Assembly: GCA_946628965.1 (NCBI GenBank)
Contig: CAMOXI010000014.1
Coordinates: 1 to 37,037 of the forward strand
Direction: 5' to 3'
Length of the DNA stretch: 37,037 nucleotides
From: an uncultured Clostridia bacterium
GTDB lineage: Bacteria; Bacillota; Clostridia; Oscillospirales; Oscillospiraceae
Each line of letters opens with the position of its first letter. The stretch's first letter is position 1. This document shows, in pieces, positions 1-37,037 of the stretch. The position numbers were made by a program, and so were the translations under genes. Below the pieces are notes generated by a model. That model was not told where the DNA came from. It was given only the letters and a program-made list of their open reading frames with translations, and did no database searches.

Positions 1-338
1 TTGGCAGCGAAATCAATCGGATTTCCGATTGATTTCGCCATCCGATGATCATTATAGCCCCGCACGGCGAAGCGCCGCTCCTCGGGGACGACGTCGATCT
101 CCCGGATCTCCATGTCCAAAATCTGGATGTGGGGCCTTCCCCTGAGCTGCAGCAGCATCCGGCGCAGCAGAGCCTCCGGCCCCTGCACTTCCATCTCCAC
201 CCGCCCGTCGGGCAGGTTGTCCACCCAGCCAGTGAGATCCAGGGCCCTGGCCAGGTAGAAGGCGGAATAGCGAAAGCCCACGTGCTGCACCCGGCCGGCG
301 CAGAGCACGCGCCAGCGGGCAATGCTCTTTTCCGTCAC
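1..338 (-). CDS. acyP: Acylphosphatase (3' end outside window)
   Basis: Acylphosphatases hydrolyse the carboxyl-phosphate bond of small acyl phosphates in the cytoplasm. Translating the minus strand from the GTG at 338 gives 112 residues without a stop. Residues 15-26 read GRVQHVGFRYSA, the family's phosphate-binding loop, with catalytic Arg23 and, further on, Asn41 in GWVDNLPDG; both sit at the classic family positions. The GTG start is preceded by a purine-rich Shine-Dalgarno stretch (GGGGAGAGGGGG). The family usually ends near a FxVRxY motif, here FAVRGY at about residues 94-99. This frame continues at least 13 residues through a perfect hairpin (7-38), so the C-terminus is extended or altered. 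The cupin gene starts divergently on the other side of a 119-bp gap. Family call is secure; the gene's end is unknown. Confidence 0.88.
   Translation of the reverse strand, partial: MTEKSIARWRVLCAGRVQHVGFRYSAFYLARALDLTGWVDNLPDGRVEMEVQGPEALLRRMLLQLRGRPHIQILDMEIREIDVVPEERRFAVRGYNDHRMAKSIGNPIDFAA
7..38. repeat. Perfect 14-bp inverted repeat in acylphosphatase tail
   Basis: GCGAAATCAATCGG (7-20) and its exact reverse complement (25-38) flank a 4-nt ATTT loop. No T-run follows on either strand within the window, so it does not look like a simple intrinsic terminator. The acylphosphatase frame reads through it immediately after the expected end of the domain. Confidence 0.75.
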
Positions 339-360
339 GGCTCCGCCCCCTCTCCCCTTC

Positions 361-389
361 ACTGTATCACAGCCCCCGCGACCCTGCAA
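361..389 (-). promoter_or_regulatory. Probable promoter of acylphosphatase
   Basis: Read on the minus strand: TTGCAG (389-384), a 17-bp spacer, and TACAGT (366-361), 23 bp upstream of the GTG start. Both hexamers are imperfect but the spacing is ideal. Confidence 0.4.
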
Positions 390-397
390 GAAAAAGA

Positions 398-426
398 TTG
401 CGCGCCGTGGATGCCTGTTATATACT
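398..426 (+). promoter_or_regulatory. Probable promoter of the cupin gene
   Basis: TTGCGC (398-403), a 17-bp spacer and TATACT (421-426) lie 31 bp upstream of the cupin ATG. The -10 is strong and the -35 weak. Confidence 0.5.
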
Positions 427-457
427 GATGATATCAAGACTTTAAGGAGGCAGCACC

Positions 458-805
458 ATGATCAGACGCAGCAGTGAAAAAACCGTGGAGACCAAAAAGC
501 TCTTCAACGGCGACGGACAGGTCACCCTGCAGAGCATTTTAAACGGCGCGCCGGAGATGTACGGCAAGGGGCGGGTGTTCTCCCATTCCATCCTCAAGCC
601 CGGCTGTGAGATCGGCTGGCACATCCACCACGGCGACGGCGAGACCTATTACATTCTCAAAGGCCGCGGGCTCTATAACGACAACGGCAGCGAGATCGAA
701 GTCGGCCCCGGGGACGTGACCTTCTGCGACGCAGAGGAGGGCCACGCCCTCAAGAATTGCGGCGAGGAGGATCTGGAAGTCATCGCGCTCATTCTCTACA
801 AGTAG
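458..805 (+). CDS. Small single-domain cupin protein
   Basis: A 115-residue protein made of one cupin barrel. The metal-binding motif is clear: His55-x-His57, Glu62 and, in the second motif, His96, in the arrangement G..HxH....E......G and later G..H. Such stand-alone cupins bind a divalent metal and act as small enzymes (isomerase or dioxygenase type) or as ligand sensors; the sequence does not say which. The ATG has an excellent Shine-Dalgarno site (AAGGAGG, 7 nt away). The gene is monocistronic: its own promoter lies upstream, and after a palindromic element a bidirectional hairpin terminator at 916-946 separates it from the convergent khpA. The stop codon TAG is part of the intergenic repeat that starts at 802. 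The substrate is not predictable. Confidence 0.85.
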   Translation: MIRRSSEKTVETKKLFNGDGQVTLQSILNGAPEMYGKGRVFSHSILKPGCEIGWHIHHGDGETYYILKGRGLYNDNGSEIEVGPGDVTFCDAEEGHALKNCGEEDLEVIALILYK

Positions 806-877
806 GGGCGATTCATGAATCGCCCGCCGACATCGTACCGCATCGGACATTTCGGGCCGTTCGTGAACGGCCCCTAC
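802..877. repeat. Composite palindromic intergenic element (GTAGGGGC type)
   Basis: Two palindromes face each other. The first begins GTAGGGG and contains the perfect 20-bp palindrome GGGCGATTCATGAATCGCCC at 806-825. The second, inverted, has arms GGGCCGTTC (854-862) and GAACGGCCC (865-873) and ends CCCCTAC. The outer ends GTAGGGGC/GCCCCTAC are thus inverted repeats, while the inner palindromes differ in sequence. The left end supplies the TAG stop of the cupin gene. Related copies lie at 1545-1603 and 33918-33944. Confidence 0.8.
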
Positions 878-915
878 GGTGAGGGAAGGACATTATTCGT
901 AGGGCCTGTACATAG

Positions 916-946
916 AAAAAGCAGAGGCGTTTGCCTCTGCTTTTTT
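916..946. terminator. Bidirectional intrinsic terminator
   Basis: The stem GCAGAGGC (921-928)/GCCTCTGC (933-940), with loop GTTT, is flanked by A5 on the left and T6 on the right. It can therefore end transcription of both the cupin (plus) and khpA (minus). Confidence 0.9.
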
Positions 947-953
947 GCTGCGA

Positions 954-1184
954 TCAGTCCATGATCTCAACAGAAACTTTCTTGCCCTTTCGCTGGGCAA
1001 CGGCCCGCATAAGGATACGGATCTGCTTGACGATCCTGCCCTGCCGGCCGATGACCTTGCCCATATCGCCGTCGGCCACGCGGACCTCAAAAATGGTCTC
1101 GCCGTCGGCTTTGCGCTCGGTCACAGAGACCTCGTCGGGATGATCGACCAGGCTCTGCACGATGTAGGTCAAAAGTTCTTTCAT
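954..1184 (-). CDS. khpA: KH-domain RNA-binding protein KhpA
   Basis: The 76-residue protein is a single KH domain with the nucleic-acid-binding GxxG loop at residues 46-49 (GRQG in KVIGRQGRIVKQ). KhpA (YlqC in Bacillus) pairs with KhpB/Jag as an RNA-binding complex affecting cell-wall synthesis and division in Gram-positives. Position directly after rpsP is the classic arrangement and supports the name. The start follows an AAAGGAG site. A terminator comes right after the gene, so rimM, trmD and rplS, which often follow in Firmicutes, are not co-transcribed here. Confidence 0.93.
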   Translation of the reverse strand: MKELLTYIVQSLVDHPDEVSVTERKADGETIFEVRVADGDMGKVIGRQGRIVKQIRILMRAVAQRKGKKVSVEIMD

Positions 1185-1204
1185 GCCGGTAGAAACTCCT
1201 TTTT

Positions 1205-1441
1205 TCAGGCCTCGACCTTCTTAAGCAGTCCGCGAACAGTGTCGGTGGGCTGAGCGCCGTTGGCGATCCAGTACTCCACGCGGTCCATCTTGACCGTCAG
1301 CTTGTTGCCGTCGGCCATGGGATCGTACATGCCGACTTCCTCGATGAAGCGGCCGTCACGGGGGCTGCGGGAATCCGCAACAACGATACGGTAGTAAGGA
1401 GCCTTCTTGGCGCCCATTCTGCGAAGTCTGATTTTAACCAT
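1205..1441 (-). CDS. rpsP: Ribosomal protein bS16
   Basis: The 78-residue protein starts [20 protein letters not shown], the signature N-terminus of bS16, a small-subunit protein needed for 30S assembly. A longer in-frame start at 1513 exists, but the ATG at 1441 matches the family start exactly and has GGAGGAG nearby, so I chose 1441. It lies 20 bp upstream of khpA, with which it is surely co-transcribed. A palindromic element (1545-1603) separates it from ffh. Confidence 0.97.
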
Positions 1442-1544
1442 TGTATTTTCTCCTCCAAATGTATTGTCATATCTATTACAAACGGCTCCATGCCGATTGT
1501 ATGCTGTTATCATTGGCCTCTCGGTGGACAGGCTGCATATCCTG

Positions 1545-1603
1545 CGGGCGATTCATGCGACCCGAGCACCGCGAGGTAGTCCCTTTAGGGAAATCGCCCC
1601 TAC
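1545..1603. repeat. Second GTAGGGGC-type palindromic element
   Basis: Outer arms GGGCGATT (1546-1553) and AATCGCCC (1592-1599) are followed by CCCTAC, the inverted form of the GTAGGGG end seen at 802. The interior holds a short CCCTTTAGGG palindrome (1581-1590). The element sits between ffh and rpsP and would be transcribed as an mRNA hairpin between the two genes. Confidence 0.7.
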
Positions 1604-1616
1604 GGCATCGGTTCCT

Positions 1617-2999
1617 TTAGAATCCGAAGCCGGGGAATCCTCCCCCGCCTAAACCGGGGAAACCGCCGCCGCTCATCTTGCCCATCTTCTTCTGGAGCTT
1701 GCGCATGTTCTTGCCGGACAGCTGCTTCATCATCTGCTGCATGGCCTCGAACTGCTTGATGAGGCGGTTCACGTCCACCACCTGGGTGCCGGAACCGGCG
1801 GCAATGCGCTTTTTGCGGCTGGAGTTCAGGATGGACGGATTGTCCCGCTCGGCCTGGGTCATGGAGAGGATGATGGCCTCCTGTCTCGCCAGGGCCTTCT
1901 CATCCATCTTTGCGCCCTTGAGCGCCTTGGCGTCCATGCCCGGGATCATCCCGGCCAGATCGCCCAGATCGCCCATGCCCTTGAGCTGGTTCATCTGATC
2001 CAGATAATCGCTGAGGGTGAAGCGGTTGGCGCGCAGCTTCTCGGCCGCCTCCAGCGCCTTCTTCTCGTCAAAGCTCTGCTCCGCCTTTTCGATCAGCGTC
2101 AGCACGTCGCCCATGCCGAGGATGCGGCTGGCCATGCGGTCGGGGTGGAAGGGCTCGATCATATCCAGCTTCTCGCCCACGCCCATGAACTTGATGGGCT
2201 TACCGGTGGCTGCGCGGATTGAGAGTGCCGCGCCGCCTCTGGCGTCGCCGTCCAGCTTGGAGAGCATCACGCCCGTGACGCCGAGGGCCTCGTCAAAGGC
2301 CGTGGCGGCGTTCACCGCGTCCTGACCGGTCATGGCGTCCACCACCAGCAGGATTTCGCTGGGCTCCACCGCGTCGCGGATGTCCTTGAGCTCCTGCATC
2401 AGCTGCTCATCGATGTGCAGGCGGCCGGCGGTATCCAGGAAGACCAGGTCGTTGCCGTGCTTTTTCGCGTGCTCGATGGCGGCCTTCGCGATGTCCACCG
2501 GGTTCTGCTGCCCCATCTGAAAGACGGGGATATTCAGCTGTGCGCCCACGGTCTCCAGCTGCTTGATGGCGGCGGGACGGTAGATGTCGCAGGCGACCAG
2601 CAGCGGGCGCTTGCCCTGCTTGCGCATGTAACCGGCCAGCTTGGCGCCGTTGGTGGTTTTGCCCGCGCCCTGCAGGCCCACCAGCATCACCACGCTGGGC
2701 GATTTGGAGCCGATGTTCAGCTTCTGGTTCTCGCCGCCCATGAGCTTTACCAGCTCTTCGTTGACGATCTTGATGACCATCTGGGCGGGATTGAGCGCCT
2801 CCAGCACGTCCGTGCCCACAGCGCGTTCGGTGACGGCCTTGGTAAAGTCCTTGACCACCTTATAGCTGACGTCCGCCTCCAGCAGGGCCATGCGCACTTC
2901 GCGCATCGCTTCCTTCACGTCGCCGGAAGTCAGTCTCCCCTTGCCGCGCAGCCTCTTGAAGGCCGCGGTCAGTTTATCGGATAAGCTTTCAAACGCCAT
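1617..2999 (-). CDS. ffh: Signal recognition particle GTPase Ffh
   Basis: A 460-residue SRP54 protein, normal length. It binds 4.5S/scRNA and signal sequences of nascent membrane proteins and docks with FtsY at the membrane. The N domain spans about residues 1-90. The G domain has the P-loop GLQGAGKTT (108-116), DTAGR (189-193) and SKLDGDARGG (247-256). The methionine-rich M domain occupies about 320-460 and ends in a Gly/Phe-rich tail (GGGFPGLGGGGFPGFGF). The gene follows ylxM by 24 bp, a conserved coupling in Firmicutes. Transcription probably comes from the strong promoter upstream of ylxM and may continue into rpsP and khpA, since I see no clear terminator after ffh. Confidence 0.98.
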   Translation of the reverse strand: MAFESLSDKLTAAFKRLRGKGRLTSGDVKEAMREVRMALLEADVSYKVVKDFTKAVTERAVGTDVLEALNPAQMVIKIVNEELVKLMGGENQKLNIGSKSPSVVMLVGLQGAGKTTNGAKLAGYMRKQGKRPLLVACDIYRPAAIKQLETVGAQLNIPVFQMGQQNPVDIAKAAIEHAKKHGNDLVFLDTAGRLHIDEQLMQELKDIRDAVEPSEILLVVDAMTGQDAVNAATAFDEALGVTGVMLSKLDGDARGGAALSIRAATGKPIKFMGVGEKLDMIEPFHPDRMASRILGMGDVLTLIEKAEQSFDEKKALEAAEKLRANRFTLSDYLDQMNQLKGMGDLGDLAGMIPGMDAKALKGAKMDEKALARQEAIILSMTQAERDNPSILNSSRKKRIAAGSGTQVVDVNRLIKQFEAMQQMMKQLSGKNMRKLQKKMGKMSGGGFPGLGGGGFPGFGF

Positions 3000-3023
3000 C
3001 TATACAATCCTCACGAAAGCCCT

Positions 3024-3371
3024 TTACACGAAGCTGTCCAGCAGCTCCATGGCCTCATCGGCCAGGGCCCGGTTCTCCCCCTCGCTGCGCGCGCGCAGGA
3101 GAGTGAGCTTTTCCTTCAGGCGCTCCCGCGCCTCCTGGTTCTGCGTAAAGCGGCGGATCAGCCCGGTTTTCTCCTCGATCTGCTGCAGGGCAGCCTCCGC
3201 CCGGCGGATGTTGTCCCACACGCCCTGGCGGGAGATGCCGCACTGCTCCGCGATCTCGGAGAGGGACAGGTCCTCGTTGTAGTGCAGATCGTAGCACTCG
3301 CGCTGCTTGTCGGTCAGGAGCTCGCCATAGAAATCCAGCAGCATCGACTGCATCAGCCGGCTGTCGTTCAC
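3024..3371 (-). CDS. ylxM: YlxM-type SRP-associated helix-turn-helix protein
   Basis: A 115-residue protein with a sigma-region-4-like helix-turn-helix at about residues 20-60 (LTDKQRECYDLHYNEDLSLS, then EIAEQCGISRQGVWDNIRRA) followed by a charged helical tail. This is the UPF0122/YlxM family, which stimulates SRP function in streptococci and is nearly always next to ffh, as here. I use the GTG at 3371, which has AGGGGGG upstream; a nearby ATG is out of frame (ATGTGA). The gene is the first of the ylxM-ffh transcript, with a near-consensus promoter about 40 bp upstream. Confidence 0.92.
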   Translation of the reverse strand: MNDSRLMQSMLLDFYGELLTDKQRECYDLHYNEDLSLSEIAEQCGISRQGVWDNIRRAEAALQQIEEKTGLIRRFTQNQEARERLKEKLTLLRARSEGENRALADEAMELLDSFV

Positions 3372-3407
3372 ATGGCATCCCCCCTGTCAAGCTCTCAAGC
3401 CTTACAG

Positions 3408-3436
3408 AGTATACACGCCTTCTCCCCGCCTGTCAA
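3408..3436 (-). promoter_or_regulatory. Strong sigma-A promoter of ylxM-ffh
   Basis: On the minus strand a perfect TTGACA (3436-3431), a 17-bp spacer and TATACT (3413-3408) stand 37 bp upstream of the ylxM start. It is among the best promoter matches in the window, as expected for an essential operon. Confidence 0.85.
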
Positions 3437-3457
3437 GTGTTTTTTCTTAACAGTGCT

Positions 3458-3485
3458 GATCACTGACCACTGGCCACTGATCACT
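3458..3485. repeat. Four-unit heptamer tandem repeat (GRYCACT)
   Basis: Consecutive 7-bp units GATCACT, GACCACT, GGCCACT and GATCACT (3458-3485). The last unit overlaps the TGA stop of the small helical protein gene (3481-3483). It resembles short heptameric tandem repeats known from other bacterial intergenic regions. Confidence 0.65.
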
Positions 3486-3978
3486 CATTATCCCTGGAGC
3501 TGCCGTCGTTCGCCGTGGCGTCCACGATCTGCTCGAAGTCCGCGATCTCGGCGTTGTCATAGGCCTCGGCCTGAGCGGCCTTCCCGGCTCTGGCGGCGTC
3601 GATCTGCTCCTTCAGCGCGCGCACCTCGTCCTCTTTGGAGAGGATGCCCTGCGTCAGCTCGCCCGCCTGGGCGAAGAGGGGCGCGAAATAGCCCTCGGGC
3701 GCGTCCTTGGCCTGCTCGTAGTAGAGCTTGCCGATCTCGGCATAGACGCGGCTGAGCTCCTCATGGGCGCCGTTGACCTCCAGCGTCAGCTTGGCGATCT
3801 TCGCATAGGCCTTCGTGCGGCTCGCGCCGTCCTCGTAGACCTTCGCAACGCCGCTCTCCTCGGCGGCGCTCTTCACCTTGTCCATGAGACCGGTGACAGC
3901 GTCGCTCGATGCAATCTCCTTTGCCTTGCCCACCAGGGTGTTGATGGTGCCGTTGATGATATCCTTGTAATCACTCAT
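3481..3978 (-). CDS. Small helical protein of unknown function
   Basis: A 165-residue, charged, Ala/Glu-rich protein predicted mainly helical; the middle (about 65-135: KLTLEVNGAHEELSRVYAEI and onward) looks like coiled coil. It has no signal peptide, membrane segment or known catalytic motif. I chose the second of two close ATGs (3978): the AAGGAGG site lies 9 nt from it and too near the first. The start overlaps the lgt stop by 8 bp (ATGAGTGA), so translation is probably coupled. It is the last gene of the lgt transcript. I do not recognise the family. Confidence 0.8.
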   Translation of the reverse strand: MSDYKDIINGTINTLVGKAKEIASSDAVTGLMDKVKSAAEESGVAKVYEDGASRTKAYAKIAKLTLEVNGAHEELSRVYAEIGKLYYEQAKDAPEGYFAPLFAQAGELTQGILSKEDEVRALKEQIDAARAGKAAQAEAYDNAEIADFEQIVDATANDGSSRDNE

Positions 3979-4873
3979 GTTCATTTTCCTCCTTTTCGCT
4001 CTGCGCATTCACGCGATTGACGTACAGTTTCTCCGGGTCATGCTGTTTCCGGCTCTGCAGCAGCAGGGCGATCCCCGCGGCGACAGCCAGGATCAGGCTC
4101 AGCAGCTGGGAGACCCGGATGCCGGTATTGCCGATGTATAAACTGTCTGTGCGCAGGCCCTCGATCCAGGCCCGGCCCAGGCCGTACCAGAAGAAATAGA
4201 TGAGGGCCACCTGCCCGTCGTACTGCCGCCTGCCCGTTTTGGTAAACCACACCAGGAACAGGAAGCAGCAGAGGTTCCACAGGCTCTCATATAAAAACGT
4301 GGGGTGAACGTAAATGGTCGTGCCGTCCGGCGCGGTCAGGCCCATGCGGCAGAAGATTGTGGTCTCCGCGCCGAAGGCCTCCCGGTTCATGAAGTTGCCC
4401 CAGCGGCCGATGATCTGCCCGATCAGCAGGCCGAACATCATCAGGTCCAGCATGGCGGGCAGCGGGATCTTTTTGTGCCGGCAGACGAAGACCGCCACCA
4501 GGATACCCGCGATCACGCCGCCGTAGATGGCAAGACCGCCCTCGTGCACATAGAGCACGGAGATGGGATTCGCCAGATAGTCCTCCAGCCGGAAGAGCAC
4601 GAAGTAGAGCCGCGCGCCCACGATGGACAGCGGGATCAGCCAGAGCATCAGGTCGTAAAAATCGTCGGCCTGGATGCCGAACTCCCTGCTGCGTTTTCCG
4701 CAGTAGAGGATCGCCAGCAGAAAGCCCAGGGCGATCAGCACGCCGTAGAAATAGATGTTTCTGCCGAAGATCGTGAAATACGACGGCGGGTTGATCGTGA
4801 AGTCCCCCAGCAGGGGAAAGCTGATGGCGGAATCCCGCTGGATGGTCTGAATACCTGTGAGTATCGGAAACAT
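3971..4873 (-). CDS. lgt: Prolipoprotein diacylglyceryl transferase Lgt
   Basis: A 300-residue polytopic membrane enzyme that transfers diacylglycerol from phosphatidylglycerol to the lipobox cysteine of prelipoproteins, the first step of lipoprotein maturation. Family motifs are intact: HEGGLAIYGG (110-119, with the functionally important His) and the Lgt signature GRWGNFMNREAFG (156-168). About seven hydrophobic segments are visible. The ATG at 4873 is 2 bp after the upstream peptidase stop, so the genes are tightly coupled; a longer in-frame reading would overlap that peptidase and is unlikely. The window also encodes a lipoprotein substrate (14434-16578). Confidence 0.97.
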   Translation of the reverse strand: MFPILTGIQTIQRDSAISFPLLGDFTINPPSYFTIFGRNIYFYGVLIALGFLLAILYCGKRSREFGIQADDFYDLMLWLIPLSIVGARLYFVLFRLEDYLANPISVLYVHEGGLAIYGGVIAGILVAVFVCRHKKIPLPAMLDLMMFGLLIGQIIGRWGNFMNREAFGAETTIFCRMGLTAPDGTTIYVHPTFLYESLWNLCCFLFLVWFTKTGRRQYDGQVALIYFFWYGLGRAWIEGLRTDSLYIGNTGIRVSQLLSLILAVAAGIALLLQSRKQHDPEKLYVNRVNAQSEKEENEHE

Positions 4874-4875
4874 GT

Positions 4876-6156
4876 TCAGTCCTTCTTCGGTTCGATGATG
4901 GAAATGGCGAGACGCCCGGGGGAGAATACATCGCGCACAAAGGCCTCGCACTCGCTCTTTGTCACCTGGTCGAGCATGGCTATGGCGTCGAGGCTGCCGT
5001 AGTTCTCAAACACACCGGAGGCCAGTGAGATGCAGACATTCCCGAAATCCTCCAGTCCGCGCAGCCGCGCGCCCAGAGAGGCCCGCTTGGCCCGCTCGAA
5101 GCGCTCGGCCGGGAAGCCCTCGGCCGCAACGCGGGCAGCCTCCTGCTGCAGCGCCTCAAAGACCTTTTCGGGCTCTTCGCTCTCGCCGCCGATGAAGAGG
5201 CTGGCCGTGCCGGAAATGAAATCGGACTCGTAGTCAAAATCCCGGTTCAAAAGCCCCTCGGCATAGAGACGGGTATAGAAGGGGGAGGAAGCACCCACCA
5301 GGAGCCGCAGAGCCAGCTGGCTCACGAGCCGCTGGCGCAGCAGCGCCTCACCCTCTTTTTCACTTTCAAATTTCGCGCCGATCAGAAACTGAGGCGCTGA
5401 GACGGCCATCGCCTCCCGGCGCATGGCCTCAGCCGGCAGAAGGCCGTCTTCCGGCTCGCCGAAATCCGGCTGCGGTACAGAGGCTCTCTCGCTGCCGAGG
5501 ATTTCCCGGGCAATCCGGGAAACCTGCTCCTGGTCCACGTCGCCTTCCACGCAGAGGCACATGTTTGCCGGCGTATAGAAGGCGCGGTAACAGGAATGCA
5601 GCACCTCGGGCGTGATCTCCCGGATGCTCTCCACGGTACCGGCAATGCGTTCACGGAGAGGGTGATGGGCGTAGAGCTGCTCAAGCAGGTTGTAGAAGAT
5701 CCGGTTGCCCGGGTCATCCTCGCCCATCAGGATCTCCTGCGTGATGATGCCCTGCTCCTTCTGCACGGTCTCCTCCGTGAAATAGGGCGTGGACACGAAG
5801 TGCAGCAGCAGGCGCAAATTCTCCTCAAAGCGCTCGGTGCACTGGAAGTAGTAGCAGGTCATGTCGTTGCCGGTGAAGGCGTTGGGGTCGGCGCCGTTGG
5901 CGTTCAGGAGGTTCAGGGCATTGTCGCCGTCCGGCATGTCGAACATCTTGTGCTCCAGATAGTGGGCCACGCCAGCCGGGGTATGCCAGGGCTGCCCGTC
6001 CAGCGTAAAGGAGCGGCAGTCCCCGCCGTAATCCACGGCAAAGGCCGCAAAAAAGCTGCGAAAGCCCTTCTTCGGCACCACGCAGAGGCGCAGGCCGTTG
6101 GGGAGCGTATCGGTATACAGCGTCTCCCCGATGTTTGGATACTCAGTCTTCCGCAT
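4876..6156 (-). CDS. M16 zinc peptidase, catalytic (YmfH-like)
   Basis: A 426-residue M16/pitrilysin-family protein. The inverted zinc motif HxxEH is present as HYLEH at residues 65-69, with a third ligand Glu likely at 141 in EQGIITQE. The length fits the bacterial two-domain form, with the catalytic half first and an inactive half after it. It overlaps the preceding M16 gene by 14 bp and its ATG is served by GAGGAGG inside that gene. In Firmicutes such pairs (YmfF/YmfH) usually combine one zinc-bearing and one motif-lacking subunit into a heterodimeric peptidase; this pair shows exactly that. Substrate unknown. Confidence 0.9.
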   Translation of the reverse strand: MRKTEYPNIGETLYTDTLPNGLRLCVVPKKGFRSFFAAFAVDYGGDCRSFTLDGQPWHTPAGVAHYLEHKMFDMPDGDNALNLLNANGADPNAFTGNDMTCYYFQCTERFEENLRLLLHFVSTPYFTEETVQKEQGIITQEILMGEDDPGNRIFYNLLEQLYAHHPLRERIAGTVESIREITPEVLHSCYRAFYTPANMCLCVEGDVDQEQVSRIAREILGSERASVPQPDFGEPEDGLLPAEAMRREAMAVSAPQFLIGAKFESEKEGEALLRQRLVSQLALRLLVGASSPFYTRLYAEGLLNRDFDYESDFISGTASLFIGGESEEPEKVFEALQQEAARVAAEGFPAERFERAKRASLGARLRGLEDFGNVCISLASGVFENYGSLDAIAMLDQVTKSECEAFVRDVFSPGRLAISIIEPKKD

Positions 6157-7453
6157 CGTCTTCCTCCTCGTCCGAAGCGCCGTCGCCCTTCAGGAAATAG
6201 ATCATATCGCATTCGGCGTTGGCGGCGACAGCGGCCACCTGCTCCCGCGTCACCTCGCTCACCAGCTCCGCCAGCTCCAGCGGGCCGTACTCCAGCCCGT
6301 CCAGCACCTGGCTCAGATAGAAGCCCTCCAGTTCGCCCTGGCTGTCCATCATGGCGCGCAGGTCGGAGGCAACGCCCATCTTCGCACTCTCAAGCTCCTC
6401 ATCGGTGATCTCGCCCCGGGCCATCGCGGCCAGTTGGGCAAGCACCTCGTCCCGCACGGCCTCGAACTTGTCAAACTCGATGCCGGAGGACACCAGCAGC
6501 AGGCCCTTGTGCGTATCCACCAGCGAGCCCGCGTAGTAGCAGAGCTGCAGCCGCTCGCGCACGTTTGCGAAGAGCTTGGAGGTGGTGCCGCCGCCGAAGC
6601 AGGCGTTGAAGACCAGCAGCGCAGCCGGGTCCGGCTCCTCCATGCTCTCGCCCAGGCGGAAGCCCATCACGAGCTTGCCCTGGCTCACGTCCATGCTCTC
6701 CTCCACAGTGCGGGGCTGCTCCTCCAGCGCGTTCATGCGCACGTCGGTGCCGATCTCGTAGTCGATCTCGCCCCGGGGCAGGGTCATCAGCGCGTCGCGC
6801 AGGTAGGCGATCAGCTGCTTTTCCGCGGCCCGGCCGCAGTAGAAGATTTCGATGGGGCAGCTCTGCAGCAGGCTCTTATAGTGTTTGGAGAGCTTCTGGT
6901 AATGGATGGCCTCGCACTCCTCCTCGCCGCCGAGACGGCCCACCGCGAAATCCTCGCAGCAGCACATCTCCTCCACGCAGCGGAAGAGGGCGTAGCCCCG
7001 CTTGTCGTTGATGCGGCTGCGAATGGTCTCCAGCATTTTCTCCTTCTCGCTGTCCACATACTGGGGCAGGAGCAGGCCGCCGCGGGTGGCCGGGGAGAGC
7101 AGCAGCTCGCCCATGAGGGCCGCCGCCTTCTGCAGCACGCCTTTGCCGCCGGGGAGATAATCCTCCTCCGGGATGCTGGCGTAGAAGCCGATGCCCTGGA
7201 TCTCGCCGATGCGGCGCACCACCGGTTCGATGGCGGTGCCGTAGAGATCCTCCAGCCGTGCCGAGAGGGCCTCCATATCCGGGGAGCGGGTGGTGCCGCG
7301 GCGCAGCACGTAGGGGATCAGCGCGTTCATGGCCGCCGTATCGCGTTTGAGCTGGGTCAGCAGCGTAAGACTCAGGCAGGCGGTTTTGAATTTGTCCGTG
7401 CGCAGATGGCTCAGCCACACGCCGGGCAGGATCTCGGTTCTTGTCAGCTCCAT
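6143..7453 (-). CDS. M16 family protein lacking zinc motif (YmfF-like)
   Basis: A 436-residue M16-fold protein. The place where HxxEH should be reads YVLRRGTTRSPD, so it is expected to be catalytically inactive and to partner the active subunit downstream. A C-terminal half with GFRLG and FGGGTTSKLFANVRERLQL matches the family's substrate-binding region (the R...Y-type motif is seen as RERLQLCYYAGS). The tail is acidic (DEEEDDAED). The ATG has GGAGGTG upstream. It is the first gene of the M16-M16-lgt transcript; an extended -10 promoter sits at 7494-7502, at the very end of the glucan synthase gene. Confidence 0.88.
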   Translation of the reverse strand: MELTRTEILPGVWLSHLRTDKFKTACLSLTLLTQLKRDTAAMNALIPYVLRRGTTRSPDMEALSARLEDLYGTAIEPVVRRIGEIQGIGFYASIPEEDYLPGGKGVLQKAAALMGELLLSPATRGGLLLPQYVDSEKEKMLETIRSRINDKRGYALFRCVEEMCCCEDFAVGRLGGEEECEAIHYQKLSKHYKSLLQSCPIEIFYCGRAAEKQLIAYLRDALMTLPRGEIDYEIGTDVRMNALEEQPRTVEESMDVSQGKLVMGFRLGESMEEPDPAALLVFNACFGGGTTSKLFANVRERLQLCYYAGSLVDTHKGLLLVSSGIEFDKFEAVRDEVLAQLAAMARGEITDEELESAKMGVASDLRAMMDSQGELEGFYLSQVLDGLEYGPLELAELVSEVTREQVAAVAANAECDMIYFLKGDGASDEEEDDAED

Positions 7454-7493
7454 GGGGCACCTCCGTGATGGTATCCGTGTTTACTAAATATTT

Positions 7494-7502
7494 ATTATAT
7501 CA
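7494..7502 (-). promoter_or_regulatory. Extended -10 promoter of the M16-lgt operon
   Basis: TGATATAAT on the minus strand (7502-7494) is a perfect TGnTATAAT extended -10; I find no good -35, which such promoters can lack. It overlaps the last codon and stop of the glucan synthase gene. No terminator lies between that gene and the M16 gene, so readthrough is also possible. Confidence 0.55.
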
Positions 7503-10500
7503 CATCCCGTCAGAATTTGGTAGAGGAGGAAAAAGTTTTCGCGCAGCCCTCAGATACCAGCCAGCGGAGCCCGTATACCAGGTCCAGCCCGCCCGCTCCT
7601 CACGCCCCGGCGCGGCGGAGATATCCGCGGCCAGTACGAAGGGCTCCGCCTCATAGCGCAGAGCCTCGTGGCTCTCCGGCAGCAGCAGGCGCAGGATGTG
7701 CTTTGCCTCGTCCTTCCTTCCCCGCTCCGCGAGGGCAAGGGCCAGCCACACGGCCCCGTGCGTATACTGCCCGCCGTTTTCCCGCACGCCCGGGCCGTAG
7801 CTCGTGAGATAGCCCGGGCTCCGCTCCGCCTCCGTGAAGGGAGGCGTGAAGAGCTTTACGAGGTGACGCTCCTCCTCCACGAGCGCCGCCAGCGCCGCGT
7901 CCAGCGCCGCATCCGCATGCGCCGCGCCGCAGAAGGCCGCCCCGGCCTGCGGCAGCAGGTCGATGCGCTCCTCCCCGCCGAGGGCGCTCCCGTCCGCCCA
8001 GTAGCCCCGGCGGTAGAAGCGGCCGTTGAAGCTCTCTTCCGCCGCAGCAAGCACTTGGGCGGAAATCGTGCGGTATTTCTCCGCGTCCGGCTCCTTCAGA
8101 CGCGCCAGCAAATCCGCAAAGCGGCCGGAGACAAAGGAGAGGAAAAACGCGAGCCAGACGCTCTCGCCCTCCACGGCGTCCATACCGTCGTTCCAGTCGC
8201 CGCTGCCAATCCGGGGAAGGCCGTGAGGGCCGAAGCCGCGCTGTACGCAGCAGTCCAGCGCCGCCCGTGCGTGACGCAGTACGCTCTGCGCCCTGCCCGC
8301 AGCTGAGATCGTCTCGTAGCGGTCCCGCTCCCCCTCGCCCAGCGGCTCGGAATGGAGCCAGGATTCCTTCCGGTAGGCAAAGCCCCGGTCCCGGGTAGCC
8401 TCCATATATTCGCAGAGCGCCCAGGGCAGCCAGAGGAGATCGTCGCTGCAGCGCGAGTGCAATCCCCGATCCCCCGCCGGGTGCGGGTGCCACCAGTGCA
8501 TCACGTCCCCTTCCGTGTACTGATGGCGGCAGGCGTCCAGAATGCGCTCCCGCGCCCACTGCGGACTCACCGGCAGAAGATTCACCGCGTCCTGCAGCTG
8601 ATCGCGAAAGCCGTAGGCGCCGCCGCGCTGATAGAGGCTGCTGCGCCCCAGCAGGCGGCAGCACAGCGTCTGGTAGACACACCAGCCGTTCAGATAGTCG
8701 TCCATCGCCGTGTTCCCGGTTGCAAAGCGAAGTTTGCCGCAGTGCTTTTCCCAGCGGGCCTTCGTGTCGTCCAGCGCCAGTTTCACCTGTTCCGGGTCGC
8801 AGAGCGCCCGCAGCTTCTCCGGCTCTCCGCAGCCGAGCACGAGCAGCGCGTCCCCCTCGCCTTTCCACAGCAGCGCGGGCGGCGCATAGCCCGCCTCGCC
8901 TTCGCCGCCGCTCCACAGCGCGTGCAGCTGCAGGCCGGGCAGAAAGCTTTCGGCGTTCTGTGCGGTTAAAAAACCATCCTCTGTACTGCAGGCAAGGCTG
9001 GCCGCGGTTTCGGCCATGGTAGGCCGTAATGCCATGCTGAGTGGGAAACTTCCTGCACTCTCAACAAGCAGGAGCAGTGCCTCCTCTGTGGCAAAGGCCG
9101 TGGTGCGGACGCTTTGGCCGCCGATCTTCTTTTCCCAGTCGGCCCAGCCGCGCCCGAAGCGGACACGGCAGGTGATACCGTCGTTTGCCGCAAAGAGGCT
9201 GACAGGTCCCTGCGCCGTCTCCGCCCAGAGAGGGATGGCGGGATCGGTACTGTGAAGATCGTGCACGGGCGCGATCAGCGGCTGCTCCCGGGCGTTTTCC
9301 CACCAGAGGGCCGCCGGGCCGCATTCGGTGACGATCGCGCCCAGCGAACCGGACGCGAGCGGCAGCTGCCAGAGTCGCGGAGGCAGACTGTCTTTCACCG
9401 TAAAAGCGAAGCAGTCCTGCTCCCGACAGTAGTCTGGCAGCCAGTCCTTCCGCCGCGGCGCAGACAGAATCGGAAGCTCAAGGGAAGCCCGCTCCGGCCG
9501 CGCCCTTCCGGCGAGAAAGGCCGCCCGGCTCTCGATCGTGTCAGCGGCGGCAAGCGGCGCAAAGTGGACGCCGCCGGGGCTACCCAGCAGCGGCTCCAGT
9601 CCCAGGGTCGAAAGCGCCTTTCGAATCTGCGCGCGCAGGGGCTCACGGTACTCCCCCAGCGCGTCGCTGAGATAGCACAGCTCCGCCTCCTCCCCGCAGC
9701 TCTTGAGCAGCAGATACTGCCGCAGCAGGGGCAGCGCCTCCTTCTGATCGCCCCGGCAGCAGAGCAGCGGCACATCGCCGGAGACGCCGTAGGGCCAGAG
9801 CTCCCGTTTCGGCGCAGCGCCCGCAAGCGGGGCGGAGAGCGCAGGCAGGAGCGCCATGCTCTCCCCGATCGCTGCCGCCGTCATGCCGAGCCGCGCTGCC
9901 GCGGCGTCCACCATGCGGCCGGGCTGCGCATCCTGCAGGATCCGCTCTGCCCCGCGGAGCGCCGATTCCGCGTCCATGCCGATACAGAGGGCGAGCACCG
10001 CTTGCTCCGACTTCCCCGGCTGCAGATGCAGCGGCAGACAGACCCGCAGCTCCGGTGTGTCAAAGGAGAAGCCCGCTTCCCGGTCACAGCGCAGGCAGAG
10101 CCAGAAGCCGGGGGTATTTCCCCGGGGCAGGCGATGCAGGAGGACGCCGTTTTCCCGCTGTTCCTCCAGGATGCCCAGCGCCCAGTAGGCGGGGTGGGCG
10201 TCCCAGTCCCGCGCGCGGCAGAGCCGGAGCGGCAGGCGCAGCGTGATGGCCGTGTCCTGCTCCCGCTCGCTTTTTAGCGTGATCTCCCAGCGCTCACCGG
10301 GTTCCGAAGCGGCGGTGGAGAGCCTGTATACGAGCTCCCTGTCCTCCGTTGCCGCTTCCAGAACCGCCGCTTCGGCGGTGAAGCGCCAGCGCGAAACCGG
10401 CGTCCCCAGCGGTTCCGGCGCGTCGTATACCATGAAATCTCCATATTTCGTTCTGAGCGCTCCCCCGCTCTCCACACGCTGCTGCCATACGCCGTTGGAG

Positions 10501-13500
10501 AGCAGGCAGGCGGCGGGCGGATCGTCCCGGCTCCCGTGACGCTCCCAGGCGCTCTCCGTCTGTCTGGGCGGGCGCTCCGGCGCGCGGGTCAGCTCCCGCC
10601 GCAGAGTCGAGCCGTCCGTGGGGATGCGCTCCTCCAGCAGCAGGCGATAGGCGCTCATGGCGGGATCTTCGAGAAAGCGGCGGCGGATGCAGCCGTCTTC
10701 GAGGGCGTTTGCCGCGGCCAGCACGCTCATGCCCACATGGTGGGCCATGCGGCAGGCCACCACTTCTCCCTCGCCCCGGCGGCAGCGCGCGGGCGTGAAG
10801 TCCACCGCTTCGAAAAAACCGCCGCTGCCCCGGGCGCCGAAGCGCTCCAGCCGCCGCAGGTTCTGTACCGCCGCCGGTGCCTTCACCGCGAGGGCCAGAA
10901 AGCTTGCGTAGGGCGCGATGACCATGTCCTCGTCCTGCCCGCGTTTGAGGGCCAGAGCAGCGCAGCCGCTGGCCTTGTATCGATAGTGGAGCGAGGCGTC
11001 CAGCGCATAGTACGCGCTCTCCGAGATGCCCCAGGGTCTGCCCGCATAGACCTGCCGCCGCTGGGCGTAGAGACAGAAGCGGGCGCTCTCGCCGAGAAAG
11101 CTTCCCGGCTCATAGGGCAGAAACAGGGCCGGCATCAGGTATTCGAACATGGTCCCCGTCCAGCTCGCAAGGCCGCGGTAGCCGTCCTTCTGGAGCCTTG
11201 CCCGGCTGAGCCTGCGCCAGTGGCGCAGCGGCACGTCGCCCCGGGCGATGGCGAGATAGCTTGTAAGCATCGCTTCGCTCGCCATCAGATCGTACCAGCC
11301 GCCCACGCCGCGCTCATGCACAGAGTCGTAGGAGATATAGAAAAGCCCGCGCTTGCGGTCATAGAGCGGCGCGAAGTCCATCGCATCGCTAAGCGCCCGC
11401 ACCCGCGCGGCGAGCGCCGTCTCGCCGTACTCCCGCAGTGCGGAGGCAAGCGCGATCAGCGAGGCGCAGAGGTTCCCGGCGTCCACGGTGGAGAGCATAG
11501 CGGGCTCCAGCACCCGGAGCGTGCGCGTGTCGTACCAGTTGTAAAAATGGCCCCGGTGCCGCGGCATTTTCTCCAGCGTGTCCAGCATGCGTGAAATGCA
11601 AGCCGCGGCCTCTTCCCGCGTCATCAGTTCCAGATCCGCAGCAGCAGCGAAGGAGAGCAGACAGAGCCCGATGTTGGTGGGCGAAGTGCGGTGCGCCGCG
11701 CCCATGGGCGGCTCCTCCTGCACGTTGTCGGGCGGCAGGAAGTTGTCCTCAGCCGTACAGTGATCCGTAAAATAGCGAAAGCTCTCTTCCGCCGCCTCGC
11801 GGAGATACTCCCGGTCGGCGCGGGATAACGGCTGTTCCCGCTCGGCGTTCAAGCTCAGCGCCCAGGCGCAGAGGGGCGAGAGGAGCCAGACAAGCCCCGC
11901 CGTCCGCCCCGCGACCACCGGGCAGAGAAGCAGCAGCGCAAAGCCCAGCAGTGCACTCTGCCAGAAGGCGGCCACATGGGCAGAAAGTCCGTTTTTCTGT
12001 CCCTCGCTCTGGGCCGCCGTCTGCCACTGCAGGAGGCGGCGGCGACTTACCAGCATGCGCCAGAGCGCCATCAGCGCGGCCGAGAGGCAGACCCAGCTCT
12101 CACAGGGCAGCAGCCAGAGCCGCAGCAGACTCTGCACGATGGCCCCGCCGATCCCTGTGAGCAGCCGGTACGCATGCCGGATCCGCGGCCCCTCCGGTCG
12201 GCGCATCCCTGCCTCCGCCACGGCGCGGAACACGCGCCCCGTCATAGCCAGCAGTGCCGCCAGCGCGGAGATGCGCAGCGGATGCCACGGCAGCAGCATC
12301 CCCGCGAGGATGGCCAGCAGCGTCATCGGCGGCAGCAGAGAGCGCCTCAGCGAGTCAAAGAGCCGCCAGCGGTCGATGGCGGTGAGGGCCGGGGAAAAGA
12401 GGAAGGGCAGATTCTGCCAGTCCCCCCGCACCCAGCGGTGCAGGCGTTTGTAATAGGCGAAGGCCCTGGAGGGAAAACGGTCGGAAAAGCTCAGATCCCC
12501 CACGAAGCCGCCGCGCAGCAGCGCGCCCTCCGGCGCGTCGTGGGAGAGGATGCGGCCCTCCGGCATGTGCTTTTCGCTGCAGACGAGCAGCGCGCGCACA
12601 TCGATCAGCCCCTTGCCGGAGAAGCCGCCCCGGTCAAAGGCGTCCATATACACTTCCCCGCAGCCGCCATAGGGCTCCGACCCGCCCGGCCCCGCGAAGA
12701 CGAGGGAGAAATCCGTGGCGGCGGCGCTTTTCAGCTCTGTGTCCAGCCGTGGATGGAGGATACCGTGCCCCGCCGTGACGACGCCGCGCTCCGTGTCCAG
12801 CTTCGGCCGGTTCAGCGGATGCAGCATGGTGCCGATCAGTTCCCCCGCCGCACCGGGATAGAGGCGGGTGTCGCTGTCGAGCGTTAGCAGAAAGACGGTG
12901 CCATTGAGCGCGTCCCGGTCGCCGATGACGCGCAGCTGGGACTCCTCTTCCCGCAGCAGCCTGCACAGCTCCAGCAAGGCCCCGCGCTTGCGCTCCCGGC
13001 CGCTCCAGTGCTCGCCGTCAAAGCTGCGCGGGCGGGTGAAGAGATAGAAGCCGCCGCCCTGCTGCCGGTTCAGGCGGTGGATCTCCTCCGCCGCGGCGGC
13101 GAGGATCGCGGCGTCCGCCTCCGTCTCCTCGCTCTCCGCCTCCGGCAGATCGGCCAGCAGCCCGAATCGCAGGTTTTTTCCCTCCGTCCGGCAGGCGCAG
13201 CGCAGCTCCTCCAGCTGCCGCGCCGCCGCGCGGGCCTCCGGAGCGTCACTCAGCAGCACCGACAGCACGCAGAGCGTCCGCCCCTCCGCCGGGACGCCTT
13301 CGGAAAGATCCATCCGCGGCAGCCTTCTCGGCGGGAGCAGCCGCAGCAGCAGCGTGTCCAGCAGCCGTTTGCACAGCTCCGATACCGGCAGCAGCAGCAA
13401 AATCGCCGCAAGTCCGCTCTCCAGCGACAGACCGACGCCCAGCGCGATCAGCAGCGTGAACGCCAGGTTTGCCGCAATGTAGAGCCCCCCATAGAGCGGC

Positions 13501-14300
13501 AGCGGCGCCTCAAAGAGGTAGAAGCCCAGGTGGCGGTTTTCCGCCTTCGCGGTTTGAAGGAGACGCCGAGCGAAGACGTGCTCCTCCACGCCTTCCCGGC
13601 GGGCAAGCTTTTCCACCCGGCGCAGATAGTCCTGCCGGCTCTCCCGATCCATACGCGAATAGTCGCCTGTGGGATCCCCGGCCAGAATCGCGTCGGTCAT
13701 GTCGGCCTGCGTCAGCAGCTCCTCCGGATCCAATTGGGAAAAGAGGCGCAGGGTGCCGAAGAGCGCCTCCAGCTGCCGCGCGCTCTCATCCGGCTCCCCG
13801 CTGTAGGGCATCCTGCGGCAGACGGCTGCGATCTCCCCCAGGCAGGCAGCCCTGAGGCAGCCGGGAAAAAGCGCCAGTTCCCCGCGCCGCAGCACCGTGA
13901 TGAACTGAAAGCCGTCCAGAAACAGGCGGCAGCGCCCCTCGTCCGCCCTACCCAGGCCGGAGCGCAGCAGCGCCGTGCAGAGCGCCGGGAGCATCGCGCC
14001 CTCTTCACAGGCCCGCAGGCGCTTTTCCCTGCGCAGGGCGTCCCGCGCCTCCAGATACGCGCGCTGCACCAGATACCAGTTGTCCAGCAGCCACTCGCAG
14101 GCGGCGGGGATCTCGGCTGCGCCCTGATAGCGGCGGCGGATCGCGTCATGGCAGCGGCGGATCTCCCGCACCCGGGCGCTGAGGTCCCGCGCGGCGGCCC
14201 GTCCGCTCGTCTCGCCCGCAGGCCGCAGCAGCCGCGCCGTGGACACGGCATAATCCCGCAGCCGCTCTTCTTCGATGTACAGGGAAAGATTCTGATCCAT
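7500..14300 (-). CDS. Cyclic beta-1,2-glucan synthase (GT84-GH94)
   Basis: A 2,266-residue membrane protein of the NdvB/ChvB/Cgs family, which polymerises glucose from UDP-glucose into beta-1,2-glucan and closes it into a ring. Order: N-terminal cytoplasmic region (1-270); membrane helices near 275-310; GT84 glycosyltransferase with LDSDTRLYPG (near 474) and RWVRGDWQ (near 623); more helices at about 650-815; a glycoamylase-like cyclisation domain (about 830-1240, GH189 type) with MSTVDAGNL and GGWYDLMASEAML; and a GH94 phosphorylase-like domain to the end, with YGFRDQLQDA and the catalytic-Asp motif GSGDWNDGMD (near 2037) that sets chain length. All parts are present in one frame; proteobacterial enzymes are several hundred residues longer. 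Start ATG with GAAGGAG. It follows the lipoprotein gene on the same strand, after a terminator. Confidence 0.93.
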   Translation of the reverse strand: MDQNLSLYIEEERLRDYAVSTARLLRPAGETSGRAAARDLSARVREIRRCHDAIRRRYQGAAEIPAACEWLLDNWYLVQRAYLEARDALRREKRLRACEEGAMLPALCTALLRSGLGRADEGRCRLFLDGFQFITVLRRGELALFPGCLRAACLGEIAAVCRRMPYSGEPDESARQLEALFGTLRLFSQLDPEELLTQADMTDAILAGDPTGDYSRMDRESRQDYLRRVEKLARREGVEEHVFARRLLQTAKAENRHLGFYLFEAPLPLYGGLYIAANLAFTLLIALGVGLSLESGLAAILLLLPVSELCKRLLDTLLLRLLPPRRLPRMDLSEGVPAEGRTLCVLSVLLSDAPEARAAARQLEELRCACRTEGKNLRFGLLADLPEAESEETEADAAILAAAAEEIHRLNRQQGGGFYLFTRPRSFDGEHWSGRERKRGALLELCRLLREEESQLRVIGDRDALNGTVFLLTLDSDTRLYPGAAGELIGTMLHPLNRPKLDTERGVVTAGHGILHPRLDTELKSAAATDFSLVFAGPGGSEPYGGCGEVYMDAFDRGGFSGKGLIDVRALLVCSEKHMPEGRILSHDAPEGALLRGGFVGDLSFSDRFPSRAFAYYKRLHRWVRGDWQNLPFLFSPALTAIDRWRLFDSLRRSLLPPMTLLAILAGMLLPWHPLRISALAALLAMTGRVFRAVAEAGMRRPEGPRIRHAYRLLTGIGGAIVQSLLRLWLLPCESWVCLSAALMALWRMLVSRRRLLQWQTAAQSEGQKNGLSAHVAAFWQSALLGFALLLLCPVVAGRTAGLVWLLSPLCAWALSLNAEREQPLSRADREYLREAAEESFRYFTDHCTAEDNFLPPDNVQEEPPMGAAHRTSPTNIGLCLLSFAAAADLELMTREEAAACISRMLDTLEKMPRHRGHFYNWYDTRTLRVLEPAMLSTVDAGNLCASLIALASALREYGETALAARVRALSDAMDFAPLYDRKRGLFYISYDSVHERGVGGWYDLMASEAMLTSYLAIARGDVPLRHWRRLSRARLQKDGYRGLASWTGTMFEYLMPALFLPYEPGSFLGESARFCLYAQRRQVYAGRPWGISESAYYALDASLHYRYKASGCAALALKRGQDEDMVIAPYASFLALAVKAPAAVQNLRRLERFGARGSGGFFEAVDFTPARCRRGEGEVVACRMAHHVGMSVLAAANALEDGCIRRRFLEDPAMSAYRLLLEERIPTDGSTLRRELTRAPERPPRQTESAWERHGSRDDPPAACLLSNGVWQQRVESGGALRTKYGDFMVYDAPEPLGTPVSRWRFTAEAAVLEAATEDRELVYRLSTAASEPGERWEITLKSEREQDTAITLRLPLRLCRARDWDAHPAYWALGILEEQRENGVLLHRLPRGNTPGFWLCLRCDREAGFSFDTPELRVCLPLHLQPGKSEQAVLALCIGMDAESALRGAERILQDAQPGRMVDAAAARLGMTAAAIGESMALLPALSAPLAGAAPKRELWPYGVSGDVPLLCCRGDQKEALPLLRQYLLLKSCGEEAELCYLSDALGEYREPLRAQIRKALSTLGLEPLLGSPGGVHFAPLAAADTIESRAAFLAGRARPERASLELPILSAPRRKDWLPDYCREQDCFAFTVKDSLPPRLWQLPLASGSLGAIVTECGPAALWWENAREQPLIAPVHDLHSTDPAIPLWAETAQGPVSLFAANDGITCRVRFGRGWADWEKKIGGQSVRTTAFATEEALLLLVESAGSFPLSMALRPTMAETAASLACSTEDGFLTAQNAESFLPGLQLHALWSGGEGEAGYAPPALLWKGEGDALLVLGCGEPEKLRALCDPEQVKLALDDTKARWEKHCGKLRFATGNTAMDDYLNGWCVYQTLCCRLLGRSSLYQRGGAYGFRDQLQDAVNLLPVSPQWARERILDACRHQYTEGDVMHWWHPHPAGDRGLHSRCSDDLLWLPWALCEYMEATRDRGFAYRKESWLHSEPLGEGERDRYETISAAGRAQSVLRHARAALDCCVQRGFGPHGLPRIGSGDWNDGMDAVEGESVWLAFFLSFVSGRFADLLARLKEPDAEKYRTISAQVLAAAEESFNGRFYRRGYWADGSALGGEERIDLLPQAGAAFCGAAHADAALDAALAALVEEERHLVKLFTPPFTEAERSPGYLTSYGPGVRENGGQYTHGAVWLALALAERGRKDEAKHILRLLLPESHEALRYEAEPFVLAADISAAPGREERAGWTWYTGSAGWYLRAARKLFPPLPNSDGM

Positions 14301-14381
14301 TTCTGTAAACGCTCCTTCGCGGACAGTTTCATTCCCTATTTTTTCCGCGAATACGCGTTCTATACGGCTTTGGCAGCGCGC

Positions 14382-14418
14382 AAAAAATCACCCGATGTCT
14401 GAACTGACACCGGGCGAT
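14382..14418 (-). terminator. Terminator of the lipoprotein gene
   Basis: On the minus strand a 13-bp stem with two G-U pairs (14418-14406 with 14399-14387) and a 6-nt loop is followed by six T (14387-14382). It lies 15 bp after the lipoprotein stop and about 80 bp before the glucan synthase start. I find no convincing promoter between them, so the synthase may depend on partial readthrough. Confidence 0.8.
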
Positions 14419-14433
14419 GCTGTTTTCTTCTGT

Positions 14434-16578
14434 TTATCTCTGTTCCGCCACATAGAGGCTGACGCGGCTCTGCACATTGGCGGCGGCCGTCTGCGCCGAG
14501 CGCTGCCCGGAGAGGACGGCGTCCGCCTCCTGCCGCAGGATCAGCAGCAGCGCTTCATCGTCCCGCGCCATCCGATCCGTGCCGTAAATGAGCGCCCGCA
14601 GGCTCTCCGCCTGGGCAGCCGTGTAGACGGGATGGAGGTAGATGTTCGGGTCCTCCCCGTAATCCCTGGCCGGGGCCGTGGATATGCTCCTGAGTGTCCG
14701 CTCCACGTTCTCCCGCAGGGGCGGCACGCCGAAAAAGAAGTCGTCCCGCCCCAGGCTCCTGGCCAGGGTGCGGACAAAGCGCCAGGCGCCCTCGGGGTGT
14801 GCGCTCCCCGCCGGGATACCGATGCGCGCGGCCCGGTCCGTTCCCTGTCCATCCGCCCGCGCCCAGCAGGCGCCCTCTTCCGGGAAGGCGGTAAAGCGGA
14901 AGCCCTCGCCGTAAAGCTGCTGTAGGGAATAGATATCCTCGCCGCAAACGTTGTCCGACAGCAGTACCAGCCCCGGCCGCTCCCGCTCCGCCTCCAGCGG
15001 CACCGTGCGTAGGAAGTTCAGCCAGGCGGCAAAGCGCCCGTCGTCAAAGCAGCAGGTCCCCGTGTCCCAGTCGATGAAGGCCGCCGTGGCCGAGCGGCAG
15101 AGCTGGTCACGCAGCGCCTCCCGGCCGCCGGGCCAGCCCAGATCCAGCGCCATCTGCTCCGGGTTGTGCGCCGCCCATTGGTTTACATAATCTATTGTCA
15201 GTGCTTCGTCCCTCTCCCCTGTTACGGCGCCCAGCAGCGCGAAGCGGCAGGTGAATTCATAGAGTCCCCCGCTGCGCTGCATGGCCTGCAGCAGCGCGGG
15301 CACAAAGTCCTCGCGGCTGATCGTCTCATCCGCGTCCAGGTACGGCAGCATATCCGTCAGCATGCGGCTGTCCAGCGCCCGCTCGGGCAGGAGCGAGGTG
15401 TCGATCAGATCCACGCCGCCCTCCGTGATGAGTTCCACCAGGAAGCGGTCGCGCTCTGCTTCCGTCTCATAGCAGACGGTTTTGAGCTCCACCCGGTAGT
15501 CCGGGTCCGTGTTGTTGAAGCGCAGGATCGCGTCCATAAGGTCGTCCGTCAGCAGCAGGCGCGGATCGCCGCGGCTGACATACTCATCTGTCCGCCAGTC
15601 GCTGCGGTCGCCGAAGAGCAGCAGCGTCAAGGGGATGCGCTCCTTCACCATCGTCGGCCGGATGCGGACGATGCGGCCGGCCGACACATAGAAGAAATCC
15701 CCTTCGCTGTTTTCCAGCACGCCCTGCAGCGGCAGATCGGAGGCCGAGAGCACGGTGTCCAGCGAGCGGAAGAGAAGCCGGGTCTCCCCGGTCGTCGGGT
15801 TTATCTCGCAGACGCCGCCCTCCATTCCGCAGAGAAGCCTGCCCCGGGCGCTCTCATATACGCCGTACACGTCGCAGGCAAAGCCCTCGCCGAGGGTCAG
15901 GGCCTCCGGGTCGAAGGGCCGCAGCACCGTACCTTCAGTCTCGCTCCAGGAACCGTACCAGCTCTGCCCGCCGGCGGTGAAGCGGTTCCCGCCGCGCAGC
16001 CCGTCGAGATCCGGCCGACCCAGCACCTGCGCCGCCCGATCCAGCATATAGGCGCCCGTGCCGTCGAACACCAGCGCCCGCTGTTCGTCCAGCGCCACCG
16101 GACCGGAAAACTCGCTGTACAGGTTGTGCCCCTCGCTGTTCTCCCCCTCTCCGCCGTAGAAGGGGATGACGGCGCTCTGTGCGTCCTTCCCCTCCGGGGA
16201 GCAGGAGAAGAGCGTCCATGTCTTTTCCCCGGCGTTCCGGTCCGTTTCACTGCTCAAAAGCCAGACGCCCTCCGCGCAGGCGGAGATCTCGCCCGCGTTT
16301 GGGAGCGCGCAGGCAAATCTTTGATAGTCCCCCGCCGCGGTGTTATAATAACCCAGGGCGGGCGTACCGTCGGCAGCATAGCCGCAGAGATAGATCCGAT
16401 CGCCGCAGAAGTCCCAGTACAGCCAGCGGGAGCCGCTGAGCCAGTCCGGCAGCGGGATCTCCTCCGGCACATAGCCCGGCGCCAGGGCTGCCTGTGCCGG
16501 GGCCGGCTCTTCCCGCTGTGCCCCACAGCCCGCGAGCAGCAGCGAGAGCAGAAGAAGAAAAAGCATCATTCGTTTCAT
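14434..16578 (-). CDS. Lipoprotein with solute-binding-protein-like C-terminal half
   Basis: A 714-residue secreted lipoprotein. Residues 1-18 form a lipoprotein signal (MKRMMLFLLLLSLLLAGC) with lipid-modified Cys18. Residues about 30-335 are rich in Gly, Trp and Asp with recurring short strands and look like a beta-propeller-type domain, an impression rather than a proven call. Residues about 340-714 resemble a family-1 extracellular sugar-binding protein, including the typical end LLILRQEADAVLSGQRSAQT. No ABC permease or ATPase lies nearby, so a binding or sensing role independent of transport is possible. I chose the ATG at 16578: it has AAAGGAGG and the signal peptide; the longer reading has no such start. 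An ECF-type promoter element precedes it, divergent from the sigma gene. Confidence 0.82.
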   Translation of the reverse strand: MKRMMLFLLLLSLLLAGCGAQREEPAPAQAALAPGYVPEEIPLPDWLSGSRWLYWDFCGDRIYLCGYAADGTPALGYYNTAAGDYQRFACALPNAGEISACAEGVWLLSSETDRNAGEKTWTLFSCSPEGKDAQSAVIPFYGGEGENSEGHNLYSEFSGPVALDEQRALVFDGTGAYMLDRAAQVLGRPDLDGLRGGNRFTAGGQSWYGSWSETEGTVLRPFDPEALTLGEGFACDVYGVYESARGRLLCGMEGGVCEINPTTGETRLLFRSLDTVLSASDLPLQGVLENSEGDFFYVSAGRIVRIRPTMVKERIPLTLLLFGDRSDWRTDEYVSRGDPRLLLTDDLMDAILRFNNTDPDYRVELKTVCYETEAERDRFLVELITEGGVDLIDTSLLPERALDSRMLTDMLPYLDADETISREDFVPALLQAMQRSGGLYEFTCRFALLGAVTGERDEALTIDYVNQWAAHNPEQMALDLGWPGGREALRDQLCRSATAAFIDWDTGTCCFDDGRFAAWLNFLRTVPLEAERERPGLVLLSDNVCGEDIYSLQQLYGEGFRFTAFPEEGACWARADGQGTDRAARIGIPAGSAHPEGAWRFVRTLARSLGRDDFFFGVPPLRENVERTLRSISTAPARDYGEDPNIYLHPVYTAAQAESLRALIYGTDRMARDDEALLLILRQEADAVLSGQRSAQTAAANVQSRVSLYVAEQR

Positions 16579-16608
16579 GAGAAAACCTCCTTTTGTCCTG
16601 TCGCCCTG

Positions 16609-16638
16609 AAAAACGCGGCGGCGAGGCAAAAGGTTACG
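16609..16638 (-). promoter_or_regulatory. ECF-type promoter, lipoprotein side
   Basis: On the minus strand CGTAAC (16638-16633), exactly 17 bp, then CGTTTTT (16615-16609), about 30 bp upstream of the lipoprotein start. Form and spacing equal those of the element facing the sigma gene. SigW-like ECF promoters have a related TGAAAC...CGTA layout. Confidence 0.65.
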
Positions 16639-16658
16639 AAAATTATTTTCTTTTTTCC

Positions 16659-16688
16659 TGTAACAAGCCGGCGCGGCAGGGCGTTTTT
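16659..16688 (+). promoter_or_regulatory. ECF-type promoter, sigma side (autoregulation)
   Basis: TGTAAC (16659-16664), exactly 17 bp, then CGTTTTT (16682-16688), 39 bp upstream of the sigma factor ATG. It matches the divergent element in both half-sites and spacing, as expected if the sigma factor transcribes its own operon. Confidence 0.65.
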
Positions 16689-16727
16689 AAAACGAAAACT
16701 GCCGGAACAGGAATCGGAGGACACGCA

Positions 16728-17270
16728 ATGGAAGAGAGACAGCTCCTGCGCAGTCTGCGCAAGGGCGACCCCGCCGCCCTCTCGCAGATCATGGACGCCT
16801 ATTCGGCCTATCTCTACGCGATCATACAGAACATCATCCGCCCGCCGCTGCAGCCCGAGGACATCGAGGAGGTCCTCTCCGACGTGTTTCTGCGGCTGTG
16901 GGAAAAGGCGGCGGACGTGGAACCGGGGCATCTGCGCCCCTGGCTGGGGACTGTTGCCCGGAACCGGGCCAAGGACAAGCTGCGCGCCCTGCATCTGACG
17001 CTGCCGCTGGAGGAGGACTGCATCGAGGGCTTTGCCGACGGGCCGGAGGCGGACGCCATCCGACGTGAGGCGCAGAAAGCCGCCCGCGAGGCCGTGGAGG
17101 CCATGGGAGAGCCGGACCGGAGCATCTTCGTGCGCTATTACTACTTCTATCAGAAGACCGAGGAGATCGCCGCCGCGCTGGGTCTGCAGCCCGGGGCCGT
17201 GCGGGTCCGGCTGACGCGGGGCCGGGAAAAGCTGAAAGCCGTGCTGACGGAAAGGGGGCTTGCGGGATGA
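16728..17270 (+). CDS. ECF-type RNA polymerase sigma factor
   Basis: A 180-residue sigma-70-family protein with only regions 2 and 4. Region 2 is at about residues 8-75 (EDIEEVLSDVFLRLWEKA, then LRPWLGTVARNRAKDKLR) and region 4 at about 120-175 (EPDRSIFVRYYYFYQKTEEI, then AAALGLQPGAVRVRLTRGRE). It would redirect RNA polymerase to a small regulon in response to an envelope signal. I chose the ATG at 16728 (TCGGAGG, 7 nt) rather than the longer reading, which would start before the predicted promoter. The stop overlaps the ATG of the membrane protein gene downstream (ATGA), the usual sigma/anti-sigma arrangement. Confidence 0.94.
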   Translation: MEERQLLRSLRKGDPAALSQIMDAYSAYLYAIIQNIIRPPLQPEDIEEVLSDVFLRLWEKAADVEPGHLRPWLGTVARNRAKDKLRALHLTLPLEEDCIEGFADGPEADAIRREAQKAAREAVEAMGEPDRSIFVRYYYFYQKTEEIAAALGLQPGAVRVRLTRGREKLKAVLTERGLAG

Positions 17271-18145
17271 AACTGCCGATCACAGAGCTGCTGGACGATT
17301 ACCGGCCGGAGAGCATCGACATGGGTAGCCCGGACGCGGAGATGACCGCACGGGTGAAAGCCCGCGTCCTCAGTCAGCTCCCGGAAAAGCCGCGGGGCCG
17401 GATCGTCTCCCTGCGCCGCAGCGTCCGGCTCGCGCTGCTGGTGGCGGCGCTGCTGCTCCTGTTCGGGACCGTGGCCTACGCCGCAGGGCTCTTTCACGGG
17501 GAACTGGGCGAAGTGCACCGCGTCGGCAACAGCAGCACGCTTTGCTTTACCGACAGCGAGGGAAACGAGATCAATTACCATGTTTACAGCCCTGCCGCCG
17601 AGACGCTGGGCATCCGCTTCACGGCGGAGAGCGCGCCGCGCCGTGCCGTCTTTCAGCCCGGCTGGCTGCCCGAGGAACCGGCCCGGGAGCAGTGGAGCGT
17701 GGAGGAGGGCTGGTACGACTACTTCATCGACGACCGGGAGTTTGAGGTGGAGCGCTACCCCGCCCCGGGCATCATCCATGTGGGCATCCCCTATCTGATC
17801 ACCGTGAATTACGCGGGGATCGATGCGCTCTATTATCTGCAGGGCGAATGCACCCTCTCCAAAGAGGACAACTGGGACGGCGTCGCGGTCTATGAGATCC
17901 ACTGCGCCAAGGAAATCCCGGAACGCCCGGCCGGCCATGCCGACTGGCGCACGGTCACCAGCCACGAAAACTACGTGATCCTCGTAAGCGAGACGGAGGG
18001 CTGGCTCGTCACCGTGGGCGGCTGCGACAGCATGCAGACGCTGGAGCATATCGCCCGGGAGCTGACGATCCGCACCACGGAGGAGACGGTCAGCCTCCGC
18101 GGCAGCGAGGGCAGAGCTGAATATCTGAACATCGGACGGGGATGA
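17267..18145 (+). CDS. Anti-sigma factor-like membrane protein
   Basis: A 292-residue protein with a cytoplasmic N-terminus of about 50 residues, one membrane helix at 54-73 (LALLVAALLLLFGTVAYAAG) and an extracellular domain of about 215 residues rich in aromatic and acidic residues. This layout, with a 4-bp overlap with the sigma gene, marks it as the likely anti-sigma factor. The N-terminus shows no HxxxCxxC zinc motif, so it is not a zinc-type (ZAS) anti-sigma. The outer part resembles DUF4367/DUF4179-type sensor domains of Firmicutes, which I cannot confirm here. A terminator follows directly. I infer that the outer domain senses the envelope signal and releases the sigma factor. Confidence 0.75.
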   Translation: MKLPITELLDDYRPESIDMGSPDAEMTARVKARVLSQLPEKPRGRIVSLRRSVRLALLVAALLLLFGTVAYAAGLFHGELGEVHRVGNSSTLCFTDSEGNEINYHVYSPAAETLGIRFTAESAPRRAVFQPGWLPEEPAREQWSVEEGWYDYFIDDREFEVERYPAPGIIHVGIPYLITVNYAGIDALYYLQGECTLSKEDNWDGVAVYEIHCAKEIPERPAGHADWRTVTSHENYVILVSETEGWLVTVGGCDSMQTLEHIARELTIRTTEETVSLRGSEGRAEYLNIGRG

Positions 18146-18163
18146 TCCTCTCCATAGACTTGG

Positions 18164-18189
18164 CGGGCGCTTCCAAGCGCCCGTCTTTT
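18164..18189 (+). terminator. Terminator of the sigma/anti-sigma operon
   Basis: CGGGCGCTT (18164-18172) and AAGCGCCCG (18175-18183) form a stem closing on a very short loop, followed by TCTTTT. Confidence 0.8.
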
Positions 18190-18213
18190 GCCCGCGGATA
18201 CGGCATAAAACTG

Positions 18214-18242
18214 TTGCGAAATGCCGGGAACTGCGGTATACT
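18214..18242 (+). promoter_or_regulatory. Promoter of the glycosyltransferase trio
   Basis: TTGCGA (18214-18219), a 17-bp spacer and TATACT (18237-18242), 43 bp before the first gene's ATG and just after the preceding terminator. Confidence 0.65.
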
Positions 18243-18285
18243 GAAATCTGGATATTATGTAAATCACTCAGCGCGGGAGGCGGCT

Positions 18286-19875
18286 ATGAAGCGGTGCTTG
18301 CGAAAATATGGGGCGATCACACTGGTGCTCATCGTGATCGCCGGCGTGTGCCTGCTCTTCTCTCACCGCAAGAGCGGCATGTTCATCGACGAGATCTACA
18401 CCTACGGCCTCTCGAACAGCCACTACGCCCCCTACCTGACCGACGCCGCGGGCGGCAGCCTCCGGGATCAGACGCTGACGCGGCAGGACTTTCTCGACTA
18501 TGTGACCGTGGAGGACGACGGGCTGGATCTGGGTTCGGTGTACTATAACCAGGTGCGGGACGTGCATCCCCCGCTCTACTATTGGCTGTTTCACCTCTGC
18601 TCCCAGCTGACGCCCCATTTGTTCACCAAGTGGACCGGCCTTGCGCTGGACGGGCTCATCTATCTGCTGGCCTGCATCCTGCTTTACCGTCTTGTGCTGG
18701 TACTCTATGACAGCCGGTATAACGCCGCCGCCACAGTGGCCCTCTACGGGCTGAGCACCATCGGTCTCTCCACCATGGTGATGATCCGCATGTATGTGCT
18801 GATGACCATGCTGACGGTGCTGCTGGCCCTGCTGGTGGCGGAGCTTGTGAAAAGGCCGCGGCCCTGGCTCTATCCCGCAGTGGGTCTCACCGTCTTTCTC
18901 GGGCTGATGACCCAGTATTACTTCGTGTTCTACGCCTTTTTCCTCTGCGCGGCCTATGTGCTCTATGCGCTCTGCCGGAGGGATTTCAAGTCCCTGGGGC
19001 TTTTCGCCCTCTGCGGCTTTGCGGGCGTGGGGCTGCTGCTGCTGTGCTTTCCCGCGTGTCTGGATCAGCTCTTTGCCGAGAAGCTGGTCTCCGGCGGAAA
19101 CGCGCTGGAAAACCTGCAGAATACCGCGGGCTACAGCCAGCGCTTTGAGCTGATGATCCGCCCGCTGCATCTCAAATATCTGAAAGCCGCACGCTATACG
19201 GCCATCGCGGCTGTGCTCGCCGTGCTGCTCTGCGGCCGCGGCGTCCTGCGCGCCGGGAAGGAAAAGCGCCTCGTCCTGGCACCCACGCTGATCGTGCTGC
19301 TGCCCGCGCTGCTGGTGCTGCCGCTGGTGACGGTGATCTCCCCGGTGCCGGAAAACCGCTATTTCTACAACCTGATCCCGATCCTTGTACTGTGCGTGAG
19401 TTTCCTGCTCCATCTGCTGGAGGCGGGGCTGGGCGAAGTGCCCCATGGCGAACTCTGCAAAAACGCGGCGGTGCTTGCCATCCTGGCCCTCGCCCTCTGG
19501 GAGGCGCGCACCATCCCGCCCGACTATCTCTATCCCCAGTACCGGGACTATGACGCGCAGCTCGCCCCCTACGCCGACGGCCCCTGCGTATACATGACGG
19601 ACGATTACTTCGCCCCCGTGACCCAGGATCTGCTGCAGCTGCTCGCCTTTGACGACGTGTTTCTGACCGGCGATGCGGACTCCGAAGCGCTGGACGGGTA
19701 TCTCGCCGGGAAAGACAGCGATTACTGTGTGGTCTATATCGACGTGAGCCCCTTCTGGTCCAGCGGCTTTGTGCCGGAGGAGATGCTCCCTGCCCTGCTT
19801 GCGAGCACGGACTATGCAAGCTTCTCTCCGCTCTATGAAAACGAACTCTCCGCCGCCTATTTACTCAGCAAATAA
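18286..19875 (+). CDS. GT-C membrane glycosyltransferase (GT39/ArnT-like)
   Basis: A 529-residue polytopic protein with about 11-12 hydrophobic segments. Just after the first helix (8-27) comes the acidic pair Asp35-Glu36 in MFIDEIYTYGLSN, the catalytic loop motif of GT-C enzymes such as PMT/ArnT, which move a sugar from a polyprenyl-phosphate carrier to an outside acceptor. A soluble C-terminal part of about 90 residues follows. I chose the ATG at 18286 (GGGAGG); the longer reading crosses the promoter. The gene leads an operon with a polyprenyl-phosphate glycosyltransferase and a GtrA flippase candidate, which together would make, flip and use the lipid-linked sugar. The acceptor (teichoic acid, polysaccharide or protein) is unknown. 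Confidence 0.85.
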   Translation: MKRCLRKYGAITLVLIVIAGVCLLFSHRKSGMFIDEIYTYGLSNSHYAPYLTDAAGGSLRDQTLTRQDFLDYVTVEDDGLDLGSVYYNQVRDVHPPLYYWLFHLCSQLTPHLFTKWTGLALDGLIYLLACILLYRLVLVLYDSRYNAAATVALYGLSTIGLSTMVMIRMYVLMTMLTVLLALLVAELVKRPRPWLYPAVGLTVFLGLMTQYYFVFYAFFLCAAYVLYALCRRDFKSLGLFALCGFAGVGLLLLCFPACLDQLFAEKLVSGGNALENLQNTAGYSQRFELMIRPLHLKYLKAARYTAIAAVLAVLLCGRGVLRAGKEKRLVLAPTLIVLLPALLVLPLVTVISPVPENRYFYNLIPILVLCVSFLLHLLEAGLGEVPHGELCKNAAVLAILALALWEARTIPPDYLYPQYRDYDAQLAPYADGPCVYMTDDYFAPVTQDLLQLLAFDDVFLTGDADSEALDGYLAGKDSDYCVVYIDVSPFWSSGFVPEEMLPALLASTDYASFSPLYENELSAAYLLSK

Positions 19876-19888
19876 CGAGGTATCCGCT

Positions 19889-20812
19889 ATGTTATCTGTC
19901 ATTCTCCCCTCCTACAACGAGGAACAAATGATCGCCGTCGCGGCGAAAACCGTGACCGGGATCCTGGACGAAGCCGGCATCGACCATGAGCTGCTGTTCG
20001 TGGACGACGGCTCCCGGGACAAAACCTGGGAAGAGATCCAGAAGGCCCATGAGACGAATCCCCATGTGGTCGGCCTGCACTTCAGCCGCAACTTCGGCAA
20101 GGAGGCCGCCATGTTCGCAGGACTGGAGCAGGCGAAGGGCGACTGCTGCGTCGTCATCGACTGCGACCTGCAGCACCCGCCTGAGAAGATCGTGGAGATG
20201 TACCGCCTGTGGGAGCAGGGCTACGAAGTCGTGGAGGGCATCAAGGAAGACCGGGGCGAGGAGACCGGCTTTCACAAGTTCGCCTCTCTCAGCTTCTACC
20301 GCCTGATCAGCATGGCCACAGGGCTGGACATGTCCGCCTCCTCGGACTTCAAGCTGCTGGACCGCAAGGTGGTGGACACGCTCAACAAGATGCCGGAGCG
20401 CAACGTCTTTTTCCGGGCGCTCAGCTTCTGGGTGGGCTTTAAGAAAACGGAAGTCAGCTACCGCGTGCAGGAGCGCACCGCCGGGGAGAGCAAGTGGTCC
20501 ACCCGCTCGCTCATCAAGTACGCCATCAACAACATCGGCTCCTTCTCCTCCGCGCCGCTGCACCTGATCACGATCCTGGGCATCCTGATGCTCGTCACCG
20601 CGGTCATCTTCGGCGTGGTGGCCCTGGTGCAGAAGATCATGGGCACCGCCCTCGGCGGCTTTACCACGGTCATTCTGCTGCTTCTCTTTGCCAGCTCTCT
20701 TATCATGATCTCCCTAGGCATCATCGGCTACTACGTGGCCAGGATCTATGAGGAGATCAAGGGCCGGCCCCGCTACATCATCTCGAAGATCTGCGGGAGG
20801 GATGGGGAATGA
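19889..20812 (+). CDS. Polyprenyl-phosphate glycosyltransferase (GtrB-like GT2)
   Basis: A 307-residue GT2 enzyme that attaches a sugar from a nucleotide sugar to undecaprenyl phosphate on the inner face of the membrane. The GT-A fold shows VDDGSRD (38-44) and the metal-binding D-x-D in DCDLQHPPEK (91-100). Two membrane helices lie near 236-260 and 272-295, as in GtrB/YkcC/DPM-type proteins. The ATG at 19889 is 13 bp after the preceding stop, with AACGAGG as ribosome site; longer readings run into the upstream gene. The stop overlaps the GtrA start by 4 bp, so the two are translationally coupled. Confidence 0.93.
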   Translation: MLSVILPSYNEEQMIAVAAKTVTGILDEAGIDHELLFVDDGSRDKTWEEIQKAHETNPHVVGLHFSRNFGKEAAMFAGLEQAKGDCCVVIDCDLQHPPEKIVEMYRLWEQGYEVVEGIKEDRGEETGFHKFASLSFYRLISMATGLDMSASSDFKLLDRKVVDTLNKMPERNVFFRALSFWVGFKKTEVSYRVQERTAGESKWSTRSLIKYAINNIGSFSSAPLHLITILGILMLVTAVIFGVVALVQKIMGTALGGFTTVILLLLFASSLIMISLGIIGYYVARIYEEIKGRPRYIISKICGRDGE

Positions 20813-21225
20813 TCGAAAAAATCAAGGCTCTCTGCATCAAGTACAAGGAAGTGCTGCTGTATCTGATCTTCGGCGGGCTCACCACAGTGGTCAGCCTGGC
20901 CTCCTTCTGGGTATGCACCTACCCGCTGCACATCAACGTACTCATCTCCAACGTCATCAGCTGGATCTGTGCCGTCACCTTCGCCTACTTCACCAACGCC
21001 AAATGGGTCTTTGAGGCAAAACCCCAGTCACGGGGTGAAGCCCTCCGTCAGTTCGTGTCCTTCTATGCGGGGCGGCTCGCTACCCTCGGTGTGGAGGAGG
21101 CGATCCTGCTGGTGTTCGTGACGCTGCTGCACGGAAACGAAATGATCGTCAAGGTGATCGCCCAGGTGGTGGTCGTTGTCCTTAACTATGTGGTCAGCAA
21201 GCTCTTCGTCTTTAAGAAGAAATAA
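20809..21225 (+). CDS. GtrA family membrane protein
   Basis: A 138-residue protein with four hydrophobic helices, the motif NFxxxxxxVF-like ending (LNYVVSKLFVFKKK) and FAYFTNAKWVF, all typical of GtrA. The family is proposed to flip polyprenyl-phosphate-sugars across the membrane, though direct proof is limited. It overlaps the GT2 gene by ATGA and is the last gene before a strong terminator, completing a make-flip-transfer set with the GT-C enzyme. Confidence 0.92.
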   Translation: MIEKIKALCIKYKEVLLYLIFGGLTTVVSLASFWVCTYPLHINVLISNVISWICAVTFAYFTNAKWVFEAKPQSRGEALRQFVSFYAGRLATLGVEEAILLVFVTLLHGNEMIVKVIAQVVVVVLNYVVSKLFVFKKK

Positions 21226-21228
21226 CGC

Positions 21229-21265
21229 AATCCCTCTTCACGCTTCCTGTGAAGAGGGATTTTTT
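21229..21265 (+). terminator. Terminator of the glycosyltransferase operon
   Basis: AATCCCTCTTCAC (21229-21241) pairs perfectly with 21249-21261 around a 7-nt loop and is followed by a T-run to 21265. Confidence 0.92.
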
Positions 21266-21267
21266 CG

Positions 21268-21296
21268 TTGTATTTCGGCGGGAGATAGGCTACAAT
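21268..21296 (+). promoter_or_regulatory. Promoter of the small protein/DUF2974 operon
   Basis: TTGTAT (21268-21273), 17 bp, TACAAT (21291-21296), 29 bp before the ATG. Confidence 0.6.
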
Positions 21297-21325
21297 GGGG
21301 AAAAGTGTACACAGGAGGGATTCAC

Positions 21326-21646
21326 ATGTTCAAGCCCAAATGTCTGATTGCCGGAAAAGAGCTTCCGAACGTGGAGGAGGACTATCGCGCCTCCGTCAAA
21401 GTCGAGCAGTACCGCGTGGGAAAAGAGGCCCTGTACCTGCCGGAGGGGCTCCGCTGGAACTATCTGCCGCTCTCGGCGATCCGGAGCGCGGCCGATTCCC
21501 ACCGCGTCATCAGCGCGGGGCACTGCGTCACCGTCCGTGAGCAGCGGCCCGCCCTGGAGCTGGAGACCGCCATCGGCCCCATGACGCTGAATCTGGAGAA
21601 GGCCGGCAGCCTGCCGAAGCTGCTGCAGCTGCTGGGAAAAGCATAA
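21326..21646 (+). CDS. Small protein of unknown function
   Basis: A 106-residue soluble protein with no signal peptide or membrane segment. Alternating short strands (RWNYLPLSAI, HRVISAGHCVTVREQRP, LELETAIGPMTLNLE) and a C-terminal helix (AGSLPKLLQLLGKA) suggest a compact, perhaps PH-like, beta fold; this is inference. It has its own promoter and AGGAGGG site. The next gene, a DUF2974 hydrolase, begins 10 bp after its stop, so the two are one operon. I do not recognise a named family. Confidence 0.75.
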   Translation: MFKPKCLIAGKELPNVEEDYRASVKVEQYRVGKEALYLPEGLRWNYLPLSAIRSAADSHRVISAGHCVTVREQRPALELETAIGPMTLNLEKAGSLPKLLQLLGKA

Positions 21647-21656
21647 AGGAGTTTCT

Positions 21657-22820
21657 ATGGACACCATTCTCGATTACATCCGCTGGCGCGGGGACATTCC
21701 CCTCGCCTTCGACGGCCTGCGGGAGGCGGACGCCCTCGTCCTGTCCCTGCTGTCCTACTACGATCTGAAGCCCATGTGGGAGGGGCGGGAGGAGCCGCTC
21801 TACCTGCGTGACTGTCAGAAGCTCATCGACGAGGGAACGCTGCGCGTGCTCATCGTCGGAAAGAACATGGGCTATGAGGACATTTTCGCCGCGGCCGTGG
21901 CCTCCCGCCGCTTCGGCGATCTGCGCATCAGCGACTATGTGGATTTGATCCGCGATGAGCCGCCCATGCAGTTTGCGGCCCTCTGCCTTCACGATGAGAG
22001 CGGTATCTCCTTCCTCGCCTACCGCGGGACGGACAGCTCCCTCGCCGGCTGGGAGGAGGACTTTCTCATCGGCGTCACGCGCACCGAGGCCCAGGAGCTG
22101 GCGCTGCGCTATGCCGACGAGCATCTGAAAACCGGCCGCCGCTGGTACATGGGCGGCCACTCCAAGGGCGGCAACCTGGCGCTCTACACCGCCTGCTCCC
22201 TGCAGGAGGACGTGCTGGCCCGGCTGGAGCGGATCTTCATCCTGGACGGCCCCGGCCTCTGCCCCGAGGTCATGGATGTCAGCGGCATGGCGCGCATCGA
22301 CAGCCGCTGCACCCGCATCATCCCCCGCTTTTCCGTGGTGGGCAAGCTCTTCGACCCGCAGGTGACGGATCTGCGCATCGTGCGCTCTACGGCCTCCGGC
22401 ATGAGCCAGCACAGTCTCGCCACCTGGGGCATCGATCACGGAGAGCTGGATCTCTGCGAGGAGAATGATCCCCGCAGTTTGTGGATCAACGCCACGGTGG
22501 ACGACTGGATCGGCGACATGAGCCAGGCGGACCGGGTCCAGTTTATCCATGATATGTTCGCCGCTCTCGAGGCCAATGGTGCGCGCACTCTGGAAGAGCT
22601 GGACGACGCCGGCGCCACCGGCTTTGAAACCATGCTGCGGCGCTTCCGCTCCTCCAGCGACAGCACCAAGAAGATCATCGGCAATCTCCCCCGCCAGGCC
22701 GTCAACCAGGCGATCAGCAAGGCCACCCAGGCCGTCGGCGCCGCGGCGCAGCTGGCGGGCATCAAGCTGGGGATCGGCGCGGAGGAAGCCCCAGCTGAAG
22801 AAGCTAAGACGACTGAATAA
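21657..22820 (+). CDS. DUF2974/Mbeg1-like alpha/beta hydrolase
   Basis: A 387-residue protein. Residues 122-135 (YRGTDSSLAGWEED) and the nucleophile elbow GGHSKGG (166-172, Ser169) are typical of lipase-3-like hydrolases of the DUF2974 (Mbeg1-like) family, common in Firmicutes. The other triad members are not obvious by eye. There is no signal peptide, so it should act in the cytoplasm or at the inner membrane face. The C-terminus has an Ala-rich segment (AVNQAISKATQAVGAAAQLA) and an acidic end. AAAGGAG site; co-transcribed with the small protein upstream and ended by a hairpin terminator. Substrate unknown, possibly a lipid or ester. Confidence 0.85.
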   Translation: MDTILDYIRWRGDIPLAFDGLREADALVLSLLSYYDLKPMWEGREEPLYLRDCQKLIDEGTLRVLIVGKNMGYEDIFAAAVASRRFGDLRISDYVDLIRDEPPMQFAALCLHDESGISFLAYRGTDSSLAGWEEDFLIGVTRTEAQELALRYADEHLKTGRRWYMGGHSKGGNLALYTACSLQEDVLARLERIFILDGPGLCPEVMDVSGMARIDSRCTRIIPRFSVVGKLFDPQVTDLRIVRSTASGMSQHSLATWGIDHGELDLCEENDPRSLWINATVDDWIGDMSQADRVQFIHDMFAALEANGARTLEELDDAGATGFETMLRRFRSSSDSTKKIIGNLPRQAVNQAISKATQAVGAAAQLAGIKLGIGAEEAPAEEAKTTE

Positions 22821-22837
22821 AGTACATAACAAATATG

Positions 22838-22873
22838 AAAGCTGAGAAGAACATGCTTCTCAGCTTTCTTTTT
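22838..22873 (+). terminator. Terminator after the DUF2974 gene
   Basis: AAAGCTGAGAAG (22838-22849) and CTTCTCAGCTTT (22856-22867) form a 12-bp stem with a 6-nt loop, then CTTTTT. It lies between convergent genes; the minus-strand side has only a weak T-tract. Confidence 0.9.
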
Positions 22874-22907
22874 GTTTTCCGGGAAAGCCCGGTCAGCTCA
22901 TCTTCTG

Positions 22908-25900
22908 TTACGGCTCTTCGACCGGCTGCTCCTTCGCCTTGCGGCTGCGGAACATCAGCTGGGCAAAGAGGATCCCGAACACGGCCAGCAGCACGGCGGC
23001 CACCGGCAGCAGCGCGTTCATGCCGGCGCAGCGGCTGTTCCAGTACACCAGGCTCAGCAGCGCCGCCAGGGCGCCCACCGCAGCCAGCAGTGCGGGGGCA
23101 AAGGCCGTGTGCAGCACGGCCAGCAGCAGTACCGCGAGCAACGCCAGCGCGGCGGCCAGCATCAGGTTCAGCGCCACACGGCGGGAGACGGCGGCCTGCT
23201 CCCCGGCGTTCTCAGCATTCTGCCGGAACACCTGCTCGGCCGCGTTGATCACCTCCGCGGTGGAGGCGGTGCGGCCCGCAAGGGCCTTCACCTGCTCGTT
23301 CTCCATCAGGAGCTGCACGCCCTCGGAGAGGCGCTCCTCCTCGGAGCTGTAATCATCCAGCGCGTTCAGGCTCTCCTGGAGCTTATCCCGGTTCTCTTCC
23401 AGGGTCTCGCGGCCGGAAGTGATCTCCTTCTCCGCATCGGCCAGCTTTTCCTCGCCTTCCTTCAGCTGTTCCCCAGCCTCGGCGAGCTGCTCGTCACCCT
23501 CCTGGATCTGCACCGCGCCGGCGCCGAGCTTGGCATAACCGGCGTCCAGCTGAGCCTTGGCATCGTCAAGCTGCTGCTTGGCGGCGGCCAGCTGCGGCTC
23601 GGCCTCTGCCAGCTGGGCATAGCCCGCGTCCAGCTCCGCCTTGCCCTCGGCCAGCCTTTTCTCGCCCGCAGCCAGCTGCTGTTTGGCGTCTTCCAACTGG
23701 GCATAGCCCGCGTCCAGCTCCGCCTTGCCGTCAGCCAGCTGCTGCTCGGCGGCGGCCAGCTCCGCATAGCCCTTGTCCAGCTCCGCCTTGCCGGCGGCCA
23801 GTTCCTGCTCGGCGGCGGCCAGCTGCCCCGCGGCCACATCCAGCTGCGCCTGGGCATTCTGGTATTCCGCGAGCAGGCCGCTGATGCTGTAGCCGCCCAG
23901 CTGGGTCTCAAAGGCCAGCTGCGCCGCGGCCAGTGTGCTTCCCAGCACCACCGCGGATACGAGATCGCCGCTGGCGACTGCCTCGTCATAGCGGGCCTGG
24001 GCGTCCAGATACTCGTTGTAGAGCGGCATGACCGTATTGTACAGGCCGGACACGGAGTCCAGCGCTGCCTTTGCCTGATCATACTGGGCTTTGCCTTCGT
24101 TGTACTGGGCAAGACCGGCGTCATAAGCCGCCTGACCCTGGGCCAGCTGCTGCTGGCCCGCGTCATGGGCGGCGAGCCCCGCATCGTAGGCGGCCTGCCC
24201 TTCCGCCAGCCTCTTCTCACCGGCGGCGTAATCCGCCTTGCCCTGGTTATACTCGGCAAGGCCCTTGTCATAGGCGGCCTGGCCGTCTTCCAGCTTCTTC
24301 TTGCCGGCCTGGTACTCGGCCAGGGCGGCCTTATACTGCGCAAGGCCCTCGTCATACTGGGCCTGACCGGCGGCCAGTTTGGCGGCGCCCGCTTTGTACT
24401 GCTCCTTCGCGTCGGCGAGCTGGGCGGCGCCTTCATCGTACTTGGCCTTACCGGCCTCGTACTCCTCCAGGCCGGCCAGGTACTGGGCCTCGCCCTCTTC
24501 CAGGTACTGGGTACCGACTTCGTCGGTCACCAGCTGCTCGGCAAACTGATACTTGAGCGCGGCGTACATGGTGCTCTCCGCACCCAGCTTCTCGGACAGC
24601 TCCTTGAGTTCTGCCGTCCGGGCGAGCAGGGCTTCGCTCTGCTCCTTCTCCTGCTTCGAATGCACGCGGCCGCTGCGGAGAATACCGGGCGCGACGATCA
24701 GGGCGAACAGGGCCGCGGCAGCCAGCAGGCCGGCCGCGAAGCGGCGCTGATTTTTCTTCAGGAAGCGCAGCAGGCGCAGGTTTTCGGTGTGGATCGTGGT
24801 CACGGCCACGAACTTGTCGCCCAGCAGCAGGAGCTGCGGCAGGGCAAAGAGGATCAGCACGATGGAAATGCTGGTGCCGGTGCCCACATAGTAGCCCATG
24901 CCCGCGATGATGCACTGGGAGACCTGGAAGCCGATCAGCAGACCGGCGCAGACCATCATCAGACCCGAGGTGATCACCGTCGGGAAGGCCAGGTTCAGCG
25001 TGGTGATGATGGCGTCCTTCGGCTCCATCGTCTCGCGGAACTCCCGGTATCTTGTGGAGACCACGATGGCGTAGTCGATGTTGGCGCCCATCTGGATGGC
25101 GCTGACGATCAGAATGCACAGGAAGAACACCGGGTTTCCCTGCAGCGTCGCAACGGCAAAGTTCATCCAGATACTGCCCTGGATCACCAGGATCAGCAGA
25201 AGCGGCATACCGAAGGATTTAAAGGTGAAGAACAGGATCAGCATCACGAGGCCCAGACTCATCAGGCCCACCACCCGGTTATCCGTGGCGAAGGCGTCCT
25301 TGAAGTCCTTGGCGCTGACAGAGTCGCCCGTCAGGCACACGTCCTCGGGGTAATACTTCGAGGCGAGCACATGGATGCGCTCGAGAAAATCAAAGGTCTC
25401 GTCCGACTGGACGGGCAGGTTCAGATCCAGCACCAGGCGGCTGTAATTCTTGCCCTGCAGTTGGGTCGCCGCCATGCTGAGCTGTCCGTAGAGCTCGTCG
25501 ATCATGGCGCGCTGCTCATTCTCCAGCTCCACGTCGCCCGCTTCCACGCGATCATGCAGGAACAGGAACAGGTCCAGCATCGGGGCCTTATAGTTCTGCA
25601 GGTCGCCAGTGGCGGCGCGGTGGTCGCCCTTTTCCGCGGCGTAGTAGGCAAAGAGCGCCTGCGCCGTGGCATCGTCCACATTCGCGACGGCGGAGAATTC
25701 CGCCGGGCTGATCTCATCGCCCAGGCTGCGGCCGTTCATGACCTCCACGCCGGCAAGACCGCTGGCGCTCTTGACCTCGGGGCAGTCCCCCAGATCCTCC
25801 AGCAGCGCCTTTTCGGAGGCGTAGTCCCCCGTGGGGACCAGCACGGCCACCAGGTTGCTGCCGCCGAAGGCTTCTTCGATCTCGGCCTTGGAGGCCTCAT

Positions 25901-27035
25901 ACTCCGTCTGCCGGAAAGCGGGGACAATATCCACGCAGTAGGCGTAGTTGCAGTGGCCGTAGATCACATAGGCCCCGATCACCAGCGCGACGAAGAAGAT
26001 GGGCAGCACATAGCGCGTGGCATAGGCAAACCTGCCCACGAAGGAGATCTTCGGGACAAAGCGACTGTGCTTCGTCTTGTCCATCGCCTTGCCGAAGAGC
26101 ATCAGCATGGCGGGCATGAACAGGAACACCGTCAGTAGGCTGCAGATGATGGCCTTGATCAGGTTGAGACCCATGTCCGCGCCCAGGCGGAATTTCATGA
26201 AGGTCATGGCCGTGAGACCGGCGATCGTGGTTAGGCTGCTGGCAGAGATTTCGGGAATGGAGGCGGCGAGGGCCTTGACGACCGCGTCGCGGATCTCCAG
26301 CGTCTCGTGCTCTTCCTTATAGCGGTTGCAGAAGATGATGGCGTAGTCCACGCTCAGCGCCAGCTGCAGCACGATGGCCACAGAGTTGGAGACGAAGGAG
26401 ATCGTCCCCATGAGGAAGGTGCTTCCCAGATTGATGATGGCCGCAACCATGAAGGTCAGGATCATCACCGGGATCTCGGCGTAGGTGCTGGAGGTAAACA
26501 GCAGCACCGCCAACACCACGATGACCACGAAAATCAGAACCGTTGCCATCTGCTCGGCAACCAGATCAGCCAGGCTGAAGCCCACCTCGGAGTGGATCGT
26601 GACATCCCGGTCGGCCAGCAGCGCCTTCACGTCGGCCAGCGCCTTCTCGCTCTTTTCCGAGGCCGTCACGTCCCCGAAGGTCACGTCATAGAGGGCGTAG
26701 CCGTCCCGGTAGTGGTTCTCGGTCTCGTCATAGGTCACGAGCACCACATTCTCCACGGACCGGATCTGATCGGCAATTTCCGCCGCCTCCTCCCGGGAGA
26801 CGCGCTTGACCATCACCTGGGCCGTGCCGAAAGTGTTGAACTCGTCCTCCATGATGGTGAGGCCGCGCCGTGCCTCCGCCTCTTCGGCCAGGTAGAAGGT
26901 AATGTCCTCCTCCACCTGGATCCAGCGCACGGAGAAGAAGGAAAAGGCGATCATCGCCGCAAACAGCAGCACAAAGATCCAGCGGTATTTCACGATCGCT
27001 GCTGCGGCGCGTGTCATAAAGGTTTCGCTTTTCAT
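22908..27035 (-). CDS. MMPL/RND transporter with large heptad-repeat domain
   Basis: A 1,375-residue membrane protein. Two MMPL modules are present, each with the proton-relay pair Asp-Tyr: SVDYAIIFCNRY (Asp230-Tyr231) and NIDYAIVVSTRY (Asp654-Tyr655), as in MmpL3-type lipid exporters. After the second module comes an extra helix (FAAGLLAAAALFALIVAPGI), then about 400 residues (about 845-1245) of exact heptads of form xxGxxx(Y/L), then about four hydrophobic helices and a charged tail. The coil is thus anchored in the membrane at both ends and would project outside, like the YhgE/Pip family. The gene is last in an operon after ligase, carrier and acyltransferase genes, so I infer it exports their acylated product. 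The ribosome site is weak (AGAAAGA); a 3-codon reading frame, ATGATCTCATGA, overlaps the start. Confidence 0.9.
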   Translation of the reverse strand: MKSETFMTRAAAAIVKYRWIFVLLFAAMIAFSFFSVRWIQVEEDITFYLAEEAEARRGLTIMEDEFNTFGTAQVMVKRVSREEAAEIADQIRSVENVVLVTYDETENHYRDGYALYDVTFGDVTASEKSEKALADVKALLADRDVTIHSEVGFSLADLVAEQMATVLIFVVIVVLAVLLFTSSTYAEIPVMILTFMVAAIINLGSTFLMGTISFVSNSVAIVLQLALSVDYAIIFCNRYKEEHETLEIRDAVVKALAASIPEISASSLTTIAGLTAMTFMKFRLGADMGLNLIKAIICSLLTVFLFMPAMLMLFGKAMDKTKHSRFVPKISFVGRFAYATRYVLPIFFVALVIGAYVIYGHCNYAYCVDIVPAFRQTEYEASKAEIEEAFGGSNLVAVLVPTGDYASEKALLEDLGDCPEVKSASGLAGVEVMNGRSLGDEISPAEFSAVANVDDATAQALFAYYAAEKGDHRAATGDLQNYKAPMLDLFLFLHDRVEAGDVELENEQRAMIDELYGQLSMAATQLQGKNYSRLVLDLNLPVQSDETFDFLERIHVLASKYYPEDVCLTGDSVSAKDFKDAFATDNRVVGLMSLGLVMLILFFTFKSFGMPLLLILVIQGSIWMNFAVATLQGNPVFFLCILIVSAIQMGANIDYAIVVSTRYREFRETMEPKDAIITTLNLAFPTVITSGLMMVCAGLLIGFQVSQCIIAGMGYYVGTGTSISIVLILFALPQLLLLGDKFVAVTTIHTENLRLLRFLKKNQRRFAAGLLAAAALFALIVAPGILRSGRVHSKQEKEQSEALLARTAELKELSEKLGAESTMYAALKYQFAEQLVTDEVGTQYLEEGEAQYLAGLEEYEAGKAKYDEGAAQLADAKEQYKAGAAKLAAGQAQYDEGLAQYKAALAEYQAGKKKLEDGQAAYDKGLAEYNQGKADYAAGEKRLAEGQAAYDAGLAAHDAGQQQLAQGQAAYDAGLAQYNEGKAQYDQAKAALDSVSGLYNTVMPLYNEYLDAQARYDEAVASGDLVSAVVLGSTLAAAQLAFETQLGGYSISGLLAEYQNAQAQLDVAAGQLAAAEQELAAGKAELDKGYAELAAAEQQLADGKAELDAGYAQLEDAKQQLAAGEKRLAEGKAELDAGYAQLAEAEPQLAAAKQQLDDAKAQLDAGYAKLGAGAVQIQEGDEQLAEAGEQLKEGEEKLADAEKEITSGRETLEENRDKLQESLNALDDYSSEEERLSEGVQLLMENEQVKALAGRTASTAEVINAAEQVFRQNAENAGEQAAVSRRVALNLMLAAALALLAVLLLAVLHTAFAPALLAAVGALAALLSLVYWNSRCAGMNALLPVAAVLLAVFGILFAQLMFRSRKAKEQPVEEP
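23380..24500 (-). repeat. Coding heptad repeat tract of the MMPL gene
   Basis: About 33 consecutive 21-bp units fall in two blocks separated by a non-repetitive stretch at roughly 23,830-24,060. Block one units look like AAGQAQY, DEGLAQY and AEGQAAY; block two like AAGKAEL, DKGYAEL and DAGYAQL. Gly recurs at position 3 and Tyr or Leu at position 7. Near-identical units (DAGYAQL appears several times) imply expansion by duplication. Confidence 0.85.
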
Positions 27036-27073
27036 GAGATCATTCTTTCTAAACTAATGTTTAAACGCCGCAC

Positions 27074-28435
27074 TCAGATGCTCTGGTCGATCAGATCACC
27101 CAGGCGCTTGTCAGGCTCCTTCGCGGCAGCCTCCAGGAACTTCAGCATGAAGTCATGGAAATGGTACAGGCTCTCCGGCTTGGTGTAGCCCAGGGCGTAG
27201 GAGTAATCTGCGTACAGGTCGCCGCTGGTATCCTGCGGCTCGATGAGCAGGTAGAGCGGAATGGGCACAAAGCCGCTGGAGAGCAGGCGGGCGCGGAACT
27301 GCAGCTCGCTCTTGCTCATGTCGAAATAGGGCTGATAGGTCAGCCACACGGATTCGTAGGTGCAGCCGGGCTCGGTATCGAAGCGGGAGTAGATCTCCGG
27401 CTTCATCTTCTCATAGTTGAACCAGGCATGACGATAGATCTCGTTTTCCCGGTCGGCCAGCTTCCGCACCGCCTCGGCGAAGGGCAGATCTTCCGAGAGC
27501 GTCATGCGCACGGGATTGGCCCGGGCAATGCTCATGCCGCTCTGCCGCTGGACCTTGGTGGAGCGAAGGGCCATGGGAGACAGGACCGAAACGTCCTCCG
27601 TGCCGCTGACGCGGCCCAGGAAGGAGCGCAGGGCCATCATGTAATAGACCTGGGGAGAGACCTTCTGCACCGCGGCCGCGTCGTCCACCTTCTTTACAAA
27701 CTCGGCGGGGATGCGGATGGTCAGGATATCGTTATAGAGCTGCTCAAAATTCTGGGCCCGTCCGTAGCGCTTGCCCTCCACGAACTCGGGGCTGCCGAGG
27801 CCGTTGACGGAGGTAAAGCTGGGCTCGGTCTCATACTGGGAGAGCCACCAGGCCGCATTCTTCTCTGCGCGGGCGGAGGAGAAGTAGCTCCGCTCCTCTT
27901 CCAGCAGCTTCCAGGGCTCCATGCCGGGGGCGGGCAGTTCCTCGCCGCGGCTGAGCGCGGTGTAGACTCTGTCCAGATACTGGATGGTGTACATCATGGC
28001 GTAGGCGTCCATGATGAAATGGTGCACGACAAAGTGGAGCACATGCTTGCCGCCGGGCATGCGGATCAGGCGGAAGCGATAGAGCTGCGTTTCCCGCTGA
28101 TTGTTGGGGAAAGGCTCCTGCCGCCACTGGAGGATCAGCTTTTCCAGCTCTTCCTCGCCGCTTTCGCTCAGGTCATAGACGCTGACGGGATCCGGCTCCC
28201 CCTCGCGGAGATACTGCACCACGGTCTCCTCGTCCTGCTGGTGCAGCTGCACGCGGCAGTAGGGCAGGCGCTCGTCCGTAATGCGGATTGCCTTCAGCAG
28301 CCGCTCCTCGTCGATATCGCTGACAAAGTCGATGCGGGTCAGAAGGTAGAGGATGTTCGGCGCGGGGAACACGCTTGCGAGCAGGACAAGGCCTTCCTGC
28401 TCGTCCGAAAGCGGGTAATACTTTCTTTCTTCCAT
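27074..28435 (-). CDS. Condensation-fold acyltransferase (PapA/NRPS C-domain-like)
   Basis: A 453-residue stand-alone condensation-superfamily protein. The catalytic motif HHxxxD(G/A) is present as HHFIMDA (His138, His139, Asp143); the second His is the usual catalytic base. Later the region LYADYSYALGYTKPE takes the place of the DFGWG structural motif. Such proteins use a carrier-bound or CoA-bound acyl group to acylate an amine or alcohol; stand-alone members include PapA enzymes. I chose the ATG at 28435 (GGAGG 6 nt upstream) over a TTG two codons earlier. It lies 16 bp after the acyl carrier protein gene and 38 bp before the transporter, so it is the transfer step between them. Donor and acceptor are unknown. 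Confidence 0.88.
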   Translation of the reverse strand: MEERKYYPLSDEQEGLVLLASVFPAPNILYLLTRIDFVSDIDEERLLKAIRITDERLPYCRVQLHQQDEETVVQYLREGEPDPVSVYDLSESGEEELEKLILQWRQEPFPNNQRETQLYRFRLIRMPGGKHVLHFVVHHFIMDAYAMMYTIQYLDRVYTALSRGEELPAPGMEPWKLLEEERSYFSSARAEKNAAWWLSQYETEPSFTSVNGLGSPEFVEGKRYGRAQNFEQLYNDILTIRIPAEFVKKVDDAAAVQKVSPQVYYMMALRSFLGRVSGTEDVSVLSPMALRSTKVQRQSGMSIARANPVRMTLSEDLPFAEAVRKLADRENEIYRHAWFNYEKMKPEIYSRFDTEPGCTYESVWLTYQPYFDMSKSELQFRARLLSSGFVPIPLYLLIEPQDTSGDLYADYSYALGYTKPESLYHFHDFMLKFLEAAAKEPDKRLGDLIDQSI

Positions 28436-28451
28436 CGTCAACCTCCGCCGC

Positions 28452-28676
28452 TCAGACCTTGGTCTTCAGATAGGCTTCCAGATCGCCCAGCGTGAAGATG
28501 CCGTGCAGATCGCTCGTCTCGATCTCGATGTCGAACTCGTCTTCCACATCGCCGATCATGGTCATAATGTCCAGAGAGGTCATGGCCAGGTCGTCCACAA
28601 ACTTGGTATCGGCGGTCAGGCCGCCTTCGGGCTCATCCACGTAGTTGAGCAGGATCTCACAGATTTTTTCGTACAT
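28452..28676 (-). CDS. Acyl carrier protein (phosphopantetheine-binding)
   Basis: A 74-residue acidic four-helix carrier protein. The phosphopantetheine attachment serine is Ser34 in LAMTSLDIMTMIGDVEDEF, where TSLD replaces the usual DSLD/DSLE. A 4'-phosphopantetheinyl transferase elsewhere in the genome would be needed. AGGAG site upstream. It sits between the ligase gene (25 bp) and the acyltransferase gene (16 bp), so it is presumably a dedicated carrier, loaded by the ligase and unloaded by the acyltransferase, rather than the AcpP of fatty-acid synthesis. Confidence 0.93.
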   Translation of the reverse strand: MYEKICEILLNYVDEPEGGLTADTKFVDDLAMTSLDIMTMIGDVEDEFDIEIETSDLHGIFTLGDLEAYLKTKV

Positions 28677-28701
28677 TGTCGTTTTCTCCTCTTTTTTTCG
28701 A

Positions 28702-30345
28702 TTATTTGTTTGCTGCCGATTTTGTCAGCAGATAGCGCTTGATTTTCATCGTGGTGGTCTTTTCAAAGGGAATGTCGCGGATCTTGATTTTCTTGACGTT
28801 CTTGCTGGCGGGCATTTTACAGTTGAAGGCCTTCACGTCTGCGTCCAGGCGCTCCCTGGCGTCGGGGAACTGCTCCTCGTCCAGATAAAACTCCGCCGTG
28901 ATGTCCTTGTCTTCCTCGTAGACCGCGACTTCCTTCACGTACTCGATGCGGCCCAGCTTCTGTTCCAGCTCCTCGGGCGAGACGTTCTTGCCGTTTGCGA
29001 GGATGATCAGGTTCTTTTTGCGCCCGGTTATGTACAGGAAGCCGTCTTTGTCCATGCGGCCGTAGTCGCCGGTCTTGAACCACTCGCCGTCAAAGGCCTC
29101 CGCCGTGGCTTCCGGATCCTTATAATAGCCCTTCATCACGTTGCTGCCGGAGACGTAGATCTCGCCGATGCCGTTTTCGTCCGGATCATGGATCTTCACT
29201 TTGTTGCAGGGCAGGGGCTTGCCCACGCTGCCGAAACGGAAGTCGTGGTTGCGGTTCACAGCCACCACCGGCGAGCATTCGGTGATGCCGTAGCCGTTGA
29301 TGACGTTGATGCCCAGATCGTAGAGCCCTCGCTGCAGCTTGTCGTCCAGCGCCGCGCCGCCGCAGATGATGGTCTCCAGCCTGCCGCCGAAGCTCTCATG
29401 GATCTGCTTGAACAGGCGCTTGCGCGCATCGATGCCGAGGCCCATCAGCATGTGGCTGAGCGTCAGCATGTTCTTCAGCTTCTGCTCCCGGCCCTGCTTG
29501 CGGGCGTTGTTCCAGATGCCGTTATAGAGCATCTCCACCATCAGGGGGACGGCAGAAATGTTCTGGGGCTTGTTGCGGTTCAGGTCCTTCACGATGCGCT
29601 TCATGTTGCCGCTGATGTGCGCGTCCACCGAGTAGAGGAAGGCCGCGAACATGGCGGAGGCCCAGGAAAAGGTGTGGTTCATGGGCAGGAAGATCTGGGT
29701 GTTGCGGGCGGTGACGCACTTGCAGGTGGCCACCACGTCGCTGGCCAGATTGCCATGCGAGAGCATGACGCCCTTGCTTTTGCCGGAAGTGCCGGAGGTG
29801 TATACGATGCAGGCGATAGTGTCCGGATCCACCGGCGCGCGGTCAAAGAGCGTGCTGCCGGACTCCAGAAGCTTGCGCCCCATCGCCAGATACTCCGAAT
29901 AGTCCGTCAGCGGGAAATAGCGCATCTCGGGGAAAGAGCCGCCCAGGCTCTGGAAGTAGGCGATCTGTTCCCGGTACTTCCCGGAGTAGAAGATCGCCTC
30001 GCAGCCGCAGTGCTCGATAAGCTCCGCCAGATCCTCGGCCGAGAGCTCCTTGTCCAGCGGGACGGCCACGTTGCCGCTGTTGGTGATGGAAAAATAACTC
30101 AGGCACCACTCGGTGGAGTTTTCGCCCAGCAGGGCGATATGGCTGCCCTGAAAGCCCAGCTCCTGCAGATAGGTGCCGACCGCCCGGATATTCTCGGCGG
30201 CCTGGATAAAGGTCATCGGCTCGTCATTCTGCCGGCCGGTGTAAAGAATCGTATTGTCCGCTCCGTTTTCCCTGCCGTATTCGATCAGATCGCGCAGCGT
30301 CGCGACCTCTGCGATGTCATAGTAGGGATAGGGTCCGTTTCTCAT
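28702..30345 (-). CDS. Adenylate-forming acyl ligase (FadD/FAAL-like)
   Basis: A 547-residue ANL-superfamily enzyme that activates a carboxylate with ATP and passes it to a thiol. Motifs: P-loop YTSGTSGKSKG (182-192), NGYGITECSP (350-359), TGDYGRMDKDGFLYITGRKK (425-444), NVSPEELE (454-461) and the C-terminal lysine region TTTMKIKR (530-537). The overall look is that of long-chain acyl-CoA synthetases; with a carrier protein gene directly downstream, acyl-ACP loading is the likelier role. I start at the ATG at 30345, which has a GGAGGA site; the longer reading adds 31 residues without a good site. First gene of the ligase-ACP-acyltransferase-MMPL operon. The substrate (fatty acid or amino acid) cannot be read by eye. 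Confidence 0.9.
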   Translation of the reverse strand: MRNGPYPYYDIAEVATLRDLIEYGRENGADNTILYTGRQNDEPMTFIQAAENIRAVGTYLQELGFQGSHIALLGENSTEWCLSYFSITNSGNVAVPLDKELSAEDLAELIEHCGCEAIFYSGKYREQIAYFQSLGGSFPEMRYFPLTDYSEYLAMGRKLLESGSTLFDRAPVDPDTIACIVYTSGTSGKSKGVMLSHGNLASDVVATCKCVTARNTQIFLPMNHTFSWASAMFAAFLYSVDAHISGNMKRIVKDLNRNKPQNISAVPLMVEMLYNGIWNNARKQGREQKLKNMLTLSHMLMGLGIDARKRLFKQIHESFGGRLETIICGGAALDDKLQRGLYDLGINVINGYGITECSPVVAVNRNHDFRFGSVGKPLPCNKVKIHDPDENGIGEIYVSGSNVMKGYYKDPEATAEAFDGEWFKTGDYGRMDKDGFLYITGRKKNLIILANGKNVSPEELEQKLGRIEYVKEVAVYEEDKDITAEFYLDEEQFPDARERLDADVKAFNCKMPASKNVKKIKIRDIPFEKTTTMKIKRYLLTKSAANK

Positions 30346-30404
30346 CCCAGGCTTCCTCCGCGTATATGTATATTTTTTTCCAGAATTATAATCATACAGA
30401 CTCC

Positions 30405-30432
30405 AGTTTATTTTACGCGGTTCAGCTGTCAA
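30405..30432 (-). promoter_or_regulatory. Candidate promoter of the ligase-ACP-MMPL operon
   Basis: On the minus strand a perfect TTGACA (30432-30427), 16 bp, then TAAACT (30410-30405). A second -10 candidate, TATAAT, is at 30390-30385 without a good -35. The same TAAACT hexamer serves the symporter promoter at 31997-32025. Confidence 0.45.
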
Positions 30433-30526
30433 TGGCAATTCTTTTTTTCTCCTATTATTTCATTTCTACATTTTGACAACACGGCATCATCATTCCCTGC
30501 CTCCCTTTGGCAAATGATACAAACAG

Positions 30527-30554
30527 AAAAAAGCCTCCGAAACGGAGGCTTTTT
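30527..30554. terminator. Terminator of the GPH symporter gene
   Basis: AAAAGCCTCCG (30529-30539) and CGGAGGCTTTT (30543-30553) around an AAA loop, with A/T runs on both sides; on the minus strand it follows the symporter stop by 16 bp. Confidence 0.9.
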
Positions 30555-30569
30555 CCGGGAAAACGGCGC

Positions 30570-31949
30570 TTATTTCTTTGCCTTGAGCTCCTCGATTTTG
30601 CCGAGAATCATCTTCTCATTGTACAGCAGGAAGAGGCAGGCGCCGATCAGGCAGGTGACGAAAGCCACGACGGCCGTGGTGCGGTACTGGGCGGGAGCGA
30701 CGTACTTCTCGCCGTTTTCCAGCACCGTGGCCACCGTGATGGAGGTGAAGACCACCATGGCGATGGCCTGGCCCATCTTGAAGGCGAAGGTGCGGGCGGC
30801 GAAGAACATGCCGCTGCGGTCCTCGCCGGTCTCCAGACGGCTCAGCTCCGCCACGTCGGCCACGCAGGCCTGGGGCAGGATGCCCAGGATGGCCTGGGGC
30901 ACCGCGGCGCAAACGGCCACGAGGAAGCCCCAGACGAGGCCCTTGCCGCAGATGGAGGTGATCAGGAACACGAAGGCGTAGGCGAAGAAGCCGACGACGA
31001 TGAGCTTTTTCTTACCGAGCTTCGGAGCCAGCTTGTTCACCACCGGGTAGAGCAGCACGCTCACCAGGGTCATCAGGGCGGTCAGCGGGAAGGTCCAGGT
31101 ATCCTCGATCTCCATGAGCTTGGTCTCATAGAAGGCAAGGCCGGTCTGGAACAGGGTCAGGGCGAAGAAATAGATCACGTCCGCGTACACGAAGCGGCGG
31201 AACTGCCCGTTCTTGAAGGTCTTGAGCAGGGAGGAAAAGGCCGGGGTCTCGCTGGGCTGGGAGTCGATATATTCCCGCTCCTTGATGTAGAGGGAGGGGA
31301 TCAGCATGGCGATGCAGGCCACAGTGGCCATCACGGCCACGGCCAGGCGAATGGAGCCTGCCTGCCCGGCAAAGCCGAAGAGCCCCGCCACGTTCGGCAG
31401 CATGAAGGAGATACTGGTGCCGGCGATGAAGGTGAAGGAGATGTAGGTGGAGACGTTGATGCGGTGCTCCTGGGTATCGCCCAGCTCCGCAATCAGGGCG
31501 TTATAGGGCGTGCAGAAGATCGTCATGAACAGGTAGAAGCACATGAGGATCACGAAGAGCAGCACGTCGTTCACGGCGACGCTGCCCGTCTGCGGCGCCA
31601 CAAAGAGGGCGATCGTAATCAGGGCAAAGGGAATGGCGATCGCGCGCATGAAGGGGATGCGGCGGCCGTCCTTGTTCCGGCTCCGGTCGGACCAGCCGGC
31701 GATCAGAGGATCCGTGACCGCGTCAAAAATGCGGCCCACGGCCATCACGAGGCCGAAGAGCGTGAGTTTGAAGACGATGGGGCTCTGGGTGACCATGGAG
31801 GCAAAGATGCCAGTGTTGGGGTTGTTGGCGTCGGGCGTGCCGGTGTAGTAGTAGACCATCCAGTTGGTCACGATGCCGGACAGCAGGCTCCAGCCGAACT
31901 GCCCGATGGCGAAGATCCAGAGCAGCTTGTTGGTGATCGGTTTTTTCAT
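30570..31949 (-). CDS. GPH-family glycoside/sugar:cation symporter (MFS)
   Basis: A 459-residue transporter with 12 predicted helices, of the glycoside-pentoside-hexuronide:cation symporter (MelB/YicJ) family. Seen: early ATNWM-like helix, AVTDPLIAGWSDRSRNKDGRRIP (written here as DAVTDPLIAGWSDRS then RNKDGRRIPF), where the Asp-x-x-x-D and the loop with DR..D.GRR are family hallmarks, and PYNALIAELGD. It would take up a sugar, glycoside or uronide with Na+ or H+. I chose the ATG at 31949 (AGGAAAGAGAAG upstream); a TTG 13 codons earlier lies inside the operator. It is monocistronic: promoter with operator in front, terminator behind. No glycosidase gene lies next to it, so the substrate is not suggested by context. 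Confidence 0.88.
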   Translation of the reverse strand: MKKPITNKLLWIFAIGQFGWSLLSGIVTNWMVYYYTGTPDANNPNTGIFASMVTQSPIVFKLTLFGLVMAVGRIFDAVTDPLIAGWSDRSRNKDGRRIPFMRAIAIPFALITIALFVAPQTGSVAVNDVLLFVILMCFYLFMTIFCTPYNALIAELGDTQEHRINVSTYISFTFIAGTSISFMLPNVAGLFGFAGQAGSIRLAVAVMATVACIAMLIPSLYIKEREYIDSQPSETPAFSSLLKTFKNGQFRRFVYADVIYFFALTLFQTGLAFYETKLMEIEDTWTFPLTALMTLVSVLLYPVVNKLAPKLGKKKLIVVGFFAYAFVFLITSICGKGLVWGFLVAVCAAVPQAILGILPQACVADVAELSRLETGEDRSGMFFAARTFAFKMGQAIAMVVFTSITVATVLENGEKYVAPAQYRTTAVVAFVTCLIGACLFLLYNEKMILGKIEELKAKK

Positions 31950-31972
31950 TCTTCTCTTTCCTTCCTTGTAAA

Positions 31973-31989
31973 ATTGTACCGGGTACAAT
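31973..31989. promoter_or_regulatory. Operator palindrome of the symporter gene
   Basis: ATTGTACCGGGTACAAT is a perfect 8-bp inverted repeat around a central G. It begins 8 bp downstream of the -10 box, so it covers the transcription start. A bound dimeric repressor (LacI or TetR type, by inference) would block initiation. No regulator gene is adjacent. Confidence 0.75.
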
Positions 31990-31996
31990 CAGGGAA

Positions 31997-32025
31997 AGTT
32001 TAACCGAGTTTGTGCAGAATGTCAA
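31997..32025 (-). promoter_or_regulatory. Promoter of the GPH symporter gene
   Basis: On the minus strand TTGACA (32025-32020), 17 bp, TAAACT (32002-31997). The operator palindrome lies immediately downstream. Confidence 0.75.
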
Positions 32026-32051
32026 GGGCGGTCGAAGCACTGTTTTCCCGG

Positions 32052-32080
32052 TTGACAATCACTGGAAAGTTCACTATGAT
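32052..32080 (+). promoter_or_regulatory. Promoter of the dicarboxylate symporter gene
   Basis: TTGACA (32052-32057), 17 bp, TATGAT (32075-32080), 41 bp before the ATG. It is divergent from the GPH symporter promoter, the two -35 boxes being 26 bp apart. Confidence 0.8.
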
Positions 32081-32121
32081 AAGCTTTGCTGTGAATCCGC
32101 AAAAATATTTTGGAGGCAGTT

Positions 32122-33336
32122 ATGAAAAAGTTTCTCACCAGTCTTCCCTTCCGTCTGATCGTGGCCCTGCTGATCGGCATCGGCCTGGGTCAGCTCTTCG
32201 GCGAGGGCGCGATGAAGGTCGTCGTCTCGCTGCAGTACATCATGGGCCAGCTCATCATGTTCTGCGTGCCGCTGATCGTCATCGGCTTCATCGCCCCGTC
32301 CATCACCCGCATGGGCAACAACGCGTCCCGCATGCTGACGGTGGCCGTCATCATCGCCTATTTAAGCTCCATCTGCGCCGCCTTCATGAGCACCGCCGTG
32401 GGCTACGGCCTGATCCCCCACCTCTCCATCGTCACCGACGTGGCCGACAGCCGGGAGCTGCCCGCAGTCGTCTTTCAGCTGAACATCCCGCAGATCATGT
32501 CCGTCATGAGCGCGCTGGCCTTCTCCCTGCTGGTGGGGCTTGCCGCCGTGTGGACCAAGAGCAAGCTGACCTGCGACCTGCTGGAGGAGTTCCAGAACAT
32601 TGTTTTGAAGATCGTGGAGCGGGTAATGATCCCCGTTCTCCCCTTCTACATCTGCGCCACCTTCTGCAACCTGAGCTATGAGGGCATGATCACCCACCAG
32701 CTGCCCGCTTTCGTGCAGATCGTCCTGATCGTGATGCTGGGCCACTACATCTGGCTGGCGGTCCTGTACCTGATCGCAGGCGCCTACGCCAAGAAGAGCC
32801 CCTGGGAAGTGCTGCGGCACTACGGCCCGGCCTACCTGACCGCTGTGGGCACCATGTCCAGCGCCGCGACGCTGTCCGTCGCCCTGGACGGCGCACGCAA
32901 GAGCAAGGTGCTGCGCCGGGATATGGTGGACTTCGGCATCCCCCTCTTCGCGAACATCCACCTCTGTGGCTCGGTGCTGACCGAGGTCTTCTTCTGCATG
33001 ACCATCTCCCGCATCCTCTACGGCAAGCTCCCCAGCGTCGGCACGATGATCCTCTTCTGCCTGCTGCTGGGCGTCTTCGCCATCGGCGCCCCCGGCGTGC
33101 CGGGCGGCACGGTCATGGCCTCCCTGGGCCTCATCACCGGCGTGCTGGGCTTTGACAGCACCGGCACCGCCCTGATGCTCGCCATCTTCGCCCTGCAGGA
33201 CAGCTTTGGCACCGCCTGCAACATCACCGGCGACGGCGCACTGACGCTCTTCCTCACCGGTTATGCCGAGAAGCACAACATCAGGGAAGCCCAGAACAAA
33301 GCCCCGGTCAAAAAGTCCACAAAAGAAGCGCTTTGA
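32122..33336 (+). CDS. Dicarboxylate/amino acid:cation symporter (DAACS)
   Basis: A 404-residue membrane protein of the SDF/glutamate-transporter family. The family's signatures are visible: serine-rich re-entrant loop TMSSAATLSVAL (near 250-262), GAPGVPGGTVMAS (near 328-340) and the substrate/cation site FGTACNITGDGALTLFL (near 363-380). It would carry glutamate, aspartate, serine or a C4-dicarboxylate with Na+ or H+; the exact substrate is not predictable. The ATG at 32122 has TTTGGAGG; the frame four codons longer begins before it. Monocistronic with its own promoter and terminator. Confidence 0.9.
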   Translation: MKKFLTSLPFRLIVALLIGIGLGQLFGEGAMKVVVSLQYIMGQLIMFCVPLIVIGFIAPSITRMGNNASRMLTVAVIIAYLSSICAAFMSTAVGYGLIPHLSIVTDVADSRELPAVVFQLNIPQIMSVMSALAFSLLVGLAAVWTKSKLTCDLLEEFQNIVLKIVERVMIPVLPFYICATFCNLSYEGMITHQLPAFVQIVLIVMLGHYIWLAVLYLIAGAYAKKSPWEVLRHYGPAYLTAVGTMSSAATLSVALDGARKSKVLRRDMVDFGIPLFANIHLCGSVLTEVFFCMTISRILYGKLPSVGTMILFCLLLGVFAIGAPGVPGGTVMASLGLITGVLGFDSTGTALMLAIFALQDSFGTACNITGDGALTLFLTGYAEKHNIREAQNKAPVKKSTKEAL

Positions 33337-33362
33337 GCATGTTAACAGAACATTTTACAGAT

Positions 33363-33397
33363 ATTGGGTCCTCTCCCCTGAGAGGGCCCAATATTTT
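33363..33397 (+). terminator. Terminator of the dicarboxylate symporter gene
   Basis: ATTGGGTCCTCTC (33363-33375) pairs with 33380-33392 (one G-U pair) around CCCT, followed by ATTTTG. Confidence 0.8.
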
Positions 33398-33491
33398 GTA
33401 TTCTTGAAGCTTTTTCGACAGGCTTCGTCGCTTTACACATTTTTCGACAGTTGCCCTGCATCAAAAAATATGAAAAGTTCACAAAAAGTTC

Positions 33492-33520
33492 TTGACTTTC
33501 CTCTTGCATAGTGGTATAAA
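33492..33520 (+). promoter_or_regulatory. Promoter of the structured RNA
   Basis: TTGACT (33492-33497), 17 bp, TATAAA (33515-33520). No open reading frame with a ribosome site follows, but a set of hairpins and a terminator do. Confidence 0.75.
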
Positions 33521-33526
33521 GGATAC

Positions 33527-33723
33527 AGGAGATGGGCGGCACCCATCGGTGTAATCGGCACCTTAACCCGGAATAGCAAGCCCAATTCACTTGCGGGCCG
33601 GCCGGAGGCATAGTATCCGGAATGTTGTACGGGCAACGCGTCATTCACGTAGTGTTGGCAACTAACCGATTTGAGAAAACAGGCCGTATTCCGGTATTCG
33701 GAAAACGGCCTGCTTTTTCTTTT
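33527..33723 (+). ncRNA. Free-standing structured RNA, about 195 nt (raiA-type candidate)
   Basis: Between a promoter and a strong terminator lies a non-coding stretch dense in hairpins: GATGGG/CCCATC (33531-33536/33542-33547), GGTG/CACC (33548-33551/33559-33562), GCAAG/CTTGC (33576-33580/33590-33594), CCGGA/TCCGG (33602-33606/33616-33620) and GTTG/CAAC (33624-33627/33634-33637). In addition AATCGG (33553-33558) can pair with CCGATT (33666-33671), closing most of the molecule or forming a pseudoknot. Translation in all frames gives nothing with a ribosome site. Size and single-copy style fit the raiA or 6S classes; from memory the motif looks most like raiA RNA, but that is not verified. The next gene has its own promoter, so this is not a 5' leader. 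Confidence 0.75.
33680..33723 (+). terminator. Terminator of the structured RNA
   Basis: CAGGCCGT (33680-33687) pairs with ACGGCCTG (33705-33712), with an inner TTCCG/CGGAA stem, followed by CTTTTTCTTTT. Confidence 0.92.
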
Positions 33724-33981
33724 ACGCAGCCGTGCATGCAATTGTCTTCGGCATCTTCCGGGTGATTTCCGCCCTGTCTTCGCCGATCTTTTTTGAAATA
33801 CACAAAGTATTCCTGCGAAAGATCTGCCTCGTCAGAACGCAAATTTCCTCGGAATCTGCTCTTGCCATTGCATATGCGGCTGCTTATCCGACTCTTCAAC
33901 AACAGCAAGTTATGTTTGTAGGGGCCGACGCCCCCGGCGGCCCTGTTCAAATGAGCACCTGCTTATGTCCGCATTCCCCTC
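33724..33981. other. Intergenic gap, no gene seen
   Basis: Between the structured RNA and the promoter of the DJ-1 gene I see no reading frame with a ribosome site or recognisable product. It contains only one short palindromic element (33918-33944). The composition is less GC-rich than the flanking genes. Confidence 0.6.
33918..33944 (+). repeat. Third GTAGGGGC-type palindromic element
   Basis: It starts GTAGGGGCCG; arms GGGCCG (33922-33927) and CGGCCC (33938-33943) flank a C-rich centre. Its end sequences match the elements at 802-877 and 1545-1603. Confidence 0.55.
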
Positions 33982-34010
33982 TTGTTGATTTCTTCTCTTT
34001 TTGTTACAAT
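33982..34010 (+). promoter_or_regulatory. Promoter of the DJ-1/flavoprotein operon
   Basis: TTGTTG (33982-33987), 17 bp, TACAAT (34005-34010), 29 bp before the ATG. Confidence 0.6.
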
Positions 34011-34039
34011 ATCCACAGAACACACAAGGAGGAATCGCC

Positions 34040-34591
34040 ATGTACAAAGTTGCCGTGATCCTGGCCGAGGGCTTTGAAGAGGTGGAGGCCATCGCGCCGG
34101 TGGATCTGCTGCGCCGGGCGAAGATCGACTGCGTGACCGTCTCCCTCGCCGGGGAAAAGCTGGTCCCCAGCAGCCGCCATATCCCCGTGCTTGCAGACAG
34201 GAGCTGGGAGGAAGTCGATTTCGACGAATACGACGGCGTGGTGCTGCCCGGCGGCCTCGCGGGAACCGAGTGCCTGCTGGCGGATGACCGCGTGGCGGCG
34301 CTGCTGCGGCAGTTTCACGAAGCCGGCAAGCTCACCGCTGCGATCTGCGCCGCGCCCACGGTGTTGGCGAAGACGGGACTCCTCGCGGGAAAGCGGGCCA
34401 TCTGCTATCCCGGGCTGGAGGAGAAACTGGAGGGCGCCCTCGTCACCTGCGAAGAGGTGGTGCAGGACGGCACGGTGATCACCAGCCGCGGCATGGGTAC
34501 TTCCGTCCCCTTCGGCCTGGCGCTGGTGGAATATTTCCTGGGAAGTGAGACAGCTGAGGCTCTTGCCTCCAAAATCGTATACAGAAGATAA
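34040..34591 (+). CDS. DJ-1/PfpI family protein (ThiJ/YajL-like)
   Basis: A 183-residue single-domain DJ-1 protein. The reactive cysteine is Cys103 in TAAICAAPTVLA, and the conserved Glu lies in LAEGFEEVEAIAP (residues 9-20). Length and motifs fit the DJ-1/YajL subgroup, linked to oxidative or carbonyl stress protection (glyoxalase or deglycase activity is debated). Start ATG with AAGGAGG. It is followed after 10 bp by an iron-sulfur flavoprotein-like gene, so the pair may serve redox or electrophile defence; that link is inference. Confidence 0.92.
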   Translation: MYKVAVILAEGFEEVEAIAPVDLLRRAKIDCVTVSLAGEKLVPSSRHIPVLADRSWEEVDFDEYDGVVLPGGLAGTECLLADDRVAALLRQFHEAGKLTAAICAAPTVLAKTGLLAGKRAICYPGLEEKLEGALVTCEEVVQDGTVITSRGMGTSVPFGLALVEYFLGSETAEALASKIVYRR

Positions 34592-34601
34592 GGAGAAGCA
34601 T

Positions 34602-35219
34602 ATGAAAGTTTTGATGCTCAACGGCAGCCCCCACCTCCGGGGCAACACCGCCCTCGCCCTCAGCGAGATGGAGAAGATCTTCGCGGAAAACGGGATCGAG
34701 AGTGAGATCATCCAGGTCGGCTCCAAGTCTGTCCGCGGCTGCATGGCCTGCGGATACTGTCAGGAACACGGCAGGTGCGTGATCAACGATCTGGTAAACG
34801 AAGTCGCCGACAAGTTCCGGGAGGCGGACGGGCTGGTGGTGGCCTCCCCCGTCTACTACGCCTCGGCCAACGGCACGCTGGTCTCGCTGCTGGACCGCCT
34901 GTTTTTCAGCCGCAGCTATGAGACGCGCATGAAGGTCGGCGCGTCGGTGGCGGTCTGCCGCCGCGGCGGCGCTTCTGCGACCTTCGATGAACTCAACAAG
35001 TATTTCACCATCTCCAACATGCCCGTGGTCTCCAGCCAGTACTGGAACAGTGTGCACGGTCTCGCACCCGGGGAAGCCGCGCAGGACGGCGAGGGTCTGC
35101 AGACCGTGCGGGTCCTGGCCCGGAACATGAGCTTTCTCATCAAGGCCATCGCCCTCGGGAAAGAGCAGATCGGCCTCCCCGAACAGGAGGAGCATATCTT
35201 TACCAATTTCATCCGCTGA
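34602..35219 (+). CDS. NADPH-dependent FMN reductase / iron-sulfur flavoprotein-like
   Basis: A 205-residue flavodoxin-fold protein. The FMN phosphate loop is NGSPHLRGNT (7-16). A cysteine cluster Cys47-x2-Cys50-x2-Cys53-x5-Cys59 (GCMACGYCQEHGRC) matches the compact motif that holds a 4Fe-4S cluster in Isf-type flavoproteins, so it is more likely an electron-transfer flavoprotein of anaerobes than a plain FMN reductase. SPVYYASANGTLVSLLDR (about 84-101) is typical of the family. AAGGAG site; second gene of the DJ-1 operon, ended by a perfect 16-bp hairpin. Confidence 0.88.
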   Translation: MKVLMLNGSPHLRGNTALALSEMEKIFAENGIESEIIQVGSKSVRGCMACGYCQEHGRCVINDLVNEVADKFREADGLVVASPVYYASANGTLVSLLDRLFFSRSYETRMKVGASVAVCRRGGASATFDELNKYFTISNMPVVSSQYWNSVHGLAPGEAAQDGEGLQTVRVLARNMSFLIKAIALGKEQIGLPEQEEHIFTNFIR

Positions 35220-35238
35220 TCCGCCATCTATCCTCTAT

Positions 35239-35276
35239 AGGTCTATACAGCAGCGTGCTGCTGTATAGACCTTTTT
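35239..35276 (+). terminator. Terminator of the DJ-1/flavoprotein operon
   Basis: AGGTCTATACAGCAGC (35239-35254) pairs perfectly with 35257-35272, followed by T5. The stem is long enough to be bidirectional. Confidence 0.92.
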
Positions 35277-35315
35277 CTGTTTTCAAAAAAGCCTGATCCC
35301 GAGAATGAAAAAGAT

Positions 35316-35344
35316 TTGACAATCCCCTTCTCACCATATAAAAT
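35316..35344 (+). promoter_or_regulatory. Promoter of the 2-hydroxyacyl-CoA dehydratase operon
   Basis: TTGACA (35316-35321), 17 bp, TAAAAT (35339-35344). The start codon is about 70 bp downstream. Confidence 0.75.
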
Positions 35345-35354
35345 GACAGCGATT

Positions 35355-35371
35355 GTGCCGCCTGTCGGCAC
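35355..35371 (+). other. 5'-UTR hairpin
   Basis: GTGCCG (35355-35360) and CGGCAC (35366-35371) with loop CCTGT lie within a few bases of the expected transcription start. A hairpin at the extreme 5' end can stabilise mRNA; no riboswitch class is recognised. Confidence 0.5.
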
Positions 35372-35416
35372 GAAGAGGAGAGAAACACACCACACCGCAA
35401 GAGAGAGGAAAGCGAT

Positions 35417-36619
35417 TTGAAAGACTTAAAGCATCTGATTTTCTTTGAGGATCTGCTGCAGAACGCCGACAATGCGCTGATCCGTCAGGCGCAGAGCGAG
35501 GGCAAGGTCTGCGTGGCCTACGTCTGCGAGAACACCCCCGAACCCCTGCTGAATCTGCCCGGCGCCTTCTCCGCCCGTCTGCGCGCCCCGCGCACCGGCT
35601 CCATGGAGATGGCCACCTACTACATGACCAGTTTTCTCTGCGAGTACACCCGCGCCCTGCTGGAGCGCGCCATGGAGGGCGGCTTCAACTTCGCCGACGC
35701 CATCATCACGCCTGACGGCTGCTCGATGATGAACCGCTGTGTGGAGAATATGGAGCTCCTGAAGACCCTGGGCAAGGACAAGGAGCACTTCTTCTACGAG
35801 TACATGGAGATCCCCATGAAGGCCGACGACAACGGTCTGGAGCTCTATGTGCTGCAGTGCAGAAACCACATCCTCAAGCCGCTGCACGAGCACTATGGCA
35901 TCGACGTGTCCGACGAGGCCATCCGCGCCGCCGTGAAGGAGCACAACCGGGTCTGCGAGCTCATTCGCGCCATCGGTGAGTTCCGCAAGGGCCCCCAGCC
36001 CCGCATCACCGGCTATGAGTATGCGGTGCTCACACTCTGCAGCTACGTCTGTCCCAAGTATCTGATCCTCGACAAGCTGGAGGAGACGCTGGAGGAGCTC
36101 AAGACCCGTGAGCCGGACGCAAAGAGCGCCTACCGCGCCCGCGTGCTGGTGGTCGGTTCCGAGATCGACGACACCGACTTTATCAAGCTGGTGGAGGACT
36201 CCGGCGCCTATGTCTGCGCCGACCGCTACTGCTACGGTTCCCTGCCCGGCCGCGATCCCATCGTGCTGAACGACGAGGAGGACGCACTGACGCAGATCTG
36301 CCGCATCTACATGAACCGCGGCCAGTGCCCGCGCTACATGAACACCGACAAGATGAACGCCCGCCGCGCATACGTAGATATGCTTGCCAGGGAGTACGAG
36401 GCCGACGGCATCATCTACGAGCAGATGAAGTTCTGCGATCCCTGGGCCTATGAGAAGATGCTGGGTTCGCACATCCTGCGCGAGGATTACGGCTACCCCG
36501 TGCTGGCCGTCGACCGGCCCTACGCCATTGCCTCCTCCGGCCAGATGCGCACCCGCGTGCAGGCCTTTGTGGAGAGCGTGGAGATCAAGAAGATTCAGGG
36601 AGGTGCCCGCCATGACTAA
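35417..36619 (+). CDS. 2-hydroxyacyl-CoA dehydratase subunit (HgdB/FldB family)
   Basis: A 400-residue protein of the 2-hydroxyacyl-CoA dehydratase D-component family. These radical enzymes remove water from (R)-2-hydroxyacyl-CoA in amino-acid fermentation, or act as related benzoyl-CoA-reductase-type proteins, and are extremely oxygen sensitive. Seen: PDGCSMMNRC (near 99-108), CSYVCPKY, DRYCYGSLPGRDP and the C-terminal KFCDPWAYEKM and DRPYAIASSGQMRTRVQAFVE, with several Cys available for a 4Fe-4S cluster. The start is TTG at 35417, preceded by GAGAGGAAAG; no better ATG fits. The next gene overlaps its end by 8 bp. The enzyme needs an ATP-dependent activator, which is not in this window. The exact substrate is unknown. 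Confidence 0.85.
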   Translation: MKDLKHLIFFEDLLQNADNALIRQAQSEGKVCVAYVCENTPEPLLNLPGAFSARLRAPRTGSMEMATYYMTSFLCEYTRALLERAMEGGFNFADAIITPDGCSMMNRCVENMELLKTLGKDKEHFFYEYMEIPMKADDNGLELYVLQCRNHILKPLHEHYGIDVSDEAIRAAVKEHNRVCELIRAIGEFRKGPQPRITGYEYAVLTLCSYVCPKYLILDKLEETLEELKTREPDAKSAYRARVLVVGSEIDDTDFIKLVEDSGAYVCADRYCYGSLPGRDPIVLNDEEDALTQICRIYMNRGQCPRYMNTDKMNARRAYVDMLAREYEADGIIYEQMKFCDPWAYEKMLGSHILREDYGYPVLAVDRPYAIASSGQMRTRVQAFVESVEIKKIQGGARHD

Positions 36620-37037
36620 CAAGATCCTCGGCGATATCCACTACGGTGATCTCTACAAGGACGGCGCCGTCGTCCGCAAGCGCCGCGAGTGGCGCGGTCT
36701 GGTCGATACCCTCTACGATTACTCCCGCTGGCTGGGGATCATGGTGATCCTGGCCAAGTTCATCGTTAAGCCCCGCAACATCAAGGCCATGTTCCGCTAT
36801 CGCTGGATGGCAAACTACCTGGCCGTCCCCATGATGGTGGACCGCCACACCCAGGGCCTGCGCGGCGAGTATCTGCGCATGTGCCACACCGAGCAGGATC
36901 TGATCATCGACGACGTGGCAAAGCTGCTGGATAACCTCTTCCGCGGTGACCGCCGCATCGGCAACGACACCGAATTCTCCAGGAAGGTCGTGCTGGTGGA
37001 CGAAAACGAGATGACCGCCGTGATGATGGGCTTCCCC
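36612..37037 (+). CDS. Partial gene coupled to the dehydratase subunit, unknown
   Basis: The ATG at 36612 overlaps the dehydratase stop by 8 bp, with GGAGGTG upstream, and 142 codons are open to the window edge. The visible protein starts MTNKILGDIHYGDLYKDGAV and is rich in Arg, Tyr and Met, with no obvious Cys cluster so far (one Cys near residue 92). Position suggests the second dehydratase subunit, or a partner of it, but I do not recognise the sequence and the diagnostic half may lie outside. Confidence 0.75.
   Translation, partial: MTNKILGDIHYGDLYKDGAVVRKRREWRGLVDTLYDYSRWLGIMVILAKFIVKPRNIKAMFRYRWMANYLAVPMMVDRHTQGLRGEYLRMCHTEQDLIIDDVAKLLDNLFRGDRRIGNDTEFSRKVVLVDENEMTAVMMGFP

Follow-up and report, generated by a model that had tools for sequence, protein, structure and literature searches.

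Which product might a bacterial operon build and release when it combines an adenylate-forming ligase, an acyl carrier protein (ACP), a stand-alone condensation-fold protein (C) and an MMPL transporter? The four genes lie in the window, the whole stretch of 37,037 nucleotides analysed here, and the first-pass annotation had compared them with the lipid-assembly lines of mycobacteria. Our comparisons suggest another kinship, in which the operon might be a sister of the gut FAA pathway that is coupled to an exporter, with an acceptor enzyme that seems to have been exchanged between species.

Anatomy of the locus

The window belongs to contig C14 of a 2.18-Mb MAG, which is 74.8% complete and whose uncultured source is probably a gut-type bacterium. 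The features of the locus are the following.

22837..22868, no single strand: hairpin between the operon end and a convergent Mbeg1-like gene, terminator-like on both strands
22908..27035, minus strand: MMPL transporter, 1375 aa (PF03176, 6.7e-40 over two stretches)
27074..28435, minus strand: stand-alone condensation-fold protein C, 453 aa from ATG, motif HHFIMDA (PF00668, 4.7e-37)
28452..28676, minus strand: ACP, 74 aa (PF00550, PP-binding, 6.4e-10)
28702..30345, minus strand: adenylate-forming ligase, 547 aa from ATG (PF00501, AMP-binding, 8.8e-66)
30405..30438, minus strand: a pair of overlapping sigma-70-like promoter matches ahead of the ligase ATG (consensus matches only)
30526..30556, minus strand: terminator-like hairpin of 14 pairs with a T-rich tail, separating the operon from the MFS gene upstream of it

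The ORFs bear out four same-strand genes in the order ligase, ACP, C and MMPL, together with the previously described intergenic gaps of 25, 16 and 38 bp. The unit indeed extends over 22908–30345, whereas the interval under which it had been entered, 28452–30345, spans the ligase and the ACP only. The ligase start was picked by alignment with relatives starting M(K/R)NxPYPYY; an alternative TTG at 30438 would give 578 aa, and a TTG at 28441 would give a C protein of 455 aa. The phosphopantetheine site of the ACP is likely the serine in MTSLDIM. The transporter is composed of two MMPL halves, a heptad-type coiled-coil (about residues 820–1240) and C-terminal hydrophobic segments. Its PF03176 domains and both of the Asp-Tyr pairs noticed earlier, located at D230-Y231 and D654-Y655, place it in the MMPL family. 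Terminator-like sites number 14 in the region against 6.7 expected in shuffles, and sigma-70-like promoter matches 7 against 2.2. Two neighbouring observations may be recorded here. A glycosyltransferase 2 and GtrA pair at 19769–21225 (plus strand) is convergent with the operon, and a GtrA gene is also contained in the operon of the related locus L009. A second MMPL protein (842-aa frame) is encoded elsewhere in the window's genome (G000:C3:47222-49096).

That no multi-domain NRPS is present, as had been proposed, holds across the 74.8%-complete MAG, in which PF00668 matched once, at the C protein itself. The 2266-aa minus-strand ORF at 7500–14300 matches GH94 and glucoamylase families and possibly encodes a beta-glucan synthase/phosphorylase type protein. 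The C, adenylating and carrier proteins are separate ORFs and not the multidomain chain of a canonical NRPS, and no PKS module was seen next to the operon.

Kinship of the condensation-fold protein

The FAA pathway consists of separate, free-standing A, ACP and C proteins, exemplified by OaaA/OaaACP/OaaC, the oleoyl aminovaleric acid pathway of Coprococcus eutactus (PMC13142362; PDB 12KH). The nearest solved chain to the window's C protein is OaaC (12KH; E 3.7e-29, residues 6–452 of 455), at about 23% identity. In a tree of 65 proteins, the window's clade is sister to the OaaC group, not inside it, and together with 20 OaaC-type rows it separates from 14 NRPS or other C domains with a support of 100/99. 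These 20 rows make up the OaaC side of the tree, without the FAA paper's own 127-sequence set; L057–L075 (19) cluster with OaaC and L076 with other C domains. The loci L057–L076 derive from a class-wide search that matched 67 of 391 genomes at E <= 1e-15, NRPS included, and from whose best matches 20 loci were taken. The AlphaFold2 model of C (pLDDT 92.1) has its closest structure matches, among the best 50, in the starter/lipid-type C domains CDA-C1 and RzmA, tied with LgrA. Neither a PapA chain nor 12KH occurs among these 50, which by itself does not exclude a PapA kinship.

The motif HHFIMDA was confirmed. Its last place is variable among FAA C proteins (S in 42%, A in 36% and G in 17% of 127; PMC13142362), and the alanine of the window's protein fits (D/H)HxxxD followed by S, A or G. 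The motif opens with His, like that of canonical NRPS C domains, whereas all FAA-type rows except L072–L075 have Asp at this place. The motif also differs among the window's relatives, with HHFIMDA in the window, L004, L005 and L006, and EH or QH followed by DG at the end in L007–L011.

At the level of the operon, the window shares with the FAA pathway a free-standing ligase, ACP and C encoded together, but the arrangement differs. The order is C-ACP-ligase in 18 of 19 OaaC-type loci (OaaC's own locus is outside this set; the remaining one, L074, is cut by a contig end), against ligase-ACP-C-MMPL in the window's clade. No MMPL was found by blastp and HMM among 1032 ORFs of the 20 class-wide loci, some of which are short. 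As a positive control, the HMM found the gene in L092 and in five of five actinomycete loci outside its building set; because some out-of-frame ORFs matched, it contains a stray row, which makes it looser and not stricter. A literature search on condensation domains or fatty acid amides with MMPL, gut, ACP or recombination returned nothing; Chang et al. 2021 (Nat Microbiol), a study credited with discovering FAA clusters, was outside its reach, so exporter-coupled clusters may be in print.

We consider it reasonably probable that the operon is a factory for lipid conjugates, FAA-like and equipped with its own exporter. By analogy with OaaA/OaaACP and from the protein families, the ligase would adenylate a fatty acid and load the ACP. 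On the model of OaaC, the C protein would take the acyl group over from the ACP and pass it to a small nucleophile that diffuses freely. This acceptor is most likely an amine, in which case an N-acyl amide would result. The MMPL protein, judged from its family and conserved position, would then move the product out of the cell or the membrane in a proton-driven manner. The logic of activation, carriage, transfer and export proposed at first reading thus fits what we found, including the missing NRPS module and the lack of a visible PKS, once the mycobacterial frame is removed from it.

The C protein might instead be an O-acyltransferase, with activation and export alike, acting on an alcohol, polyol, sugar or envelope lipid to yield an ester lipid. 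The condensation fold serves ester formation in other systems, and both the distance from OaaC and the HHFIMDA motif, set against the Asp-first motif of most FAA rows, would be compatible with this. However, C is kin to OaaC and not to the sampled NRPS or other C domains, and a protein of the amide-forming GH3 family is encoded in two relatives' operons (L008 and L009; PF03321, 5e-60 and 4e-55), so we regard ester formation as unlikely. These two are the only PF03321 matches in nine operon genomes; the window's genome has none. From a fatty acid, ornithine and ATP, the bacterial GH3 enzyme OlsH forms N-acyl ornithine (PMC12493201). It would resemble the reaction considered here in joining a fatty acid and an amine to an amide with ATP, and homologues lie inside the L008 and L009 operons, but OlsH, as described there, combines activation and transfer in one enzyme, and the window's genome is without a GH3 match.

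Conservation of the operon and exchange of the C gene

The ligase was found at E <= 1e-120 in 9 of 102 genus genomes: the window's, those of L004, L005 and L007–L011, and G030 (L092). Seven of the nine, including the window's, hold complete sets, one is cut (L011) and one is without C (G030); counted as complete are L008 and L009 with extra genes between, L005 with a shortened ACP and L009 with an MMPL running off the contig end. Co-conservation of the gene order had been named as a first test of the operon, and the gene set is kept together in relatives; because the four genes occur together in seven of nine ligase-holding genomes, the arrangement goes beyond what chance would give. Within the genus the operon is nevertheless rare, since the C-protein search matched 2 of 60 genus genomes at E <= 1e-20, one of them the window's. 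A contig scan gave 23 loci, comprising eight window-like loci (L004–L011), two from Bifidobacterium (L012, L013) and 13 others in which C lies within other, mostly large, ORFs. MMPL is next in six of the eight; L006 has none within 17 kb, and L011 stops at the contig end. In the L005 ACP (6704–6875), 48 of 74 residues align, and its 3' part seems shortened in frame beside the boundary of the C exchange described below.

Comparison of these loci revealed that C is a cassette exchanged between species, whereas ligase, ACP and MMPL form a conserved chassis. With MMPL identities taken over the first 760 aa, L004 and L010 share 98% (ligase), 99% (ACP) and 96% (MMPL) but 37% in C; L005 and L010 share 98% (ligase) and 99% (MMPL) but 37% in C; the window and L007 share 89, 78 and 82% but 41% in C; and L009 and L011 share 90% (ligase) and 92% (ACP) but 42% in C. 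DNA identity between L004 and L010 is 92% as far as the ACP stop codon and 94% from the start of the MMPL ORF, but 38–57% per 100 bases in the stretch between these points. The window and L007 have in common the SDF and MFS genes upstream and the Mbeg1-like gene downstream; their exchange boundary at MMPL is not sharp because the MMPL start has diverged too. The C alignment rejects the ligase groupings {L004, L005, L010} (p-AU 2.5e-41), {window, L007} (1.7e-11) and {L009, L011} (3.3e-5), which were chosen after the identities had been seen; in the ligase tree, the latter two are supported by only 94/95 and 86/88. Over the 36 pairs of nine window-type loci, ligase identity exceeds C identity by 30 points on average and 62 at most, whereas nothing comparable is seen in the 136 control pairs of 17 OaaC-type loci (mean 4.5, maximum 18 points).

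The loci L009 and L011 each retain debris of the other's cassette, as judged from reciprocal fragments. In L009, a C of intact length precedes genes for GH3 and GtrA, and a stretch of 288 bp directly ahead of MMPL matches the end of the L011 C at 90% identity. L011, whose C sits between ligase and ACP, has behind its ACP fragments related to a C of the L009 type (E 9e-20), to GH3 (E 4e-6) and to GtrA (E 2e-12). The GC3 of C is lower than that of the ligase in L010 (0.58 against 0.84) and L007 (0.63 against 0.86), but a foreign composition of C is clear only in L010, because the ACP and MMPL of L007 are low too (0.71 and 0.72) and C and ligase agree in the window, L008 and L009. At least three exchanges would be consistent with the eight loci of one genus that carry C. 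Chimeric assembly is an unlikely cause, since differing C proteins occur on several contigs (their clusters P0010, P0028 and P0032 count 14, 21 and 3) and the contigs of L010, L004, L005 and L007 measure 54–112 kb; L009 and L011 lie on short ones (9 and 18 kb). A mobile carrier of C was not found on plasmids, the eight records there being C of other proteins at 21–25% identity. The description of the locus as a minimal pathway therefore needs qualification: the gene set is compact, but its C is exchangeable, and ligase-ACP-MMPL is found in G030 without C in between.

G030, whose 92%-complete genome has no PF00668 or PF03321 match, might also suggest that the MMPL protein has its own cargo. Ligase, ACP and MMPL would then share a job, such as acyl supply and membrane lipid export, and C would be an add-on using the same acyl-ACP. 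Since C changes while MMPL remains 96–99% identical, the transporter is either broad or not carrying the C product. However, in L004, L007, L008, L010 and the window C stands between ACP and MMPL with short gaps, and an exporter of another family is placed beside ligase, ACP and C in Bifidobacterium vansinderenii and B. tissieri (L012, L013), which makes a separate cargo improbable in our judgement. The Bifidobacterium order is ligase-ACP-ABC ATPase-FtsX permease-C-PPTase (from Pfam matches in L012 and from a comparison of L013 with it), with identities to the window of 34–35% (ligase), 46% (ACP) and 33% (C); an ABC/FtsX exporter and a PPTase replace MMPL, and the permease also carries a coiled-coil-like stretch. 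By analogy, this exporter would be a parallel to, not proof of, export in the window.

If the operon is the FAA-like factory proposed above, the C protein should set the acceptor, by analogy with OaaC, and since it is replaced as a unit on a conserved chassis, it is probably the head group that differs between species, with activation and export unaltered. We tentatively extend this to a constant chassis of fatty acid activation, carrier and MMPL exporter that takes interchangeable head-group modules, C or C with GH3, by which closely related gut bacteria would retain the pathway and change the exported N-acyl molecule, although we hold this wider picture with less confidence than the factory itself.

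Ligase substrate and possible meaning of the operon

The best NCBIfam match of the ligase is the long-chain-fatty-acid-CoA ligase PRK06187, below the cut-off, and its best PDB matches are feruloyl-CoA/fatty-acyl-CoA synthetases and FadD13; an AlphaFold2 model from 10 rows (pLDDT 57) was set aside. At E <= 1e-110, distant homologues occur in 27 of 394 genomes, one being the window's; among loci from 20 of the 26 others, none had a match to the window's MMPL and five had an ACP-like match somewhere in the stretch. One locus (L114:8929-18045, G809) encodes a 2410-aa NRPS-like ORF, directly after which come homologues of the ligase (44%) and the ACP (36%) of the window. The L009 ligase (935–2533) is without the P-loop stretch present in all other aligned ligases, through a deletion or an assembly fault. 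A PPTase match is missing in the window's 74.8%-complete MAG and present in 50 of 61 genus genomes searched.

It is very unlikely that the ligase activates an amino acid in the manner of an NRPS A-domain or DltA, with an aminoacyl-ACP: TIGR01733 matches far under its cut-off (140.9 against 317.4 bits) and LgrA chains are among the PDB matches, but PRK06187, although also under its cut-off, is the best family match, fatty-acyl-type synthetases head the PDB matches, full-length ligases from OaaC-type loci are 32–38% identical, and Pfam scanning of five neighbours gave no Dlt-type match, DltB/DltD partners included.

A true mycobacterial-type FAAL-PapA-MmpL assembly line can hardly be credited either. 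The enzyme classes do match, with a ligase, a condensation-fold acyltransferase and an MMPL transporter together as in the PDIM and SL-1 systems, and MmpL proteins of M. tuberculosis cooperate with their synthesis machinery (PMC1238737). At the family level, however, the comparison breaks down, and we rejected it on the missing ligase insertion and the kinship of C with OaaC; no PKS module is seen beside the operon. An insertion after the A5 motif is typical of FAALs. In our alignment, which leaves out the L016 row (wrong reading frame), it is absent from all five window-type rows and present in the actinomycete ligases L014, L018, L019 and L021, which we take to be FAALs. C matches only PF00668 in Pfam at E <= 0.001, whereas a PapA acyltransferase would be expected to match a PapA-specific family besides Condensation. 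In Streptosporangium, Planomonospora and Planobispora (L014–L019, L021, L026), ligase, MMPL and NRPS-like genes stand in a row, an arrangement that does resemble actinobacterial FAAL-MmpL-NRPS lines.

For an FAA-like factory with its own exporter speak, at the level of sequence and model, the OaaC kinship, the free-standing A/ACP/C set, the alanine of the motif, MMPL in six of eight loci, GH3 in two relatives, the starter/lipid-type model matches and the other exporter of Bifidobacterium. Against it would count the identity of about 23% to OaaC, the sister-group place, the His-first motif, G030 without C, L006 without MMPL and the missing PPTase match.

FAAs from gut Clostridia activate host GPCRs (PMC13142362). 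An exporter-bearing sister group with natural exchange of the acceptor enzyme would reveal a possible way out of the cell for such products, and the natural swaps, in which ligase and ACP are alike and C differs, offer a way to learn what sets the head group. If head-group modules are indeed interchangeable on a constant chassis, cassette switching is what one would expect of a compound that serves in signalling, recognition or competition and is under diversifying selection, and through the operon, genomes might be used to tell which lipid conjugate a given bacterium makes.
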